A DNA stretch of 64,000 nt from Microcaldota archaeon (lineage in GTDB: Archaea; Micrarchaeota; Micrarchaeia; Norongarragalinales; Norongarragalinaceae): assembly GCA_016188965.1 (NCBI GenBank), contig JACPGT010000002.1:148125-212124 (forward strand). The letters run 5' to 3'. A program made the translations under genes and the position numbers. The notes under the pieces are model-generated. The model had not been told where the DNA came from, ran no database searches, and was given only the letters and a program-made list of their open reading frames with translations. Of this stretch, positions 1-64,000 are shown piece by piece. The stretch's first letter is position 1. Each line of letters begins with the position of its first letter.

Positions 1-1134
1 CAGCGCCAATTCGTCGGCGACAAAAGCGGATACTTTGCCGGTGGTAAACACGCGGTCCAAGAACGTCGAGGAGGACAACGTCATGGATTCCAATTCGTCA
101 AAGGCCTTGGAAAACGAAGCCAACGCATCGGCGGTGGCGTCCAGGTTTTCCTGGGTTGCGTTTCGGTCAACGCCGCCGATGCTGACGACGCCCCGGAGGA
201 AGCGGTCGCCTGACAGCGCCGCGTTTTGCCGCATCATTTCCTCGCGCAAAAGCAAGAATTGCGAGGAAGACGCGTAGAAGCCGACGTCGGTGGCCATGCC
301 GCCCAAGTCGGCCAAGTGGCTGTAGATGCGCTCCAGTTCCAGCAGGACCAGCCTCAGCGATTCGGCGCGTTCAGGCACGCGGATGCCTTCCAAATCCTCC
401 ACGGCCTGGGCGAAGGCCACGGCGTTGGCGACGGATTCGTCGCCGGAGACTTGCTCGATTAACGGCAGGATCCGTTGCACGTGGCGTCCCACGGCTTGCC
501 GCTCGAGCCCGCGGTGAAGGTAGAACATGCGCGTCTCCATTCGGTGGATGTCTTCGCCGCCGACGAAGAACCGGAAATGTCCCGGTTCGATGATGCCGGC
601 GTGCACGGGACCCACCGGGATTTCGAACTCGCCGTCCGCACCCGTGCCTTCCATGGCGTATTCCCTCGACGCGTACGCTTCGCTGGGTTTCAAAACCGTC
701 TGCCTGTTTTTGGACACTGCCTCGGCAAAATCGCCCCACCCGCTTTCAGGATGGGCCAATAAGGGCCGTGCGTCCTCCAAGCCGTCCAATTGCACGCCGG
801 CCAAGTCCTTGATCTTGCGTTCGTCCCACGCGGCTGCGTCCAGACGGGTCGAGAGGCAGGTTATGTTTTTTCCGCGTGCGAAAACAGATACGCCCAGGCC
901 CAAATCCGGCATTCGGAACGCGTAACAAACCTGCGGCACGCGCGTGGATGCCGGGCTGGAAAGGACCGCCGAGTCGAAGATTCCGCCGGCTTTGGCCAAA
1001 GCTTCGCATACCCCCGCCAAGCGCTCCGCATCCGTATTCACTACGATGCGATTCGCGTCCCAGCGAACGCTGCGGCTGAGTTCTTCCACCACTTGGTACT
1101 CGATTGATTTTCGGAAACGCGTTGCGAACGTCAT
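1..1134 (-). CDS. Group 4 hydrogenase / complex I-like large subunit (HyfG/HycE family), partial, N-terminal Ni ligands missing
   Basis: The minus strand reads open from an ATG at 1134 for 378 codons and runs off the left edge. Residues 1-150 resemble the NuoC-like N-terminal domain of HycE/HyfG (AAWDERKIKDLAGV at 101-114). From about 170 the protein follows the large subunit: FYLHRGLERQAVGR (204-217) and VPERAESLRLVLLELERIYS (253-272). Hydrogenases have RVCGIC at the first Ni-binding motif; here residues 228-234 read QVSGDES, so both cysteines are gone. A GGAGG lies 11 nt before the ATG, overlapping the end of the hyfF-like gene. By family it would face the cytoplasm on the proton-pumping membrane arm, but probably not as a hydrogenase; it fits the energy-converting hydrogenase-related (Ehr) group. 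The second CxxC motif is outside the window. Confidence 0.85.
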   Translation of the reverse strand, partial: MTFATRFRKSIEYQVVEELSRSVRWDANRIVVNTDAERLAGVCEALAKAGGIFDSAVLSSPASTRVPQVCYAFRMPDLGLGVSVFARGKNITCLSTRLDAAAWDERKIKDLAGVQLDGLEDARPLLAHPESGWGDFAEAVSKNRQTVLKPSEAYASREYAMEGTGADGEFEIPVGPVHAGIIEPGHFRFFVGGEDIHRMETRMFYLHRGLERQAVGRHVQRILPLIEQVSGDESVANAVAFAQAVEDLEGIRVPERAESLRLVLLELERIYSHLADLGGMATDVGFYASSSQFLLLREEMMRQNAALSGDRFLRGVVSIGGVDRNATQENLDATADALASFSKAFDELESMTLSSSTFLDRVFTTGKVSAFVADELAL

Positions 1135-1141
1135 GTATCGT

Positions 1142-2605
1142 TCAACCTCCCGAAAGCAACGCGACTGCGGATTGGACGGTGGATGCCAAGCTGGGCGGCA
1201 TCAGCAACCCGAAGACGACCGCTAAGACTGCCAGCACGCCCGTGGCGGCCATCATGGCCCAATGGCTCTTGTGGATTTTCACGCCGTCCGGCAGCGGGCC
1301 CAATGCCATGCCCGTCGATTTGAGCAGGAAACTGGCGAAGGCGATGGTCGTACACCCGATGACCAAGAACGCAACATCTGGCCTTCCTGCGCCCAAGGCG
1401 GCCGAAAGCAGCGTGATTTCCGAAAAGAACGTGCCGAACGGGAGGCTGCCGGCAACTCCGACGGCCACGAGAACGAACGCCAGGCCGAAGACCGGGACGG
1501 CTTTTGCCGCCCCTTGGATGAGCTTTATTTCCTTCGTTCCGTACGCCAGGCTGATCAGTCCGCCGATGAAGAATGCCAACGGCTTGACCAGCGAGTGGGC
1601 AACGACGTGCCATAGCGCCGCCAAAATGCCAAGAGGCCCGCCGATTCCGAACGCCAGCGCCACGATGCCCATGTTTTCCGTGCTGGAATACGCCAGGAGC
1701 CGTTTGTAGTTTTCTTGGAAGTACAGCCGCATCGAGGCAAGGACCAGGCTCAATAGGCCGAAGAACACGAAAAGGCCGGCGGCAAACGACGCCGCCTCGG
1801 CGTTTTTCGCCACGACTTGGTATGCGCGCAGGACCGCGTAGAACGCCACGTTCAACAAGACTCCGGAAAGCAAGGCGCTGACCGGCGTAGGCGCCTGGCT
1901 GTGCGCGTCCGGCAGCCACACGTGCAGCGGCACCAAGCCCATCTTGGTACCGAAACCTACGAAAATGAACGCGAAGGCGATCTTCAGGAACAACGGGCTG
2001 ATGCGGGCGGCGTTTTCGCTGAAATGCATCCAAGAAAAGTCGACGACGGACCCGGCGGACGACGCGCCGTAGCCCAGGATGATGATGCCGATGAGCGCCA
2101 CCGTGATGCCCAGCGAACAGATGATGAAGTATTTCCACGCGGCTTCCAGCGATTCTTTCTTGTCGTAAAAACTGATCAAAAAGACGGATGCCAACGTCGT
2201 CGCTTCCACCGCGGCCCAAATGACCAACAAGTTCGACGCCAAGGACGCCAGGAACATGGTGGCCAAGAACGCGCACAACAACGCATAATACCGGGCCAGT
2301 TGGCCCGGCCGGACCGCGCCGTCTCCTACTTCGTGCCGCATGTAGCCGATGGAATACGCCAGCACGAAAAACGCCACCAACGCCGTCAAGCCGGTGAAAA
2401 TCAACGATACGGAATCCAGATACAGTTGACCAAAGAACGCCGAAACTGGCTCGGCAAGCGAAAACCCGTTGGAAACCCAAATCACCAACGCCAAGGAAAG
2501 CGCCGAAGCGCAAAGCGCCACTTTTTCCGCCACATCGGGCCGATGCTTAAGGAACAAGCAGATGACGCTTGCCAGCGCGGGAAAAATCACGATCCATTCA
2601 AGCAT
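1142..2605 (-). CDS. hyfF: Proton-translocating membrane subunit, HyfF/NuoN-MrpD-like
   Basis: A 487-residue polytopic membrane protein of the proton-conducting antiporter family (Proton_antipo_M). It has about 14 hydrophobic segments and the family motif GLVPLHVWLPDAH near residue 215. Length and position between the HyfC/E-type and HyfG-type genes match HyfF of hydrogenase-4-like operons. The ATG at 2605 is taken as the start; a TTG at 2611 is also in frame, directly after the upstream stop codon. Genes in this cluster are 2-8 nt apart, so it is one polycistron. It would move H+ or Na+ across the membrane, driven by electron transfer in the peripheral arm. Confidence 0.85.
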   Translation of the reverse strand: MLEWIVIFPALASVICLFLKHRPDVAEKVALCASALSLALVIWVSNGFSLAEPVSAFFGQLYLDSVSLIFTGLTALVAFFVLAYSIGYMRHEVGDGAVRPGQLARYYALLCAFLATMFLASLASNLLVIWAAVEATTLASVFLISFYDKKESLEAAWKYFIICSLGITVALIGIIILGYGASSAGSVVDFSWMHFSENAARISPLFLKIAFAFIFVGFGTKMGLVPLHVWLPDAHSQAPTPVSALLSGVLLNVAFYAVLRAYQVVAKNAEAASFAAGLFVFFGLLSLVLASMRLYFQENYKRLLAYSSTENMGIVALAFGIGGPLGILAALWHVVAHSLVKPLAFFIGGLISLAYGTKEIKLIQGAAKAVPVFGLAFVLVAVGVAGSLPFGTFFSEITLLSAALGAGRPDVAFLVIGCTTIAFASFLLKSTGMALGPLPDGVKIHKSHWAMMAATGVLAVLAVVFGLLMPPSLASTVQSAVALLSGG

Positions 2606-2611
2606 CCGCAA

Positions 2612-4210
2612 TCACTTTCCTTCGGTCAGCTCGTCGAATTTCCCAGAATCCAGGCTGTCGATGACCGTGCTGATCTTGAATACCAATACCAACGCCACGA
2701 CGATGAGCGTCAGGGCGTCGAACAACGCCGTAGCTTCGCCCACCAACGGCAGTTCCAGCGAAAGCGCCAACGGCAGCAAGACCAAGCCGTTTTCCAAAAG
2801 TAGGAAACCCATCAATTGCAACAACACGTGGGATTTGGACGAAATGACGAGGCCCCCCGTCAGGATGACGGCGATGGCCACCGGCAACATCAAGCTCTGT
2901 GCGCCAAGAAACGGCGCCATCAAAAACGACAGCAGGATCAAAAAACCGGCAGCGACCAACGCACCCGTCGTGCCGATAGGAGACTTGAAATACAGCGGGT
3001 CCGCGTTGAGAAACACTTTCGACTCACCGGCCACCGTCAAGAACGCCTTGTACAACAACCACGGGACCAACACCACCTTGAAAACCAGGGTCGACGCCAG
3101 ACGAATGTAGGCATCCGCACTGCCGTGCTCCAATGCCGCCTGTGCCAGGATCAGCGCCAATGCCACGCTTTGGACGAGATAAATCTCCAGCCGGCGACGG
3201 AACGTCGCGCTGAACAGGAAATACACGTTGCAGACCAACATGGCGAACGCTAACATCCACGCCCCGCCGGACTGCGCCAGATCCGACCCGCGGGCCAGAA
3301 AAGCAGTCAAGGCCAACACCCATGCGAACATCACCAGTTCCGGCGCCTTGAACAGCCGCCGTTTGGGCGTCAAGCTCTCCACGACCGCGACTAAAACCGT
3401 CAACGACAACACGCCAGCCACCCACAGGATGACGGTAAGCCCAGCTCCCATTCCCGAGGAAAATATCGGCAAGAACAAACCGGATAACAACGACAGCAAA
3501 AGCACCGTTTTGGCCGCCTGTGCCCATTCAATCAACGCCAAGAACGGCCCCGAATAATCCAGGATCATCGCCTCGTGCACCATCGTCAACTCCAAATGCG
3601 TGGCCGGGTTGTCGAACGGCAGCCGGCCCAATTCCGCTAACACCAAGATGAACAGCGCCGCCGCGGCCAACCAATGCGCCGGTGACAGCAACGCCCCCGG
3701 AAGATTCGGCACTTGCCAAAAAAGAGCGCCCAGATTCACGCCGGAATCGAACGTGGCCAAGAACAGGGCCAACGCGAACAACGCCGGCTCGATGATGGCC
3801 GAAAACAACAGTTCCCGGCTTGCCCCCAATCCGCCGAACGCGGATGCCACGTCCAGGCCTGCCAACGCCGTCACGAACCGGGAAATCGCGAACAAATAGA
3901 AAAACACGACCAAATCCGACGCCGGAACTACCCCGGCCGACAACAACGGAAGCAACGCCGCAGCCGCCACGACCGAGGCGAACGACGCGAACGGCGCAAG
4001 CGTGAACACCCAGGAACTTGCCGTGCTCTGCACCGGCTTCTTGCGCAACAACTTGGCCAAGTCCGCATACGGCTGCAGCAGGGGAGCACCCCGACGCGAC
4101 TGGAACCGCGCCTTGATTTTACGCGCCAATCCTGCGACCAACGGCGCCAGCGCGAAGACCAACGCCACTTGGGCCAAGACCGCCATTGCCGTCTGAAGAT
4201 CCAAAGCCAT
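2612..4210 (-). CDS. HyfC-HyfE fusion, membrane subunits of hydrogenase-4/complex I-like complex
   Basis: A 532-residue membrane protein made of two family members usually encoded separately. Residues 1 to about 310 match the NuoH/HyfC type: early ARKIKARFQSRRGAPLLQP, then LGRLPFDNPATHLELTMVHE, the conserved loop facing the quinone/electron-transfer module. Residues about 325-532 match HyfE, with a NuoK-like LLENGLVLLPLALSLELP. No stop or start lies at the junction. The ATG at 4210 is preferred over a GTG at 4216; the upstream stop is at 4217-4219. The fused order C-E keeps the order of bacterial hyf operons with the antiporter-like HyfD omitted. Confidence 0.85.
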   Translation of the reverse strand: MALDLQTAMAVLAQVALVFALAPLVAGLARKIKARFQSRRGAPLLQPYADLAKLLRKKPVQSTASSWVFTLAPFASFASVVAAAALLPLLSAGVVPASDLVVFFYLFAISRFVTALAGLDVASAFGGLGASRELLFSAIIEPALFALALFLATFDSGVNLGALFWQVPNLPGALLSPAHWLAAAALFILVLAELGRLPFDNPATHLELTMVHEAMILDYSGPFLALIEWAQAAKTVLLLSLLSGLFLPIFSSGMGAGLTVILWVAGVLSLTVLVAVVESLTPKRRLFKAPELVMFAWVLALTAFLARGSDLAQSGGAWMLAFAMLVCNVYFLFSATFRRRLEIYLVQSVALALILAQAALEHGSADAYIRLASTLVFKVVLVPWLLYKAFLTVAGESKVFLNADPLYFKSPIGTTGALVAAGFLILLSFLMAPFLGAQSLMLPVAIAVILTGGLVISSKSHVLLQLMGFLLLENGLVLLPLALSLELPLVGEATALFDALTLIVVALVLVFKISTVIDSLDSGKFDELTEGK

Positions 4211-4216
4211 TTCCAC

Positions 4217-6193
4217 TCACACCAATGCGTACAATAAGACGCCTACCAGCGTCGCCATCAAGTATACTAAATAATGGTACAATTTTCCAGTCTGGAGCCT
4301 GCGGGAATACGGCGCCACCCACCAGAAGACATCCAGGATGGGCCGGTACACCGCGGCCTCAAAAAAACGATGCCCGGACGCTTCGGCTTTTTTCAACGGA
4401 TCCAGCGGCCAGCTAAACTCCCGCAAAGTCGGCATCGAGACGCCCGCTGCGGAATACTGCATGCGCGGCGTCACTTGGGCAATACCACAATCCCACGTCG
4501 GCCTCTTCGCCGCGGGAGCGTGAATCCGCTTCAATCCCACGATCAGGACTGCTGCCAGAAACCCGGCCGCCAACAAGACGAACAACCACGGCGTGGGCGC
4601 CCGATCCAACAACGGCTGTGCGGCGGACATGTCCGTGACCCCCACCGTTTCCAAAACCGCTTGGATTCCTTGCCCGACGGCGCCGGGAAACGCGCCCAAT
4701 ACGACACACGCTGCCGCCAGAATCCCCATCGCGGCAATCTGAAGCAAGGGAACCTCGCGTGCGTTCGCCGCTTCCACCGAACGGGCCATGCCAAGAAACG
4801 GCACGCCGAATGCCTTCACCGACACGGCCAGCGCCAACGCGCCGCCCAACGCTAAGAACACCGTCGCAGCTGCCAACGACAACGAAAGCAGGCTCGAACC
4901 ATCCGCCACCCCGCCCAAAAACGACTGAAACAGCAGCCACTCGCCGGCAAAACCGTTCAACGGCGGCAACGCCGCCATCGCCACCACCCCGACGAAAAAC
5001 AGCGCGGCCGTATACGGCATCGCCTTGACTAGGCCTCCCATTTTACCCAAATCCTTGGAATGCGCCGCATGCATCAGCGCGCCCGCTCCCAAAAACAACA
5101 GACCCTTGAAGACCGCGTGGTTCACGGCATGATACAACGTGGCCAACAACGCCAACGCTCCCAACGCGCCGTGCCCTGCGGAAAAGAACAGAAGCGAAGC
5201 TCCCAAACCCATGAACAGGATTCCCACGTTCTCGATGGTGGAAAACGCCAGCAGCCGCTTCAAGTCGTTCTCCGCCAACGCGTACAACGCACCCAAAACC
5301 GCAGACAACATGCCCAAGCCCAGCAACACTTCTGCCCACCACGCCGCCGGCCCCACGGTTGCCACGCCCAAAAATCCGAACAGCACGCGCACCAAGCCAT
5401 ACAACGCCGTCTTGACCATGACTCCTGACATGAGGGCCGAGACGTTGCTGGGAGCCGCCGGATGTGCCTGCGGCAACCACACGTGCAGCGGCATGATCCC
5501 GGCTTTCGCGCCGAAACCCACCAACGCCAACACGAACACGGCGTCCTTGAGCGATGCGGGAAGGCCCGACGAGGAGAAAGCCGAAAAATCCAACGAACCG
5601 CCGACACTGCCTAATATCAGGAACATGACGATGAGCGCTGCGGTCCCCACGTGCGTGACCAACAAATACATGAACCCCGCATCCGCAGCCGATTTTTCTT
5701 CGTGTTCGTACACCACGAGGAAGTACGACGACAACGCCATCAATTCCCAGACCACCAGGAAAACCAACGCATTTTGCGCCGTCACGACCAACACCATCGA
5801 AAGCAGGAACAAGTTGAACAAGAAGCCGAACCGCGACGCCGAATACCCTTTTGCCTCGAACGCCTTCACGTACGAAAACGAGTACAGGCAAACCGCCACG
5901 CCCAACAAGCCGATCAGCGCTGCAAAAAACCCGGAGAGCGCGTCCATTCCCAACGACAACGAACCCACCTGCGGAAGCGTTGCCAGGACGAACGAGCCTG
6001 AAAACCCTCCCGCCAGCGCCCAAACGCCTGCCCCCAGTGCCGCCGCACTTCCGCCGAGTGCAAAACCCACGCCCAATCGCCGGCTCCACGTACCGCTTTT
6101 GACGCTCAAAAGCGACGCTAGCATGCCACCTGCGAAAAGCGCCACGGCGGCCAAAAAAAGCGAGAAAACACTTGGGACCATCAAAACAGCCAT
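4217..6193 (-). CDS. hyfB: Proton-translocating membrane subunit, HyfB/NuoL-like
   Basis: A membrane protein of about 658 residues in the NuoL/HyfB antiporter-like family, with GIMPLHVWLPQAHPAAP near residue 230 and a C-terminal YRPILDVFWWVAPYSRRLQ typical of HyfB. It is the first gene of the four visible cluster genes. The start is uncertain: ATG 6193 is used here, ATG 6181 is also possible, and the frame is open upstream to a TTG at 6271. A TATA-like box at 6325-6336 would place the transcript start near 6305. Confidence 0.85.
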   Translation of the reverse strand: MAVLMVPSVFSLFLAAVALFAGGMLASLLSVKSGTWSRRLGVGFALGGSAAALGAGVWALAGGFSGSFVLATLPQVGSLSLGMDALSGFFAALIGLLGVAVCLYSFSYVKAFEAKGYSASRFGFLFNLFLLSMVLVVTAQNALVFLVVWELMALSSYFLVVYEHEEKSAADAGFMYLLVTHVGTAALIVMFLILGSVGGSLDFSAFSSSGLPASLKDAVFVLALVGFGAKAGIMPLHVWLPQAHPAAPSNVSALMSGVMVKTALYGLVRVLFGFLGVATVGPAAWWAEVLLGLGMLSAVLGALYALAENDLKRLLAFSTIENVGILFMGLGASLLFFSAGHGALGALALLATLYHAVNHAVFKGLLFLGAGALMHAAHSKDLGKMGGLVKAMPYTAALFFVGVVAMAALPPLNGFAGEWLLFQSFLGGVADGSSLLSLSLAAATVFLALGGALALAVSVKAFGVPFLGMARSVEAANAREVPLLQIAAMGILAAACVVLGAFPGAVGQGIQAVLETVGVTDMSAAQPLLDRAPTPWLFVLLAAGFLAAVLIVGLKRIHAPAAKRPTWDCGIAQVTPRMQYSAAGVSMPTLREFSWPLDPLKKAEASGHRFFEAAVYRPILDVFWWVAPYSRRLQTGKLYHYLVYLMATLVGVLLYALV

Positions 6194-6324
6194 CCAAACC
6201 CGCCCGGCCAAGGAAAGAAAAATCCCGACCGGCGGGCCAATTGCGATTAATCGAGAACATGAAGGCGGCAAAGGGTCATGGGCCCCCGGGCCTGCATCGC
6301 GTAACTCAAGCTAACCCCCGGCCC

Positions 6325-6336
6325 GATATATAAATC
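6325..6336 (-). promoter_or_regulatory. TATA box, probably for the hyf-like operon
   Basis: The minus strand reads GATTTATATATC, close to the archaeal TTTATATA consensus. It lies 130 nt upstream of the chosen hyfB start and is the only strong box before the operon. The box is nearly symmetrical, so plus-strand use toward the small frame at 6455 cannot be excluded. Confidence 0.5.
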
Positions 6337-6454
6337 CGATGCCGCAATCCGCGCCTGCATTTTCTCGCCCGTCGCGCAACGCCGCCAAACCTGGCCGGAG
6401 TCTTCGTGGCTTCCAACGAGCGCGCCATGAAACGCCCAACCGCAACCGGAAGTC

Positions 6455-6553
6455 ATGCGCCACCTCGAAGTCGAGAACCTCGCCGCAAGCGTCGAGGAAG
6501 GCCTGAAGAAGGCGCAGGAAAAATACGGCAAGAGCAAGCAGACGCACCTGTAG
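6455..6553 (+). CDS. Possible 32-residue charged peptide, unrecognised
   Basis: A short frame starting MRHLEVENLAASVEEGL and ending KSKQTHL. It is predicted as one charged amphipathic helix and its codons are G/C-ending like those of neighbouring genes. A stop lies eight codons upstream in frame, so it is not simply the end of a longer gene. It could be a real small protein or the C-terminal remnant of a lost gene. The surrounding 6194-6848 interval otherwise holds only the TATA box, a partial tRNA copy and a GC-rich hairpin near 6661. Confidence 0.25.
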   Translation: MRHLEVENLAASVEEGLKKAQEKYGKSKQTHL

Positions 6554-6635
6554 TCTTGTGGTAGGTCCTCGACTCGGTTGATTTGCCGGCGATTACGCGC
6601 TTGCATATGCACGAATCGAGTTTTAGAAAAAGAGA

Positions 6636-6655
6636 AATCCCGCTGGCCAGATTTG
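6636..6655 (-). repeat. 20-bp direct repeat of the tRNA-Tyr 3' end
   Basis: AATCCCGCTGGCCAGATTTG here is identical to 6847-6866, the acceptor and T-arm end of tRNA-Tyr, 211 bp away. It lies downstream of the tRNA in the tRNA's direction. The copy is followed by a strong hairpin (GGACCAAGGGG / CCCCTTAGTCC near 6661). It may be an attachment-site remnant or a local duplication. Confidence 0.7.
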
Positions 6656-6848
6656 CAACCCGGACCAAGGGGAGCGCCCCTTAGTCCTTGGTAACCCCGA
6701 ACCCCCAAGTCTAGTCTTGTGAATCCGAAGGAGGGGGCGAGGCGCAGGCCGTGCCAGGGGGAACCGTAGCAGGTCCGAAGGACTTGCGGGTTCCACAAGG
6801 CGCCAAGCGGCTTGTGCGAACCTGGGTTCCCCTGGGGCGACCAAGGAA

Positions 6849-7026
6849 TCCCGCTGGCCAGATTTGAACTGGCAACACCCTGATTTCCTTCTGCTTCCCC
6901 AAGGGAGGCAAAAAGTTTCCAGGCCGTTTTTGGCAAAGCAAGCTGTAACCGGAAGAGTTTCCGTCAACGAAAAACCCGGCACCAATCCCTACAGTCAGGT
7001 GCTCTGCCAGGTTGAGCTACAGCGGG
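6849..7026 (-). tRNA. tRNA-Tyr(GTA) with a 104-nt intron
   Basis: On the minus strand the acceptor is CCCGCTG/CAGCGGG with discriminator A, giving the C1-G72 pair expected of archaeal tRNA-Tyr. The D arm is GCTC/GAGC, the anticodon stem CCTGA/TCAGG, and the T arm GCCAG-TTCAAAT-CTGGC. The anticodon loop is CTGTAG, intron, A, so the intron (about 6885-6988) sits at the canonical 37/38 site. Exons total 74 nt. CCA is not encoded. Confidence 0.93.
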
Positions 7027-7191
7027 ATAGCAACTAGAATGGCGTGACGCGTTTTTTAAGGATGCGGTCCTGCGTTTTGCCCGTGCGGGCCGGTCATGCC
7101 TTTGTCCCCCCGTCGCCTCGTGGCTTGTGCGCCGTCCGCGCGCTTTGGTTTTTCCTCGTCCTTCCCTTCCTCGTCCTGGCTCGGGCTATGC

Positions 7192-7200
7192 TTTATATAA
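7192..7200 (+). promoter_or_regulatory. TATA box of the 7222 gene
   Basis: TTTATATAA begins 30 nt before the ATG at 7222, so transcription is expected to start at or very near the start codon (leaderless mRNA). Confidence 0.65.
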
Positions 7201-7221
7201 TTATAGTCCGTATTTGCCGCT

Positions 7222-8700
7222 ATGGCTGCTCCCTTTTTGCGTGCCGCGTTAGCGGTGCTACTCATCTCGTCGTTCGTCTTCGCGCTCACGGCCGAAGACA
7301 CGGCCCGATTCTACTTGAAGTCCGGCGAATCCATGAAAGTGGAGACCATTGCCGTTTCGGGCACGACTTATACGCTCGTCAAGATCGACGGCAACCCGTC
7401 GCTGGTCCTGGCTCCGTCCGGATCCGCGTTCGAGCCGCTGACGGACCGCGCGAAGTTGGAGCCGGTCATCCGGGCCTACGCCGAAAAAGTGTACGCCTCT
7501 AAGGACTTCGGCAAATCCGCCGACCTTATGAACGAGACGACGCCCATCCTGAAATCCACTCTGGGCAATTGCTCGCGCGGCGGCGCCATCTTCCTCAAGA
7601 ATTTCCCGACGCGCCCCGTAACGATTGGAAAAGCCCACCTTGGCCTAAAGTACATCATCGATCGGACCCAAGCCTACGCGACTGAGAAGAAAGCATACGA
7701 GGACTTCAACGCGTCTTTCCCCGCTTACAACGACGCGTACCAAGCATTCATTTCTAAGGCTGAATCCTTCGGCTCGCTGGTGGCCGCCGGAGACACGGAT
7801 GCGGTCCTGGACGCCGCCTCCGTCATCCGCGATAGCGCGACCACGCTCAAGACGCGTTACGGGGAAGTTTCGACCGCTTACCGGACCCTGAGTTCCTCCA
7901 AGGAACTGGGCGGCATCATCAACTTCACGTTCTACGATCAAGGTCTGCCTCTACGGTGCTATCCGGACGTCAACGCAACCACCGCCCTCTCGCGCGTCGA
8001 AAACGAGTTTTCCGACAAGTCCTTCCAGCCCACTTCCCGCTTGCTGGACGTCGTCACCGCCTTCACGGCGCAACGCGGCGCCGACGCGAGCAAAGGCACC
8101 GCCGCCGCCCTGCGTGCCGAGCAGGTGGCCCAAGCCGAATCTTCGGTGTCGAATCTGTCCGCCCAGTTCGCCGGCTCCGGGTACACGGTCGAACTCAAGG
8201 CACTGATCAACAAAAAGGACGCGCTGAAAAAATCGCTGACGTCGGCCAACACGACGGCGCAGGCCGAGTCGATTGACGCGGGCCTCAAGGAAATCGCCGC
8301 TTCGGCACCTTCATACCAGGCGGCTGTGGCGCCGTTCAAGACCGCCGCTGCCCGCGTGAAGGCCGCGACGGACAACGTGACGGCCTCCCAGAAGAAATAC
8401 GGCGACGCCGATGCGCGCGTGCAGGCGCTGACGTCGGAACTCAAAGGCCTCAAGGCCAACATGACCGCCGCGATTTCCGTCTTGTCTTCCGGCGATCCGG
8501 CCAAGGCTTCGGCCCAGTTCGCAACGCTTGCACAACAGTCCTCTGACTTGGCTTCCCGTGCCGGCACCTTACCGGCGCAAGGCAACGATTTGAACCTGCC
8601 GATCATCGGCGGCATCGTCGTGCTCGTGTTGGCGCTCATCGGCACGCTGTGGTACTTCCGCAAGATGAAGAGCCAACAACCCAAATTGGGCACGGATTGA
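7222..8700 (+). CDS. Secreted, C-terminally membrane-anchored protein of unknown function
   Basis: A 492-residue protein with an N-terminal signal peptide (AALAVLLISSFVFALTA), an Ala/Ser/Thr-rich extracellular region with many predicted helices and several N-glycosylation sequons, and one C-terminal membrane span at about 460-480 (IIGGIVVLVLALIGTLWYF) followed by a short basic cytoplasmic tail. The middle (about 280-440) looks like a helical or coiled-coil stalk. Two isolated cysteines lie near 114 and 248. No family is recognised. It stands alone between two tRNA genes, with its own TATA box and a T-rich stretch after the stop, and is probably a surface protein. Confidence 0.75.
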   Translation: MAAPFLRAALAVLLISSFVFALTAEDTARFYLKSGESMKVETIAVSGTTYTLVKIDGNPSLVLAPSGSAFEPLTDRAKLEPVIRAYAEKVYASKDFGKSADLMNETTPILKSTLGNCSRGGAIFLKNFPTRPVTIGKAHLGLKYIIDRTQAYATEKKAYEDFNASFPAYNDAYQAFISKAESFGSLVAAGDTDAVLDAASVIRDSATTLKTRYGEVSTAYRTLSSSKELGGIINFTFYDQGLPLRCYPDVNATTALSRVENEFSDKSFQPTSRLLDVVTAFTAQRGADASKGTAAALRAEQVAQAESSVSNLSAQFAGSGYTVELKALINKKDALKKSLTSANTTAQAESIDAGLKEIAASAPSYQAAVAPFKTAAARVKAATDNVTASQKKYGDADARVQALTSELKGLKANMTAAISVLSSGDPAKASAQFATLAQQSSDLASRAGTLPAQGNDLNLPIIGGIVVLVLALIGTLWYFRKMKSQQPKLGTD

Positions 8701-8718
8701 GCCCTTAACGTTGCACCG

Positions 8719-8738
8719 TTGTTTTTCTTTCTTTTTTC
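8719..8738 (+). terminator. T-rich terminator after the 7222 gene
   Basis: GTTTTTCTTTCTTTTTTC follows the stop codon by about 20 nt. Runs of T without a stable hairpin are the usual archaeal intrinsic terminator. Confidence 0.5.
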
Positions 8739-8772
8739 GGCCGATCTGCGCTTCCCGTTTTTTTCTTGCTTT

Positions 8773-8810
8773 CGCTCGCGAATCAAAATAGTGGGGGATC
8801 TGTGATTCCA
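8773..8810 (-). repeat. Imperfect copy of the tRNA-Pro(TGG) 3' end and flank
   Basis: About 37 bp here (CGCTCGCGAATCAAAATAG, then TGGGGGATCTGTGATTC) match 8871-8908, which is the flank plus 3' end of tRNA-Pro(TGG), with few differences and an offset of 98 bp. The copy is followed by a GC-rich hairpin (CCCAGGG...CCCTGGG) that resembles the one beside the tRNA-Tyr copy at 6661. Confidence 0.65.
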
Positions 8811-8888
8811 GAACGGTCGCCCCAGGGAGCTCCGCCCCCTTGGCCCGCCCTGGGCCTCGACCCCCGCTAACGCTCGCGAATTAAAATA

Positions 8889-8998
8889 TGGGGGATCTGA
8901 GATTCGAACTCAGGTCACCAGCTCTTCTGCCTTTGCGACCGCGTTGTGCGTTCGCAAAGTCCCAAAGCTGGTAGGATGCCAGGCTACCCCAATCCCCC
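8889..8998 (-). tRNA. tRNA-Pro(TGG) with a 37-nt intron
   Basis: The acceptor is GGGGGAT/ATCCCCC with discriminator A, the anticodon stem CCAGC/GCTGG and the T arm CTGAG-TTCGAAT-CTCAG. The loop TTTGGG precedes the intron and A38 follows it. The intron carries a perfect 8-bp stem CTTTGCGA/TCGCAAAG, as expected of a bulge-helix-bulge substrate. Exons total 73 nt. Confidence 0.93.
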
Positions 8999-9073
8999 GA
9001 AGTGGTATTGAAGAGAATCTACTGTCCGGCGCGATTTATAATGATATAAAAACCGCGCCGCATTGGAACCTTT

Positions 9074-10186
9074 ATGCGCTCCGCCCTTTTTTCCGTCATC
9101 CTGGCCGCTATCCTGCTTTTTGGTTGCCTGCAAACCCCTTCGACGCCTTCGCTTTCATCGGTCGATTCTTCTGCTTCTTTGACGCCTTCCCCGTCGCTCT
9201 TTGTTCCTTCCCCGACGCTTTTGCCGGCCGCTTCCTCGTCGCTTCCTGCCCCGTCGCCTTCGCTTTCCATTACGCCGTCTCCCCGGTTGTTTGCATCCGG
9301 CTCGTGGCTGTACGTGCTGACGGGTTACGAAAAACCCGGGCTTTTGGGACGGATTGCAGCCACTCCGTCGCAAGGACTGGTCGTGGACGCGTTCAAACAG
9401 ACGCCGGATGCGTGGTTTTCCAACGACGAGGTGGCGGCATTCAAGCAGAACCATTCCGTCGTGCTGGCGTACATGAGCATCGGCGAGGCCGAAGACTACC
9501 GTTTCTATTGGAAGCCTGAATGGGCGGCGAATCCGCCGGACTGGATGGGCAACGTCAACCCCCAGTGGGGCAGCCCGAAAGTCAAGTATTGGGACCCGGC
9601 TTGGCAAACCATCGCCCTCGATTACGTGCGACGGATAGCCGGCCAGGGTTTTGACGGCGCCTATCTGGACATCGTGGACGCGTACGAGTACTGGTCGGAC
9701 GAGGACAACGGCGAACGCCCGTTTTCCGACGCGTCGTTTTCCGGCCAGCGCAACTTCTTGGACCGGGATGAGGCGGCGGCCCGCATGATTGCCTTCATCG
9801 CAGCCATTCGAGGTGCTGGCCGAAACATCAATCCGGATTTCAAGATCTTTCCGCAGAACGCGCAGCAACTCGCGGATTATCCGGATTATCTGGACGCCAT
9901 CGACGGAGTCGGCCGCGAGGACACGTGGTACGTCGGCTACGACGACCGCAATGCGCCGGGAAGCCGGGCGGTTGCCTCCGATGCGGAACGCCTGGCTTAC
10001 GAATTGGAGCCGTTGCGGAAAATCAAGGCCGCCGGGAAAACCGTCCTGGTCGTTGATTATTTCGACCCGGTGCAGGAAGAAGAAAAAAAGGATTTCCTGC
10101 AAAAGGCGGCCGTCGAGGGCTTCCCAGCGTATCCCGCGGATTCGCGAAAGCTGGATAACGTCCAGTCGCCTGTTGTGCCTCGTTGA
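9074..10186 (+). CDS. Lipoprotein with GH114-like (TM1410/MJ1477-type) glycosidase domain
   Basis: A 370-residue protein with a lipobox (LLFGC, Cys18), then a Pro/Ser/Thr linker to about residue 75, then one TIM-barrel-like domain. Diagnostic segments are VVLAYMSIGEAEDYR, GFDGAYLDIVDAYEYW and a late VLVVDYFD, as in the GH114 endo-alpha-1,4-polygalactosaminidase / TM1410 family. By family it would act on an extracellular amino-sugar polysaccharide while tethered to the membrane; the real substrate is not shown. An AT-rich box (GATATAAAAACC, 9043-9054) lies just upstream of the ATG, so the mRNA is probably leaderless. The gene just downstream carries a homologous domain. Confidence 0.85.
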   Translation: MRSALFSVILAAILLFGCLQTPSTPSLSSVDSSASLTPSPSLFVPSPTLLPAASSSLPAPSPSLSITPSPRLFASGSWLYVLTGYEKPGLLGRIAATPSQGLVVDAFKQTPDAWFSNDEVAAFKQNHSVVLAYMSIGEAEDYRFYWKPEWAANPPDWMGNVNPQWGSPKVKYWDPAWQTIALDYVRRIAGQGFDGAYLDIVDAYEYWSDEDNGERPFSDASFSGQRNFLDRDEAAARMIAFIAAIRGAGRNINPDFKIFPQNAQQLADYPDYLDAIDGVGREDTWYVGYDDRNAPGSRAVASDAERLAYELEPLRKIKAAGKTVLVVDYFDPVQEEEKKDFLQKAAVEGFPAYPADSRKLDNVQSPVVPR

Positions 10187-10246
10187 AATACGGGGCCCTG
10201 TGTTGTTTCCCACAACTCTTATTAATCTGCGGCGATTCGCTTCACT

Positions 10247-13200
10247 ATGCGTCGTCGGGGTCAGGGAACTTTTGAATACGTCCTGCTTCTCGGTGGCGTT
10301 CTGCTCATCGTCGTCCTAGCTATCGTCGTGCTGCAGAACACGTTCAACCAATCCACGCAGGGCATTTCAGAGATCGAGATGAAGAAATGCAAGGCCGCTG
10401 CCGGCGCGTCGCCTGCATGTTTCGCGGGGAGCATCTTCCAACCGTCGGCTTCTTTTTCCTCTTGGGAAGTGCCGGAAGGCACGTTGTGCGACTGCAGCAA
10501 CTTCAATCCCGACGCGTTACCGGGTGGTTCGGAGCCGCAGACTGAGTTCAGCCGACCTTCCACTCTTTACTTCGCTGATTCGGCAGCCGTTTCTCCCGCT
10601 CCCGCCACATTGACCCGTCCGCGTCTGATTGGCGATGGCAAACGGTTGCGGCTGGTGTTGCAGCATTTCGTGTCCTCCACCTATTCCGGCCCCTTGCGGG
10701 TCGTATTGCCGGTTTCCAAAGACCGTGTCCAAAAACTGGTTGTAATGCCGTTTTCCCAACCCGTCTTATCGGAGTCGTTGGATGGATCGGGGCTGACCGT
10801 GCTGAAGTGGGACCAATTTCACCCGGTGAACAAAAAACAACTTTTCATCGTCATCGCCTATCTCAAGCCAGCCGACCGCAAGCAGGTCGAAAGCGAAATC
10901 CGGTCCAAGATTCCCAAAGTCACTGCGGCCAGGCCGGCCCACTTGCCGGAGGGCTTCGACGAGTACGTCCATCCTGGCGTTTCCGAATCATCGTTGACTT
11001 GTTTGCCGGAAGGCAGCAGCTGCGCCAACCCCTTCGGGCCTGCCTGTTGCAGCGGGCTTGCCTGTGATGCGGGCGCTTTCATGTCCTGCAAAAAGACCAG
11101 CCTGCCTACGCCGCTTCCCGTGCCCACCTCTACGCCCATGCCTATTCTGACGGCCACTCCTATTCCCACGTCCACCCCCACTGCTTTGCCTTCACCGACT
11201 CCCACGCGTCAACCCTCTGCCTGCGTGCAAGCGCGAGGCCAATGCGTCAGCGTGTTCGATGTAAGCGACGTCTACCGCAACTGCGTGCGCGGAAACGACG
11301 CTGCGCTTGACGCTTCCTGCGGCGTGGACACGTATTGTTGCGTCCCCCGGCCATCGGTTTTCCCGACTGCCAGTCCTATCCCGACCGCAACGCCGGCACC
11401 CGTGCCTACTTCCACCGCAACTCCATCCCCGACAGCAAGCCCGTCCGCAACGCCGGCACCCGGTGCGTATGTTGCCTGCGGGGCCAACGGCGCGGGAATG
11501 TGCTACAAGACGGTAAGCTACAACACCAACAACAACCACTTGGGCTGTCCCCTCGGCCTCCAGTCATTGGCTGAAAACGGCAGAGAGTGCTCCAATTTGG
11601 GCGCGTCCTGCTGCAAACAGCCCCCGGCGTCGTCCTGTGAATCCGTGGAAGGATTATGCATCGGCGGCCAGCCGTTTTACCCGGATGCCTGCAGTTGGCC
11701 GGAATTCGGCCGGGCGCCGGCTTCTTCGACCGGCTCGTGCAGCCCCAATTTGTTGTGCTGCAAGCCTTCGCCGTCGTACCAGGTAAGTGCGGCAGTGAAA
11801 ATCCTCGCAACGCCGATGCCGGTTTCCACGCCGACGCCTACACTGGCTCCGACAACCATGCCTACGTCAACTCCAACGCCTACCGCCAGCCCTACGCCTT
11901 CTAGCGACTTGCGGTCCGTGAAAACGTGGGCATACCAACTCACCGGATATTCTGCGGTTGATTCTTTATCGCAACTGAAGGCGTCCAGCGCCCAGTTGGT
12001 CGTTATCGATGCGTTTTCGTCGACGCCCACCACGAAGTTCACCGCATCGCAAATACAAGAATTGAAGTCCGCGGGCAAGAAAGTCGTCGCGTATATGAGC
12101 ATCGGCGAGGCGGAAAACTATCGTTATTATTGGAAGACGGGTTGGACAACCGGAAATCCGGCGTGGTTGGGCCGACCCAACAGTGCCTGGTCGCAAGGCG
12201 GCTCCATCAATGCCAAAGTCCGCTACTGGGATCCCCAGTGGCAGGCCGTCATTTTGGGCGATGGAGGTTATTTGGATCAAATCGTTGGCCTAGGTTTTGA
12301 CGGCGTCTATCTGGACATCGTGGACGCCTACGAGTACTGGTCCGATCCGGCGCAGACGGCGGCATCTTCGGATCAACCGGTGGCCGAAATCGCGTTCAGC
12401 GACTCGTCGTTCAGCGGAACCCGTAATTACCTCGACGAAAATGTGGCGGCCGAACGCATGCTCTTATTCATCAAAGCCATCCGGGACCGGGCCCGCAAGA
12501 CGCAACCGTCTTTCGTCGTCATTCCCCAGAATGCGCCGCAATTGGTCAATTATCGGACCGCCACCGGGCTTTCGTATACGGACGTCCTGGACGCCATTGG
12601 TAAGGAAGACACGTGGTATACGGATTATGGAACGACGGATTCGGTAACCCAAAAACTGGGCACGACCGCGTTGTTGCGTTCAACGCCCGACGGCCTCGGT
12701 AGCCTCCGCATCATCAAAGCCGCTGGAAAACCCGTCTTTTCCGTTGATTACTTCAACCCCGCGACGGATTCAGCCAAAGTGTCGGATTATTGCGCCAAAG
12801 CGGCGGTGGAAGGTTTTGTCGCGTACCCGGCCGATGCCCGCAATTTGGACGACGTATCGCGTTTAACGTGTTCTCCGATTCCGATGCTTTCGCCAACCCC
12901 GTCGCCTTCACTTGGTCCCGAGACGTTCACCTTGACCCTCCACTATGGGTCTAATTTCGTTTCCGTGCCGCTTTTCGACTCCAAATACGTCGGCGGCACG
13001 TGCGTATTCGACGGAAAAGACGTACCCGCTTGGCATTTCAACGGCCAGACGTATGACTCGGCCGGAAAGTTCTCGGACAAGTCCATCCGGCTTGAAGCGG
13101 GCAAAGGATACTGGGTTTCGTCGAACAACAAGCAGGACTGTACCGCGGTGTTTTCCGGAACCCGTTCTTTCTCCTCTTATGGACGTCTGGCCCTCCGCGG

Positions 13201-14488
13201 AGGAGGAAACCCGCCAAAATCCTACCGGGGTTGGAACATGGTTGGCGCATTGTCCAAAACGGCGTCTTTTGGCCAAGTCCGGAACGATTGCAAGATGATT
13301 TCCGGATTATTCGGGTATGTCCCCAGTGGCGGCTCTTATGAAAAAGTCGACGTGCTGCAACCTGGAAGAGGCTATTGGGTTTTCGTCGAAAACGATTGTT
13401 TCCTTGACGGAGATTCTTCCTCGCCCGTTCCTTCGCCGACTCCCCCGATATCGGTGACGACGCCGGAATTGCCCGCCCTTCCCTCCGTCGGGACGCCGAC
13501 GCCCGCGCCTTCGCCTGGCGTTACCATCCGTCCAACTATTTTGCCGACGGTAACCCCTGTGGTGTTTGTAACTCCTACCCCTGTGCCGGAAGTGCCGAAA
13601 GTCTGCGCTTCCTACTTCAGCCGCAAAGGCTCCGCCCAGATGGTCCAAGGCACGTGGGCGGACGATCCCCAAATCACCGCGACGCGGGAAAGCTGTCTGG
13701 CCTACATGACGGCCAACATCCTAAGCAAGCCCTACTGCGCGCAGCCGGACGGCCAGTCCATCCTCATCGCCCTGATTCCCAAGTCCAAGTTTTCCTTCGA
13801 GCTTCCCGTCTTGACCTCGGAGGAAAAAATATACTCCCAGGTCTGCCTGCAGCCCTCCCCCAGCCCTTCCCCGTCGCCCACGGCCATCCCGACACCCAAC
13901 TGCCTGGTCCAACTGCCTTTCTTGCAGATCGGCTGCCAACCCATCCCGACGCCCACGCCGCTGCCTTCACCGACTGCCGCACCCATGCCTGCGTCCGACA
14001 CGCTTGTCTTTTCCACCGGCCAGACTAGTTTCCAGACCAGCGCCACAGATACGGCGACGGTCGACCTCAGTTACGTGCTTGTGCAGTCCTCTCTGGACGC
14101 GCCTTTTGACTTCGGCACGGTTAAAACCCGTTCGTTCTACTACGTCACGGATTCCAAACCCGCAGGCAAAGCAGTCCAGGGAATGGTCTTTTACCGTGAC
14201 CCGACGACGAGCAATTTCGTACCCTACATCCATCCGGGCGCCGTGCGATCTTCCGACGGCCGCGTCAGCACGAACTTCGTCCCGTATTCGTACGGCACGC
14301 AACGCGTCGACATCCGGTTCAACGCGGATGGGATAAATTTGGGACCGACCGAGCCGGATTTCATGGATTTCGTCATTTTCGTCCCCGACGGCCCGGGCGG
14401 CCCGTCTTTCCAGATTGACGTCGGTTACGGCGACCAATCAACGCCTCGCTTAGGTTCATCCACGCAATCAGGTGTCGCTTATGGGTAA
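10247..14488 (+). CDS. Giant pilin-signal surface protein with knottin-like, Cys-rich and GH114-like domains
   Basis: A 1413-residue protein. It begins with a class III archaeal signal (RRRGQGTFEYVLLLGG), cut by a prepilin-type peptidase, followed by a hydrophobic helix. Residues 252-281 have six cysteines spaced 6-7-0-4-7, which fits an inhibitor cystine knot. Three further Cys-rich modules ending in CC (about 325-368, 409-461, 464-512) are separated by Pro/Thr linkers. A GH114-like domain spans about 558-875 (GFDGVYLDIVDAYEYW). Next comes a domain with two GYWV repeats (GKGYWVSS, GRGYWVFV; 890-1055), a Cys-containing domain (about 1118-1205) and a beta-rich C-terminus. TATA-like CTTATTAATC at 10218-10227 suggests a leaderless mRNA. 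It is probably filament- or membrane-anchored, acting outside the cell. Confidence 0.85.
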   Translation: MRRRGQGTFEYVLLLGGVLLIVVLAIVVLQNTFNQSTQGISEIEMKKCKAAAGASPACFAGSIFQPSASFSSWEVPEGTLCDCSNFNPDALPGGSEPQTEFSRPSTLYFADSAAVSPAPATLTRPRLIGDGKRLRLVLQHFVSSTYSGPLRVVLPVSKDRVQKLVVMPFSQPVLSESLDGSGLTVLKWDQFHPVNKKQLFIVIAYLKPADRKQVESEIRSKIPKVTAARPAHLPEGFDEYVHPGVSESSLTCLPEGSSCANPFGPACCSGLACDAGAFMSCKKTSLPTPLPVPTSTPMPILTATPIPTSTPTALPSPTPTRQPSACVQARGQCVSVFDVSDVYRNCVRGNDAALDASCGVDTYCCVPRPSVFPTASPIPTATPAPVPTSTATPSPTASPSATPAPGAYVACGANGAGMCYKTVSYNTNNNHLGCPLGLQSLAENGRECSNLGASCCKQPPASSCESVEGLCIGGQPFYPDACSWPEFGRAPASSTGSCSPNLLCCKPSPSYQVSAAVKILATPMPVSTPTPTLAPTTMPTSTPTPTASPTPSSDLRSVKTWAYQLTGYSAVDSLSQLKASSAQLVVIDAFSSTPTTKFTASQIQELKSAGKKVVAYMSIGEAENYRYYWKTGWTTGNPAWLGRPNSAWSQGGSINAKVRYWDPQWQAVILGDGGYLDQIVGLGFDGVYLDIVDAYEYWSDPAQTAASSDQPVAEIAFSDSSFSGTRNYLDENVAAERMLLFIKAIRDRARKTQPSFVVIPQNAPQLVNYRTATGLSYTDVLDAIGKEDTWYTDYGTTDSVTQKLGTTALLRSTPDGLGSLRIIKAAGKPVFSVDYFNPATDSAKVSDYCAKAAVEGFVAYPADARNLDDVSRLTCSPIPMLSPTPSPSLGPETFTLTLHYGSNFVSVPLFDSKYVGGTCVFDGKDVPAWHFNGQTYDSAGKFSDKSIRLEAGKGYWVSSNNKQDCTAVFSGTRSFSSYGRLALRGGGNPPKSYRGWNMVGALSKTASFGQVRNDCKMISGLFGYVPSGGSYEKVDVLQPGRGYWVFVENDCFLDGDSSSPVPSPTPPISVTTPELPALPSVGTPTPAPSPGVTIRPTILPTVTPVVFVTPTPVPEVPKVCASYFSRKGSAQMVQGTWADDPQITATRESCLAYMTANILSKPYCAQPDGQSILIALIPKSKFSFELPVLTSEEKIYSQVCLQPSPSPSPSPTAIPTPNCLVQLPFLQIGCQPIPTPTPLPSPTAAPMPASDTLVFSTGQTSFQTSATDTATVDLSYVLVQSSLDAPFDFGTVKTRSFYYVTDSKPAGKAVQGMVFYRDPTTSNFVPYIHPGAVRSSDGRVSTNFVPYSYGTQRVDIRFNADGINLGPTEPDFMDFVIFVPDGPGGPSFQIDVGYGDQSTPRLGSSTQSGVAYG

Positions 14489-16754
14489 CGTTTTTACTAA
14501 GCATGTATCCCTCGCGATGTTGGGCGTATCCGCCTTGTTGCTTTTGGTCGTTGCCTTTTCATCGCCCGTTCAAGCCGCCACTTCCAGCCGTTGCAACAGC
14601 CCACCGGGCAGCATTTTCTGTCCATATTATCCGCAATACGGTGGCGGCATCACCCCCGGGCAATGTTGTGGCATTCAAACCACGCGGACGTCCTGTGAGG
14701 GAAACAACGTCGTTTCCGTCCGTTATACCCCCACTTGCCTGACCAAGCAGCCCGGCGGTTGCGGCCCGACCACGAAGACCGTGCTGTCCCAGACGTCCTG
14801 TCCGTCCACCACGTCGTGGGGCGGTTACTATTGCAAAGGCAACGCGGTGTACCGCGCGCAAGCCGTGTACGCCGGACGATGTTCCGGAACGTCGTGCGCC
14901 ACCGGTCCACAGACGGGCACCAACGAGGTGTTCGTCCAGACGTGTTCCTCGGGCCAAACCTGTTCGAACGGGGCGTGCGCCGCCAGCGCACCTGCCCCCA
15001 CGGCCCGGCCTACCGCTGTTCCCCCATCCATTCCGACGGTTACGGTCCGGCCTACGTTTACGCTTCCCTGGCCCACGTATGTCCCGCCTACGCCCAGCCC
15101 ATTCAACCCGTTGCCGCGGCCCACTCTCGCTCCTACTCCCGTTGGAACCGGCCAAACTTGCCAATCCGTCGGCGGAAGTTGCGTCCCGCAATACAAACTG
15201 GGCGACAATCCCTGCCCAGCCGGCCAAACCATATCCGGCGCATCCTGCCCGCAACGGCTCCCGGGTGCTCGGAGTACGGTCGTCTGTTGCACGGCGCCTT
15301 CAGCAACTCCAGTTGTAACCGTCATGCCGGCTCCGTCGTGTCCGCCGGTCGTGGTTCCCCGTTGTCCGATTGGATCCGCTTTGACCTATTATCCCCGAAG
15401 CCTTAGTGCTTCCGGTTGTCCGTTGCCTCCGACATGCTCCACGCCTACGCCGGTTCCTTCCGCAACGCCATCGACTTGTGACGCCGCAGGCGGGACGTGC
15501 GTCTTCATCAATGATGCCATCGAGCCCGGGAAAACGTACAACCCTTGTTCCAACGGCGGAACGAGAATCCCCAATGCCGTTTGTGGATCTCTTGGTTTCG
15601 GCAAAGTGGGCCAGATTTGCTGCACGAAGACCCCGGTAGTGCCTCCCGTGGTAACGGTTGTGCCCCCGATTTTTTCGGAAGTCACGTACAGCCGCGCCTG
15701 TTATTCCGAAAAGGAATGCCCGGTCCAGCAAGGCGACGCGACGTGCGTCAAATCTCCCGCGTATGCGGCAGACCTCTGTGCGGGGTACCGCATCGCCAAC
15801 GTGGGCCGTGAATGTTTCACGTATGCGCAATGCGTCGCGTTCAACAAAGGCAAATGCATCCCGGCCCCGGCTTACCCCGGTGATAAATGCGGGCCGAACG
15901 GGTATCGCAGGCTCCTTGAACCGGCAGAATGCCCCTCCATTTTCGATCCGGTCTGCGGGACCGACGGAAAAACGTACCCGAACGCGTGCGAAGCCAAGAA
16001 AACCAATGCCGGTTACAAACCGGGCGTCTGCAAACCCAAGCGCGAAATCAAAGGCCCCGGTTTCAAGACGCCGAGGGGCAGCTCGGTCAAAAGCGCTGGA
16101 ACCACGAGCGTTTCCATCGAAATCTCGACGTCCAGTACGGGTTTGCCGCCGGTCGTCGTTCCGACGGTGTCCAGCGTTCCATTGCCTTCGCCTACCGTGG
16201 CTCCAACGGCGGTTCCAACGCCGAATTGCCTCTTCCGTCTTCCGTTGTTCGGAGGAATCAGCTGCTCTCCGACTCCAGTGCCTCTGCCTTCCCCGGTGCC
16301 CACTTCCGTAGTCACTGCGGTTCCTTCCCCCACGCCGTTTCCGACCGTAATCCCCCGCCCCACGGCTACCCCGTCCGTTGCTCCGACGGTCCTGCCTACT
16401 TTCGTGCCTACAACGTGGCCCCGTCCCAGCGTTTCGGTGGCGCCGACTGCGTTTCCGACGGCGGTTCCCACGTGGATACCTACTGCGTCTCCCACTGCGA
16501 CCCCGACTGCCATCCCGAAGGTCAACCTGCATTGCTACGGCTTCCTTTCGTATCCGTGCGGCATTCCGCCTGCCTGTCCTTCGGGCTGGACTACCATTGA
16601 CGGAACCTGCATCCAAGGTGGAGTGAACCGCACCTGCATTGCACCGCCGTTCACGCTGTCCTGCATTGATTCCGCCGGCGCCACGACCTCGAAGTGTCCT
16701 TCCGGTTACACTGGCAGTTACGTGTCTTCAGTCAATCCCGGGGACTGCCGTTGA
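14481..16754 (+). CDS. Secreted Cys-rich protein with Kazal-type inhibitor domain and Pro/Thr linkers
   Basis: A 757-residue secreted protein with an N-terminal signal peptide (about 1-32). Cys-rich modules separated by Pro/Thr/Val linkers follow. Residues 484-517 match a Kazal serine-protease-inhibitor domain (DPVCGTDGKTYPNACEA, preceded by C484 and closed by C517). Modules ending in CC near residues 235-275 and 335-380 resemble those in the upstream protein. The ATG at 14481 overlaps the upstream stop by 8 nt; a GTG at 14472 is also possible. The overlap implies co-expression with the GH114 surface protein. The target protease is unknown. Confidence 0.8.
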   Translation: MGNVFTKHVSLAMLGVSALLLLVVAFSSPVQAATSSRCNSPPGSIFCPYYPQYGGGITPGQCCGIQTTRTSCEGNNVVSVRYTPTCLTKQPGGCGPTTKTVLSQTSCPSTTSWGGYYCKGNAVYRAQAVYAGRCSGTSCATGPQTGTNEVFVQTCSSGQTCSNGACAASAPAPTARPTAVPPSIPTVTVRPTFTLPWPTYVPPTPSPFNPLPRPTLAPTPVGTGQTCQSVGGSCVPQYKLGDNPCPAGQTISGASCPQRLPGARSTVVCCTAPSATPVVTVMPAPSCPPVVVPRCPIGSALTYYPRSLSASGCPLPPTCSTPTPVPSATPSTCDAAGGTCVFINDAIEPGKTYNPCSNGGTRIPNAVCGSLGFGKVGQICCTKTPVVPPVVTVVPPIFSEVTYSRACYSEKECPVQQGDATCVKSPAYAADLCAGYRIANVGRECFTYAQCVAFNKGKCIPAPAYPGDKCGPNGYRRLLEPAECPSIFDPVCGTDGKTYPNACEAKKTNAGYKPGVCKPKREIKGPGFKTPRGSSVKSAGTTSVSIEISTSSTGLPPVVVPTVSSVPLPSPTVAPTAVPTPNCLFRLPLFGGISCSPTPVPLPSPVPTSVVTAVPSPTPFPTVIPRPTATPSVAPTVLPTFVPTTWPRPSVSVAPTAFPTAVPTWIPTASPTATPTAIPKVNLHCYGFLSYPCGIPPACPSGWTTIDGTCIQGGVNRTCIAPPFTLSCIDSAGATTSKCPSGYTGSYVSSVNPGDCR

Positions 16755-16792
16755 TTGGCTTTCCAATCAGGCTGTGGCGTTTGTCCCAAGTC

Positions 16793-16887
16793 TATAGCAA
16801 ACCAAGAAAGTAACCCGGCCCAATAGTCTTGGTTTGCTATCTAGCAAAGCTTGCCAAATAGTCGTGAAACATGCAAGCTTTGCTATA
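16793..16887. repeat. 95-bp double-hairpin element, copy 1
   Basis: Starts TATAGCAAACC and ends TTTGCTATA. Hairpin 1 has a perfect 14-bp stem (ATAGCAAACCAAGA, 16794-16807, with 16827-16840). Hairpin 2 has a perfect 13-bp stem (TAGCAAAGCTTGC, 16842-16854, with 16873-16885). Loops are 19 and 18 nt. It lies between the convergent ends of the Kazal protein gene and glyS, so it might serve as a two-way terminator, but copy 2 is not in such a place. Confidence 0.85.
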
Positions 16888-16928
16888 CTGTCGCGCTGCC
16901 TTAGGGCACAAAAAAAGTTGCGGCGTCT

Positions 16929-18485
16929 TTACCCGTCTATCGCGTCGGCTATTTTGTCCATCTTGACGCGCGTCTGCCCGCCCGAGTCGCGTTCGCGCAG
17001 CGTCACGGTGCCGTCTTCCAGCGTCTGGTGGTCCACGGTGATGCAGTAGGGCGTTCCCAGTTCGTCCTGGCGCGCGTAACGCTTGCCAATCGAGCCGGAT
17101 TCGTCGTACACGCTCTGCGGCAAGGTCTTTTTCAAGGCCGTGTAGACGTCCCAGGCTTTTTCGCCCAAACCGTCTTTTTTCATCAACGGAAAAACGGCCA
17201 CCTTGATGGGCGCCACGATGGGGCTTAAATGCAGGATGGTCTTGACTTCAACGGCGGGCGTGGTGGGTTTGCGGGCCTTTCCGTCAGCGTTGGCGGAATT
17301 GCCTTCATTCGCGGCGGCTTTGGGTGCGTCCTTCTTCTCTTCAAACGCGTCTAACAACAGCGTAAAGACCAGGCGGTCCAGGCCAAAGGACGGCTCGATG
17401 ACGTGCGGCACGACTTTCTGCTTGGTCGCTTCGTCGAAAACCGTCATGTCTTTGCCGGATTCCTTGGCGTGAGCCAACAGGTCGAAATCCGTGCGGTTGG
17501 CGATGCCCATCAGTTCCTTCCAACCCCATTCAGGATAGTCATACTCGACGTCCCACGTTTCCTTCGCGTAGTGCGACAATTCGTCCGATCGGTGCTGGCG
17601 CAGGCGCACCTTGGTCAGGCCCAAACCGGCAAACCAGTCCAGCGCTTCGGCCAGCCAATACGCGTGCCACCGCGTTTGGATGATTTTTTTCTTGACGGCA
17701 TCGCCAAAGGACATTTCGTGGCCCGTGTGGCCGGTTTTTTGGTCTGCTTCGGTGCAGAACAACGCCTTGTGCTTCGAAATACGGTCAAAATCCGGGCAGT
17801 CGTCCAGCTTGTCGGGATGCAGGAAGAACTCGATTTCCATTTGTTCGAACTCCCGTCCCCGGAAGACGAAGTTACGCGGTGAAATCTCGTTACGGAAACT
17901 GCGTCCGGCTTGCGCGATGCCGAACGGCAAGGCCTTGCGACCGATTTGTTGCAAGTATTTGAAGTTGGCGAAGATGACCTGTGCCGTTTCCGGACGCAGA
18001 TAGGCGTAATTGTCTTCGGTCGCTCCGACGGACGTCTTGAACATCAGGTTGAATTTCTTCGCCTCGGAAAGCGCGCCTTTGCAATCCGGACAGGCCAACT
18101 TGTGCTTCTTGAAAAGTTCGTTCAGCTTCGCCTCGGAAATGCCGTCCACGCTCTCGTGGAGTTCCTGTTCGATCAGGTGGTCGGCACGGAACCGGTGCTT
18201 GCACTTCTGGCACTGCACCAGGGGGTCGTTGAACGCGTCCACGTGTCCGCTGGCCTTCCAGATGCGGGGATGTGTCAGAACAGCGCCATCCAGGCCCAGC
18301 ATGTCTTCGCGGTTCTGCACGAAGCGACGCCACCAGCTCTGCCTTACGTTGGCCTTCAATTCGGCGCCGGCCGGTCCGTAGTCGAAGAAGCCGCCGAAAC
18401 TGCCGTAAATCTCCGCCGAGGGAAATACGAATCCGCGGCGGACGCAGAGGTTGATCGTCTTTTGGATTTTGGAGTCTTCGGGCAT
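16929..18485 (-). CDS. glyS: Glycyl-tRNA synthetase, archaeal/eukaryotic class II type
   Basis: Charges tRNA-Gly with glycine in the cytoplasm. The 518-residue protein has class II motifs: the N-terminal RRGFVFPSAEIYGSFGGFFD, motif 2 around GRKALPFGIAQAGRSFRNEI, and the late glycine-binding EPSFGLDRLVFTLL. Four cysteines (CQKC, CPDC, about 90-155) probably form a zinc site in the insertion. The C-terminal anticodon-binding domain is complete. The ATG at 18485 overlaps the hicA stop by one base (TGATG), and a TTG directly before it is also in frame. No TATA box lies between hicA and glyS, so expression appears to depend on the hicB promoter at 18944. Confidence 0.95.
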   Translation of the reverse strand: MPEDSKIQKTINLCVRRGFVFPSAEIYGSFGGFFDYGPAGAELKANVRQSWWRRFVQNREDMLGLDGAVLTHPRIWKASGHVDAFNDPLVQCQKCKHRFRADHLIEQELHESVDGISEAKLNELFKKHKLACPDCKGALSEAKKFNLMFKTSVGATEDNYAYLRPETAQVIFANFKYLQQIGRKALPFGIAQAGRSFRNEISPRNFVFRGREFEQMEIEFFLHPDKLDDCPDFDRISKHKALFCTEADQKTGHTGHEMSFGDAVKKKIIQTRWHAYWLAEALDWFAGLGLTKVRLRQHRSDELSHYAKETWDVEYDYPEWGWKELMGIANRTDFDLLAHAKESGKDMTVFDEATKQKVVPHVIEPSFGLDRLVFTLLLDAFEEKKDAPKAAANEGNSANADGKARKPTTPAVEVKTILHLSPIVAPIKVAVFPLMKKDGLGEKAWDVYTALKKTLPQSVYDESGSIGKRYARQDELGTPYCITVDHQTLEDGTVTLRERDSGGQTRVKMDKIADAIDG

Positions 18486-18706
18486 CAAATCAACTCGAGG
18501 AATTCTTCGTGTGTCAGTCCGGCTTGCCTTATGATGGCTCGGAGCGTGCCTTTGGCGACCTCTCGGTGCTTGGGAACGGTAAGCCGAGTAAAGGGTGCTG
18601 TTTCTTTCCTTAAAATGATGTGGCTTCCGGTATGATGGTCGATTCGGAAGCCGATTCTTTCGAAGGTCTTGACGACCTCCGTTCCGGAGAGCACGGGCAA
18701 TTTCAT
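18485..18706 (-). CDS. hicA: HicA-family mRNA interferase toxin
   Basis: A 73-residue protein of the HicA/YcfA double-stranded-RNA-binding-like fold. It carries the catalytic histidine in TGSHIILRKE and the typical LTVPKHREVAKGTLRAIIRQ end. HicA toxins cleave mRNA independently of the ribosome and are held inactive by HicB. It overlaps hicB by 4 nt (ATGA) and glyS by one base, so all three are probably translated from one message. Confidence 0.88.
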   Translation of the reverse strand: MKLPVLSGTEVVKTFERIGFRIDHHTGSHIILRKETAPFTRLTVPKHREVAKGTLRAIIRQAGLTHEEFLELI

Positions 18707-18921
18707 GCGCTCACGGCGACGATTTCGGCCTTCCTCCCTGGGATTTTTTCTCCGTGTTTTTTCAGGCTTTCAAGGTAACCTTGGATAGCGTCTTTGATGT
18801 TCTTGAGCGCCTCGGCCTTGCTTTTGCCTTGGCTGACGCATCCGGGCAAGTCGAGGCACTCCGCCACGAAGATGCCGTCTTCATCCTGCGAAACGATGAC
18901 CTTGTACTTCATGTCTTCCAT
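18703..18921 (-). CDS. hicB: HicB-family antitoxin
   Basis: A 72-residue protein with the HicB partial-RNase-H-like core (DEDGIFVAECLDLPGC, then GKSKAEALKNIKDAIQGYLE). The C-terminal DNA-binding domain found in many HicBs is absent or very short, so autoregulation is uncertain. The ATG at 18921 lies about 25-30 nt after a TATA box at 18944-18951. Starts at 18912 and 18954 are alternatives. The antitoxin gene is first, before hicA and glyS. Confidence 0.88.
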   Translation of the reverse strand: MEDMKYKVIVSQDEDGIFVAECLDLPGCVSQGKSKAEALKNIKDAIQGYLESLKKHGEKIPGRKAEIVAVSA

Positions 18922-18943
18922 GCAGATGGTGCTACTAGACCTA

Positions 18944-18951
18944 GATAAAAA
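18944..18951 (-). promoter_or_regulatory. TATA box of hicB-hicA-glyS
   Basis: The minus strand reads TTTTTATC, 23-30 nt before the hicB ATG at 18921. It is the only clear box upstream of the three overlapping genes. Confidence 0.55.
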
Positions 18952-19020
18952 CAATCGGTATAGGAAAAATCAACCCAATCTGGTGATTATGAGTATAAAA
19001 AGAAAAAACGGAACGCGGCT

Positions 19021-19545
19021 TCACACCCTGTAGCCGGTCTTGTCGGCGACGAGCCGGCCGATGACTGGCAGCATGACGTCCGCGCCTTGGTACGTCTTGT
19101 ACGCCATGTACAGCGGCACGCCGACAAAGACCAGTCCGTACGCCAAGAAGGCCAGCATGCCCAGGATGGGAACCATGAACGACAACAGTCCTCCCACAAT
19201 CATCACGGGCAGGTACAAAAGACCCATGGCCAAGCCCCAGACGAGGGCCTGCGCGCCATGGAATTTGGCCTTGGCGTTCTGTCCCATCAAGGCGATGACT
19301 GCCAGCAGCCAGAAGACGTAGCCAACGGCCGGAACCAGCATGTCGTTCGAAGCGGAAGCGGGTTTGGCCGGTGCGGCGCCGGGAAGCGGGTTGGAATCCG
19401 CCGGCGTCGACGCGGCGGGTGAATCGGTGTGTTCGGCATCGCGCGGCAGCGGGTTGGAGCCCGATGTTTCCGAAGGCAACGGGGCGGATGGGGCGTGTTC
19501 CGCATCGGCCGGCAGCGGGTTCGAAGAATCAACCAACAGTATCAC
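19021..19545 (-). CDS. Small membrane protein (DUF4870-like) with disordered SNPLP-repeat N-terminus
   Basis: About 174 residues. The first 70 are low-complexity with three SNPLP units (two followed by a DAEH motif), acidic and Pro/Ala-rich, and probably cytoplasmic and disordered. The rest has three to four membrane spans ([19 protein letters not shown] and onward) similar to DUF4870/Tic20-like proteins. The start is uncertain: GTG 19545 is used, with TTG 19557 or 19536 as alternatives. It overlaps the end of the CsaA-like gene, so the two are co-transcribed. T-rich sequence after the stop may terminate the transcript. Confidence 0.65.
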
Positions 19546-19885
19546 CGGATTCAACAACGAAATCCGGCCTTAAAAGGACTACTCCTTGCTTGGAATACGC
19601 TCCCATGACCAACACTTCCGACAGAAACAGGCCGATTTGTTTGGGTGCGAAATTCACGACGCAGACCACTTGCTTGCCCGCGAGTTCTTCGGGTCTGTAT
19701 ACCTGCGTAATTTGCGCGCTGGATTGCTTCACCCCTAACTGGCCCAGGTCAATCCAGAGCTTGTACGCCGGTTTCTTTGCTTCTTTGAAGACTTCCGCCT
19801 TGACGATGCGGCCGATGCGCATGTCGATCTTCTTGAAATCCGTCCACGTGGCGGCAGGCGTGTGGTTCGTGTGGGTAAGGTTCAT
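19529..19885 (-). CDS. CsaA/EMAP-type tRNA-binding domain protein
   Basis: A 118-residue OB-fold protein ([18 protein letters not shown]; then [20 protein letters not shown]) matching the tRNA-binding domain of CsaA, MetRS C-termini and EMAPII. It probably binds tRNA as a dimer, perhaps with a synthetase. The ATG at 19885 lies about 27 nt after the TATA-like TATTAAAAC (19908-19916), which overlaps the edge of the half repeat at 19914-19959. Confidence 0.85.
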
Positions 19886-19913
19886 GGTAGTTGCTTTGGA
19901 TTCGACTGTTTTA

Positions 19914-19959
19914 ATAGCATCCAAGTAAGTAACCTGCAATAGAGTCGTGGTTTGCTATA
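19914..19959. repeat. Half copy of the double-hairpin element (hairpin 1 only, degenerate)
   Basis: ATAGCATCCAAG at one end and CGTGGTTTGCTAT at the other still pair imperfectly. The interior AAGTAACCTGCAATAG matches the hairpin-1 loop of copy 1 (AAGTAACCCGGCCCAATAG). The second hairpin is missing. It sits directly upstream of the CsaA-like gene and its AT-rich end overlaps that gene's TATA box. Confidence 0.7.
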
Positions 19960-20053
19960 GTATTGCCGGAACTGTTCGGTTTTTTTTCCTGCGAGAGGCC
20001 GTCATGCGGATGCTTTTTTTTCCTTCTTGGGCGGTTTACCCTCGGCCTTCTTT

Positions 20054-20959
20054 TCAAATCAGCCCTTCCGTTTCTGTCCATCCCATCATTCGGTTCATGT
20101 TCTGCACGGCCTGTGACGCCGCGCCTTTGAGCAGGTTGTCGATGGCCGACACGAACACGGCACTCTGGCCGTCGAACGCAAAGCCGCCGATCGTCGCGCC
20201 GTTGTTTCCTGCAGCCGTCTTCATCGTCGGCACTTCCGGTTGGACGTTGACCAACGGTTCGTCGCGGTAGAACGCGTCGAATGCCGACTGGAGGCCATTT
20301 GATCCAAAGGCGGAAACGTCCAGTCCCACGACGTGGACCGTCGCCAGCAGGCCTCGGAAGGCGTCGACCACGTGCGGCACGAACGTGTAGGGCCGCGTCA
20401 CGTACTTGCCGATTTCGGGTTTCTGGTAGTGGTCCTGCAGGCCGTAAGGCACGACGTTTTGTTCGTGATCGTATTTCTTGCTCTTGCCGCCGCCTGAGTA
20501 TCCACTCTTGCAGTCGAAGGCGACGGCGGCGAATTGGTTTTTCAGCGGCAACGCGGCCAGGATGCATGCCGTTGCGTAGCAGCCCGGATTGGCCACTTTC
20601 TTCGAGTTCTTGATGGCGTCGCGATTGGTCTCCGGAAGGCCGTAGGTGAACGCGGGGTCGAACCGATGCGCCGGGCTCAAGTCGATCAGCCGGGTCGTAA
20701 TTTGGGGTGCGGCCGCTTTGGCGTCCTCGGGAGGAATGGCCAAAAAAACGATGTCGGCCTCGTTGGCCTGCTCGAACGTCACATTGTCGTAGATGACGTG
20801 CAGGTTGGCCGGCGAATCGGGGTGCACGACGTGGATGGATTTTCCGGCATGCTCGCGGCTTACGGCAACGACGCCGTCGACGGACGGATGGAACGCCAAT
20901 AACCGGACCAGTTCATGTCCGGCGAATCCCGATGCTCCGAAGACTACGGCGGTCGTCAT
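20054..20959 (-). CDS. argC: N-acetyl-gamma-glutamyl-phosphate reductase
   Basis: Reduces N-acetylglutamyl phosphate to the semialdehyde with NADPH, the third step of arginine synthesis. The 301-residue protein has an N-terminal nucleotide-binding motif (VFGASGFAGHELVRLL), the catalytic cysteine in NPGCYATA and the SGYSGGGKSKKYD loop. It is slightly short but complete, ending with the usual QAVQNMNRMMGW. It is the last gene of the seven-gene arg operon; its ATG overlaps the argD stop by 4 nt. Confidence 0.94.
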   Translation of the reverse strand: MTTAVVFGASGFAGHELVRLLAFHPSVDGVVAVSREHAGKSIHVVHPDSPANLHVIYDNVTFEQANEADIVFLAIPPEDAKAAAPQITTRLIDLSPAHRFDPAFTYGLPETNRDAIKNSKKVANPGCYATACILAALPLKNQFAAVAFDCKSGYSGGGKSKKYDHEQNVVPYGLQDHYQKPEIGKYVTRPYTFVPHVVDAFRGLLATVHVVGLDVSAFGSNGLQSAFDAFYRDEPLVNVQPEVPTMKTAAGNNGATIGGFAFDGQSAVFVSAIDNLLKGAASQAVQNMNRMMGWTETEGLI

Positions 20960-22098
20960 GACACTACCTTGTCGAACGCGTCAATAAAACGGTTGACCTG
21001 AAGCGCAGAAAGAGTCAGCGGCGGCAACAACCGCAGCGTCTTGCCGTGGACCACGCTGACGAGAATGCCGGCCTCTTGCAGTCCCTTGCGTACGATCTCG
21101 GCATCCTTTTTCAACTCGATGCCAATCATCAGTCCCTTGCCCCGTACGTCGGCCACTTCGCTCTTCTGCAACCGGCGGATGCCGTCCATGAGCTGGTTTC
21201 CTCGCGTTTTCGCGTTCCGCATCATGCCTTCGTTCACGATGGCGTCCACCACGGCGTGCGCGATGCCGGTGACGAACGCGTTGCCGCCGAAGGTCGACGC
21301 GTGCTGGCCCGGTTTGAAGTCCAACCCGCGCGCCAGGGTGGCGCCGATGGGCAGGCCGTTGGCCAATCCCTTGGCCGTGGTCACGATGTCCGGCCGGCCG
21401 TGATGCGCCAGGTATTCGAAGAAGGTGCCGGTGCGGCCGTTTCCGGTCTGCACCTCGTCCAGGATCAGAAGAATTCCTTTCTCATCGCAGACTTCGCGGA
21501 CTTCATTGAGGTAATCGGCGGAAGGCACGATTACGCCTGCCTCGCCTTGGATGGGCTCGACGATGAACGCGGCCGTTTCTGGAAGAATGGCTTTGCGTAA
21601 CGCGTCCGTATCGTTGAAGGGGATGAAGTCCACTGGCAACGCCAACGGTTCGAATTCCTTTCGGTACTTGGCGTCGGCCGTTGCCGAGAGGCTGCCCAAC
21701 GTGCGGCCGTGAAACGCGTGGTGGCAGGCGATGAAACGCCGCTTTCCGCTTTCGGCGATGGCCAGCTTCAAGGCACTTTCGTTCGCCTCGGTTCCGCTGT
21801 TGCTGAAGAATGCTTTGTCCATGCCGCCGAGCCGTCCCAGGGTGGCCGCCAGGCGTTCGGCGTCTTCGGCCTGGAACAGGTTACTGACGTTGGTCAGTCC
21901 CGCCGCGTGTCCCTGCACCGCTTTGACAAATGCCGGGTGTGAATGTCCCAATGGGCAGCAGGCGATGCCGCCGATGAGGTCCAAGTATGTCCTGCCATCC
22001 GCGTCATTGACTTCACAACCGCTTCCGGAGCGCAAGGCCAGGGGGTAACGTTTGTAGGTGTTCATCAGGCCCGGTTCGGCCTTGGTTTTGGCATTCAT
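20956..22098 (-). CDS. argD: Acetylornithine aminotransferase
   Basis: A PLP-dependent class III aminotransferase that converts N-acetylglutamate semialdehyde to N-acetylornithine. The 380-residue protein has the cofactor-phosphate segment NSGTEANESALKLA, LILDEVQTGNGRTG with the ring-binding Asp, and the Schiff-base lysine in TTAKGLANGLPIGA. The ATG at 22098 overlaps the argB stop (ATGA). Longer in-frame extensions run inside argB and are rejected. LysJ-type activity on the lysine pathway cannot be excluded from sequence. Confidence 0.93.
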   Translation of the reverse strand: MNAKTKAEPGLMNTYKRYPLALRSGSGCEVNDADGRTYLDLIGGIACCPLGHSHPAFVKAVQGHAAGLTNVSNLFQAEDAERLAATLGRLGGMDKAFFSNSGTEANESALKLAIAESGKRRFIACHHAFHGRTLGSLSATADAKYRKEFEPLALPVDFIPFNDTDALRKAILPETAAFIVEPIQGEAGVIVPSADYLNEVREVCDEKGILLILDEVQTGNGRTGTFFEYLAHHGRPDIVTTAKGLANGLPIGATLARGLDFKPGQHASTFGGNAFVTGIAHAVVDAIVNEGMMRNAKTRGNQLMDGIRRLQKSEVADVRGKGLMIGIELKKDAEIVRKGLQEAGILVSVVHGKTLRLLPPLTLSALQVNRFIDAFDKVVS

Positions 22099-23390
22099 GG
22101 TTTCACCATGGTCTTGGGCAAGCGCAGAGCTTTTTGGATGGTGGATGAGTCGGGTTTGATGCCGTACCAAAACACGATCCACTCTCCGGCTTTTTGCGAG
22201 CCGTCGGCCTGTTTGAGGTACCATGGATTCACCGGGTTGTGCACAGACGAGCGCCACATCAGGTCCGGGTAGGCATTCTTGATTTCCTGCCAGATGATCT
22301 TGGCCAATCCGGTGGCCTGGGATTTCTTGGCGATGGCGAACTTGTCCAAGTAGCATTTTTTGTTGAGCCTCTTGACGATGGCGATGCCGGAGTAGTTCTT
22401 CTCCACGATGACGCGCTCGACCGGCTGACGGAAGTAATCAGATATCAGGCTCTTGCCGAAGCTTTCCTCCAACAACGACCGGATGGCGGCGCGGTTGAGG
22501 CCCCGGAAGGACTGGGCTGACTTCAGGTTGGCTCCGCTGCGCAACAGAGTGCCGGAGCCCTTGATGGTGAACAATTCCTGCAGGAGGCGGTCCGGCGCGC
22601 ATATTTCCACGATCGTCTGCGGCACTTCCTGCAGCAATTCACGGATTTCCTCGACCTTGACGCGCATGCCTTCGGTGATGACGCCGGCTTTCAGCAGCGC
22701 GGGCAGTTCGTTTTCGACGTCGATGGTGGACATGATCTTGCCGCCGCTGTCCAGGATGCCTCCGGTAGACGTGATGAGGATGAATTTTTGCGGCCGCACG
22801 CGCCGGACCACTTCGCGCGCCAGCGTGTCGGCGTTGACGTTGAACCATCCGGTCTCTCCAGGCGCCATGGAAGCCAGGACCGGGATGAATCCGGATTGGC
22901 ACAATGCCCGCAATTGGGCCGCGTCGATGCGGTCCACGGTTCCGACGTGTTGCAGGTCCACGCCTTGCACCGAAGCCCGTTTGGAGGCGTGCAGCAGACG
23001 CATGCCGTTGGCGTTGATGGCGCGGCCGCCTTTTCGGTTGACGGCCGCGACCAGTTTGGAAGTGGCCTTGTCCAGCACGCGGTGGACGACTTTCATGGTC
23101 CGTGCGTCCGTCACCCGCAAGCCGTCGATTTTCTGCATCGGGATGCCGCGGCGGGCCAGTTCGGCATCGATCTGGCTGCCGGCGCCGTGTACCACGATGG
23201 GTGTGAGCCCCAGGCTGGAAAGGAATGCCAGGTCCTGTGCGATGCCCTGCGGCTGGTTTTCCAGCGTTTTGCCGCTGACCTTGATGACGGCGAAGCGGTG
23301 CGCCGGCAGTTGGGAGAACGCGCGGTGGAACAGTGCGACTTCGCGGTCCAGGCCGAACATACGCAAGGCGTTCAACACGACGCTCTTCAT
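22095..23390 (-). CDS. argB: Fused N-acetylglutamate kinase / N-acetylglutamate synthase (NAGK-NAT, Xanthomonas/vertebrate-like)
   Basis: A 431-residue two-domain protein. Residues 1 to about 285 are an amino-acid-kinase domain (VIKVSGKTLEN; PIVVHGAGSQID; WFNVNADTLAREVV). Residues about 286-431 are a GNAT domain of the vertebrate-like NAGS/NAGK group (VEKNYSGIAIVKRL; YLDKFAIAKKSQATGLAKII; ending GEWIVFWYGI). It would make N-acetylglutamate from glutamate and acetyl-CoA and then phosphorylate it, so no separate argA or argJ is needed. Most archaea lack this fusion, so transfer from a bacterium is likely. It overlaps both neighbours by 4 nt. Confidence 0.92.
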   Translation of the reverse strand: MKSVVLNALRMFGLDREVALFHRAFSQLPAHRFAVIKVSGKTLENQPQGIAQDLAFLSSLGLTPIVVHGAGSQIDAELARRGIPMQKIDGLRVTDARTMKVVHRVLDKATSKLVAAVNRKGGRAINANGMRLLHASKRASVQGVDLQHVGTVDRIDAAQLRALCQSGFIPVLASMAPGETGWFNVNADTLAREVVRRVRPQKFILITSTGGILDSGGKIMSTIDVENELPALLKAGVITEGMRVKVEEIRELLQEVPQTIVEICAPDRLLQELFTIKGSGTLLRSGANLKSAQSFRGLNRAAIRSLLEESFGKSLISDYFRQPVERVIVEKNYSGIAIVKRLNKKCYLDKFAIAKKSQATGLAKIIWQEIKNAYPDLMWRSSVHNPVNPWYLKQADGSQKAGEWIVFWYGIKPDSSTIQKALRLPKTMVKP

Positions 23391-24358
23391 GCCCGTCGGC
23401 CCCCCGCCACTTCTTCCAGAAACGCCGCGGCTTTGTTCAGGCTGGCAAAGGAGACGTATTCGTTGGGTTTGTGGGCCTGCGCGATGCTGCCCGCGCCATA
23501 GACCACCGCGTTGACGCCCGCGGCCTCAAACGTGCCCGCATCCGTCCAATACGGCACTTTGTTCTCCGATGCGACGAACGGACGGCGGTTGTCCAGCGGC
23601 CCTTCCGCTTGCTTGACGCTTAATCGCGTGCCCGTCGGCAGCGTCGTCTTGATTCTTCGGATGACGTCGGCCGCCCGCTGAAAGCTGCGGATAGAAACCG
23701 TGGCCGTGCACGAAGACGCGCGGATGTTCCCGCCGGCGGCCTGGGCGGCGATGGCCGAGACGTTGACGTTCCATCCGTCATGTGACTGCAAACCGTGCAA
23801 CGCCGATACCGCGGCGCCGGCGGCACTTGCCTTTCGGCTGGAGGAGTGTCCGCCGCTTCCGTGGAACGTCAATTCGACTTGCACATAGCCGGGGTGGCGC
23901 GCGATCACGCGGTTTTCCGTCGGCTCCATCACCACGGCGCCCCGGAGGCCTTTGGCAATGGCTTTTCCTGTTGCCGTCTTGAGAAAACGCGCGGCGCCGG
24001 TCTGGGGCCCGCATTCCTCATCCGTCGAGAGCAATGCGGCTAAATCCTTTGCGCCGCCTTGCGTCGCGTCTAGGATGGCCTGGATATTGCCCTTGGTATC
24101 GCACGCGCCCAGGCCGTATACTCGCCCGGCATGCGTCCTGGCCTTCAGCGGGTTGCATTTCCAGCCATCCGCGCGCACGGTGTCCATATGCGCATTGAAC
24201 ATCACTCGTGGTTTTCCCCACGTGCCCAGCACGTTGCCCGCAACCATACGCACTCGGGCGCCGCGGGCCTCAAGCTCGTGGCGCAGGTGGCGCGTCATGG
24301 CGGCGTAGTTTGCGCCGGGATTCTGCGTGTCGATGGCAATGAGTTGTTCCAAGGTCAT
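23387..24358 (-). CDS. M20-family deacylase, ArgE/LysK-like
   Basis: A 323-residue metallopeptidase-family protein with the metal ligands in FNAHMDTV, GACDTKGN and the catalytic pair STDEECG. In this operon it most likely releases ornithine from N-acetylornithine (ArgE role); LysK-like activity is possible. The ATG at 24358 is chosen because longer reading would overlap argH. It overlaps the argB start by 4 nt. Confidence 0.88.
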   Translation of the reverse strand: MTLEQLIAIDTQNPGANYAAMTRHLRHELEARGARVRMVAGNVLGTWGKPRVMFNAHMDTVRADGWKCNPLKARTHAGRVYGLGACDTKGNIQAILDATQGGAKDLAALLSTDEECGPQTGAARFLKTATGKAIAKGLRGAVVMEPTENRVIARHPGYVQVELTFHGSGGHSSSRKASAAGAAVSALHGLQSHDGWNVNVSAIAAQAAGGNIRASSCTATVSIRSFQRAADVIRRIKTTLPTGTRLSVKQAEGPLDNRRPFVASENKVPYWTDAGTFEAAGVNAVVYGAGSIAQAHKPNEYVSFASLNKAAAFLEEVAGGRRA

Positions 24359-24371
24359 GGGCGATGTTCTC

Positions 24372-25598
24372 CTACGGTTTCGGGCCTTTTTCCGATTCGG
24401 CGTCTTTTCGGATCTGCGCTTCAATGAGGCGCTTGGCCTGGCGGAACGGGATTCCTTTCTCAATGGCCAGTTTCTCGGCTTTTTCCGTCTGGACCAGCGG
24501 TTCGCACAACGCGGCCAATTTCTTCGCATCGGGCTTCACGGCCGCGACGAATTCCGCCATGAGGCCGGGTGCGGCTTCGCATTCCACCAACGCGTGCATT
24601 AGGGCCTTCTTGGTCCACTGCGAGTCGCGGTTGTAGCCGGTAAACGCGCTTTTGCCCACGTCACACAACTGGACCAAGGATGCTTGCGCCACGGATGCCT
24701 TGGCCTTGGTCACTTCCAAAAAATCCGGATTCTTCTTGTGCGGCATCACGCTGGAGCCCGTACAAAATTCCTCCGGCAGCGCGAACAGCGCCTGACCCGG
24801 CATGGATAAGACCATGTACGTCTGCGCCAGCTGGCTCAAATGATTCATGGCCTTCACGATGCGAAAGACCAGGCTTGCTTCGCTTTCCCAGCGCTGCTGC
24901 ACCGCGTCCAGGCTGTTGGAAAACGGCTTGGAAAAGCCCAACTTCTTGGCCGTGCTTTCAGGCGCCAGCTTGAAGCGCGTGCCGAAACCCGCGCACGCGC
25001 CCAACGGGCACTCATCGTACAACTCCATCCATTGGGCGAAGTCGGCAGCATCCCGGCGGAACGCGACGGCATATGCCTGCAGCCACCGGGCATACGTGAA
25101 TGGCACGGCGGTCTGGTGGTGCGAATACCCCGGCATGGGCGTGCCTTCGTGATTTCGGGCCGTTTTTTCCAACGCGTCCGCCAACGCGACCAGGTTCTTC
25201 TGCCACTGCGCTGCCTTGTCGCGCATCAGAAGCCGCGTGTCGCATGCCACTAAGTCGTTGCGGCTCCGTCCGGAGTGCAGTTTCTCCCCGGCCGGCGTGC
25301 GCGCCGTCACGAACGCCTCGACGGCCGAGTGGACGTCCTCGAATCCGTTCAATGACGGCGGGTGTTGCCGAGCCTCGGCCAACGCCTTCCTGATTTGGGT
25401 AAGCTCGGCGCTGTCAAGGTAGCCCTGCTCGTGCAGCATCTCGGCGTGCGCCTCGTTGGCCTGCACGTCGTACGGCAACAACATCTCATCCAATGCCGCA
25501 AATGCCTTCGCGTCGTAGCCGGCGCAATAGTCGATGACGTCCTTGCGCGGCGTCTTCACGAACGCGCCGCCCCACAGCTTGTTGTCCTTGCCTTTCAT
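24372..25598 (-). CDS. argH: Argininosuccinate lyase
   Basis: Splits argininosuccinate into arginine and fumarate. The 408-residue protein carries the fumarase/lyase signature GSSVMPHKKNPDF, HSGRSRNDLVACDTR and the active-site MPGYSHHQTAVPFT. It is shorter than the usual ~460 residues, mainly at the C-terminus, which ends in a charged helix. The ATG at 25598 overlaps the argF stop (ATGA); GTG 25613 is an alternative. Confidence 0.93.
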   Translation of the reverse strand: MKGKDNKLWGGAFVKTPRKDVIDYCAGYDAKAFAALDEMLLPYDVQANEAHAEMLHEQGYLDSAELTQIRKALAEARQHPPSLNGFEDVHSAVEAFVTARTPAGEKLHSGRSRNDLVACDTRLLMRDKAAQWQKNLVALADALEKTARNHEGTPMPGYSHHQTAVPFTYARWLQAYAVAFRRDAADFAQWMELYDECPLGACAGFGTRFKLAPESTAKKLGFSKPFSNSLDAVQQRWESEASLVFRIVKAMNHLSQLAQTYMVLSMPGQALFALPEEFCTGSSVMPHKKNPDFLEVTKAKASVAQASLVQLCDVGKSAFTGYNRDSQWTKKALMHALVECEAAPGLMAEFVAAVKPDAKKLAALCEPLVQTEKAEKLAIEKGIPFRQAKRLIEAQIRKDAESEKGPKP

Positions 25599-26551
25599 GT
25601 GCTTTGCATCCACCGGGCCTTGCCTGACGCGTCTTGCACGGAACCGGGCCCATGTAAGAACAACAGCAAGGCTTTTTGAGCATGCAGTCGGTTCCCCGCC
25701 TGCTCCAACACCACGCTTTGCGCACTGTCGAACACGTCCTTGCTGACTTCCACGCCTTTCTGCGCAGGCAGGTCATGCATGAAGACCACATCCGGCCGGG
25801 CATGCGCCATCAAGGCGGCGTTGACCTGGAATCCCTTGAACGCCTTGAGGCGCACGTCTTTTTCCGCCTCATCGCCCATGCTGACCCACGTGTCGGTGTA
25901 GACCACGTCCGCACCGGACACCGCGGCCTTGGGCTCATCAAAGGCATGAATGAAGTCGCCGAAAGCCGCGCATTTCTTCATAATGGCCGTGTCTAATCCA
26001 TATCCTTCCGGCGTGGCGACGTTCAGATGGATGCCGAGCATGCTGCATGCCAAGGCCAATGACGCGGCGACGTTGTTGCCATCGCCCACGTATGCCACCT
26101 TCGCTTTCGGCCCCTTGTGCGCCAATATAGTCTGTGCGTCCGCCAGTGCCTGGCAGGGATGCTCCTGGTCGCACAATGCATTGATGACCGGGACCGGCGA
26201 GTGCAACGCCAGCTCTTCCAGCAAGCCGTGCCGATAGACTCGTGCGGCCAGGAAGTCCGAAAACAGGCCCACCATGTGCGCTGTATCCTCTACGTCTTCC
26301 TTGCCGGCGCCGAATTGCGAGCCGGCTAGATCCATGAAGTGCCCGCCGGCCTGCTGGATGGCCGCTTGGAAGGACATCCGCGTCCGCGTGCTGGTCTTTT
26401 CCGTGTAAAACGCCAGGGCCACGCCCTCCAACGCCTTGCGGTACGCCCCGGGGTTTTTCTTGACGGCATCCGCCAGGTCCAGCACGTGCCGCAGCTCGTC
26501 CGCCGACAGGTCCGTCACGGACAAGAAGTGCCGGACTTCAGGCCGTGGCAT
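25595..26551 (-). CDS. argF: Ornithine carbamoyltransferase
   Basis: Transfers carbamoyl phosphate to ornithine to give citrulline. The 318-residue protein has the carbamoyl-phosphate site STRTRMSF, HPCQALAD and the ornithine-side DTWVSMGDE. The usual HCLP motif reads HDLP (MHDLPAQKGVEV), so the conserved cysteine is replaced by aspartate. The gene resembles OTC more than acetylornithine carbamoyltransferase, but the changed motif leaves the substrate open. It overlaps argG by 14 nt. Confidence 0.88.
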   Translation of the reverse strand: MPRPEVRHFLSVTDLSADELRHVLDLADAVKKNPGAYRKALEGVALAFYTEKTSTRTRMSFQAAIQQAGGHFMDLAGSQFGAGKEDVEDTAHMVGLFSDFLAARVYRHGLLEELALHSPVPVINALCDQEHPCQALADAQTILAHKGPKAKVAYVGDGNNVAASLALACSMLGIHLNVATPEGYGLDTAIMKKCAAFGDFIHAFDEPKAAVSGADVVYTDTWVSMGDEAEKDVRLKAFKGFQVNAALMAHARPDVVFMHDLPAQKGVEVSKDVFDSAQSVVLEQAGNRLHAQKALLLFLHGPGSVQDASGKARWMQST

Positions 26552-27830
26552 GGACCGTCGCCTCCTGGTTTTTCTGCGTCATCCAATGCGGATGCCGCGC
26601 CGTCGTCGTGCTCAACGCGTACAGCGCGCCGAAGCCCGCGGATTGCCGCTGGTCGAACGTGCTGTTGCGTCCGTACGTGGCGTGCACCCGCTGGTACAGG
26701 CCATCCGGTGCTTTTCGGGCAATGACGTGCATGCCGCCTTTGAACAGCTTCAGCTTGACCCATCCGTTGACGTTAGCCTGCGTCGCGTCCATGAACGCAC
26801 GCGTGGCGTCCATGACGGGCGAATGCCACAATGCGCCGTAGGCGTATTCGGCAAACTTCTGGTCCATCGTCATCTTCAGCTGGTTCAGCTCCTTGGGAAG
26901 GCATGTTTTTTCCAAGTCGGCGTGTGCCGCGATGACGGCCAGAGCCGCCGGGCACTCGTAATACTCGCGGCTTTTCAGGCCGATGACACGGTCCTCGATC
27001 TGGTCGATTATCCCGATGCCGTGGTTTCCCACCACGCGATTGAGCGCTTCGATCAGCGCCGCTCCGCTGTGGAGCATTTTCGTGCCGTCCAACTCCGCGC
27101 CAGCCAAGGTGCCCGCATCGAAAGTGAGGGTAAGCACCTGTGCCGCATCCGGCGTCGCGTCCAGCGGCTTGACCCAGTCCAGCGCATCGGTCGGCACCTC
27201 CTGGTCTTCGATTTCGATGGATCCCCCGCAGACGGAGCGGCCCCACAAATTGGCATCCACACTGTAGCCCGTCTTCTTGATGGGCACCGGAATGCCTTTT
27301 TCGACCGCGTATTCCAACTCTTCCTCCCGGTTCAACTGCCAGTCCCTCACCGGCGCCAGGACTTCCAGCTGCGGAGCGAGGGCCTTGACCGAGACTTCAA
27401 AACGCAAGTAATCGTTGCCTTTGCCCGTGCTGCCGTGCACCACCGCGCCAGCGCCGGTTTTCTCGGCTTCCTGCACCAGGTACTTGGCAATCAGCGGCCG
27501 ACCCAACGCCGTGGAGCACGGGTAGGTCCCTTGGTAGAGGCAGTTGGCGTGCACGGCTGGCGTGACGTAATCCTGGGCGAACTCCTCCTTTCCGTCAATC
27601 ACCGTCGCATCGATCGCGCCCAACTTCAGCGCTTTTTGGCGCGCCTCCGCCATGCCCTGTTCCCGGTATTCCTTCTGCCCCAAATCCACCGTCACGGTGG
27701 CCACCTGCAGGCCCAAGTCTTGCAGCAACGTCAGCAGGATGGACGTATCCAACCCCCCGCTGTACGCCAGCACCACTTTCTTGTGTTTCCGGTATTCGGT
27801 TTTGTTGTGGATTTTCTCAATTAGGTCCAT
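26538..27830 (-). CDS. argG: Argininosuccinate synthase
   Basis: Joins citrulline and aspartate using ATP. The 430-residue protein has the PP-loop VVLAYSGGLDTSILL, HGSTGKGNDYLRFE and GNHGIGIIDQIEDRVIGLKS. It is the first gene of the arg operon. ATG 27830 is the start; a TATA-like box at 27888-27895 (minus TTAAAATAC) suggests a 30-40-nt leader. Confidence 0.95.
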   Translation of the reverse strand: MDLIEKIHNKTEYRKHKKVVLAYSGGLDTSILLTLLQDLGLQVATVTVDLGQKEYREQGMAEARQKALKLGAIDATVIDGKEEFAQDYVTPAVHANCLYQGTYPCSTALGRPLIAKYLVQEAEKTGAGAVVHGSTGKGNDYLRFEVSVKALAPQLEVLAPVRDWQLNREEELEYAVEKGIPVPIKKTGYSVDANLWGRSVCGGSIEIEDQEVPTDALDWVKPLDATPDAAQVLTLTFDAGTLAGAELDGTKMLHSGAALIEALNRVVGNHGIGIIDQIEDRVIGLKSREYYECPAALAVIAAHADLEKTCLPKELNQLKMTMDQKFAEYAYGALWHSPVMDATRAFMDATQANVNGWVKLKLFKGGMHVIARKAPDGLYQRVHATYGRNSTFDQRQSAGFGALYALSTTTARHPHWMTQKNQEATVHATA

Positions 27831-27887
27831 GTGATGGTTAACCCCCCATTCCGGTGCAAAGCCGGGAACCCATCGGGCGCCGCAAGG

Positions 27888-27906
27888 TATTTTAACATTG
27901 TGACAA
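27888..27906. promoter_or_regulatory. Shared divergent promoter and operator candidate of argG and the ACT-domain gene
   Basis: TATTTTAA (27888-27895) can act as a TATA box in either direction. Beside it lies a perfect 9-bp palindrome TTGTGACAA (27898-27906), at the BRE side of the arg promoter and inside the plus-strand promoter. A protein bound there would block both promoters. Confidence 0.45.
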
Positions 27907-27938
27907 AAATGATACAAATAGCTCAAAAAGTGATTCAA

Positions 27939-28613
27939 ATGAAACACAGGAAAAAATCCTTGCCGTCCCCTGCGCTTGCGGTGTCCGCCGCATCCCGCAT
28001 CGCCGACGCGCTGGCTGCCGACGTACACTACGCCAAAGCCATTGAACTGGGAATCGCCAACCTCTCCGCCATCGCCCAGCAACTGGCGGAGAAAACCGGC
28101 TGCTCTCCCTTGGCTGCGAAAGTTGCCGTCGCCCGCTGGGCTCGCGGTCGCAAAGCCGCCGCAACGGCCGTGGCGGAGCGCACCCGCCGCATCCTCTCCC
28201 GCTCGACTCTCTACCTACAGAACGACGTGGCCGTTTTGGTGCTGGAGAACAATCCGTTGACTCACCGCGCTGTCTTTTCGCTGCAGGACGAACGCATCCT
28301 CTCCATCGTCATCAGCGCCCGCAGCATCACCCTCATCGGGCCGCCGGAAAGCATCGCCCAGGTGGAAAAAAAGCTGGACAGCCACTTCCTCAAGCGCTTG
28401 GACGGCCTCTGCCTGCTCCAGCTGTCTTCCACCCAGGAGATCGAGGACGTGCCCGGCGTGTACGCCGCCGTGTTGGATGCGTTGGCGCGCCGCGGCATCA
28501 ACGTGCTGGAAACCTCGTCCTGCTACACCGATACGAATGTCGTGGTGCGCCGCTCCGACGCGGTCAAGGCCTTCGAGGCGTTGGAAGACGTCTGCGGCAA
28601 GGTCCGGGACTAA
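27939..28613 (+). CDS. ACT-domain protein, candidate arginine regulator
   Basis: A 224-residue protein with a basic, helical N-terminus (about 36-66, IANLSAIAQQLAEKTG, helix-turn-helix-like), a middle beta-rich region, and a C-terminal ACT domain (about 158-221: GVYAAVLDALARRGINVLET) as in amino-acid-binding regulators and aspartokinases. It is divergent from the arg operon across a shared promoter, so it may sense an amino acid and control arg transcription; this is inference. ATG 27909 is an alternative start. Confidence 0.75.
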   Translation: MKHRKKSLPSPALAVSAASRIADALAADVHYAKAIELGIANLSAIAQQLAEKTGCSPLAAKVAVARWARGRKAAATAVAERTRRILSRSTLYLQNDVAVLVLENNPLTHRAVFSLQDERILSIVISARSITLIGPPESIAQVEKKLDSHFLKRLDGLCLLQLSSTQEIEDVPGVYAAVLDALARRGINVLETSSCYTDTNVVVRRSDAVKAFEALEDVCGKVRD

Positions 28614-28645
28614 ATGTCCCCTCCTCCTTTCGTGGGTGCCGGACG

Positions 28646-28795
28646 CTACGCCACGGTGCGCAGCAGCCGGATGACCAACAGGATGACGGCAATCAGCAGC
28701 AATACGTGCAGCAATCCGCCGAACGTGTACGCACTCAAATTGCCCGTAATCCACAGCAAGATCAGGATGACGATCAAAAGTTCGACGGCATCCAT
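28646..28795 (-). CDS. lmo0937-family (DUF5670) small membrane protein
   Basis: A 49-residue protein, MDAVELLIVILILLWITGN at the N-terminus, then a Gly-rich turn AYTFGGLLHVL and a second span ending VIRLLRTVA. This two-span hairpin with YTFGG matches the lmo0937/DUF5670 family of very small membrane proteins of unknown role. GGAGGG lies about 10 nt before the ATG. It converges with the ACT-domain gene. Confidence 0.75.
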   Translation of the reverse strand: MDAVELLIVILILLWITGNLSAYTFGGLLHVLLLIAVILLVIRLLRTVA

Positions 28796-29035
28796 TCTTG
28801 AATCCCTCCCCGCAATGCAAGTTTTTGCCTACGCATCCTCCACACTTTTGACCTGTCTGGTATTTTCAAGTTCGGGCCAATGCCTTCCACGCGCATAAAT
28901 GCCCTTTTCGGATGGCTTTCCCTTGTCTAAAAAAGACGTCTGCATTGCCCTTTTCTTCGGAACATTTTTCCCGTTTGCCTCGGATGCAGCCTCTGTGCTT
29001 CGTTGCCAAGGGTTATTACCTTGGTACGCCATTGA

Positions 29036-29137
29036 ATGGCTATGGATGCGCCGAAGAAATTCAAGAAACCCCAGAACCCGAACTGCCAGTGGGGCAAACC
29101 CACCCAATTCGAGCACAAACGCCGCCCGAAACGCTAA
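29036..29137 (+). CDS. Possible 33-residue basic protein, unrecognised
   Basis: The frame starts MAMDAPKKFKKPQNP and ends EHKRRPKR: Lys/Arg/Pro-rich with one Cys and one Trp. TATA-like GGTTATTACC lies about 25 nt before the ATG, fitting a leaderless gene. It might be a small RNA-binding or ribosomal protein, but I recognise no family. The rest of 28796-29450 shows no other supported gene. Confidence 0.35.
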   Translation: MAMDAPKKFKKPQNPNCQWGKPTQFEHKRRPKR

Positions 29138-29450
29138 CTCCGATTCAGGCAAATCTTTTTTTTACCAACCGCCAGCGCACGCCAACTGCTGAACCCGGTG
29201 CGTTGAATCCAAAATACGGGAAATGAATGCGGCGCTAGGGCAAAGGGATGGCGGCGTGCGTCGCATGTGCGTAGCAGGCAGTCGGAATTCATGCCCCCGT
29301 TGGCATTCCGGGAGAGAATATTTCGGCCGCTGTTTTGCATGCGCGGAATGTTGTCGTCTTAGTAGCGTCTCCGGTAGGTTTCGATGGTTGACTTTTGCAA
29401 ACCGGAAAGAATTTTTGTACCGCTGGCTTGCAGTTGTCGTGGGTTTCCGT

Positions 29451-29507
29451 CATCCGCAAAGGCGAGGCCAGAGCACGTTCGAGTATGTTTTGCTGTTGGG
29501 CGGCTAA
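29451..29507 (+). pseudogene. Fragment of a class III (pilin-type) signal peptide gene
   Basis: In frame the DNA reads QRRGQSTFEYVLLLGG and then a stop. This is nearly the same signal as in the 10247 protein (RRRGQGTFEYVLLLGG), but it ends exactly where the hydrophobic helix should continue. The open frame extends upstream to 29223 without protein-like sequence. It is probably a broken 5' remnant of a pilin-like gene beside the tRNA-Gly. Confidence 0.6.
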
Positions 29508-29545
29508 TTTAGGTATGAGTAGTGCGCACTAAGGCCAGGACTGAA

Positions 29546-29697
29546 TGCGGCCGCCGGGAATCGAACCCGGGCAACGAGCTTGGAAGGCTTATTCCACCCG
29601 AGCAGTACACGATGTCTGCTGGGGCGTTCGAATCATACCAATGCCCGCGCTTTTCCCTAAAATGCTTTCAAGAAAAAGCGCTTTAGACCACGGCCGC
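29546..29697 (-). tRNA. tRNA-Gly(TCC) with two introns, in the D loop and the anticodon stem
   Basis: The acceptor is GCGGCCG/CGGCCGC with discriminator A; the T arm is CCGGG-TTCGATT-CCCGG; the anticodon loop is CTTCCAA, giving anticodon TCC. The exons only assemble if two segments are removed: about 29642-29682 (41 nt) between D-loop positions 15 and 16, and about 29589-29627 (39 nt) between positions 29 and 30 of the anticodon stem (CGA + GC pairing GCTCG). The exons then total exactly 72 nt. Intron 1 carries a GCGCTTTT/AAAAGCGC helix. Exact splice points could shift by a base. Confidence 0.85.
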
Positions 29698-29736
29698 TTA
29701 TTGCTCCTTTTGTTTTTCCGCCTTAAAAAATGGCAA

Positions 29737-29846
29737 TGGGGGATCTGAGATTCGAACTCAGGTCACCAACTCTTCCGCCTTTGGGACTGCTTTCGCATTC
29801 CCCAAGTCCCGAAGCTGGTAGGATGGCCAGGCTACCCCAATCCCCC
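29737..29846 (-). tRNA. tRNA-Pro(CGG) with a 36-nt intron
   Basis: The acceptor GGGGGAT/ATCCCCC and the T arm are identical to tRNA-Pro(TGG) at 8889. The anticodon stem is CCAGC/GTTGG with loop TTCGGG, intron, A. The intron sits at 37/38 and has a short TTGGG/CCCAA helix. It is 39 bp upstream of tRNA-Gly on the same strand. Confidence 0.92.
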
Positions 29847-29976
29847 ATTTGGACACGAAAAGGAGCGTTCAATACTTTGAACGAATAGGCTTTAAAGATT
29901 GATTTTTAGGCCGGTTTTCATCAGGCACGCCGTCTGCTGCTGCATTCCGGTTTTTGCTTTTCGGCCGCGTACCGTC

Positions 29977-31266
29977 TCAGCTAGCAATCAGGCCCAGCGT
30001 CTGGGCGATGAGGTAGGCGTTGAACATGAGGATGATCAAAGCGAACAGCCCGGCCACGATCGTAGTGACTTTGTTGTTCACCAAATTACCCATGACGTCC
30101 GCTTTTGCCGTGTAGTAGATCAGCGGAATCAGCGGCAGTGGAATCATCAGGCTGAGGATGACTTGGCTGTAGACTAGGATTTTCAAAGGCTCGATGTTCA
30201 ACGCCACCGCCACCAAGAGGGGGATGACGTTGATGATGCGGGTGATGATGCGCCGCATCGTTACGCTCAAGCGAAAGTCGGTGAGGCTTTCCATGATGGA
30301 CTGGCCCGCCAAAGTGCCGGTGATGGACGATGCGATGCCCGCGGATAGCAGCGCGACGGCGAACACGAACGACGCCAGCGATCCGAACAGCGGCGTGAGC
30401 GTGCGGTAGGCGTCGTCGATCGTAGCCACCGGGATTCCGGATTGGTAGAACGCGGCAGCGGCCATGATCAGGATGGCGGCGTTGATGAATCCGGCGATTA
30501 GCAGCGAGCCGACGTTATCCACCACGTGGTACTTCATGAGCGTCGCGGTTGGCAACTTCTCGTGATGGTCCTGGCGTTTTTTCTTCAGCAGCCAGGAGTG
30601 CACGAACAGCGCGTGCGGCATGACGGTGGCGCCGATGATGCCCACGGCGTACAGAATGGTGTGGCCGTTGAGCAGGGGTGTGAAGGAATGCAGGGCGATG
30701 AGGCCGGCGTCGGGTTGGGTGATGAACAATTCGTACACGTAGCCCAAGCCGATGACGGAAACGAAGAGGATGAATGCGTATTCCAGCGGCCGGAACGACT
30801 TACGTGTCAGCACCACCAACAACGCCACGTCCAGCATGGCAATCAGCGCGGCGTGCATCAGCGGAATGCCGAACAGCAGCGTCAATGCCACGGCGATGCC
30901 CAAGAATTCGGCCAAGTCGGTGGCCAAAATCGCGATTTCCGCCAGCAACCAGTATCCAAAGACCAGTCGTTTGTCCTTCCATTTGAGGCGGACCGTTTCG
31001 GCCAGGCTGACGCCCGCAATGCCCATCTTGCCGGACAAGTATTGGAAGAGCATGGCCATGGCCGAGGAAAGCCAGACGATCCAGAGCAAATCGTAGTTGA
31101 ATTCGGCGCCTGCGGATATGCTGGTTCCCCAGTTGCCGGGGTCCATGTAGGCCACGCTGACGATGAGGCCCGTGCCGAAAAAGGCCCAAAAGCTTCTGGT
31201 GCCCAGCACGGCGGCGTGTTCGCGGAACGAATCGATGAATCGGGAAAAATCCATTGGTTCTTTCAT
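29977..31266 (-). CDS. mntH: NRAMP-family divalent metal transporter (Mn/Fe)
   Basis: A 429-residue protein with about 11 membrane spans. The metal-binding residues of TM1 (YMDPGNWGTSIS) and TM6 (GATVMPHALFVHS) are present; the usual MPHN reads MPHA. It imports Mn2+ or Fe2+ with protons. The ATG at 31266 is 1 nt after the stop of the DtxR/MntR-type regulator gene, so both are one transcript. Confidence 0.92.
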   Translation of the reverse strand: MKEPMDFSRFIDSFREHAAVLGTRSFWAFFGTGLIVSVAYMDPGNWGTSISAGAEFNYDLLWIVWLSSAMAMLFQYLSGKMGIAGVSLAETVRLKWKDKRLVFGYWLLAEIAILATDLAEFLGIAVALTLLFGIPLMHAALIAMLDVALLVVLTRKSFRPLEYAFILFVSVIGLGYVYELFITQPDAGLIALHSFTPLLNGHTILYAVGIIGATVMPHALFVHSWLLKKKRQDHHEKLPTATLMKYHVVDNVGSLLIAGFINAAILIMAAAAFYQSGIPVATIDDAYRTLTPLFGSLASFVFAVALLSAGIASSITGTLAGQSIMESLTDFRLSVTMRRIITRIINVIPLLVAVALNIEPLKILVYSQVILSLMIPLPLIPLIYYTAKADVMGNLVNNKVTTIVAGLFALIILMFNAYLIAQTLGLIAS

Positions 31267-31267
31267 C

Positions 31268-31663
31268 TCACATTTTCAGCGGTTGGCCGTGCGGATCCGT
31301 CCGCGGATGTCCCAGCAGTTTCTCGATGGAATGGATGCTCGTCTTGGAAAAGTCATGCTCCAAGCGGCAGGCCTCTTCATGCACTTCGCCCGCCGGCACG
31401 TGCAACACCTTGGCCAGGAACAGCTCGATCAGCCGGTGCTTGTACGTCAGCTTCTTGGCCAGCTTCTGGCCTTCGGCGGTCAGTTCGATGTCTGCGTAGG
31501 GCTTGTAACGCAACAGGCCTTTTTCGGCCAGCTTCTGGACCATGAGCGTGACAGTGTTCTTCGACACGTCCAGGCGTTTGGCCAAGTCCGACGGCTTGGC
31601 CGCGCCTTGCGTTTTTTGCAGGTAGTATACGCCGCGGACGTAGTCTTCGGAATTCAATGCCAT
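31268..31663 (-). CDS. DtxR/MntR-family metal-dependent repressor
   Basis: A 131-residue regulator: an N-terminal winged helix (EDYVRGVYYLQKTQGAAKPS; then RLDVSKNTVTLMVQKLAEKG) and a dimerisation/metal domain with the usual HRLIELFLAKVLHV, E..E..C..LEH ligand pattern (EVHEEACRLEHDFS). It has no SH3-like third domain, as in MntR. It is co-transcribed with the NRAMP gene. A palindrome between its TATA box and the expected transcription start suggests autoregulation. Confidence 0.9.
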   Translation of the reverse strand: MALNSEDYVRGVYYLQKTQGAAKPSDLAKRLDVSKNTVTLMVQKLAEKGLLRYKPYADIELTAEGQKLAKKLTYKHRLIELFLAKVLHVPAGEVHEEACRLEHDFSKTSIHSIEKLLGHPRTDPHGQPLKM

Positions 31664-31721
31664 GGCTAAGGACCGGTTGGAAATGGATTGCCTCGATTGA
31701 ATGATCGGTTTAACTTGAAAT

Positions 31722-31737
31722 GTTCTACGCATAGAAC
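31722..31737. promoter_or_regulatory. Palindromic operator candidate of the metal regulator operon
   Basis: GTTCTACGCATAGAAC has perfect 6-bp arms. It lies directly downstream of the TATA-like CCTTAATAAG (minus, 31738-31747) and just before the predicted transcript start near 31713, where a bound repressor would block initiation. Confidence 0.55.
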
Positions 31738-31788
31738 TTATTAAGGGTTTTGGTGGCTGCGACTGGCGGTATTCGGTTGAGGCTTGCC

Positions 31789-32490
31789 TTAGCCGAAGAG
31801 GTTCCCGATGGCGTTGCCCGCGACGTAGGCCAGGCCCGAGCTTGCGGCCGCGATGGCGACCATTTCTGCGCCACTGTGCAGCCAAGACCGACGCGTGAAG
31901 ACGGTCTTGGCCGCGCCCACGCAGAAGACTGCGACGAAGGTAAGGATCACGGAAAGCGGTAGTGCATTGTTCACGGGTACGAAGACGAAGGGCAGGATGG
32001 GAAAACACGCGGCCAGTGCGAACGCGCCGCCGGTCAGGATGGCGCTTCGGACGGGATTGCCCAAGTCGTCGGGCCGGATGCCGACTTCCTCTTCCAACAT
32101 GACGCGCAGCCAGCGGTCCTTGTCCGCCGTGAGCTTGCGTACCACGGCGTCCAACTGTTTTCCGCGGAAGCCTTTCTTGTAATAGATGCGCCTCACTTCG
32201 TCTCTCTCGATGTCTGGCATATCCTCCAGTTCCCGTTTTTCCCGCGCGATCTGGGCCTTGGCCACTTCGACTTGGCTCTTGACCGAGACGTAGTTTCCAA
32301 GCGCCATGGACATGGTGGCCGCCAAGGCGCCGGCGACTCCGGCCAGCACGACGAACCGGCCGTCGGACGTGCCGCCGGCCACGCCGCTGACCAATCCGAG
32401 GATGGAGACGAAGCCGTCGTTGGCGCCCAACACGACGTCTCGCAAGGCCTTGCCACCCCACGGGTCGTGGTCTTCCGGATGATCGACCAT
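31789..32490 (-). CDS. VIT1/CCC1-family iron/manganese transporter
   Basis: A 233-residue membrane protein with LRDVVLGANDGFVSILGLVSG, the family's first span, and a charged cytoplasmic insert (about 70-150, helical, Glu-rich) that binds metal in VIT1. By family it exports or stores Fe2+/Mn2+. A TATA-like CTTAATAGC at 32512-32520 gives a leaderless start at 32490. It lies upstream of the regulator operon on the same strand with a separate promoter. Confidence 0.9.
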   Translation of the reverse strand: MVDHPEDHDPWGGKALRDVVLGANDGFVSILGLVSGVAGGTSDGRFVVLAGVAGALAATMSMALGNYVSVKSQVEVAKAQIAREKRELEDMPDIERDEVRRIYYKKGFRGKQLDAVVRKLTADKDRWLRVMLEEEVGIRPDDLGNPVRSAILTGGAFALAACFPILPFVFVPVNNALPLSVILTFVAVFCVGAAKTVFTRRSWLHSGAEMVAIAAASSGLAYVAGNAIGNLFG

Positions 32491-32556
32491 AATTTAAGAG
32501 AGAAAACAGGGGCTATTAAGCGCTTGGTCGGCAGAAACAACGTCTGCCTTTTTCAG

Positions 32557-33348
32557 TTATTTTTTCTTTCCGCCGAAGTTTCCTTTGGGTTTCGGGATCT
32601 TCAGTTCCGGATACAGCGAAGCCACGTGATCGTTCGTCAAAAACGGCGGGAAGCCCACGCGCAGCATGGCTTGGCTCAAGGCAAACGCCCGCAGGTTGGC
32701 GTCCGCAGAGAGGTCCTTGACGGCATTCAGCGCGCCGGCCATCTTTCCGAACGACTTGCGCTCCGAGTAACTTGCTAAGGCGGCTTCCAGACGGTTGTTG
32801 AACTCGTCGAATCCCGGCGTGAACTCCATCGCTTTTCTTTGCGCCACGGTCCGCATGCTGCAGAGCGAGGAAAAAACTTCCTTGCGCTCCGCCACTTCCA
32901 GGTTGACCTTCTTGACGGCCACCCATCCATCCATGTCCGCCGCCAGGCGCACTTCCTTCTTGGCAAACGGCGTTTGGGCCGGCATGACGGATGGGAAAAC
33001 CGAGCGAAATGCGTAGTGGAAATAGGCGCAGACGGCGACTTCATCCGGGTCGCCGATCTTCTTCAACACGGCTTCATCCGTGGGCATCTGGTAGGTCACG
33101 AATCCGTGCAGTTTCTTGGCCAACTCGCCGTACTTCAGCTTGGACACGTGGTCGATGAATGCTTCGGGTGAGGAAAATGTCGGTGCCGAGGCTTTGATTC
33201 TGTCGACTTCGATGGGTGCAAATAGAAGGTGTTTGGCATCGAGGATAGCGTGGGCGTCGTTCAAAAGCGCGCCGGCGGCTTGCGGGCTTTCTTCGCGCCG
33301 CTCGTACGTGTAATCGGTAAATCCTGCGGCAAACCAGACGAAACCCAT
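32557..33348 (-). CDS. Conserved-looking hypothetical cytoplasmic protein
   Basis: A 263-residue, mostly helical protein without signal or membrane spans, starting MGFVWFAAGFTDYTYERREE and ending in the basic tail PKGNFGGKKK. I recognise no family. ATG 33348 is preceded by GGTGAG and by a TATA-like CCTTAAAATG about 30 nt upstream. Start 33438 is rejected because it precedes the TATA box. Confidence 0.6.
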   Translation of the reverse strand: MGFVWFAAGFTDYTYERREESPQAAGALLNDAHAILDAKHLLFAPIEVDRIKASAPTFSSPEAFIDHVSKLKYGELAKKLHGFVTYQMPTDEAVLKKIGDPDEVAVCAYFHYAFRSVFPSVMPAQTPFAKKEVRLAADMDGWVAVKKVNLEVAERKEVFSSLCSMRTVAQRKAMEFTPGFDEFNNRLEAALASYSERKSFGKMAGALNAVKDLSADANLRAFALSQAMLRVGFPPFLTNDHVASLYPELKIPKPKGNFGGKKK

Positions 33349-33490
33349 GAACTCACCAATGCAACTCTTATTTTTCATTTTAAGGCGTAATATTTGTTCG
33401 GTTTTTGCTCTTTTGATTCGTCTCGGACATATGTACAATTTAGAAGACTTATTATTTGTGGCCTTTTTCTTCTGGCTTACGCTCTACATC

Positions 33491-33510
33491 GAAAAATAAA
33501 AAAAGGGGGC
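33491..33510 (-). terminator. T-rich terminator of the exosome/proteasome superoperon
   Basis: The minus strand reads GCCCCCTTTTTTTATTTTTC, starting 13 nt after the L37Ae stop codon. Confidence 0.65.
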
Positions 33511-33522
33511 GTTCTGCCCGGC

Positions 33523-33756
33523 TTACTTGTTCTTGACCGATTCGACGAACTTCTTGGCCGTGGTGCCGACTTCCGTCGTAGGCGTGTACGCGCCGCCGGC
33601 GAACTCGGCGCCGCACGAGCGGCAGGCCCAGATGCCGGCTTCCTTGCGGCGGACGTTCGTCTTGCCGCAATAGGGGCAGGCGTGCTTGGCCTTCGTCTGT
33701 TTCAAGACGGCGTTGAGGCGTTTTCGAATGCGGACTCCGTATCCGTGCATGTCCAT
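33523..33756 (-). CDS. rpl37ae: Ribosomal protein L37Ae (eL43)
   Basis: A 77-residue large-subunit protein with a four-cysteine zinc ribbon (CPYCGKTNVRR; IWACRSCGAEFAGGAY). It is the last gene of the superoperon, 5 nt after rrp42. An ATG two codons downstream (33750) is an alternative start. Confidence 0.95.
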   Translation of the reverse strand: MDMHGYGVRIRKRLNAVLKQTKAKHACPYCGKTNVRRKEAGIWACRSCGAEFAGGAYTPTTEVGTTAKKFVESVKNK

Positions 33757-33761
33757 TCACC

Positions 33762-34532
33762 TTAGATCTTGGCGAGCAGGTCCTTGCGTTTTTCCATGGC
33801 CCAGTCCACCATCTGGAGGTACTCGTCCTTGGAAAAACCGGCGCTGCCGCTTTTCTGGCTGGAGCAGATTTTCTCATCGTTTGCCGTGCTCAACGACAGG
33901 CGTCCGGCGCTTGCGATTTCCTCGGCGTCCGTGGCGTCGACCATGATGGTCTTTCCGATTTTCTCGAACGACGTGGACAGCACGATGTCCTGCAACGGCA
34001 GGGGGCCGGCGTTGGAGCCGCGGACGACTTTGCCGTCCTCGAACTTCGGGACTTTCGCGTCTTTGAGCGCCGCCATGGCAGCCAGTGCGGCCGTGTCGAT
34101 GAGGTTGCCGTCGTGGTCCAGGATGTACAGGTCGATGAAGACGCCTTGCACCTTGCCTTCGGCTACCAGCATGTTGTCCACGTTGACGACTTTCGCCGAA
34201 CGGATGCCGCGGTCCACGACGCGGGCCAGCTCGATGCTGTTCTCGCCGGGCGGGCCGGCACGGAATTCAGGGTGGGCGACGGGCGAGAATTCGGCGTTGA
34301 CCATCACCACGCCTTCCGTCGGGCGGTCGGCAAACGGCGCCAAGACGTCGAACTTGATGCCGGCCAGGACCTTGCTCTTGCCGATTTCGGCGAAAGCCGA
34401 GCCTTCGGCGTTGGGCGCGAAGCCCTTGGTCACCTGGATGGCGCGGTAGTCCAAAAGACCGCGGCCGTCTTCGCGCTGTCCCTTTTCGGCTAAGTCGCGG
34501 ATGAATCCCTGCTTGATTTGTTCAAGAATCAT
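33762..34532 (-). CDS. rrp42: Exosome subunit Rrp42
   Basis: A 256-residue RNase PH-fold protein, the non-catalytic partner of Rrp41 in the archaeal exosome ring (start LEQIKQGFIRDLAEKGQRED; later DIVLSTSFEKIGKTIMVDAT). Its ATG overlaps the rrp41 stop by 4 nt. Confidence 0.95.
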   Translation of the reverse strand: MILEQIKQGFIRDLAEKGQREDGRGLLDYRAIQVTKGFAPNAEGSAFAEIGKSKVLAGIKFDVLAPFADRPTEGVVMVNAEFSPVAHPEFRAGPPGENSIELARVVDRGIRSAKVVNVDNMLVAEGKVQGVFIDLYILDHDGNLIDTAALAAMAALKDAKVPKFEDGKVVRGSNAGPLPLQDIVLSTSFEKIGKTIMVDATDAEEIASAGRLSLSTANDEKICSSQKSGSAGFSKDEYLQMVDWAMEKRKDLLAKI

Positions 34533-35278
34533 TGGTTGTTTTCACCTTGTTGTGCCTGCGCGGCCATGCGTTCATAGCTCTGGCGCAGCGCTTCAATCTG
34601 CTTGTCGCGCACTTTTTGTGCGCCTTGGAAGATCATGTCGAAGGCCTTGGAGATGTCGTCGCGGGAAAGCATGCCGTCCATCTGCGACAGCAAGATCTCG
34701 CCGGTGCGGGGAAGGATCACCATAGGCATGTCCGAGTCGCCGAGGTTGTCCTCGTATTTGTCCAGGTCCAGGACCATATGCTCGCCGATCAGGCCGGCGG
34801 ATAAGCCCACGGGCAAATCGCGCAACGGGATGCCGGCGTCGGCCAGCGCCACGGCGCCGGCGGTGATGCCGGCCACGCGCGTGCCGCCGTCGGACTGCAG
34901 CACTTCCATGTGCACGTCGATCATGGTCTTGGGGAACTGGTCGACCAGCACGGCGTTCTCGAACACGTGCTTGGCCACTTTGCTGATTTCGATGGATCGG
35001 CGGTTGGGACCGGAGCGGCCGTGCTCTTCCTGGCCGGAAAACGGCGCCATGATGTAGCGGGCGTTGATGATGGCCTTCGGCGGGTCGGCCAGGTGCTTGG
35101 GCAGCACTTCATGCGGTCCGTACACGGCGGCGAGGACCTTGTTACGGCCCCATTCGACCAGGGCCGAGCCTTGCGCGCGGTCCAGGACGCCGGCGGTGAT
35201 CTTCAGCGGGCGCAGATCCATCGGGCCGCGGCCGTCCAGGCGCTTGCCGTTCTTGAACAAGTCAGCTTTCTCTACCAT
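34529..35278 (-). CDS. rrp41: Exosome catalytic subunit Rrp41
   Basis: A 249-residue phosphorolytic 3'-5' exoribonuclease of the RNase PH family (RLDGRGPMDLRPLKITAGVL; RSGPNRRSIEISK; catalytic DSDMPMVILPRTGE). It forms the hexameric ring with Rrp42. ATG 35278 is 1 nt after the rrp4 stop; GTG 35287 is an alternative. The C-terminus has a Gln-rich tail. Confidence 0.95.
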   Translation of the reverse strand: MVEKADLFKNGKRLDGRGPMDLRPLKITAGVLDRAQGSALVEWGRNKVLAAVYGPHEVLPKHLADPPKAIINARYIMAPFSGQEEHGRSGPNRRSIEISKVAKHVFENAVLVDQFPKTMIDVHMEVLQSDGGTRVAGITAGAVALADAGIPLRDLPVGLSAGLIGEHMVLDLDKYEDNLGDSDMPMVILPRTGEILLSQMDGMLSRDDISKAFDMIFQGAQKVRDKQIEALRQSYERMAAQAQQGENNQ

Positions 35279-35279
35279 T

Positions 35280-35897
35280 TTAGTCACCTTGCCCGCCGGT
35301 CTTGCGGGTTTGTTCTTCCAACATCTTGGTAATGCGTTCCGTCAGGCCCGACGTGTGCGATTCGCGGCAGATCTTCTCGACGGCCTTCATGGCTAACTCG
35401 GAGTTGCCGCCTTCGACGTGCACGATGCCGTTCTTGCCCACGGTGATGCGGGAGCCTGTGAACTTGGCCAGGGTGTCCAGCATTGAGCCGTTGCGGCCGC
35501 TGATCCGGGGCACCTTGACGGCGTCAATCGCGATCATGGAGCCTTGGGCCAGTTTCTGCGGTTCGATCAGGACGGCTTCCTTGACTTCGTTGACGGCCAG
35601 GATCTTGGCGTACACCGCGTCGCGCAACTTCAGTTCGTCGCGCGTGTCGCGGGCGCTTAAAGAAGCGCCGTACGGCGAGTTGAGGGCAAGGTTGTAGCCC
35701 GAGAAGCGTTCCTCGTCGACGATGCCGATGATGTCGTCCCCGGTTTTGGGCACGTAGTATCCCTTGAGGGGTACGACGTGGTCGTCGGATTGCAGGCTCA
35801 CGTTGGCCGCGTAGGTTTTTCCGTCTTCTACAAAGCATCCGGGAATGCGTCGGGGCTCGTCGGCCACCTTGTCGCCCGGGAAGACCAATTGCTTCAT
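35280..35897 (-). CDS. rrp4: Exosome RNA-binding cap subunit Rrp4
   Basis: A 205-residue protein with an N-terminal domain (PGDKVADEPRRIPGCFVEDG), a central S1 domain (about 60-120) and a KH domain (PRISGRNGSMLDTLAKFTGS). It caps the exosome ring and guides RNA. A 146-nt gap before it (35898-36043) holds no gene; GGAGAT precedes the ATG. Confidence 0.95.
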   Translation of the reverse strand: MKQLVFPGDKVADEPRRIPGCFVEDGKTYAANVSLQSDDHVVPLKGYYVPKTGDDIIGIVDEERFSGYNLALNSPYGASLSARDTRDELKLRDAVYAKILAVNEVKEAVLIEPQKLAQGSMIAIDAVKVPRISGRNGSMLDTLAKFTGSRITVGKNGIVHVEGGNSELAMKAVEKICRESHTSGLTERITKMLEEQTRKTGGQGD

Positions 35898-36043
35898 GGT
35901 GTTTCACATCTCCAATTTCGTTGCAAGTGCGATGCCGCTTACGTTGATTCCGCCTGCGGCTTTGTTTGTATTCTTCGTTTTTTTTCCATTTTCAGGGCCG
36001 TTTTCGCCCCTTTCCTTTTTTTTCGGTTGTCCGTTGCGGTCCG

Positions 36044-36733
36044 TCACAGCCGTTTCGTCTGGGTCTGGCCCGACGTCTGGCTGTTGAGCCGGTCGTAGAA
36101 ACCGGCCTCCATCCCGACGGGCATTTCGACGACGACCATCAGGCTGCCGTCATTGGCCCACTCTTCCTTCTGGATGCCGTATTCCTTCAGCAGGCCGTAG
36201 CACTTCGGCGCGAACTGCGCCGGCACTCGGACTGCCACCTTGATTTTGTCCGTGCTGATCGGGATGATTTCCCGAATCGACTCAATCGCGGTCTCGACCT
36301 GTTCTTCCACGCGCTTGAACGCATCCACGTGGAAGCGCGCCTCTTCCAGCGCCAGTTCGATGCGGGTGACGGGGTGCGGCGCCTTGGTCTTCGGATCCAT
36401 CACGGTCGCGGCAATCATGGCCACGATCTTAGCGCGTTTTTCCGCCACGGCTTTTCGGCGTTGGTCCGTCGTCAGCTGCAGTTCGCCGTGGTCCAGGATG
36501 TACTGGGCGGCCTTGATGATGTCGTCGGTGCCGATGGCTTTCTTCAACGCGGCCGGCGAGGCGCGTTCTCCCTTGTTGGCGTCCTTGAAGACGTCGTCGA
36601 ACGCCAGGACGTTGGAGAAGTCCTTCTTGAGCCCCGTCTTATACTCGTACCCCTTTTTGGGATCGACCAGGATCTCGAAGTGTTCGCCGTTTCTGTCCAG
36701 GCGCGCCGTCAGGGTGTTTTCGATTCCGGTCAT
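36044..36733 (-). CDS. sdo1: SBDS/Sdo1 ribosome maturation protein
   Basis: A 229-residue protein with the three SBDS domains: N-terminal FYSH (ENTLTARLDRNGEHFEILVD), a helical middle domain (DQRRKAVAEKRAKIVAMIAA) and a C-terminal ferredoxin-like domain. It helps release the anti-association factor (eIF6) from the large ribosomal subunit. It sits between psmA and rrp4, as in other archaea. Confidence 0.95.
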   Translation of the reverse strand: MTGIENTLTARLDRNGEHFEILVDPKKGYEYKTGLKKDFSNVLAFDDVFKDANKGERASPAALKKAIGTDDIIKAAQYILDHGELQLTTDQRRKAVAEKRAKIVAMIAATVMDPKTKAPHPVTRIELALEEARFHVDAFKRVEEQVETAIESIREIIPISTDKIKVAVRVPAQFAPKCYGLLKEYGIQKEEWANDGSLMVVVEMPVGMEAGFYDRLNSQTSGQTQTKRL

Positions 36734-36762
36734 GGTTCACGAAGACCCGTTCTGCGGGACGT

Positions 36763-37467
36763 TCAGAGCCACTTGGCTTTTTCCTGCTTGTTCAGCAAAT
36801 GCACTTTGTGGTCATCCGCGCGGATCAGCGCGATGTCGACCAGGCTGGGCGTAATCTTGTCTTCGACGACTTTCTTGAGGGCTTTGATGCCCAGCTTGAT
36901 GCCGTCGTCCAGGTTCATGCCGTCCTTGTATTCCTTTTCCAGCAGTTCTTCGACGGCTTTCTTGCCCGAGCCGATGGCCGTGGCCTTGTACTCGAACAAT
37001 GCGCCGGAGGGATCCGTTTCGAACAGACGCATGCCGCCGTCCACGCCGGCGATCAAAAACGATACGCCGTACGGCCGTGCTCCGCCGTACTGGGTGTAGA
37101 ATTGGATGTGGTCGCCCACGTGTTTGGCCAGAAGCTCGATGGGAATTTCCTCGTCGAACGTCAGGCGGTGCTTTTGCGCTTCCACGCGGGCATAATCGAC
37201 CAGTTTGCGCGCATCCGCGACCAGGCCCGAGGACGAAGCGGCGATGTGCGAATCAATCGTAAAGATTTTCTCCGTCGAGCCGCCGATCAGAAGCGGCGAT
37301 GAGACGCGTTTGTGGGCCAGCAGAACGATGCCGTCGCTGCAGACGATGCCGATGCTGGTCGAACCGGTCTTGACGGCTTCGCGGGCGTATTCCACCTGGA
37401 ATAGGCGGCCGTCCGGCGAGAAGACGGTGATGGCGCGGTCGTATGCGGCCTGGGAAGGAGGATACAT
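36763..37467 (-). CDS. psmA: 20S proteasome alpha subunit
   Basis: A 234-residue alpha-ring protein with the N-terminal gate motif SQAAYDRAITVFSPDGRLFQ and VEYAREAVKTGSTSIGI. It lacks the catalytic N-terminal threonine, as alpha subunits do. ATG 37467 is used; GTG 37482 is possible. The preceding 37468-37636 gap contains AT-rich sequence that may carry an internal promoter. No beta subunit lies in this window. Confidence 0.95.
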   Translation of the reverse strand: MYPPSQAAYDRAITVFSPDGRLFQVEYAREAVKTGSTSIGIVCSDGIVLLAHKRVSSPLLIGGSTEKIFTIDSHIAASSSGLVADARKLVDYARVEAQKHRLTFDEEIPIELLAKHVGDHIQFYTQYGGARPYGVSFLIAGVDGGMRLFETDPSGALFEYKATAIGSGKKAVEELLEKEYKDGMNLDDGIKLGIKALKKVVEDKITPSLVDIALIRADDHKVHLLNKQEKAKWL

Positions 37468-37604
37468 GGTTCGCAAATTCACCTCTAGATTACGAAAACA
37501 AGAGAATCCGACGCGGGACAGGGGGCTTTCCGGCTTTCTTCCGGTTTTCCGGCCGCAGACGCGAATGCCTGAACGGCATCCGCTTTACGTGGTGTTTTTT
37601 CTCT

Positions 37605-37616
37605 CGTTACGTAACG
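37605..37616. repeat. 12-bp perfect palindrome upstream of psmA
   Basis: CGTTACGTAACG lies in the rnp2-psmA gap, just downstream (minus sense) of an AT-rich box CTTAAAAAGG near 37632. It could be an operator for an internal psmA promoter. Confidence 0.3.
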
Positions 37617-37636
37617 GTTTTAGGCGGGCCGCCTTT

Positions 37637-37969
37637 TTAAGCGCTTCTTTTGGCCTTTGCCGCCTTGACCGCTCCGGGCAGCCGGGGCACCGATCCGGCG
37701 ACCTTGATGACGCGCAGGGCCACGTCTTTTCCGTCGAAGAAGCGTTTGAGGGCCAACGCCGCGACCACGTCTTCCAGGCCCGACGTCGAGCATTTGAGCC
37801 AGAACCGGATGCTGCCCGGCTCGGCTCGGATGAATTGGACGCGGGCCACGCTGGTTCCCTTGTCGCCCAGCCACTCGAAGACGGCGTCGTAGGCCGCCGT
37901 TTTGAGGGCTTTTTCATCGGCAGCCAGGCCGTCCGCTTGCGCGAGAATGTACCGCTTCTTTTCCTTCAT
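37637..37969 (-). CDS. rnp2: RNase P protein component 2 (Pop5)
   Basis: A 110-residue protein starting MKEKKRYILAQADG, like the EKKRYI start of archaeal Pop5, with RFWLKCSTSGLEDVVAALAL corresponding to the conserved core. It pairs with Rpp30 in RNase P for tRNA 5' processing. Its position next to rpp30 and the exosome genes fits the archaeal superoperon. Confidence 0.85.
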   Translation of the reverse strand: MKEKKRYILAQADGLAADEKALKTAAYDAVFEWLGDKGTSVARVQFIRAEPGSIRFWLKCSTSGLEDVVAALALKRFFDGKDVALRVIKVAGSVPRLPGAVKAAKAKRSA

Positions 37970-37977
37970 GGACCGTT

Positions 37978-38532
37978 TCACTGGTGGGACATGCCGCGCA
38001 CGAAGTTCGCGAAAGCCGCGGCGCGATGCGACGTCTTGGCTTTTTCTTCCTTGCTCATTTCCGAATACGGCCGCGTGTCGCCGTCGGGAATGAATATGGA
38101 GTCGTACGGCAGCTTCTTTTCCGCCGCTTTCACGGATGCCTTTTCGGCGATTTTTCCTTTGGACACGCCTTGGAACACCCGCAGCGTGCGGCCGTCGTAC
38201 CAGGCCAGCCATGTCTGGAATTGGGCGGTGCGGACCTTGCCTTGCAGCAGCCGGAGGATGCCATCCATGCCCAGCAGGCGGATGCAGAACTTGGTGTACG
38301 TGCCGGGAAACTGGTGGTAGGCGTCCAAGAACAGTCCGGTGTCTTCCACCAGGACTGGTTTTCTGATCATGGCGTACGCCGTTTTTGCCTTGGACACGAT
38401 GGTCTCTTCCATGGAGGTGGACTTGATTTCCTGGACGTCGACGTTCATGTGTAGCACGTTCCAGCCTTTGAGCACGGCTTTGGCTTCACGGACCTTGCTT
38501 TCGTTGCTGGTGACCAGCGTGACTGCCTTCAT
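37978..38532 (-). CDS. HAM1/RdgB-type XTP/dITP pyrophosphatase
   Basis: A 184-residue house-cleaning nucleotidase that hydrolyses ITP/XTP to the monophosphates (start VTLVTSNESKVREAKAVL; catalytic region PVLVEDTGLFLDAY; late YDSIFIPDGDTRPYSEMS). It overlaps rnp3 by 4 nt and lies 8 nt before rnp2, so it is part of the superoperon. Confidence 0.93.
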   Translation of the reverse strand: MKAVTLVTSNESKVREAKAVLKGWNVLHMNVDVQEIKSTSMEETIVSKAKTAYAMIRKPVLVEDTGLFLDAYHQFPGTYTKFCIRLLGMDGILRLLQGKVRTAQFQTWLAWYDGRTLRVFQGVSKGKIAEKASVKAAEKKLPYDSIFIPDGDTRPYSEMSKEEKAKTSHRAAAFANFVRGMSHQ

Positions 38533-39035
38533 CCGAATCGAACCTCTTGTTTCATGACGCTTGCCGCCCGGTCGCGGGGCACGCCCATTTGTTGCCAGAT
38601 GGCCACGGCCTCGCGCGGGCTCTTGACGTCGAACGCGCTTTGCGCTTGGCTCGTGAACGCGATTTTCGCGTCCCTTTTTTGGCACAGGACGTAGAATTTG
38701 GAATACGCCGACAACCGCTGCGCCCGCCGGCGGCCGAAGGAATGCAACAGGGGCCGCATGGGCAGTTCGAAGACGCTGTCTGAATCGGCCACGGCACGGA
38801 CCAGGCCTTCGTCCTTTTCGAACTTGGGCACGGCGAGGGGGTCGACCAAGATGCTTTTGCGGCAAGCCTGGCGCAACCAGTCGCCGTTCATGCTGGAAAC
38901 GGACATGCCGGCCTTGACGAGGCGCAAGTCGTTGCCGGATTTCAGCTCGAGGCGCGGAGGCGACGCAACGGTCCATTCCAGTTCCTTGGCCTTGGCGGCT
39001 GCTGACGGAGTGCAATTCGCATCGAACGCTTTCAT
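38529..39035 (-). CDS. rnp3: RNase P protein component 3 (Rpp30)
   Basis: A 168-residue PHP-fold-related protein, short for the family (often 210-240) and missing part of the N-terminal half. The C-terminal RPLLHSFGRRRAQRLSAYSK, then KSPREAVAIWQQMGVPRDRA, is typical of Rpp30. It is the first gene of the superoperon. TATA-like TCCTTTATAG (39061-39069) gives a nearly leaderless start at 39035. Confidence 0.8.
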   Translation of the reverse strand: MKAFDANCTPSAAAKAKELEWTVASPPRLELKSGNDLRLVKAGMSVSSMNGDWLRQACRKSILVDPLAVPKFEKDEGLVRAVADSDSVFELPMRPLLHSFGRRRAQRLSAYSKFYVLCQKRDAKIAFTSQAQSAFDVKSPREAVAIWQQMGVPRDRAASVMKQEVRFG

Positions 39036-39060
39036 ACGTATAGCTTGATGCGTTCCAGTC

Positions 39061-39069
39061 CTATAAAGG
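39061..39069 (-). promoter_or_regulatory. TATA box of the RNase P/proteasome/exosome superoperon
   Basis: The minus strand reads CTTTATAG about 27 nt before the rnp3 ATG at 39035. Confidence 0.6.
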
Positions 39070-39131
39070 ATGGTTTGGCGTGCGGAGGAAACAAGTCAAG
39101 GTTCCCGTTGCTTTTACTCCATGCCGCTTTC

Positions 39132-39890
39132 TTACGCCTGCAGCGCCTTGAGCAATTCGGCGTGGTTCTGCTGGTTGCCGGCGCAAATCGTCTTTTGGTG
39201 CGGATGCCATAGCTTGCCGTCAAAATCCGTCACCCTGCCTCCCGCTTCCTGGATCAAAAGGCTGCCGGCGGTGATGTCCCACGGCGTCGCGTTGTTGTAT
39301 ACATAGCCGCCGTAGCGGCCGCAGGCGACGTACGCCAAACCCAGGCTGGTCGAGCCGGGGTCCCGGATGGACAATGCGGCGTGCGAGATGTCCGCCACGT
39401 ATCGCAGGCCTTGTCGGTCTTTTTCCGGCGTACGCTTTGACCAGGCGCAAAAGATGAGGCTCTGCTCCAAGGCGCGATTCGGGCACGTGATTTTCCGGCC
39501 GTTCAGGAAGGCGCCGCGGCCTTTTTCGGCATAGAACATCTCCTCCAGGTACGGCAGGTAGGATACGCCGTGCGTGGCGACGCCCTCCTGGACGTAGGCG
39601 ATGTTCAATCCGAACAGCGGGTTGCCGAAGGCGTAGTTGAGGGTGCCGTCCAGCGGGTCGATGGTCCAGAACGTCTCCTCGCTTGACCACTTGCCTCCGT
39701 TTTCTTCGGACAATACCGGCGCGGCATGTTTTCCCGACTCCAAGGCCTTAAGCAGGACTTTCTCGGCGGCAAAATCCGCGTCCGTCACCAGGTCCTTGAA
39801 TCCTTTGACCTTGACGTCGCGCGTCTGGCTGAACTTTTTCAGCAGCACGGCGCCGGTCTTGAGGGCGAGTTTTTCCATGAATGCGCGCAT
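39132..39890 (-). CDS. Inositol monophosphatase-family phosphatase (IMPase/FBPase-like)
   Basis: A 252-residue Mg-dependent phosphatase with the three family motifs: DLVTDADFAAEK with SEENGG, TIDPLDGTLNYAFG, and NNATPWDITAGSLLIQEAGG. In archaea this family includes inositol-1-phosphatase and fructose-1,6-bisphosphatase; the sequence alone does not decide. TATA-like ATTTTATAC at 39911-39919 gives a leaderless start at 39890. Confidence 0.9.
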   Translation of the reverse strand: MRAFMEKLALKTGAVLLKKFSQTRDVKVKGFKDLVTDADFAAEKVLLKALESGKHAAPVLSEENGGKWSSEETFWTIDPLDGTLNYAFGNPLFGLNIAYVQEGVATHGVSYLPYLEEMFYAEKGRGAFLNGRKITCPNRALEQSLIFCAWSKRTPEKDRQGLRYVADISHAALSIRDPGSTSLGLAYVACGRYGGYVYNNATPWDITAGSLLIQEAGGRVTDFDGKLWHPHQKTICAGNQQNHAELLKALQA

Positions 39891-39954
39891 GAGCAGCTTA
39901 CGCTGGGCAAGTATAAAATGGCCGCCGGAATGCCGGCGGCTTTCAAAAAGGCTT

Positions 39955-40557
39955 TTACGCTTTCGCCGTGGCTTCGACTTTGGCTTTCGGCTTGGCCGTG
40001 GCTTTGGGCGCCGTTACCTTAGCGCGCTCTTTCGCCGCAACCGTGCCTTTGAAGGCGTGTGCGCCTTTGGGGTCCATCTTGGCCTGGATGAATGCGCTTT
40101 CGCCTTGGACCTGCGGCGCGACGTACGTCTTGGCTGGGTGCAGCGGCGTGCTGTCGTTGTCGTTGCGGAAGATGACTTCGAAGTACTTGTACACGCCGTC
40201 TTCGCCGACCCAGTACGCGTTGATGGGCGTCAGGTTGGTGAACTTGCGCGCGGCCCGGTTGGTGGCGTACCAAATCAAGGCGCGGCCGGGTTCGACGCGC
40301 TTGCGGTTGCGGCCGGGTTTGCGGCCCAAGTCCGGCTGGCGGCGGACGTGGCGTCCGCGGCGGATGCGGACGACGGCGGTGCAGTACTGTTTGGTGGCCT
40401 TGTAGCCCAGTTCGCGGGCGCGGATGGGGTTCGTCGGATTCTCTTGCCGGACGACGACGGGACCCTTGCGCCACTTGCGCAGGCGCAGCGTGTAGCTTTC
40501 CGAGCGTTCTTTCGCGGATTGGGCAAAGGATGCCCTGACATATTTAGCCATTCCCAT
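39955..40557 (-). CDS. rpl15e: Ribosomal protein L15e (eL15)
   Basis: A 200-residue basic large-subunit protein (RLRKWRKGPVVVRQENPTNP; RRGRHVRRQPDLGRKPGRNR; FEVIFRNDNDSTPL). The C-terminal 30 residues are an Ala/Lys/Thr-rich tail longer than usual. AGGTGA precedes the ATG. A second ATG two codons on is also possible. Confidence 0.95.
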   Translation of the reverse strand: MGMAKYVRASFAQSAKERSESYTLRLRKWRKGPVVVRQENPTNPIRARELGYKATKQYCTAVVRIRRGRHVRRQPDLGRKPGRNRKRVEPGRALIWYATNRAARKFTNLTPINAYWVGEDGVYKYFEVIFRNDNDSTPLHPAKTYVAPQVQGESAFIQAKMDPKGAHAFKGTVAAKERAKVTAPKATAKPKAKVEATAKA

Positions 40558-40666
40558 AGTGTTTCACCTGATGCGTATTCCGGAGGCCCAAAAAGCACGC
40601 GTGCGTTGCACGCGAACGGGCCTTTCCCGACATGTTACGACCTTTCAGTCATGCCGGAAGCGGCTT

Positions 40667-41200
40667 TTAAGCGCTTGGTTTTGCCGTTTTCAAAGTTTCA
40701 ATTGCCGTTTTCAAGTTGCGGTAGAACTGTTCGGCTTGCTCTGAGTTGATTTGAAGAGAATAGGAATCCCCGACCGCATCGTCGTATTCCTTGACTTGTT
40801 TTAACCCGTTCGAATCCGGCTTGAATTTAATGCTTATGCTTTTTTGGGATATGTTGATTGAACAGTTTGGCGGTTGGGGTGCTGATACTTCTTGAATGTC
40901 TTTCAGGAAGATTCGATAATCGGGTGGCTTCCCTAACGAAAATTCTCCGCGCGTTATCGTTTTGAACATCAAACGCCGGTCTGTAAGCGTGTAACTGAAC
41001 TCGCCTGAGAATTTTAGTGGGTTGATATTTTCGCTGTATCCTTCCGCGTTTGCAAGGATTTTTTCGTCGGCTTCAATTTCTTCTGCCAAGGCTTTGCGGG
41101 CCCACGCGACGCCGATTGCCCTGGCGACGGCGAAGATTAGGATGCATAATGCAACGAATGCGGCGCCGTAAATTATGTACGGCGCGCCTGGTTCGGCCAT
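40667..41200 (-). CDS. Membrane-anchored PH-like hypothetical protein
   Basis: A 177-residue protein with one N-terminal membrane span (YIIYGAAFVALCILIFAVAR) and a cytoplasmic beta-rich domain that looks like a bacterial PH domain (FSYTLTDRRLMFKTITRGEF). Function unknown. It shares a divergent promoter with the ubiquitin-like gene at 41251. Confidence 0.6.
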   Translation of the reverse strand: MAEPGAPYIIYGAAFVALCILIFAVARAIGVAWARKALAEEIEADEKILANAEGYSENINPLKFSGEFSYTLTDRRLMFKTITRGEFSLGKPPDYRIFLKDIQEVSAPQPPNCSINISQKSISIKFKPDSNGLKQVKEYDDAVGDSYSLQINSEQAEQFYRNLKTAIETLKTAKPSA

Positions 41201-41220
41201 TCATTTACTGATGGGCGCGC

Positions 41221-41230
41221 CGTTAAAATA
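41221..41230. promoter_or_regulatory. Shared divergent TATA box
   Basis: CGTTAAAATA lies about 21 nt from both the minus start at 41200 and the plus start at 41251, so one AT-rich box may serve both leaderless transcripts. Confidence 0.5.
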
Positions 41231-41250
41231 GTCTGCGTCAATACCCGTCC

Positions 41251-41451
41251 ATGCAAATTCATTTCATAAACGATGGCAAACCAGAAAAGTTGACGGTTCC
41301 CGCTGGCTTCACGCTGGCCGCGTTAGTCAAACAGATGGGCCTGAACGAACAGACGTTCTTCAGCAAGGTCAACGGAAAGCTCGTCCATCCCAAGACGGAG
41401 TTGAAGGACGGCGACCGCGTCGAATTCGTGGGGATCATTTACGGCGGCTAA
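41251..41451 (+). CDS. Ubiquitin-like sulfur carrier / small archaeal modifier (ThiS/MoaD/SAMP type)
   Basis: A 66-residue beta-grasp protein ending in GG (VEFVGIIYGG), which is adenylated and thiocarboxylated in this family. It may deliver sulfur for tRNA thiolation or be conjugated to proteins. The tRNA thiolase gene ttuA lies 1.8 kb away. No E1-like activating enzyme is seen in the window. Confidence 0.85.
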   Translation: MQIHFINDGKPEKLTVPAGFTLAALVKQMGLNEQTFFSKVNGKLVHPKTELKDGDRVEFVGIIYGG

Positions 41452-41786
41452 GATTGAATTACGGTTACTTCAAATCGGCCGGGGCCTTTTGGAGTAATTT
41501 CCACTTTCTGACCCTTCTTCAACTTCATAAACTCCGCCAGTTTTTTTGAGACCCGAAATCCCAGTGAATTGCCGTATTGGCTTATCTTTGTGCGGGCATC
41601 GAGGCCCCAAATGCCTTTTTCCTTCTGTTTTTGCTGAATTTTTGCAGCCGATTTTTCGGGAAAGAAGCGTTCTCCGCATTTATTGCAGACGAGCGCATCG
41701 AATTCGCCCAAATCCACGCCGAGGTCAATGAATCTCGCCTTTTTCTTTTCAAGGATTCCATCGCATTCGGTGCATTTCATGTTCAT
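41448..41786 (-). CDS. Zinc-finger plus AbrB-type antitoxin
   Basis: A 112-residue protein: residues 1-45 have two CxxC pairs (CTEC, CNKC) as in YgiT/MqsA zinc fingers, and residues about 66-112 form a SpoVT/AbrB DNA-binding domain (YGNSLGFRVSKKLAEFMKLK). It starts one base inside the stop of the DUF4258 gene, the layout of a toxin-antitoxin pair with the toxin first, as in mqsRA. It ends tail to tail with the ubiquitin-like gene, overlapping it by 4 nt. Confidence 0.8.
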   Translation of the reverse strand: MNMKCTECDGILEKKKARFIDLGVDLGEFDALVCNKCGERFFPEKSAAKIQQKQKEKGIWGLDARTKISQYGNSLGFRVSKKLAEFMKLKKGQKVEITPKGPGRFEVTVIQS

Positions 41787-41992
41787 CACGTTTCGAAAAA
41801 ACATGTCACAATCAGTATGCTTTCCTCGCGTTTCTCAAACACCACTTCGATTCCGCCCATGGATGCGTGCCAGCGTCCATCCGCTTCCGAAAACCATTTC
41901 TGACCTTTTGCGACCACGCTTTTTATTTCGGATTCTTCGATTTTACGCTCCGCAATTCGCTCAAGCGCATGTTTTTTGAAAAAATATTCCAT
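41786..41992 (-). CDS. DUF4258-family putative toxin
   Basis: A 68-residue protein (FKKHALERIAERKIEESEIK; then GIEVVFEKREESILIVTCF) of the DUF4258 family, which resembles RelE/MqsR-type RNases. It overlaps the downstream antitoxin by one base. A TATA-like GAATATTAAG at 42009-42018 and the inverted repeat GTATACACGGCGTATATAC between it and the ATG suggest autoregulation by the AbrB domain. Confidence 0.75.
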   Translation of the reverse strand: MEYFFKKHALERIAERKIEESEIKSVVAKGQKWFSEADGRWHASMGGIEVVFEKREESILIVTCFFET

Positions 41993-42005
41993 GTATATAC
42001 GCCGT

Positions 42006-42097
42006 GTATACTTAATATTCTTTCCCAAGTGTACCGTTCCTGACGTGGGGATAAAAATCTTGAGTAGAACTTTTTTCTACCGCGAACTTAAGTATAC
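42006..42097. repeat. 92-bp segment with 10-bp terminal inverted repeats
   Basis: GTATACTTAA at 42006-42015 and TTAAGTATAC at 42088-42097 are perfect inverted repeats. Inside are GTAGAA/TTCTAC and CCCAAGT/ACGTGGG pairings. The segment covers the promoter of the DUF4258 gene and the last codons of the Nudix gene. It could be a small mobile element or a regulatory structure. Confidence 0.5.
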
Positions 42098-42550
42098 GCT
42101 TGCCTTTTCCAGCAGCTCTTTGGCGTTCTTGTGCGTCAGCTTCTCTTTGGCTTCGTCGTAGGGCAGCCAGGTGTAGTCCTGGTGTTCGAAGGAAAGCGTG
42201 ACTTTGGCGTCCGCGGCGGCTTTTCCCACGTAGAATACGACGGTCTTGCGGATGAGTTTTCCTTGTTCACGGAAGAAATACGACAATTCGTGCGTGAAGC
42301 CGGGCACCAGTTCGACGTGGGTGATGCTGGTTTCTTCCACGAGTTCCCGCTTGAGGGTTTGTTCGTCGGTTTCGCCGGCTTCCTGGCCGCCTTTTGGGAA
42401 ATCCCAGTGCCCGGCCGCGTAGTGCAGCAGTAGATACTCGCGGTTGCCGTGGGTTTCTTTTTTCTCGGCTGCAGCCTCTTTGGCTTTTCCTGCATCTGCT
42501 TGGGCGTCGCGAAAGAGGACGACGCCGACGGATTTTCGGTTTTCAGCCAT
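42077..42550 (-). CDS. Nudix hydrolase (diadenosine tetraphosphatase-like)
   Basis: A 157-residue protein with the Nudix box GGQEAGETDEQTLKRELVEE followed by TSI, where the usual Gly is Ser. The GHWDFPKGG lead-in and late HQDYTWLPYDEA fit Ap4A hydrolases. An Ala/Lys insert (residues 17-33) interrupts the first strand. Its last seven codons lie within the terminal repeat ending at 42097. Confidence 0.88.
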   Translation of the reverse strand: MAENRKSVGVVLFRDAQADAGKAKEAAAEKKETHGNREYLLLHYAAGHWDFPKGGQEAGETDEQTLKRELVEETSITHVELVPGFTHELSYFFREQGKLIRKTVVFYVGKAAADAKVTLSFEHQDYTWLPYDEAKEKLTHKNAKELLEKASVYLSSR

Positions 42551-42562
42551 TTGATTCGCCTG

Positions 42563-43150
42563 CTAAAACCACTTATACTTCTTGTTCAGGTAGTATGCGA
42601 AGAGGCCCGCGACGATGACGCCGGCGATGAAGAAGTAGAAGTACTGCTGGTACTTCACGATTTCCGTGCCGATCCACGCCAACACGAAGGCGCGAGGAAT
42701 GGTGCCGATGAACGTGAAGATGACGAACGTCCGAAAGTCGAACTTCAACAAGCCCGACGTGATGGAGAAGACCTTGAACGGGACGAAGGGAATCAATCGG
42801 GATACCAGCACGGTCATGCCGCCGTATTTGGCGAAGGCCTTCTCGGCGCGTTCCACCTTGTCCGGCGTGACCAACAGGTAGGGTCCGAACTTGTCCACCA
42901 CGGGCCTGCCACCGACTTTGCCGATGTAATACCCGACCATGGCGCCCAAAGTCGAGCCGATGGTGCCCCAGATGGCCACTTCCAGCGGTGAAAAACCGAT
43001 GGCGCCGGCGGTCACGAGGATGGCTTCCGAGGGAATCGGCACGATGGAGGACTCGAGGAACATGCCGACTAGGATGCCCCACCCTCCCAAACTGTGCATC
43101 AATTCGGTAATCCAGGTAATCAACCCGGTTTCGATTCCTTCCAAGACCAT
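42563..43150 (-). CDS. DedA-family membrane protein
   Basis: A 195-residue protein with the DedA/VTT pattern: FLESSIVPIPSEAILVTAGA, GSTLGAMVGYYIGKVGGR and the arginine motif VLVSRLIPFVPFKVFSITSG. The family includes lipid-carrier flippases and proton-dependent transporters. It is leaderless from a box shared with ttuA. Confidence 0.9.
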   Translation of the reverse strand: MVLEGIETGLITWITELMHSLGGWGILVGMFLESSIVPIPSEAILVTAGAIGFSPLEVAIWGTIGSTLGAMVGYYIGKVGGRPVVDKFGPYLLVTPDKVERAEKAFAKYGGMTVLVSRLIPFVPFKVFSITSGLLKFDFRTFVIFTFIGTIPRAFVLAWIGTEIVKYQQYFYFFIAGVIVAGLFAYYLNKKYKWF

Positions 43151-43174
43151 CGTCTTTGCTTAATGTCAGACGGC

Positions 43175-43183
43175 GTTTTAAAG
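43175..43183. promoter_or_regulatory. Shared divergent TATA box of dedA and ttuA
   Basis: GTTTTAAAG is nearly self-complementary and lies 25 nt from the dedA start (43150) and 28 nt from the ttuA start (43211). Confidence 0.5.
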
Positions 43184-43210
43184 AACCGGTTTCGGCACCA
43201 TTTGGTCATC

Positions 43211-44146
43211 ATGGTTACCGTTTCCTGCGGTCATTGCCAAGGCGAGGCCGTCCTGCGCCTGGATTATGCCAACCTGGACTTGTGCGGCCGGTGTTTTTCC
43301 CGGCTGTTCGAGCGGCGCGTGGCTCGTGCCAACCGTGAATTCAAGATGGTCAGGCCAGGCGACGTCGTGGCCGTCGGCGTCAGCGGCGGCAAGGACTCCG
43401 CGGCGTTGCTGTACGTGCTTCACAAGATGTCCAAAAAAGGTCGATTTACGGTCAAGCCGGTGTTGGTGGATGAAGGCATCGCGGGCTACCGCGACGTCGC
43501 CACGAAGAAAGCGGAAGAACTCTGCCAGCGCCTCGGTTTGGAGTTGGCCATCGTTTCGTACCAGGAACTGGCCGGACGGCCGCTGGACGACATCATGAAG
43601 CTGCGCGACGAACGTCAACTGGGTTTCACCTCATGCGGTGTGTGCGGCGTGCTGCGCAAGGACTGTCTTAACCAGGCCGCGCGCAAAGTCGGCGCCTCAA
43701 AGCTTGCCGTGGGCCATAACGCGGACGACGTGGCGCAGACTTTCCTGATGAACGCTTTGCGGGCCGACGTCAAGGGGTTCGAGCGCTTCGGCGTCGTATC
43801 CGGCTTAGGCGGCCAGGAAAAATTCGTCCAGCGCGTCAAGCCCTTGGTCTACAACCTGGAAAAGGAATGCGCGCTGTATTGCGTCGTGAACGACCTGCCC
43901 TTCCATTTGGGCGAGTGTCCGTACAGCGTGGAGGCCTTCCGGGGACAGGTCAAGGACTTCCTCAACGCCGTTGAGCAGAGGCATCCGGGCTCCAAGTTCA
44001 ACGTGCTGCAATCTTTTCTTGCATTGAAGTCCAAGCTTCCGGCCGTGGTGGAAACCCAGAAGAAGGCCGGCACGTGCACCGTCTGCGGTGAGCACAGCTC
44101 GTCCGCCGTATGCCGCAAATGCGTCCTGTTGGAATCGCTGGCGTGA
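43211..44146 (+). CDS. ttuA: TtuA/Ncs6-type tRNA 2-thiolation enzyme
   Basis: A 311-residue protein with an N-terminal zinc finger (CGHC, CGRC), the PP-loop VAVGVSGGKDSAALLYVL, the central GVCGVLRKDCLNQAA whose cysteines hold the Fe-S cluster, and a C-terminal zinc finger (CTVCGEHS; CRKC). It adenylates and thiolates a tRNA uridine, taking sulfur from a ubiquitin-like carrier. The start at 43211 follows the shared TATA box; ATG 43163 is rejected for lying upstream of it. Confidence 0.93.
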   Translation: MVTVSCGHCQGEAVLRLDYANLDLCGRCFSRLFERRVARANREFKMVRPGDVVAVGVSGGKDSAALLYVLHKMSKKGRFTVKPVLVDEGIAGYRDVATKKAEELCQRLGLELAIVSYQELAGRPLDDIMKLRDERQLGFTSCGVCGVLRKDCLNQAARKVGASKLAVGHNADDVAQTFLMNALRADVKGFERFGVVSGLGGQEKFVQRVKPLVYNLEKECALYCVVNDLPFHLGECPYSVEAFRGQVKDFLNAVEQRHPGSKFNVLQSFLALKSKLPAVVETQKKAGTCTVCGEHSSSAVCRKCVLLESLA

Positions 44147-44179
44147 TGCTTTTTATACTTCCGTTGATTGTTCCGTTAC

Positions 44180-44623
44180 GTGGCGCGTGCGGAACTTTTC
44201 GGGGTGTTGCTGCTGGCCGGCGTGCTGCTGGCCGGTTGCGTCAGCTTCCAGCCTCCGTCCAACGTCTTCGTCCAGATTGCCGCGCCGGATTCCGTTGCGT
44301 CCGGCCAGGCCTTCAACGTCACGATCTTGATCCAGAACTCGGATTCCCGCGAACACCGCTTGGACAGCATTGATTTGCCTTTGGTTTGGCTCAAAGGCAT
44401 GGACGTGGTGGGCGTTTTTCCGCCCAGTTACGACCATTTCGACTTGGCGGTCGTCGATCAGCGGACGTATAGTTTCAATACCATGCTTCCGGCCGATTCG
44501 GATGTGGGCGTGGTTTTTACGTTCGCTCCGCAAAAGGCGGGCACTTTTTACGGTCCGTGGAGCGTCTGCATCGACGGCGGGGCCTCTTGCCGCGACCAGG
44601 ACCTCCGTATCCTGGTCAATTGA
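44180..44623 (+). CDS. Small lipoprotein with beta-sandwich domain, unknown function
   Basis: A 147-residue protein with lipobox LLAGC and a beta-rich region (FNVTILIQNSDSREHRLDSI; VGVVFTFAPQKAGTFYGPWS) resembling CARDB/DUF11-like domains. Two late cysteines may pair. The start is GTG 44180, 29 nt after TTTTATACTT (44151-44160), so the mRNA is probably leaderless. Confidence 0.7.
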   Translation: MARAELFGVLLLAGVLLAGCVSFQPPSNVFVQIAAPDSVASGQAFNVTILIQNSDSREHRLDSIDLPLVWLKGMDVVGVFPPSYDHFDLAVVDQRTYSFNTMLPADSDVGVVFTFAPQKAGTFYGPWSVCIDGGASCRDQDLRILVN

Positions 44624-44629
44624 ACCGGC

Positions 44630-44884
44630 TCAAACCTGACGGTGCTTGAGCCACCATTGTTTCGCAAACGGTAGCGTCAGCGTGGACAACAAGTAGCCGA
44701 CGGTAGGCACCCAAGCGGCCAGGAAGGGCTGCGGGGCGCGGATCCAGACGAGCAATGCCGTGGCCAATATGTAGGTGATGGTTGCAATAAGCAACCGGCG
44801 CGTCCAACTAATCTCCCACGCCTTGTCCGCCTCAACGCGGGCATTGCGGGCGTGGATTTTCTCGATTTCCTTGCGGATGGCCAT
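44630..44884 (-). CDS. Two-span membrane protein, unknown function
   Basis: An 84-residue protein with a charged N-terminal helix (RKEIEKIHARNARVEADKAW) and two membrane spans, similar in design to two-TM domain proteins. It follows the MarC gene on the same strand by 18 nt, so they are probably co-transcribed. Confidence 0.6.
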   Translation of the reverse strand: MAIRKEIEKIHARNARVEADKAWEISWTRRLLIATITYILATALLVWIRAPQPFLAAWVPTVGYLLSTLTLPFAKQWWLKHRQV

Positions 44885-44902
44885 GTTGTTGGAGTCGCTT
44901 CC

Positions 44903-45481
44903 TCAGCCCGCCAAGCCCGTGCGGATGAATTCGACGGCAAGCGCGAGCAGCATCATGCCCATGATTTTCGAGAAGATGTTGATCGTTTTCTCCCCCAGCG
45001 CGTTCTTCAGCAAGGGCGCGTAGTGGAGGATGACGAACGCCAAGGCCAGCGCCAGGAATGCTGCGGCGGCGGTGATCGGCATGCCGACTTGCTGGCCTAA
45101 TAGGATGGTGGTGGTGATGACGCCGGGACCGGTCAGAAGAGGAGTGGCGATGAGCACGGCGATGGAGTCAGTGTCCTGTTTCTTGTTGCCATTCAGCTCG
45201 ACGCCCAGTATGGTTTCCAGGCCCATGAGTCCGAGCACGATGCCGCCGGCTATTTTGAATGAGCTCAAGCTGACGCCCAGCATGGTCAGGATGCTTTGGC
45301 CCGTGAACAAGAAGACGTACGCCAAAACGGCCGCCAAAAAGACGGCTTTGTGCGCGATGCGGCGGCGTTCCTCGTCCGACACCTTGCGCGTCAGCGCGAG
45401 AAACGCCGGGATGGATGCGAAGGGGTCCAAAATGACGAAGAGCGTGACGAACGCGTAGATGAATTGGTCGACAAATGCCAT
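44903..45481 (-). CDS. MarC-family (UPF0056) integral membrane protein
   Basis: A 192-residue six-span protein with the family start FVTLFVILDPFASIPAFLAL and VLIATPLLTGPGVITTTILL. The role of MarC proteins is unresolved. A TATA-like CCTTAAAAAAC (45523-45533) precedes it. Confidence 0.9.
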   Translation of the reverse strand: MAFVDQFIYAFVTLFVILDPFASIPAFLALTRKVSDEERRRIAHKAVFLAAVLAYVFLFTGQSILTMLGVSLSSFKIAGGIVLGLMGLETILGVELNGNKKQDTDSIAVLIATPLLTGPGVITTTILLGQQVGMPITAAAAFLALALAFVILHYAPLLKNALGEKTINIFSKIMGMMLLALAVEFIRTGLAG

Positions 45482-45620
45482 GGTGGAATCAACGGCGGTG
45501 GAAAGAGGCTAACGGTGGCCGCGTTTTTTAAGGCATGGGCGGGGGGTGGTCGGCAGGCGGATGCGGCCGGTTGCCCGAAAGGTTCATGGGTTGTAGCATT
45601 GGCGACAACGCGCGGTTCGG

Positions 45621-46952
45621 TCATCCGACGTAGTCTTTCCATTCGGTGATGACGCCCGCGGCCTGGGGCCCGCTCATGCCGGGCTCGTACGGCTGGGGTT
45701 TTTGGCCGCTGACCTTGCTTTGGACGGCTTCGATGAATTTCCAGCAGGCCTCGATTTCGGGCCACGAGGCGAAGAACGTCTTTTTTCCTTTGAGTGCTTC
45801 GTCGAAGAGGATTTCGTAATTCTGTGGCGCGAACGTCTGCACGTCGCAGGACTGGCAGTACTCCATCTTGAAGGACTTCAGCTCGGTTTGCCCTATTTCC
45901 TTGAGGTTGACCGTCAAGGCGAATTTCTCGTCCGGCTGCAGCGTGATCGTCAGCGTGTCCTTGAGCGTCTGCTGGTCCATGTAGTGCGCAGGCTTGAACG
46001 TGATGATGACTTCGGCAAACCGCTTGTTCAGTTTCTTGCCGGTGAGCAGGTAGAACGGCACGCCTTTCCAGCGCGGTGAGTCGACGAACGCCTTGAGGGC
46101 GACGAACGTCTCGGTGTCCGTGGGGTGCCCCACTTCGGATTCGTATCCGTTGTACTGGCCGAACACGACGTGTTCGGACGGCCGGACTTTTTTCAGCACG
46201 TTGGCCTTGGCCCGTGAAACGGACGCCGGGCTCCAGGTCTTGGGGGGCTCCATGGCGACGCGGGCTAGCATCTGTAGCAGGTGGGATTGCACCATGTCGC
46301 GCAACGCTCCGGTGTTGTCGTAGAACTCGATGCGGCGGCTGGTTCCCTGGTCTTCGCTTTGGATGATTTGCACGTTGTCGATGTACTTGTGGTTCCACAC
46401 CGGTTCGAACACGGGGTTGGAAAACCGAAGCACCATGATATTTCGCACCGTGGACTTGCCCAGGTAATGGTCGATGGGGTACACCTGGTCGCCGAAGTGC
46501 TTCCGCAGCAAGCGGTGCAGTTTCTGGGCGGATGGCAAGTCGTGTCCGAACGGCTTTTCGATCATGACCCGCTGGAAGCCCACGTTTTTGATTTTGGAGA
46601 TGCGTTCGCTGATGCGGGGAAACAATTCCGGCAAGGTGGCCAGCATGAACAACAGGTTTTCCCGGCCTTCCAAGTGGCGGCAGAGCGCGTCGAACGACGC
46701 GTCGTTTTCGACGTCGGCCTGGAAGAATTCGAGCCTCTGTTCGAACCCGGCCCATTGTTTTTCGTCTTCGGGCCGGCAGGCTTCTTTGGCTTTCGCGCGG
46801 AATCCGTTCGTGCCCCAGTCCTTGCGTCCGATGCCGATGATGTCCAAATCGTCGAAGCGGCCGTGGAGGAAGCCGTGCCACAACGCCGGCATGAGCTTGC
46901 GTTGCGCCAAGTCGCCGGTGGCGCCGAACAGTACGAGGGTGTTGTTGGACAT
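45621..46952 (-). CDS. zwf: Glucose-6-phosphate 1-dehydrogenase, bacterial type
   Basis: A 443-residue enzyme oxidising glucose-6-phosphate with NAD(P)+. It has the N-terminal nucleotide site LVLFGATGDLAQRKLMPAL, VMIEKPFGHDL and the substrate motif PIDHYLGKSTVRNI (bacterial RIDHYLGKE), here with Ser at the last position. The C-terminal tetramer domain is complete. Bacterial-type zwf is rare in archaea, so horizontal transfer is likely. No 6-phosphogluconolactonase or dehydrogenase is nearby. ATG 46952; TATA-like CCATTAATAGCG at 46984-46995. Confidence 0.93.
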   Translation of the reverse strand: MSNNTLVLFGATGDLAQRKLMPALWHGFLHGRFDDLDIIGIGRKDWGTNGFRAKAKEACRPEDEKQWAGFEQRLEFFQADVENDASFDALCRHLEGRENLLFMLATLPELFPRISERISKIKNVGFQRVMIEKPFGHDLPSAQKLHRLLRKHFGDQVYPIDHYLGKSTVRNIMVLRFSNPVFEPVWNHKYIDNVQIIQSEDQGTSRRIEFYDNTGALRDMVQSHLLQMLARVAMEPPKTWSPASVSRAKANVLKKVRPSEHVVFGQYNGYESEVGHPTDTETFVALKAFVDSPRWKGVPFYLLTGKKLNKRFAEVIITFKPAHYMDQQTLKDTLTITLQPDEKFALTVNLKEIGQTELKSFKMEYCQSCDVQTFAPQNYEILFDEALKGKKTFFASWPEIEACWKFIEAVQSKVSGQKPQPYEPGMSGPQAAGVITEWKDYVG

Positions 46953-47234
46953 GTGGGTTTGCCTCATTCTTGACGCCAGTCTCGCTATTAATGGATTTGG
47001 GTGGCCGTCGTTTCCCGCAAGACTTCTTCCCGCTTCTTCCGCTTCCTTTTTCCTTCCGCTCGGCGCTCCGCGCGCTTTCGTCACGTTTTTAAACCGGTTT
47101 TGGCAATGTACTCTCCGCTGTTTTGAGCTGTTTTTCGTCTAGAACGAGGAAAGTCGCGAAAATAATCAAAACGGGTTTTTGTGCGCTCAGCCCCGATTGG
47201 GGTTCTGCCGCTTGATTTTCAAGGTGTTGCTCAT

Positions 47235-47969
47235 ATGGGTTTGCGTCCTGCCAGAACCGTCCGCGAAGTCAAGGCCCAGCCGTGGTCCCGCATCTCGACG
47301 AAGAAGCCCCGCAAGAGCTACGTCAAGGGCGCTCCCAATTCGAAGGTGCGCCAGTTCAACATGGGCTCCGACCGCTATTACGAACTCGAACTGGAACTGG
47401 TCCTGGAGGGGCCCATCCAGTTGCGCGACAACGCCATCGAGTCGGCGCGCCAGGCCATCAACAAGGTGCTGGAAAAGAACTTAGAAAGCAACTATTTTCT
47501 CCAAGTCCTCAAGTTTCCGCATTTGGTCATCCGCGAGCACTCCGCTCTGGGCGTGGCCGGCGCTGACCGTATCTCCAAAGGCATGAAGCGTGCTTTTGGC
47601 AAGCCCAAAGGCCGCATGGCACGCATCGCTACAGGCGAAGGCGTGTTCCGTGCCCGCATCGACAAGTCCGCCTTGAGCGTGGCCAAAATCGCCTTCAAGC
47701 GCGGCCAACTCAAGCTCTCCGGCCACTATACCGTCGTCATCCGGGACATCACGGCCGAGCCGTGGAACCTCGTCAAGAAAGGCAAAGCAGCCGTGTCCTT
47801 CAAGAAGAAGGAAGTGGAAGTGGCCAAGGTCGAGGAAGCCGCTCCGGCTGCCGCCGAAGGCGCGACTCCGGCTGCCGCGGGTACGGACGCCAAGGCCGCC
47901 GATGCCAAGGGCGCGGCGGATGCCAAAGGCGGCGCCAAACCGGCTGCCAAGGAAGAAAAGAAGAAGTGA
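47235..47969 (+). CDS. rpl10e: Ribosomal protein L10e (uL16)
   Basis: A 244-residue large-subunit protein (start MGLRPARTVREVKAQPWSR; then RKSYVKGAPNSKVRQFNMGS). The conserved core ends near residue 190; the last 50 residues are an Ala/Lys/Asp-rich low-complexity tail (AADAKGAADAKGG) unusual for the family. The 282-nt upstream gap is AT-rich with boxes at 47085 and 47158. Confidence 0.93.
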   Translation: MGLRPARTVREVKAQPWSRISTKKPRKSYVKGAPNSKVRQFNMGSDRYYELELELVLEGPIQLRDNAIESARQAINKVLEKNLESNYFLQVLKFPHLVIREHSALGVAGADRISKGMKRAFGKPKGRMARIATGEGVFRARIDKSALSVAKIAFKRGQLKLSGHYTVVIRDITAEPWNLVKKGKAAVSFKKKEVEVAKVEEAAPAAAEGATPAAAGTDAKAADAKGAADAKGGAKPAAKEEKKK

Positions 47970-47972
47970 AAC

Positions 47973-48001
47973 CCGGCGTTTCGCCGGCTTCTTCTATTTT
48001 T
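47973..48001 (+). terminator. Hairpin plus T-rich terminator of L10e
   Basis: CCGGCG TTT CGCCGG, directly after the stop codon, followed by CTTCTTCTATTTTT. Confidence 0.65.
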
Positions 48002-48083
48002 CAACTCCTCTACAGCGTGCGCTGGCTTTTTTTTCACTTTTTTTTGGGGGGTGTGGGAATAGCGGAAGCGGGCTGGAGTCAGG

Positions 48084-48373
48084 ATTAAATACTCCGCTTG
48101 GTTCAAGCGTTTTCCCGTCAACCGAGGGATATTTCGGTTGTCCTGGAAAGGATGCGATCCAAACCGCCTCTGCAGTGCGTTCGTCCATTAGGCTCGACGT
48201 CTGGACTATAACTCGTCGGCTGAAACCTACGCGCTATACGCGTGCTTTGCGACGCGGAAAAGATAACCTCTAAAACCCCCAATAGGTCAAGTTTGCAGTT
48301 GGGAAGAAGAAGCTGTTTGAGGCACTTTTCCACCGAGTCCAGTTTGGGTTGGCGGGCTTTCGGTGTATTTGAA
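48084..48373 (+). other. Non-coding interval with a TATA-like box and several stems
   Basis: GATTAAATAC at 48083-48092 resembles a promoter with no good ORF at the expected start (~48115). Downstream are AACCGA/TCGGTT, GTCCA/TGGAC and CGCG/CGCG pairings. It may hold an unannotated RNA or only a long leader for the 48374 gene. No tRNA, SRP or RNase P RNA signature was found. Confidence 0.3.
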
Positions 48374-48532
48374 ATGGCGGCAAAAAACAAAGTCCGGAAA
48401 AAATCAAGACCCTTGGCTTCAATCGGAGGGCGGCAGCCGAGCGGCAAGCCCAAGCACTCCAAAGTCGCCAAACTCATCCGCTTGGCCAAAGCGCGCCTCA
48501 AAAAAGCCGCCAAGCACTTGCGACGGAAATGA
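48374..48532 (+). CDS. 52-residue Lys/Arg-rich protein, probable nucleic-acid binder
   Basis: Starts MAAKNKVRKKSRPLASIGG and ends LKKAAKHLRRK. Very basic, without cysteines, resembling small ribosomal or histone-H1-like tails, but no family is recognised. It lies tail to tail with the membrane protein gene at 48585. A longer in-frame reading from 48242 has no protein-like character and is rejected. Confidence 0.5.
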   Translation: MAAKNKVRKKSRPLASIGGRQPSGKPKHSKVAKLIRLAKARLKKAAKHLRRK

Positions 48533-48584
48533 TCGGCTTTTCGCTTCAGTTTCAAGCGCGGTTTCCTGGTTTGCGTGTTTGAGT

Positions 48585-49184
48585 TTACCGGTTCCCCAAA
48601 ACCGCTTTGAACAATTTCAGCAATCCTTCCAGCGCCAGCGTGGCCGGCACGATGGCCAATAGCCCGGCGGCCAATTTCTTCTTCCAGTCCCACTTTTGCG
48701 CGTCAATCCACTGGAATGACGTCAGGTAGAGTACGACGACCCAGAACCAGCCGTAAAAGTTGTTCAACGGCGCGCTGAACCAAACGCCCGGATTCGTCCA
48801 CGTCCAGTAACCGAACGAGTACGCCATGGGCTCGAAGTGCAAGGCGTCCACCAGGACCAAGAAAATAGCGGCCAGGACGGATGCTTTGATCCCGGTTTGC
48901 CTGAACTTTTCTTTGGCAAGCCAGTATCCGATGTACAACAACGTGGCCCACGTGATGCTGACGGAAAGCGGCACGTCCAGGATGTAGACTAAAAAACCTT
49001 CGCCGTAGCGGTATCCTTGGAAAATGGCCTGTGTCGCCCATTCCAAAAGGAAGCCGAACGCGATTGCCGGGAGGAAGAACGTGACGGTCTTGGCTTTTCC
49101 CCACTGCTTGGCAGCATGGCGGATGACGAATAGAAAAACGGCCATCCACGCCAATTCGTACAACACGAAGGAAAGCGTCAACAT
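48585..49184 (-). CDS. DUF422/CruF-like polytopic membrane protein (carotenoid-biosynthesis family)
   Basis: A 199-residue protein with about six membrane spans. FLLEWATQAIFQGYRYGEGF and WTNPGVWFSAPLNNFYGWF resemble the DUF422 family, which includes CruF-type carotenoid hydratases. No other carotenoid gene is in the window, so the substrate is open. TATA-like CTTTTTATTG lies near 49218. Confidence 0.6.
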   Translation of the reverse strand: MLTLSFVLYELAWMAVFLFVIRHAAKQWGKAKTVTFFLPAIAFGFLLEWATQAIFQGYRYGEGFLVYILDVPLSVSITWATLLYIGYWLAKEKFRQTGIKASVLAAIFLVLVDALHFEPMAYSFGYWTWTNPGVWFSAPLNNFYGWFWVVVLYLTSFQWIDAQKWDWKKKLAAGLLAIVPATLALEGLLKLFKAVLGNR

Positions 49185-49275
49185 GGTCCAATCAACACGA
49201 GCGGTTTAGGCGAATCCACAATAAAAAGAAGAAGGAAAAAGAAGAAAAATAGGGCCGCGTTGGGCCTTTTCAGGC

Positions 49276-49737
49276 TTAGTCCTGGACGACCAGCGTGCCT
49301 TTCATGCTGCCGTGGCCTTCGCCGCAGAACACGTTGCAGATGAACGGGAACGATCCGGTCTTGTCCGGCGTGAACTCGATGACCGTGGCCGTGCCCGGGT
49401 TGAGTTCTTTGCTGATTCCGAATTCCGACAGGAAGAAGCCGTGCGGCACGTCCAGCGCCGTAATCGTGAGTTTAACCGGCACGCCTTTTTTGACCGTGAC
49501 GGTGGACGGCGTGAACTCGAACGAATTGGCCGTCATCGCGATTTCTTGGACGGCGGGCGTGCCGGCCGTGGCCGCTGCGCTTGCCGAAGCCGAGGCGGAC
49601 ACGATGGCCGGCTGGCTGGGCTGTGCCGTCGCGCTGGATGCGGCCGATGCCTGCGGGCTGGCCGCCGGGGCTGGTTGCGTGCAACCCACCAGCAGCAATC
49701 CGGCTAGTAGTACGAACGCGAATAGTCGGGTGTTCAT
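49276..49737 (-). CDS. CuA-type cupredoxin lipoprotein
   Basis: A 153-residue lipoprotein: lipobox LLLVGC, then an Ala/Ser/Pro linker (about 20-62), then a cupredoxin domain with a full binuclear CuA ligand set (DVPHGFF, then CNVFCGEGHGSMKG: His, Cys, Cys, His, Met). Such domains carry electrons in cytochrome oxidase subunit II and N2O reductase. No oxidase gene is in the window, so it may be a copper carrier or an electron shuttle. GGGGAGG precedes the ATG; TATA-like GCTTTAAATG lies near 49795. Confidence 0.88.
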   Translation of the reverse strand: MNTRLFAFVLLAGLLLVGCTQPAPAASPQASAASSATAQPSQPAIVSASASASAAATAGTPAVQEIAMTANSFEFTPSTVTVKKGVPVKLTITALDVPHGFFLSEFGISKELNPGTATVIEFTPDKTGSFPFICNVFCGEGHGSMKGTLVVQD

Positions 49738-49894
49738 GATTTCGTTCCTCCCCTGTTTCTTTTTTTTCTGTTGCGAACTACTGTTTTTCGCATTTAAAGC
49801 CGTTTTTGGTCCATCGTGCGTTACTACGGCTTCTGACCGGCGTAACGGCTACGCACCGCATGGCGGGCCTGGCGCCGACTTTTTTCCGGTTTTT

Positions 49895-49940
49895 CCCACG
49901 GCCTCGATTCGTGGCTTGCGCTCGAGGTAGACCGCGTGGG
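49895..49940. repeat. Two-part inverted repeat between cupredoxin and 612-residue lipoprotein genes
   Basis: CCCACG (49895-49900) pairs with CGTGGG (49935-49940), and CCTCGA (49902-49907) with TCGAGG (49922-49927), forming an interrupted hairpin. It lies 27 nt downstream of the stop of the 612-residue lipoprotein gene and may act in transcript ending. No gene is seen in 49738-49966. Confidence 0.4.
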
Positions 49941-49966
49941 GTATTAATCGCTTTTCCGCCTTTTTT

Positions 49967-51805
49967 TCATCCGATGTGCAGCGCGCCGTTGAGGGGGGCG
50001 TACGTCGTGTATTGCTCCGGCGTCAGTTGCTGGAGGTTCGACTTCTGGAAGAGTTCGCGGTTGGAGTCGTACGCCTGGTAGAATCCGTTCGGCACTTCGT
50101 ATACTTCGTCGTTGTCCGGGTTGTACACGCGTTCGACGCCGAGGCGCGCGTCGCTTCCTTTTTCGCTCACGACGTCCAACTGCTGTTGGCGGCCTTCGTA
50201 ACCCTTGATCACCACGTCGCTGGTTTCGCTCAGCGTCTTGCTGATTTGGGCGTACGCCTTGGCCTGCGCGTTCTGCAGTTCCTGGCATGATGAGATGAAC
50301 GGTTGGCTTAGCGTGAGGCTTTCGACGGATTGGATCAGCGTCGGGTACAGCGCGGCCAGCTCTTCTTTGGATTCCGCAGTGAGGCCCACGATGCTGTATC
50401 CGTACATCGTGCCGGTGACGGCGTCCGGCATCAGCGGGCCCATCGTCATCTTGGCTACGGCCGGGATTCCGTTGAAGTCGAAACGCACGTCGAATACTTC
50501 GTCGCTTCCGACCCGTTCCGTTGAAACGACTTCCAGGTCGAACGGTTCGGCTCCCGGCAGGATGCTGCGGATCATCTCGGTTTGGAAGTATTCCGGCAAG
50601 GCATTCAGGAACGCTTCCTTGGTCACGGACGCGGCTAACGGCAGGTCGTGCATGGGCGGCTGGCCGGGTACCAACGAGCAGGGATGCGTGGGTCCGTAGA
50701 TGGCGCGCAGCCCGTTGCAGTATTCGACGGCGCGTTGCTTGGCCGCCGCATCGAAATAGATCGGTCCCAGGCCGCCGTATACGAATACGCGGCGCGCTTG
50801 GTGGTCCAAGTCGACGGCTTGCACGAACTTGGTCGTGCAGCTGCTGCCGCCGTAGAAGGTCCAGCCTTCCGGAATCAGCATCGAGACGTCCGCGTCGCCG
50901 CCCTGCACGAGCTTCAATCCCGGAAATCGGCCGGTTGGTTTTTCACGTTTGAGCGATGCGTAGGACGCGACGATTTTTCGCAGCAACGGCTCTTTTTCGT
51001 CAAAAACGGCGGCCGGCGCTTCGTACCCCGCCACGAGGCTGTTGCCTGAACCGTCGGCAAAGCTGGAGAGCACGCCTTTCAGTTGGACGCCGCTTCCGGC
51101 CGGGTCCGCATACGCGGCCGTGACTTGCATGACGGATTTGTCCGGCGCCTGGTGGATGCTTTCGATCCTGAAGTCCGGCATTTTTTTCTTCAGCACGCCG
51201 ATGAGATAGTTGCCGACGTCCACGCCGGTGGCTTTGCGGTTCTCGCCGGACAATTGGAGGGGCCACACCAAGGCGTCGGTGTTGCCGTCCTTGACTTTCA
51301 CGTAGCCGTCGATTACTTCCGCCGTCCAGGACGCCGGCTTGAGGATGCGGTACCCGTTTTTCTCGTCCCGGTATTCCGAAAGAGCGACGTTGCCTACGCG
51401 TTGGGTTTTGGACGCGGAGTCGGCCGAGGCCGTACCGCCCGTCGGGCGCGCTCCGGCGGTTGCCGGCGGCGTTGGCGTCAGGCTGCCTTGCCGTATGACG
51501 ACGCAAATGAGTTTCTGGCTTTTCTCGTCAACGAACGCCACGCCTTTGGTCTGGACGTCGTCGAACGTCACCATGTAGGCCGTCTGGGCGGAAACGGCGC
51601 CGCATTCGGCGTATTGCGTCAGTTTTTCCTTGGCTTTGGCCTCGTCCAGCAGCACGACGACGATCTTGGCGTCGGGGTGTTCCTGGAGGAATTGCTGCAT
51701 CTGGCCGGACGCTTTGGCGGCCGCCACCGGGTCAAAACCCGTTCCGCTTATGCAGCCAAGCAACGCCAGCGCCACTACGAACAGAAAGGCCTTGCGCAGC
51801 ATCAT
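49967..51805 (-). CDS. Large lipoprotein, unknown function
   Basis: A 612-residue protein with a lipobox (VALALLGC, Cys18), a first small domain (about 25-110, DAKIVVVLLDEAKAKEKLTQ), a Thr/Pro linker (about 108-130), then two PsbP/DUF-like alpha-beta segments that each look like a lipoprotein stress-type fold (NGYRILKPASWTAEVIDGYV; MLIPEGWTFYGGSSCTTKF). The parallel between these segments suggests an internal duplication. It lies 21 nt downstream of the 1421-residue secreted protein gene, so both are probably one operon and may act together on the surface. Confidence 0.75.
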   Translation of the reverse strand: MMLRKAFLFVVALALLGCISGTGFDPVAAAKASGQMQQFLQEHPDAKIVVVLLDEAKAKEKLTQYAECGAVSAQTAYMVTFDDVQTKGVAFVDEKSQKLICVVIRQGSLTPTPPATAGARPTGGTASADSASKTQRVGNVALSEYRDEKNGYRILKPASWTAEVIDGYVKVKDGNTDALVWPLQLSGENRKATGVDVGNYLIGVLKKKMPDFRIESIHQAPDKSVMQVTAAYADPAGSGVQLKGVLSSFADGSGNSLVAGYEAPAAVFDEKEPLLRKIVASYASLKREKPTGRFPGLKLVQGGDADVSMLIPEGWTFYGGSSCTTKFVQAVDLDHQARRVFVYGGLGPIYFDAAAKQRAVEYCNGLRAIYGPTHPCSLVPGQPPMHDLPLAASVTKEAFLNALPEYFQTEMIRSILPGAEPFDLEVVSTERVGSDEVFDVRFDFNGIPAVAKMTMGPLMPDAVTGTMYGYSIVGLTAESKEELAALYPTLIQSVESLTLSQPFISSCQELQNAQAKAYAQISKTLSETSDVVIKGYEGRQQQLDVVSEKGSDARLGVERVYNPDNDEVYEVPNGFYQAYDSNRELFQKSNLQQLTPEQYTTYAPLNGALHIG

Positions 51806-51826
51806 CCGTCATCCTCGGGGGGTTGT

Positions 51827-54800
51827 TCAGTCAATGGCGCCAAACGGGCTGCTCCAAATATCACTGAGCTGTTTGGATTCGATTCCTGCTTGCTTGATCA
51901 TTTCTTCGGCTTTCCGCAAAGGCTTGGTGTCGTAGAGTTTCGTTTCGACCAAGGCGCTGGATTGGATGGTGGGCGCCGCCCCGCAGCTTTCCACGTCCGG
52001 GCACAACGTGATGTCGTAGAGGAACTTCTTCGACAAGTCGAGGTTGTTCAAGACGATGCGGTCTTTGGCTTCTCCCGGCTTGGTCTTGAGTTCCTTCGTC
52101 ACGCCGAAGTCCTGGTAATAGTAGGAATGCAGGGCGCGGCAGGCCTTGAGCACGTCCAACGCCTGGTCGCCTTTGGCGTCGGGCATCTGGACAAGCCGGT
52201 CTCCGGCTTTGTACGCCTTGTCCGCGTCTTCCAGCGGCAGGTTGATGCAGCCTTTCTTGTTCAGCGGTTCCTTGCGTTCGAACGTGCTGCCGGTTTCAGG
52301 GTCGGTGTCGTACCGGCTGTTGACGGTGCTGTCGGTGCATTCCATCTGCGTCAGGAAGCCTTCGCTCATCGTCTTTTTGCCATCGGCTTCGCGCGAACTT
52401 TTGGGCACTTCGTTGTCGCCGCCGAACGCGTAGCCGGACAGCCTCATCCCGGTTTTTTCCTTCACGCGGATTTCCAGGACCGCTGCGACGTCTTCGTACG
52501 AATCGTTCGCGCCGACCAGCGGGAACGCTTTTTTCATGTAGGCTTTCACGGAGGCCGAAGACAGCGGTTGGTCGCCTTTGGGTGGAATGGGGTGCAGGTA
52601 TTCCTTGAGAAGTTCGATGCCTTTTTCTTTCTTTTCCTTTTCTTCTTTGAATTGGTTCGCCAATGGGACTATTTGGAACTTGACGCCGCCGTGGGTTTGA
52701 ATGATTCCTCTGGTTTGTGGCCTGCTCGCTTGGGGAAGGCGGTGGAATGCGAAGGTGAACGGGTGCAGCGGCAGGTTTCCGAAGTAACCGTTGAGCACGT
52801 AGAGGAAGGAAAACTCTTGCGCTTCGGATTTCGACATCCTGCCTTGGTCGAACTGTCTGCTTTTTGTTTTCATGCGGGCCGTGAATTCTCCCAGTCGGCT
52901 TAACGGTTTGCCGTAGGCAAGCTCGTTTTTTTGGGCGTTATCCGACGTGTATGAGTTGAGCGGCCGTACGCGCACGCGGAGCTTGCCGTTGTTGACCTGG
53001 TTCTTCAAAAAGTCCCCGTCCTCTGCGAGCACGTCCAACAGGTTCTTCCACAACGTATAGAACCGGGGCGTCTTGTACAACCCCACGTCTTTCACGTGAT
53101 CGACGAAAATCTTCGCATCGCCTGTGCACGTCGCTCTTAGGCCGCTGGTGAAGTCGGCCAACGTCATGCTGTTGCGTAGGCTTGCCGTTGGCTCGTCGGC
53201 TTTCGTGAATCCGGCCAGCTGCTTGACTTTTTCCCGAGTCTTGTCTTCGACGAGTTTCTTCAGCTGTGCATTATTCATTTTTTTCTTGGCGTCTTTAGGA
53301 AGCTCGATGTTGGGGTTGAATTCCGTCCATTTGCCGGACTTGCATTGGAAGTACTCGATCACGTCCGAGCCGAGGCCGCAGACTTTTTCGTACTCGCGGA
53401 CCGGCGCGAACGCGCGGGGCGGCGTGTCCAGCGCCGCGACGGATGCCGGAGCGTTCCACCAGTCAAAAACGGCCGTGTCGTGGCCCGAGTCGACATTACG
53501 GGCCAAAAGTTCCTGGTAGTCCGAACCGGTAAACGCCCGGTACGCTTCGCTTTGGGCGTCCAGTTCCGGCACGTACAGGTCGATGTAGCCTTCGGCGTTG
53601 ACGTAGGTGCTTTTGTAGTTGAACCCGAATTTTCGGCCCAGCGAATCCGGCGCCCATCCGCCTCCCAATCCGAATTCCTGGTTCAGCAACTTGTCGTTGA
53701 CGTACAGGATGACGCCGTCGGCTTCCTTGATTCCGGCAATCTTGATTTTATCCTTGCCGTCGGTGGCGGGTTTCAGGCCGCCGTACGCCGCCAATCTCTT
53801 GGCTGACGTCTGCTGTTTTTCGTAATCGGCTTTTTCATCATCGGTGACCGGGTTGATGACGAACAGCACGCGGGCTTTGTTTTTGCTCTGGATTCCGCTG
53901 AACGGCTTGCTGACGCTGATTTTCAGGCGGCGTTCTTCCCCGACCATTTTTTCAGCTTTTGCAGGCTCCATCACTTCGGCCCGGACCGCTTTTGCAAGAT
54001 CCGGTTTCAGCTTGCCTTCATGCGTGATTTGGTACGTGCCGTATCGGAGCTTGTCCGGCTCGATAAAGACTTGGGTGAATTTTCCTTCCTTCATGCTGAA
54101 CCCGGTCAATGCTTTTCCGGATCGTTCCGCCATGTATTTACACCGGCCGGCAAGTTCGAGGGTTACTGGCGTAACGGGTTCCGTCGTGCCGTCGTTTTTC
54201 ACGAACTCGACTTTGGGCTGTTGGCCCGGATTGGCCGCGACGTCGGCGTTGGTGCGGAAACAGATCACCACGCTTTCCTTTGGTTTCAGTTTTTCCTCGT
54301 TGAAGGCCTTGAGCGTGTTGACTTTCACCCAGTTCGTCTCGTGCGTGCTTTGCGCGGCCGGGTAGTCGGCTTTGTTGTACGAGTAGGCGAACAAGTCGAC
54401 TAGTCCCTGTGGGACCAATTCGTCACGCAACCAGACGATCAACGTATTTCCAGACGCGCTGCCGTCGACGGCGATGGCGGCATAGACGCGCGCCTCGCTT
54501 TTCAAACCGTTTTTCCGGTTGGCCTCCGCTTTCTTGAATCGAGGCTTGTCGATTCCGACGTTTCCTTCACTGCCTTGCAACAGCGGCTTCTTCTTGCCGT
54601 CGTTGAGCTTGAATTCGGCATTTGGCCCGTTCCATATCGTTTGCACCGCGTAGTCTTCGTACCGCGCATCGGCCTTGCCGATATCCTTCGGCGTCCGGTC
54701 CAGTTGAGTGAATTCGAACGCCAAAGCACCCGGACTGCATACGCCACCAATCGCATAGTTCTCATAATCGGATCCTACCATGGCCGGGAACGTTGCCATC

Positions 54801-56092
54801 ACGTAGCGGTCGGACCCGCGGCGGCCGATGCACGCACGCCGGTTGCTGACGCCAGGATATACGTCGCTGACTTTGTCCAACCCGGTTTCAAGGTCCAGTG
54901 TTTTGGCGCCCGGCGTTCCCACCCGAACGACGGTCAACGTTTTGCCCTTGACTTCAAACGTGTATTGAGCCTCGCCCATAGTCTCGGTGAACGGCTTGCT
55001 TGAACTGACGATGTAAAAATTCGTCTGGGCTGCCGTCCCTTCCTTAACTGCTGGGGTAATTTTCGTTGTCGTAGTTCCGCCTTCGGCTCTTCGGCGTAAG
55101 GCTTCTTTGAACCATTCTGCAAATTTTTCGTCCGGAACGGGCGTCGGGCTTACCGTTCCCGGTGGTTGCGGGCTTGTTGCAATCTCCGTTTGGGTTCTCT
55201 CCCCTGGCGGTTGTGGGATTGAAGCAATCCCCTCGTGGGGATTCAAAAGCTCGGGTCCCGCCGGGCCGATTCGCGTCGGGCGTTGCTCGCTTTGGACGGT
55301 TGTTGGTTTGGCGTCTTGACGCAACCAGCCCCGCATGCTGAATCCGTTTTCCCCGAAAGACGTGACGACGGCGTATAGGCGGAGGTTCTGATCGTCTTTC
55401 ACGACGGAGTAGGTGATGGGCGTCCCGTCCGCCTTTGCCAAAAGCCAGTTGCTGCTACTTTGGCTACGCGTCAATGGCGATGGTATGATGATGGTTTGGC
55501 CGTCCAGCACTTTGACGAAGTACCCGCTGGCCACGCTGACCGCGCTGACGGTGAACTGTTTGACCATTTGTTCTTGCGGCAGCGTTCCGGAAAAAGTGAA
55601 CAGACTTGCCTGCGGTCCGTTGCAGATCCCTCCCAGCACCGAATCAACGCTTGTGTCCATCCCTGCGGGAAACGTGGCCACCACGTAGCGTCCGGGCGCA
55701 GGTTGACCGTTCATGCCGACGTCCTGCGCGATGCACGTCTTTTTCCCGGGGGTGAATCCGTTTGCCGGGCGGTCCATCCGGATGGGCGTGTTGAGCATTT
55801 CTTTGGTTATGAGGATTTGATTGACCCATTCCCGGGTCCTACTGGCTTTTGTGGCGTCTGGGTACGCGCGGAGATACTGGCCTTGGTTACCCTCGCCTGT
55901 TTCAATTTTCAGAAAAGCAAAGCCGGCGTTCGTTGCGGTTGCGTCACTGGAACTCAACAGGTAGAATCGGATGGGTCCGCTCGGCGGATTCGTCTGTGCG
56001 GCCGACAACAGCGAGCCGGGCAACACGAGCAACACGAATACGAATAAACACGGCAGGGTGATGCGGGTCTTATCGTGGTTTTTGCGTATCAT
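51827..56092 (-). CDS. 1421-residue secreted protein with duplicated N-terminal domain
   Basis: Begins MIRKNHDKTRITLPCLFVFV, a signal peptide or anchor. Two ~210-residue domains are homologous: 41-260 and 357-560. Each starts FY(L/I)(L/V)SSS, has a central CI...RYV(V/M)ATFPA...GG(I/V)C segment, and ends with (G/V)WLR. A Pro/Thr linker (about 270-330) joins them. The remaining 850 residues are mixed alpha/beta with cysteines and a Lys-rich stretch; no enzyme motif is recognised. ATG 56092 is chosen because a minus TATA-like ATATAAAT (56190-56197) lies upstream; the longer frame to 56179 starts too close to that box. Confidence 0.75.
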   Translation of the reverse strand: MIRKNHDKTRITLPCLFVFVLLVLPGSLLSAAQTNPPSGPIRFYLLSSSDATATNAGFAFLKIETGEGNQGQYLRAYPDATKASRTREWVNQILITKEMLNTPIRMDRPANGFTPGKKTCIAQDVGMNGQPAPGRYVVATFPAGMDTSVDSVLGGICNGPQASLFTFSGTLPQEQMVKQFTVSAVSVASGYFVKVLDGQTIIIPSPLTRSQSSSNWLLAKADGTPITYSVVKDDQNLRLYAVVTSFGENGFSMRGWLRQDAKPTTVQSEQRPTRIGPAGPELLNPHEGIASIPQPPGERTQTEIATSPQPPGTVSPTPVPDEKFAEWFKEALRRRAEGGTTTTKITPAVKEGTAAQTNFYIVSSSKPFTETMGEAQYTFEVKGKTLTVVRVGTPGAKTLDLETGLDKVSDVYPGVSNRRACIGRRGSDRYVMATFPAMVGSDYENYAIGGVCSPGALAFEFTQLDRTPKDIGKADARYEDYAVQTIWNGPNAEFKLNDGKKKPLLQGSEGNVGIDKPRFKKAEANRKNGLKSEARVYAAIAVDGSASGNTLIVWLRDELVPQGLVDLFAYSYNKADYPAAQSTHETNWVKVNTLKAFNEEKLKPKESVVICFRTNADVAANPGQQPKVEFVKNDGTTEPVTPVTLELAGRCKYMAERSGKALTGFSMKEGKFTQVFIEPDKLRYGTYQITHEGKLKPDLAKAVRAEVMEPAKAEKMVGEERRLKISVSKPFSGIQSKNKARVLFVINPVTDDEKADYEKQQTSAKRLAAYGGLKPATDGKDKIKIAGIKEADGVILYVNDKLLNQEFGLGGGWAPDSLGRKFGFNYKSTYVNAEGYIDLYVPELDAQSEAYRAFTGSDYQELLARNVDSGHDTAVFDWWNAPASVAALDTPPRAFAPVREYEKVCGLGSDVIEYFQCKSGKWTEFNPNIELPKDAKKKMNNAQLKKLVEDKTREKVKQLAGFTKADEPTASLRNSMTLADFTSGLRATCTGDAKIFVDHVKDVGLYKTPRFYTLWKNLLDVLAEDGDFLKNQVNNGKLRVRVRPLNSYTSDNAQKNELAYGKPLSRLGEFTARMKTKSRQFDQGRMSKSEAQEFSFLYVLNGYFGNLPLHPFTFAFHRLPQASRPQTRGIIQTHGGVKFQIVPLANQFKEEKEKKEKGIELLKEYLHPIPPKGDQPLSSASVKAYMKKAFPLVGANDSYEDVAAVLEIRVKEKTGMRLSGYAFGGDNEVPKSSREADGKKTMSEGFLTQMECTDSTVNSRYDTDPETGSTFERKEPLNKKGCINLPLEDADKAYKAGDRLVQMPDAKGDQALDVLKACRALHSYYYQDFGVTKELKTKPGEAKDRIVLNNLDLSKKFLYDITLCPDVESCGAAPTIQSSALVETKLYDTKPLRKAEEMIKQAGIESKQLSDIWSSPFGAID

Positions 56093-56353
56093 TTCGGGGC
56101 CTTCGGGCCGGACCGGCCCGTATCGTTTGTGTGCTTCCGTTACCCTTTTTGTTGTTCTTGTTACATTGTTATTCCCCACGGCGGCTGCTATTTATATCTT
56201 GCGTTGCGCGTTGCCGCTTTTTCCTGCCGCATTGCGCCGCGTTTTCCGGCTTGGCGCGGATCATTTTCCGAAAGCCTCTTATAAACCATTTTCGTGCATT
56301 CTTGCGCGGCCCGCTTTCCAGCCACTATGCTGCCGTTCGCATGAGGTCCTTGC

Positions 56354-57238
56354 ATGAAATCTTCGAAATCCGCGTCTTCCGTTCCCATCGCCATTGTCCA
56401 GGCCAAAGGCTCCGATACGCCGGAGAAGAATCTGGACGCCGCCGTGGGCTTTGTCCAGAAAGCCGCGCAAGGCGGCGCCAAGATTGTTGCCTTGCAGGAA
56501 CTGTTCCGCTCGCCCTACTTCCCGCAATACGGCGATTATTCCGCTTTCGACTACGCCGAAAAGCTTGACGGCCCTTCCGCTAAGGCTTTGGGCAAGGTCG
56601 CGAAAGAAGAAAAAACCTGGGTCATTGCGCCGATTTTCGAGAAACGTTCGCGCGGCCTCTATTACAACTCGGCCATCGTCCTGGACGACAAGGGCAAGTT
56701 GGCGGCGCATTACCGCAAACTGCATCTCCCCCAGGACGCTCACAGCTTTTCCGAGAAATACTACTTTGCGCCTGGCGACCTGGGCTACTGCGTGTTCGAC
56801 ACGCCGTGGGCTAAAATCGGCCTCATGATCTGCTGGGACCAATGGTACCCTGAAGGCGCGCGCGTCATGGCCTTGCAGGGCGCGGAAATCCTGTTCTACC
56901 CTACCGCCATCGGCTGGCACAAGAGTGAGGAAAAAGACGTGGCCAAGGACCAGCGTGAGGCGTGGATGACGATGCACCGCTCGCACGCCATCGCCAACGG
57001 CGTGTTCGTCGCCGCGCCCAACCGTTGCGGCAAGGAAGGCGATTTGACTTTTTGGGGCTCCAGCCTGATTATCGAGCCGTCCGGCCGCATCGTGCGCGAA
57101 GGCTCGCTGGGCAAGGAAGAACTTCTGTCGTGGGTTTGCGACTTGTCCAAGATTGAAACCCAACGCCACGGCTGGCCGTTTTTGCGCGACCGCCGCGTCG
57201 ACATGTACGGCGACTTGCTGCAACGATTCAAAGGTTGA
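56354..57238 (+). CDS. aguB: N-carbamoylputrescine amidohydrolase (nitrilase family)
   Basis: Hydrolyses N-carbamoylputrescine to putrescine, CO2 and ammonia. The 294-residue protein has the Glu-Lys-Cys triad in VALQELFRSPYF, YRKLHLPQD and LMICWDQWYPEGAR. The last motif and PFLRDRRVDMYGDL fit AguB rather than other nitrilases. TATA-like CTTATAAACC lies at 56278-56287 and GAGGT just before the ATG. The agmatine deiminase gene follows by 12 nt. Confidence 0.93.
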   Translation: MKSSKSASSVPIAIVQAKGSDTPEKNLDAAVGFVQKAAQGGAKIVALQELFRSPYFPQYGDYSAFDYAEKLDGPSAKALGKVAKEEKTWVIAPIFEKRSRGLYYNSAIVLDDKGKLAAHYRKLHLPQDAHSFSEKYYFAPGDLGYCVFDTPWAKIGLMICWDQWYPEGARVMALQGAEILFYPTAIGWHKSEEKDVAKDQREAWMTMHRSHAIANGVFVAAPNRCGKEGDLTFWGSSLIIEPSGRIVREGSLGKEELLSWVCDLSKIETQRHGWPFLRDRRVDMYGDLLQRFKG

Positions 57239-57250
57239 GCGTTCAACTCA

Positions 57251-58273
57251 ATGGTTCCCACTGTTTCCAAAAACGCGTCCGTGCGGTTTCCCGGCGAGTG
57301 GGAACCCCACGCCGGCACGTGGCTGGCATGGCCGCACGAGGAATTGACTTTCTCGCATTTGGCTGCCGTGGAAAAAGTCTGGACGGATTTGATCCGCCTC
57401 CTGGCGAAGAGAGAGACGGTTAACCTCTTGGCTCACCCCCGTCTTTCCGCGCGTTTTTCCAAGGCGGTTGCCGGACTGGAGAACGTCGTCATCCACGACG
57501 TGGCGACGGCCGACGTCTGGCTGCGCGATACCGGTCCTATCTTCGTCAAACGCAACGGTTCTCTCCAGGCTACATGCTGGCAGTTCAACGCCTGGGGCAA
57601 CAAGTACGACGAATTGCTGGCCGACCGGGGTCTGAACGAGAAAGTCGCCCGCCTCGCCGGCGTTCCCTGCGTGAAAACCGGCATGGTGCTGGAAGGCGGC
57701 TCTATCGATTCCAACGGCGCCGGGCTCTGCCTCACGTCGGAACAATGCCTGTTGAACCAAAACCGTAACCCGTCGCTTTCCAAAGTCCAGATCGAAACCA
57801 AATTAAAGACGCATTTGGGCTTCTCGGACGTCTTGTGGTTGGGCAATGGCCTGGCGGGCGATGACACCGATGGCCACGTGGACGACATGGCGCGTTTCGT
57901 CAACGAAAAGACGGTGGTGCACGCCATGGTGGGGGAAAAAGACGACGTAAACCACGCCGTTTTGAAAGAAAACGAGGCCCGCCTGAAGCGGTACGCCAAG
58001 GTCCACGGTTTGAAATTGCAAGCCATGCCTATGCCCCCGTGTCTGGAGTCACAAGACGGCCCGCTTCCGGCCAGTTACTGCAACTTCTATATCGGCAACG
58101 CCGCCGTCTTGGTGCCGGTTTTCAAGTCGGCCCGCAAAGACCGCGAGGCCCTCTCGATTTTGAAGGAATTCTTCCCCGACCGTGACGTGGTGGGCTTGGA
58201 CTGCCGCCGGGTGGTCGAAGGAATGGGCGCGTTGCATTGCGTGACGCAGCAACAGCCGGTGGAAGGGGGATGA
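57251..58273 (+). CDS. aguA: Agmatine deiminase (PPAD family)
   Basis: Converts agmatine to N-carbamoylputrescine. The 340-residue guanidino-group hydrolase has FPGEWEPHAGTWLAWPH, ADVWLRDTGPIFV, TDGHVDDMARFV and the catalytic cysteine in GMGALHCVTQQQP. With aguB it turns agmatine into putrescine. The last 13 codons are duplicated 104 nt downstream. Confidence 0.95.
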   Translation: MVPTVSKNASVRFPGEWEPHAGTWLAWPHEELTFSHLAAVEKVWTDLIRLLAKRETVNLLAHPRLSARFSKAVAGLENVVIHDVATADVWLRDTGPIFVKRNGSLQATCWQFNAWGNKYDELLADRGLNEKVARLAGVPCVKTGMVLEGGSIDSNGAGLCLTSEQCLLNQNRNPSLSKVQIETKLKTHLGFSDVLWLGNGLAGDDTDGHVDDMARFVNEKTVVHAMVGEKDDVNHAVLKENEARLKRYAKVHGLKLQAMPMPPCLESQDGPLPASYCNFYIGNAAVLVPVFKSARKDREALSILKEFFPDRDVVGLDCRRVVEGMGALHCVTQQQPVEGG

Positions 58274-58323
58274 ATCCGAGGGTTTCGGGGGAAACCGGAG
58301 GTGTCCCCTAAGACGCTCGAACC

Positions 58324-58363
58324 GGAATGGGCGCGTTGCATTGCGTGACGCAGCAGCAACCGG
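58324..58363 (+). repeat. Duplicate of the aguA 3' end
   Basis: 40 bp identical to 58220-58259 except for two bases. It again encodes GMGALHCVTQQQP and then Ala and a stop, but has no start of its own. It is a recent local duplication left between aguA and the next gene. Confidence 0.85.
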
Positions 58364-58430
58364 CATGACGTCTGCTGCCGGACCGCTGGATTCCAACGCG
58401 TTTTATACCGTGCCGGACAACGATCAGTTC

Positions 58431-59015
58431 ATGAAAAGAATCGCTTTGATTGGCCCCCGCGGCGCCGGTAAGAGCCTGCTGGCATACACGTTTTCAGCCT
58501 TTCTGAAGCACCGCCCGTCTTCGGGCCACGCCGTAGCCGTCGTGAACCTGGACCCATCCGTGCACAAGCCCGCCTACGTGCCCGACTTGGACGTACGCCA
58601 TTTCAGCCGCGACTCGGACGTCGCTTTGCTGTATCCCGCGTTGTTCAAGGACGACGTCTTTTCCGACCGCTTCTCCGCCGTCTGCCAACAAAGCGGCGCC
58701 GTGTTGCTGGATTGTGCATCCGGTCTGGATTGGGTGTGGTTTTCCAAACTGCCTTCCGATTTCTGCGATGCCGCCTGGCTGGTCAGCCCGGCCCTGGCGT
58801 CCGAATCGCTCATGGCTGCCTTAGGCGAGGCGTTGGACGTGCCGGTCATCAACGTGGTCAATACCCGCGAGCTTTTCGCCACCGAGCAGAAGACCTTGTC
58901 GCCGTTTTCCATTCCTTCCCGCAGCCGCAAGGATACCGTCTTTGTCAACGCGTGGGAGCGGGACGGCTTCGACGCGCTGGCCAAACACCTCGGCCCGCTG
59001 CCGCAAACGGCTTAA
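58431..59015 (+). CDS. GPN-loop-GTPase-like P-loop protein lacking the GPN motif
   Basis: A 194-residue protein with Walker A ALIGPRGAGKSLLAYTF (near residues 5-21) and VVNLDPSVHKPAYVPDLDVR, the switch segment characteristic of GPN-loop GTPases. The Gly-Pro-Asn insertion itself is not visible and the G4 region (VINVVNTRELF) is altered. It is shorter than usual (about 250). TATA-like TTTTATACCG at 58401-58410 supports a leaderless start at 58431; upstream in-frame starts are rejected. Confidence 0.75.
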   Translation: MKRIALIGPRGAGKSLLAYTFSAFLKHRPSSGHAVAVVNLDPSVHKPAYVPDLDVRHFSRDSDVALLYPALFKDDVFSDRFSAVCQQSGAVLLDCASGLDWVWFSKLPSDFCDAAWLVSPALASESLMAALGEALDVPVINVVNTRELFATEQKTLSPFSIPSRSRKDTVFVNAWERDGFDALAKHLGPLPQTA

Positions 59016-59050
59016 AAACCGCGACTTCCTTCTCTGTCTGATTCAACCCC

Positions 59051-59755
59051 ATGGCTCCGCTTACCCCTGACCTCGCGCCGTTGGTCATCTCGTTGGGCGG
59101 TTCGCTTCTGAACCAACCCGGTTACGCCGGTTCCTTCGCCGCGCTGCTCAAACCTTTTTTGTCCAAACGCAAGTTTGCCGTGGTGACCGGCGGCGGCAAG
59201 GTCGCGGCTCAATACGCCGAAGCGGCCCGAAAACGCATGGCAAGCTCGATTGGGGCCGAATTCTACGCAGACTTTGACGCCATCGAAGCCACCCGCGAGA
59301 ACGCGGCCGACTTGAAGAAGACCTTCGGCTCCCTTGCCTACTCCAAGATCATCTTGCACCCGCTGGACGCCGTCGCGGCCCTCAAGAAAAAGAACATCGT
59401 GCTTTCCGGAGGCTTCCTGCCGGGCATCACGACCGACGCCTGCAGCGTGCTGGTCGCCGAGGCCATCGGCGCGCCGCGTGTCGTCAATGCTTCGCGCATC
59501 GACGGCATCTACGACAAGAACCCGTCCGAGTTTCCGGATGCCCGCCGGTTCGACCGGCTGACGCACGACGAACTGGTCCAAATGGCGTCGAAGTTCGACC
59601 AGCGCAAGGCCCGGACCAACTTCGTCTTCGACGTCGTCGCGGCCAAGCTGGCGGCCCGCTCGAAAATCCAAATAGACTTCGTCGACGGCCGCGACTTGAC
59701 GCAGCTGAAGGCGGCAATCGAAGGCAAGGCGTTTGACGGCACGCGCGTGCGATAG
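59051..59755 (+). CDS. pyrH: Uridylate kinase, archaeal type
   Basis: A 234-residue amino-acid-kinase-fold enzyme phosphorylating UMP to UDP (VISLGGSLLNQPGYAGSF; VVTGGGKVAAQYAEAA; GGFLPGITTDACSVLVAEAI). Length and motifs fit archaeal PyrH rather than glutamate or aspartate kinases. TATA-like CTTAAAAACC lies at 59011. Confidence 0.9.
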   Translation: MAPLTPDLAPLVISLGGSLLNQPGYAGSFAALLKPFLSKRKFAVVTGGGKVAAQYAEAARKRMASSIGAEFYADFDAIEATRENAADLKKTFGSLAYSKIILHPLDAVAALKKKNIVLSGGFLPGITTDACSVLVAEAIGAPRVVNASRIDGIYDKNPSEFPDARRFDRLTHDELVQMASKFDQRKARTNFVFDVVAAKLAARSKIQIDFVDGRDLTQLKAAIEGKAFDGTRVR

Positions 59756-59757
59756 GC

Positions 59758-59767
59758 TTTTTTTTTT
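59758..59767 (+). terminator. T-run terminator after pyrH
   Basis: Ten consecutive T follow the pyrH stop codon directly. Confidence 0.6.
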
Positions 59768-59800
59768 GCTATTGTTTTATCCGCGGCTTATCACTTCGCC

Positions 59801-60658
59801 TCAACTGGCGCAAGCAGGTTTGCCGTTCTCGATTTTGCATTGGGCGAACTTGCCGAATTCCTGGCAGGAGTAACCATATTCCAATTTGCATATCCCGGCA
59901 ATGCAAACCCCGTCCAAAACGTCTTGGTCCTGGCAGGCATCTGGGCAGTCGGAATCAACCGTGCATTGGCTTGCCACTTGGGTGCAGGCCGGCTTTCCAT
60001 CCTTGAAAACGCACGTGGAAGCGGCGTTGATGCTGGTGCAGGAAACTGCCTCGGAAAGGATGCAACGACCGTCTACGCAGCTGGACTTCATGACTGAATC
60101 GTCTTGGCAGGCGTCCTGGCACTGGCTGTCGTCCGAACACTGGTCTTTGGGTTGGGTGCATTCCGGTTTCCCGTTTTTCATCAGGCAGGTCGCGTCCACG
60201 CCGTTTTCCTGGCACGAGTAGGCGTATCGTTGTTCGCACCGGTTGTTGACGCATTTTCCATCCATCACGCTGGTGCCGGAACAAGTTCCCGGACACTGGC
60301 TGTCAATCGAGCATTGGCCGTGGGGCTGTGTGCATGACGGCTTGTTCGCCTGCATCACGCATTTGGCGTCAATGCCGTTTTCCTGGCACGAATATGCATA
60401 CTCGAGGGTGCACTTTCCGCTCTTACATTTTCCATCCATCACGTTGGTGCCGTCACAAGCTCCAAGGCAATCGGAATTCAGCTGGCAGCCGGAATTTCCT
60501 GAATCACCGGAAGCACCGGAAACCAACAACAGGCATACCAATTCATCATTCAAGTCTTTCTTGTTCTTGCACATCGAGTCGACGAATTCTTTGTCGGTGC
60601 AACCGGCCAGAAAAAGGGAAAAAACCACGATGACGACCATCGGAAGCCAAGTTTTCAC
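59801..60658 (-). CDS. Lipoprotein with four tandem 58-residue eight-cysteine repeats
   Basis: A 285-residue protein with lipobox FLAGC (Cys20), then a short linker and four repeats at 58-115, 116-173, 174-231 and 232-285. Each has eight cysteines with the pattern CxxDSQC...C...MDGKC...C...YSCQE...C...GKPxCTQ, the last ending CAS. Pairing would give four disulfides per repeat. No known family is named with confidence. The start is GTG 60658, about 25 nt after the TATA-like TTTTTATTG (60682-60691), so leaderless. Confidence 0.8.
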   Translation of the reverse strand: MKTWLPMVVIVVFSLFLAGCTDKEFVDSMCKNKKDLNDELVCLLLVSGASGDSGNSGCQLNSDCLGACDGTNVMDGKCKSGKCTLEYAYSCQENGIDAKCVMQANKPSCTQPHGQCSIDSQCPGTCSGTSVMDGKCVNNRCEQRYAYSCQENGVDATCLMKNGKPECTQPKDQCSDDSQCQDACQDDSVMKSSCVDGRCILSEAVSCTSINAASTCVFKDGKPACTQVASQCTVDSDCPDACQDQDVLDGVCIAGICKLEYGYSCQEFGKFAQCKIENGKPACAS

Positions 60659-60790
60659 GCTCTTTCTTTCATACCCTTCGCAATAAAAACCAACCGAATC
60701 GGCGGACTATTTTTCCATTCCAAGAAAAATGAAAAAGAGCCGGTTTGGAAAAAACCCCGGGGCGTGCCATACTCTGAATTGCGTAAGTTT

Positions 60791-60885
60791 TATAGCAAAC
60801 CGCGAAAGTCTTCCGAGACTTTCGCGCCGTTTGCTAGATAGCAATCCACGACTAATTTGTCGGATTACATTCGTGGATTGCTATA
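60791..60885. repeat. 95-bp double-hairpin element, copy 2
   Basis: Same length and ends as copy 1 (TATAGCAAACC...TTGCTATA). Hairpin 1: TAGCAAAC/GTTTGCTA plus CGCGAAAGTCT/AGACTTTCGCG around a TCCG loop. Hairpin 2: TAGCAATCCACGA (60839-60851) with TCGTGGATTGCTA (60871-60883) around a 19-nt loop. The hairpin-2 loops of both copies share GTCG near the middle and ACAT at the end. It lies between the four-repeat lipoprotein and a small membrane protein gene. Confidence 0.85.
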
Positions 60886-60913
60886 TTTCACCGTTTTTGG
60901 ATTTTGTAGGGGT

Positions 60914-61102
60914 TCAAGTCTCCCACTGCAGATCGATGGACTGGTAGCGGACGAGGTAGACGACGACGGCCGCCGCGATGACCAATCCGATGAGGATGGT
61001 TTGCGTATCCCATGCGCCGAACAACAGGAGCGAGCCGACGACTAACGCGAAGACCCAGATGGTGCGGTTGCTCAATGCGTCGTGCAGTTCGTCGGCAACC
61101 AT
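60914..61102 (-). CDS. 62-residue two-span membrane protein
   Basis: Starts MVADELHDALSNRTIWVFAL and has two membrane spans, ending IDLQWET. Function unknown. TATA-like TTAAATTAC (61124-61132) overlaps the pgk stop region and gives a leaderless start at 61102. Confidence 0.55.
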   Translation of the reverse strand: MVADELHDALSNRTIWVFALVVGSLLLFGAWDTQTILIGLVIAAAVVVYLVRYQSIDLQWET

Positions 61103-61129
61103 GATACGTCTGTCGGCGGTAGCAGTAAT

Positions 61130-62437
61130 TTAAGCTTGGCCTGCGTCCGCCGGCTTTTCCGCGGCGTTGTTTTGGGCCATGCCGGTTGACGCGACGTTCT
61201 GGGCGTAGCCAATCTTGCGCGCGGCTTCCTTGAGCGCTTCCACGGCCGGTAGCGGCTTTCCTTGCAGCATTTCCAACAAGGCGCCTCCGGCAAGCGAGAC
61301 GTGGCCGAATTTCTTGAACGGAAATCCGAACTTTTGCAACGCCGTGATGGTGTGCCCGCCTCCGAGCAGGGTGAATGCTTTGGAATCCATCATGGCCTGC
61401 ATCACCATGCGAGTGCCCAACTCGAACGCTTTCTGCTCGTAAGCCCCCAATGGGCCTTTGAGGTAGACCGTCTTGGCGGACGCGATTTCGCGGCCGTAGG
61501 CACGGGCGGTGTTGGTGCCGATGTCAAAGACGCTTTCTTCCAAGTCCGGCAGTTGTTCCAGCTTGACTTCCACGCGGATGCCGTGTTCGTCGGCGTAGGC
61601 AAAGTCGCCCGGCACGTCGATGCGGTCCTCGTATTTCTTCATCAGTTCCTGCACTTTCGGAAGGAAGACCAAGTAGCCTTGTTCCTTGAGCCACGTCTCT
61701 TTTCGGCCCAGTTTCTTGCCTTTGGCCATCAGGCACAATTCGCCCAAGACGCCGGAGGTGAGGATCTTGTCGGCCTGGTCGTGCTCCAGCGCGTATTGCA
61801 TCAGGCCCAGCGGTTCGTCGGGCTTTCCCCCGCCCAATAACTGCACCACCGGGCGTTTGGCGTGAGCCGTGGCCTGCAGCACGGCGTCGTACTCGCGTTG
61901 CAGCACGCGGCCCGCATACGACGGCAGGGTGCGGCAAAAGCCCATGAGCGACGTCTGCGCCCGGTGGGCTGCGGAAAAAGCGTCGTTGACGTACACGTCG
62001 CAAACCGAGGACAGCTCTTGCACGTAGAGCGCTTTTTCGAAGGGCATCTTTTTGCCGTCAAGCCCTTCTTCGGCGTACATGCGGACGTTTTCCAGCAGGA
62101 TGATTTTGCCGGGCGTCAGCTTTCGGATGGCCGCCAGCGTCGTCTTTCCGGATAAGTCGGGCACGTACTTGACTTTGCGGCCCACGTGCTTGCTTAAGAT
62201 GTTGGCGTGCTGCTCCAAGCGGGCGTAGTCCTTGTCCCCCGCCCGGCCTTGATGGGCCAGGATGACGACTTTCGCGCCTTTTTCGGCCAATTCCTTGATG
62301 GTTTCACCGTGGGCTTCGAGGCGTTCGGAGTCCTGCACGCGGCCGTGCTCGATGGCGGCGTTGATGTCCACACGGACCAGCACGGTCCTGCCCGCGGGGT
62401 CGAAGTCGTCCATGGTCAGGAAGTCTTTGGAAGTCAT
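61130..62437 (-). CDS. pgk: Phosphoglycerate kinase
   Basis: Interconverts 1,3-bisphosphoglycerate and 3-phosphoglycerate with ADP/ATP. The 435-residue protein has the N-terminal VLVRVDINAAIEHGRVQDSE, VVILAHQGRAGDKDYARLEQ and the C-terminal LLGGGHTITALQ nucleotide loop. It has an Ala-rich 25-residue C-terminal extension. AGGTGA precedes ATG 62437; it lies 21 nt after the 62459 gene and is probably co-transcribed with it. Confidence 0.95.
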   Translation of the reverse strand: MTSKDFLTMDDFDPAGRTVLVRVDINAAIEHGRVQDSERLEAHGETIKELAEKGAKVVILAHQGRAGDKDYARLEQHANILSKHVGRKVKYVPDLSGKTTLAAIRKLTPGKIILLENVRMYAEEGLDGKKMPFEKALYVQELSSVCDVYVNDAFSAAHRAQTSLMGFCRTLPSYAGRVLQREYDAVLQATAHAKRPVVQLLGGGKPDEPLGLMQYALEHDQADKILTSGVLGELCLMAKGKKLGRKETWLKEQGYLVFLPKVQELMKKYEDRIDVPGDFAYADEHGIRVEVKLEQLPDLEESVFDIGTNTARAYGREIASAKTVYLKGPLGAYEQKAFELGTRMVMQAMMDSKAFTLLGGGHTITALQKFGFPFKKFGHVSLAGGALLEMLQGKPLPAVEALKEAARKIGYAQNVASTGMAQNNAAEKPADAGQA

Positions 62438-62458
62438 GACGCGTGTTTCACCTTTTTT

Positions 62459-63205
62459 TCAAGCCGCCTTGCGGAAGGTCGAAGGCCGGATGCTTCGCTG
62501 GAAATCAGTGCGGCTAATCGGCTGCGCAAAGCGGCTTGCTTGCGTCCGCGCATAGTTGGCCTGTGCCGCCGCGAGGTCGCCTTGGTGCTGTGCCACGAGT
62601 TGCAGCAATTGCTGGCGGTGCTGGCCGGCCCATTGGGCCCACTGCCATTCGGGTCGCTGGATGATGACTTGTTGCCGCTCCTGCCTGACGTTGATGCCCG
62701 CATCTATCAGTTTTCGCGTGTTCTGGTGCGTGCGGATCTTGCTTTCGATCCAGCTTGCGATGGATTCGGCCTGTGGTGCGTGGTGTTCTTGCAGGTGTTG
62801 CTGCAGGTCGTGGCGGGTGAATAAGTTGGAAAATGCCCGTAATTGGTTGAGCCGTTTGCGTTCTTTCCGGTATTCCAGATAGATGCCTAACTTGACCTTG
62901 TCGTCCCGCAGGCGTATCCGGGCTTGCCGAAGTCGCAGGCTCTTCTGCTTTTCCAGCTGGACGATGTCGCGCAAATCGCCGCGTTGGATGGCCTCTTCGG
63001 TCATCTGTTTTTCCATGGCCGCTTCTTCCAAAGGTCCCATTTCCTGGGTTTTTCGGATGTTTTCTTCCGCCATTTCGAAGAATTCGCCGATGAGGCTCCG
63101 CTCTCGTTGCTTTGCTGCGGAGGCTTTGGCCTTGAACGGGTTATGCTCCATCGGGGCAGCCGCTCGTGCCAGTCGGGAGCCAAGGGGAAAGTTGAAGTGG
63201 GCCAT
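62459..63205 (-). CDS. Coiled-coil hypothetical protein
   Basis: A 248-residue cytoplasmic protein, rich in Gln, Arg, Glu and almost wholly helical (MEKQMTEEAIQRGDLRDIVQ; LEYRKERKRLNQLRAFSNLF). It has long coiled-coil stretches at about 45-125 and 140-230. No family recognised. TATA-like GTATTAAACG near 63225 gives a leaderless start at 63205. It is followed by pgk on the same strand. Confidence 0.6.
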   Translation of the reverse strand: MAHFNFPLGSRLARAAAPMEHNPFKAKASAAKQRERSLIGEFFEMAEENIRKTQEMGPLEEAAMEKQMTEEAIQRGDLRDIVQLEKQKSLRLRQARIRLRDDKVKLGIYLEYRKERKRLNQLRAFSNLFTRHDLQQHLQEHHAPQAESIASWIESKIRTHQNTRKLIDAGINVRQERQQVIIQRPEWQWAQWAGQHRQQLLQLVAQHQGDLAAAQANYARTQASRFAQPISRTDFQRSIRPSTFRKAA

Positions 63206-63323
63206 CCGGCGGATTAGGGGGTGAATCGTTTAATACTTTGCGGACGGAAAATGCGCCGTTGGAGTTGGGCGCTTCCTGGGCTTCGGCGCTTTTAAGGCCT
63301 GCCGACGTAATGGGGAACAGACC

Positions 63324-64000
63324 ATGCCCGGCTTTACCGCGATGCGCGACGACTTGCTACGCCAGCTGGAAAGTTCGCAAACCGGCTTGACTTCAGCCCA
63401 GGCACGCTTCCGTTTCCTGCGGGATGGCCCCAACGCGTTGGAGGAAGCGCCAAAGGTGCCGGCGTGGCGTCGCTTTTTGACCCAGTTTGAAAGCCCGCTG
63501 GTCATTTTGCTCATCCTGGCGGCTTTGGTGGCCGCCGTGTTGGGCGAGTGGTTGGATTCCGCTGCCATCGGCATCATCGTGTTGTTGAACGCGGCGTTCG
63601 GCTTCATCCAGGAAAACCGGGCGGAACGCGCCATCGCCGCCTTGCAGGACATGGTGGCGCTCAAAGCCACCGTCCTTCGTGACGGTGTCGAGATGCTGGT
63701 GGATGCCCGCAACCTGGTGACCGGCGACGTCATCCTGCTGCCGGAAGGCTCGAAAGTCCCGGCGGATGGCCGGTTGCTGGAAAGCTTTTCCCTCCAAGTT
63801 GATGAAGCCGCGTTGACCGGCGAGAGCGTGGCGTCGGAAAAGGACGCCCGCGCGTCTATTGCGGCTGACGCTCCATTGGCCGAGCGGACCAATGCGGTCT
63901 TCATGGGCACCCACGTGCGCCGCGGACGCGCGAGAGCCATCGTGGTCAAGACGGGCATGCGGACCGAGTTGGGCAAGATAGCCGGATTGGTGCAGGGCAT
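63324..64000 (+). CDS. P-type cation-transporting ATPase, N-terminal part
   Basis: 225 codons read from ATG 63324 to the right edge, so the gene is truncated by the window. The N-terminal cation-ATPase segment (GLTSAQARFRFLRDGPNALE) is followed by two membrane spans (FESPLVILLILAALVAAVLG) and the actuator domain with the dephosphorylation motif DEAALTGESVASEK. It belongs to the P2A/Ca2+-ATPase-like group; the ion cannot be told without the M4-M6 region. TATA-like TTTTAAGG lies at 63288. Confidence 0.92.
   Translation, partial: MPGFTAMRDDLLRQLESSQTGLTSAQARFRFLRDGPNALEEAPKVPAWRRFLTQFESPLVILLILAALVAAVLGEWLDSAAIGIIVLLNAAFGFIQENRAERAIAALQDMVALKATVLRDGVEMLVDARNLVTGDVILLPEGSKVPADGRLLESFSLQVDEAALTGESVASEKDARASIAADAPLAERTNAVFMGTHVRRGRARAIVVKTGMRTELGKIAGLVQG

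Follow-up and report, generated by a model that had tools for sequence, protein, structure and literature searches.

Three adjoining genes of a DPANN archaeon encode two proteins with a glycoside hydrolase domain of family GH191, one of them a very large pilin-type protein that ends in a domain derived from the cell's own S-layer, together with a secreted Cys-rich protein. We give about an even chance to the reading, predicted from sequence comparison, that the three act as a set in the surface-displayed cutting of a galactosamine-rich (Pel-like) polymer. DPANN archaea spend their lives on or close to other cells, and their action on intercellular material is poorly understood; the locus suggests that such cells wear sugar-cutting tools on their surface, the sugar target being predicted. 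The close relatives of the source genome (G000) are groundwater MAGs of Ca. Micrarchaeota, in agreement with the DPANN assignment of a preliminary description of this DNA. That description also gave the three ORFs (370, 1413 and 760 aa, all on the + strand) with the coordinates, strand and overlap of the last two that we find, and we read them as genuine genes. The window is the whole stretch of DNA analysed (64,000 nucleotides), and positions in it are as follows:

9074..10186, +: gene 1, GH191 (TM1410-type), 370 aa, secreted and probably lipid-anchored (ORF, PF03537, TIGR01370, lipobox-like LLFGC, phmmer)
9668..9670, +: gene 1 catalytic Asp199, equivalent to TmGH191 Asp156 (TM1410 alignment, 8-sequence alignment)
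9917..9919, +: gene 1 catalytic Glu282, equivalent to TmGH191 Glu225 (same alignments)
10247..14488, +: gene 2, a class III (pilin-type) mosaic protein of 1413 aa that combines Cys-rich modules, a GH191 domain and a C-terminal S-layer-derived domain
10253..10342, +: gene 2 class III signal peptide and pilin helix, RGQGTFEYVLLLGGVLLIVVLAIVVLQNT (PF04021, 28.1 bits; 29/29 identity)
10982..11782, +: gene 2 Cys-rich modules with Pro/Thr linkers, one weakly Toxin_7-like (sequence; PF05980, 16.5 bits, below the cut-off of 27)
11924..12862, +: gene 2 GH191 domain, residues 560-872 (PF03537, 72.5 bits; TIGR01370, 197.7 bits)
12314..12316, +: gene 2 catalytic Asp690 (8-sequence alignment)
12605..12607, +: gene 2 catalytic Glu787 (8-sequence alignment)
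12914..13426, +: gene 2 GWN...GYWV double-repeat domain (homology search; model confident here)
13991..14485, +: gene 2 S-layer-derived domain, residues 1249-1413, without the terminal GF.SPRGS hairpin (homology, alignment, models)
14472..16754, +: gene 3, secreted and Cys-rich, 760 aa, with a Kazal domain; overlaps gene 2 (ORF, PF00050)
15930..16031, +: gene 3 Kazal core, CPSIFDPVCGTDGKTYPNACEAKKTNAGYKPGVC, with four cysteines, C5 absent (PF00050, 33.9 bits)
16059..16127, +: GFKTPRGSSVKSAGTTSVSIEIS, a gene 3 segment similar to the hairpin that closes the S-layer domain (E 0.008 with the hairpin profile, 1797 ORFs searched)
16476..16748, +: gene 3 C-terminal Cys domain, fused to a class III-GH191 protein in G002:C13 (phmmer, iE 4.7e-12, E 1e-11)

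The MJ1477/TM1410 family (TIGR01370) has recently been separated from GH114 as GH191, a family of endo-galactosaminidases (PMC12054363). Gene 1 reaches 75.4 bits against PF03537 and 197 bits against TIGR01370 (cut-offs 27 and 181.25 bits, both exceeded), and both genes score higher on TIGR01370. In phmmer searches of the PDB they match TM1410 (for gene 1, the solved structure 9euz at E 7.8e-30) and the Env-type 9ep5, followed by a weak match to PelA (for gene 1, 5tcb at E 3.3e-5), with no match of either gene to Ega3 or FsGH114 at E 0.001. The "GH114-like" label given earlier thus holds for the PF03537 matches of both genes but not for the family, which is the TM1410 group, GH191, and not GH114 in the strict CAZy sense. 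By similarity to the solved 2aam, 9euz and 9ep5, a modified (beta/alpha)8 barrel is implied for both domains. The lipid anchor proposed for gene 1 finds its counterpart in the lipobox-like LLFGC of the sequence. Absence of the active-site residues had been named beforehand as evidence against a hydrolase; D199/E282 and D690/E787 align with the pair to which a catalytic role is assigned in TmGH191 (PMC12054363), and this Asp/Glu pair is invariant across the 8 aligned GH191 copies. Within the family, Env-GH191 cleaves Pel with a preference for GalN-rich stretches, while TmGH191, identical in its catalytic residues, showed neither binding nor cleavage of GAG (PMC12054363), so that activity is not readable from the residues alone. 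GH191 itself is widespread. The only two PF03537 matches of the source genome lie at the locus and TIGR01370 is above cut-off in 6 of the 301 genomes of the phylum, which argues that the adjoining of two copies is not due to chance.

The preliminary description had recognised a pilin signal and the same hydrolase domain in gene 2, and PF04021 (cut-off 23.7 bits), PF03537 and TIGR01370 all exceed their cut-offs there. The helix RGQGTFEYVLLLGGVLLIVVLAIVVLQNT is identical at 29 of 29 positions to a small pilin encoded in the pilus operon of the same genome (G000:C4), with a pilus ATPase-like ORF and a pair of T2SSF proteins next to it; together with small class III pilins, these form one cluster on C4. 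A prepilin peptidase is likewise encoded (Peptidase_A24, PF01478, 49.6 bits); PF07431, tried as a marker of the class III peptidase, has no match in the genome but also misses M. jannaschii, and PF01478 was used instead. With the identity to the operon pilin and the peptidase, display of gene 2 on the surface or on a pilus, as earlier proposed, is well supported, assembly into a filament being predicted; a pilin subunit of 1413 aa may also be held in the membrane only. The genus holds many further giant class III proteins without a recognised enzyme. A TATA-like element lies about 25 nt upstream of the gene 2 ATG, and genes 1 and 2 may, to judge from this element, be transcribed apart.

Behind its GH191 domain, gene 2 carries modules of surface proteins. 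The GWN...GYWV domain is frequent among the class's surface proteins, residues 885-1413 matching 48 of 295 genomes, mostly via the GWN part. The C-terminal domain is homologous (E 2e-24) to the middle portion of the S-layer protein encoded in the same genome (G000:C17), which itself matches TIGR01564/PF05124. This domain had escaped the preliminary description. Searches of the PDB with the predicted structures gave no fold match at E 0.001 for either domain. Gene 2 and the S-layer protein have this one domain in common, and profile searches found neither the S_layer_N nor the S_layer_C region in gene 2, which is therefore a carrier of an S-layer-derived module and not an S-layer protein. Other carriers are the cell's own S8 subtilase (G000:C18, 127 bits) and a DsbA-like lipoprotein.

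Gene 3 has a signal peptide of its own and may start at ATG 14481 rather than GTG 14472, which leaves an overlap of 8 nt with gene 2 and places AGGTG just upstream. Genes 2 and 3 were also considered as one frameshifted gene; this was rejected, since the class III protein of a family relative from another genus (G008) stops at the same place (GVAYE-stop/GVAYG-stop) and a separate signal peptide precedes the gene 3 product. The secreted Kazal protein announced earlier stands in so far as a single PF00050 match (profile positions 8-28 of 49) lies above the cut-off of 21 bits, but of the six cysteines and three disulfides of a Kazal domain only C487, C495, C506 and C520 are in register. P2 is Pro and P1 is Ser. 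The reduced form also occurs in several relatives, and Kazal domains are found in 24 of 78 relatives, mostly without a link to GH191. These features lend no support to the protease resistance suggested earlier, and the coat of another cell is likewise a conjectured target.

The missing hairpin of gene 2 raises the idea of a split S-layer domain that joins two proteins: the class III protein would end without its closing hairpin, and the protein of the adjoining gene would contribute it (GFKTPRGSS...) in trans in the manner of donor-strand complementation, clipping a partner, Kazal/Cys-rich in G000 and a 3338-aa GH191 protein in G008, onto a scaffold bound to pilus and S-layer. A truncated domain with an orphan hairpin next door is seen in both genera, the 9-mer GFKTPRGSS of gene 3 being identical in the G008 neighbour protein, the fusion protein G002:C13 lacks truncated domain and orphan hairpin alike, and the closing hairpin is confidently modelled in the complete S-layer domain (pLDDT 90-93). 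The shortened domain of gene 2, however, is also confidently predicted without it, and the match of GFKTPRGSSVKSAGTTSVSIEIS to the hairpin profile is marginal; we regard the split domain as doubtful.

A comparison of neighbourhoods, as the preliminary description had proposed, revealed that the class III-GH191 link recurs in the source genome, in a relative of the same genus (G002) and in G008, hence in every one of the three family genomes that have GH191, each of which retains two GH191 copies. In G002 the class III-GH191 protein (C13) and the C-terminal domain of gene 3 form a single fusion protein, and in G008 a class III protein with an S-layer domain adjoins the 3338-residue GH191 protein. 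Outside the family, none of the best 80 GH191 loci has a class III signal on the GH191 ORF, and none of 19 archaeal/CPR GH191 loci has a class III protein nearby. A conserved three-gene operon was rejected, as genes 1 and 3 are not kept in place among relatives: in G002 and G008 the ortholog of gene 1 is placed on a different contig, and a search of 295 genomes gave no gene 3 of full length. Scattering of the trio among relatives, which had been set down in advance as an argument against a joint system, thus applies to the exact trio and not to the class III-GH191 link. The source locus adjoins GlyRS, as does the gene 2 ortholog of G002; a conserved site at GlyRS was discarded, since a further genome of the genus (G001) has a different Kazal protein at a distance of two genes from GlyRS, on its opposite side, and its left flank on another contig.

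Under the reading that we favour, gene 1 would be an ordinary membrane-anchored GH191 enzyme and gene 2 a minor pilin of giant size, whose class III signal the prepilin peptidase would cleave and whose helix would be inserted into the membrane or into a pilus of the genome's own machinery. Pro/Thr linkers and Cys-rich modules would carry its GH191 domain outward, while the S-layer-derived domain would attach to the cell's own S-layer or assemble together with it. Gene 3, which probably shares a message with gene 2, would be secreted and associate with the gene 2 product. The set would cleave a Pel-like polymer of a biofilm matrix or of neighbouring cells near the cell surface and so release sugars or open a path. 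The families, the catalytic residues, the types of signal, the match of the pilin helix to the operon pilin, the S-layer homology and the recurrent gene links are observed, whereas we infer the substrate, the filament insertion, the S-layer docking and the binding between the products of genes 2 and 3.

Alternatively, the enzymes might trim or release the cell's own galactosamine-containing surface glycan or exopolysaccharide, for instance to detach cells, with no role against other cells. PelA-type hydrolases (GH166) act on their producer's own polymer, PelA is among the weak matches, and the membrane anchor of gene 1 and the S-layer domain of gene 2 would place both beside the cell's own glycans; yet genes for polymer synthesis were not identified around the cluster, and GH191 is entirely absent from G001 (about 90% complete, in 10 contigs), so that the enzymes are not needed for the genus's own envelope, and we hold this remodelling to be unlikely. 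It seems similarly improbable that the GH191 domain of gene 2 is a sugar-binding module, with little or no catalysis, of a giant adhesin at the pilus tip or cell surface, with Cys-rich, Kazal and GWN modules for binding or structure. The domain mosaic with its long linkers would suit an adhesin, as would the many giant class III proteins without an enzyme, the inactivity of TmGH191 on GAG (PMC12054363) and the divergence of the gene 2 domain (the most divergent of its family clade, branch 0.76), but the catalytic pair is strictly retained in every copy, and two copies persist in each of the three genomes. An accidental neighbourhood of module-shuffled surface-protein genes at a variable locus next to GlyRS, lacking a joint function, would account for a trio found as such in no relative, for flanks that are not syntenic and for the separate TATA-like element; we consider it quite improbable in view of the class III-GH191 link in three genomes, the gene 3 domain fused to such a protein in G002 and the orphan hairpin motif that accompanies the truncated domain in both G000 and G008. 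Serine proteases, among them subtilisins, are the classical targets of Kazal domains, and the cell's own subtilase bears an S-layer-derived domain, but protection or regulation of that surface enzyme by gene 3, instead of the blocking of host proteases, is highly improbable given four of six cysteines, a P2 Pro/P1 Ser unlike good inhibitors and the lack of linkage between the Kazal and subtilase genes.

If surface-displayed cutting is true, a pilus-type protein that combines a matrix-cutting enzyme with part of the cell's own S-layer would amount to a concrete surface tool open to experiment, and archaeal S-layer domains would act as display tags for enzymes, here also for the subtilase and the DsbA-like lipoprotein. 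The locus moreover points to a well-defined enzyme assay, on Pel/GalN polymers, in a group that is uncultivated.

The locus is a new variant combination of known parts. With the GH191 endo-galactosaminidases (Env-GH191, TmGH191; PMC12054363) it shares the family, the Asp/Glu pair and the extracellular anchored form, gene 1 being a typical lipoprotein-type member, whereas gene 2 differs in its class III pilin signal and S-layer-derived domain. Gene 2 resembles archaeal class III (EppA-type) pilins in its signal and in a helix identical to that of the pilus-operon pilin but, unlike these small proteins, has 1413 residues with enzyme and surface modules. Its C-terminal homology links it to S_layer_MJ-type S-layer proteins (TIGR01564, PF05124), from which it departs with one domain only, no S_layer_N/C parts and the last hairpin missing. 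Bacterial SLH-anchored enzymes exist and are a loose parallel in idea to this domain. Another loose parallel is the hami protein of Altiarchaeum, which resembles S-layer proteins (PMC4460559). Gene 3, finally, keeps the C2-C3-C4-C6 pattern and the CGTDGKTY core of Kazal-type inhibitors (PF00050), but differs from them in a domain without C5, with P2 Pro and P1 Ser, set inside a 760-aa Cys-rich protein.

The three neighbouring ORFs claimed in the preliminary description were confirmed at exactly their positions, all on the plus strand:

9074-10186, +, gene 1 (anchored hydrolase), ORF of 370 aa
10247-14488, +, gene 2 (class III mosaic protein), ORF of 1413 aa
14472-16754, +, gene 3 (Kazal protein), ORF of 760 aa

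Gene 1 has a lipobox-like LLFGC near its start, and the pilin-type (class III) signal peptide ascribed to gene 2 is borne out by a PF04021 match at the N-terminus (28.1 bits). The label 'GH114-like' holds insofar as both match PF03537 (75.4 and 72.5 bits, respectively; cut-off 27), the only such matches in the window genome, but the precise name is GH191 (TIGR01370), because this new family, which takes in TM1410 and an environmental homolog, has been set apart from GH114 (2025 paper, PMC12054363). Both proteins exceed the cut-off of TIGR01370, the NCBIfam model of the MJ1477/TM1410 family (197 and 197.7 bits), and their closest solved structures are TM1410 (9euz, 2aam) and 9ep5. In the TM1410 alignment the putative catalytic pair of TmGH191, Asp156/Glu225 (PMC12054363), falls on D199 and E282 of gene 1 and on D690 and E787 of gene 2, and neither column varies among 8 aligned GH191 copies; the active-site residues that the preliminary description had proposed as a test are thus present. 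Env-GH191 cleaves Pel with a preference for GalN-rich stretches, and TmGH191 showed no binding or cutting of fungal GAG (PMC12054363), so that catalytic residues alone are no proof of activity in genes 1 and 2.

Within the phylum, GH191 exceeds the cut-off in 6 of 301 genomes, i.e. the window genome, G002 (same genus), G008 (same family; both Ca. Micrarchaeota MAGs from groundwater) and three distant genomes with one copy each; none was found in G001, likewise of the genus. Outside the phylum many bacteria and archaea have it, mostly in lipoprotein-type or signal-peptide proteins, and a profile test of 19 archaeal or CPR loci that do not belong to the window genome's family detected no class III protein on or near GH191. 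Each of the three GH191-bearing family genomes possesses two copies, one stand-alone and anchored like gene 1 (G002:C5, G008:C5) and one tied to class III. On G002:C13 GH191 is part of a class III protein (first ~37 residues missing at the contig end) whose last domain is the Cys domain that forms the C-terminus of gene 3 (iE 4.7e-12), a fusion that links genes 2 and 3 in one relative; GlyRS adjoins the gene of this protein, as in the window. G008:C133 encodes a class III protein of 530 aa and, in the next gene, a protein of 3338 aa with GH191 at its end. The class III-GH191 link therefore recurs, fused or adjacent. The trio as such is not kept together in relatives, where orthologs of gene 1 are found on other contigs and flanks are rearranged, and full-length gene 3 was not found in 295 genomes.

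Among 78 GH191 sequences placed in a tree, those of the window genome's family make up one clade (100/99), in which gene 2 branches off deepest and has the longest branch. Nested within this clade (100/94 and 97/57) is a sequence from a Parcubacteria contig of the same groundwater set (42% GC and, by eye, UvrD- and SufS-like genes). Its placement would indicate a likely transfer between ultra-small cells of two kinds, DPANN and CPR, or else a binning error:

L066, 580-1680, contig JACRHX010000036.1, membrane-anchored GH191, Parcubacteria (CPR)

A Patescibacteria sequence (L079) nests in a second DPANN clade.

All 29 residues of the N-terminal stretch of gene 2, RGQGTFEYVLLLGGVLLIVVLAIVVLQNT, recur unchanged at the N-terminus of a 107-aa pilin encoded on another contig of the window genome (G000:C4). 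Close to this pilin gene are those of another small class III pilin and of two T2SSF proteins, as well as an ORF whose GGTASGKT P-loop is of the kind typical of pilus ATPases:

L199, 5382-9745 (G000:C4), pilus operon: ATPase-like ORF, two T2SSF, two small class III pilins

The genome also encodes an A24-type prepilin peptidase, and residues 3-92 of gene 2 are common to many other giant class III proteins of the genus. Most likely, therefore, the cell treats gene 2 as a giant minor pilin, processing included, and its product would be inserted into a filament.

At its other end (residues ~1249-1412), gene 2 carries a domain whose strong-score recurrences are confined to the family, in S-layer proteins (G000:C17, G002:C40, G001:C8, G008:C94) that match TIGR01564 S_layer_MJ at 60-70 bits and, in the three scanned for it, PF05124. 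Other carriers in the window genome are a 1964-aa protein (G000:C6) and two enzymes:

L182, 2640-7253 (G000:C18), subtilase with S-layer-derived domain
L179, 1428-4367 (G000:C1), DsbA-like thioredoxin lipoprotein with S-layer-derived domain

The domain looks like a surface tag common to lattice protein and surface enzymes. Its complete form, taken from the DsbA lipoprotein (242 residues) and modelled with 14 sequences, gave a good model (pLDDT 84, pTM 0.86), to which no PDB structure matched at E 0.001.

Eleven of 14 copies of the domain continue into GF.SPRGS.L....SA.I.Y, a hairpin modelled as part of it (pLDDT 90-93). The two class III proteins, that of gene 2 and the 530-aa one of G008, stop just short of the hairpin (GVAYG*, GVAYE*), and in each case the product of the adjoining gene has a GFKTPRGSS that no copy of the domain immediately precedes (gene 3, residues 530-552; G008 3338-aa protein, at 2926). 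The third exception, G002:C68, appears to be a frame change within one gene, either sequencing error or real frameshift; its two ORFs (L183, 2149-3897 and 3894-6992) resemble one S-layer-domain protein, with the change inside the domain. Since truncated domain and orphan hairpin are paired next door and both are absent from G002:C13, the sequences suggest that neighbouring proteins may complement each other's strands. Three results limit this reading: against the hairpin profile the segment of gene 3 scores only marginally (E 0.008 among 1797 ORFs) and the orphan G008 segment not significantly, and the shortened gene 2 domain is confidently predicted alone. The G008 3338-aa predicted surface protein (L016, 115-10131, minus strand) comprises propeller-like repeats, long Cys-rich stretches, the S-layer-derived domain (at 2859, complete and followed by its hairpin) and the C-terminal GH191.

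Gene 3 does match Kazal (PF00050, 33.9 bits, one domain), but its core CPSIFDPVCGTDGKTYPNACEAKKTNAGYKPGVC retains only 4/6 cysteines, C5 being absent. Set beside the ovomucoid third domain, its P2 and P1 residues are presumably Pro and Ser. Of 78 relatives, 24 have Kazal matches, and the window genome has four; most of the proteins concerned are large surface proteins that lack GH191. For these reasons protease inhibition is no more than possible, and a structural or self-regulatory role is just as likely. An order-level relative (G011:C10) has a row of adjacent Kazal-domain ORFs (L056, 7513-16340; four matches).

By eye, ATATAAAA is centred about 27 nt upstream of the gene 1 ATG and TATTAAT lies about 25 nt upstream of that of gene 2, a spacing that may be that of leaderless archaeal messages. 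Genes 2 and 3 overlap, and AGGTG precedes an alternative gene 3 start (ATG 14481). Just upstream of gene 1 lies a tRNA gene (8889-8998, minus strand) whose anticodon arm contains about 40 nt of inserted sequence; a local search with Rfam tRNA scored it at 46.1 bits, and neither ARAGORN nor the whole-window gathering search called it. Its 3' flank has a diverged repeat at 8768-8796. Two small overlapping ORFs at 18485-18954 (minus strand) resemble, by eye, a HicA/HicB toxin-antitoxin pair.

An attack on a host coat combined with protease resistance, as the preliminary description proposed, is possible. The cluster is genuine and above the ordinary: its parts (GH191, class III pilin, S-layer domain and Kazal) are each known, while their combination was found nowhere else in the searches made here.
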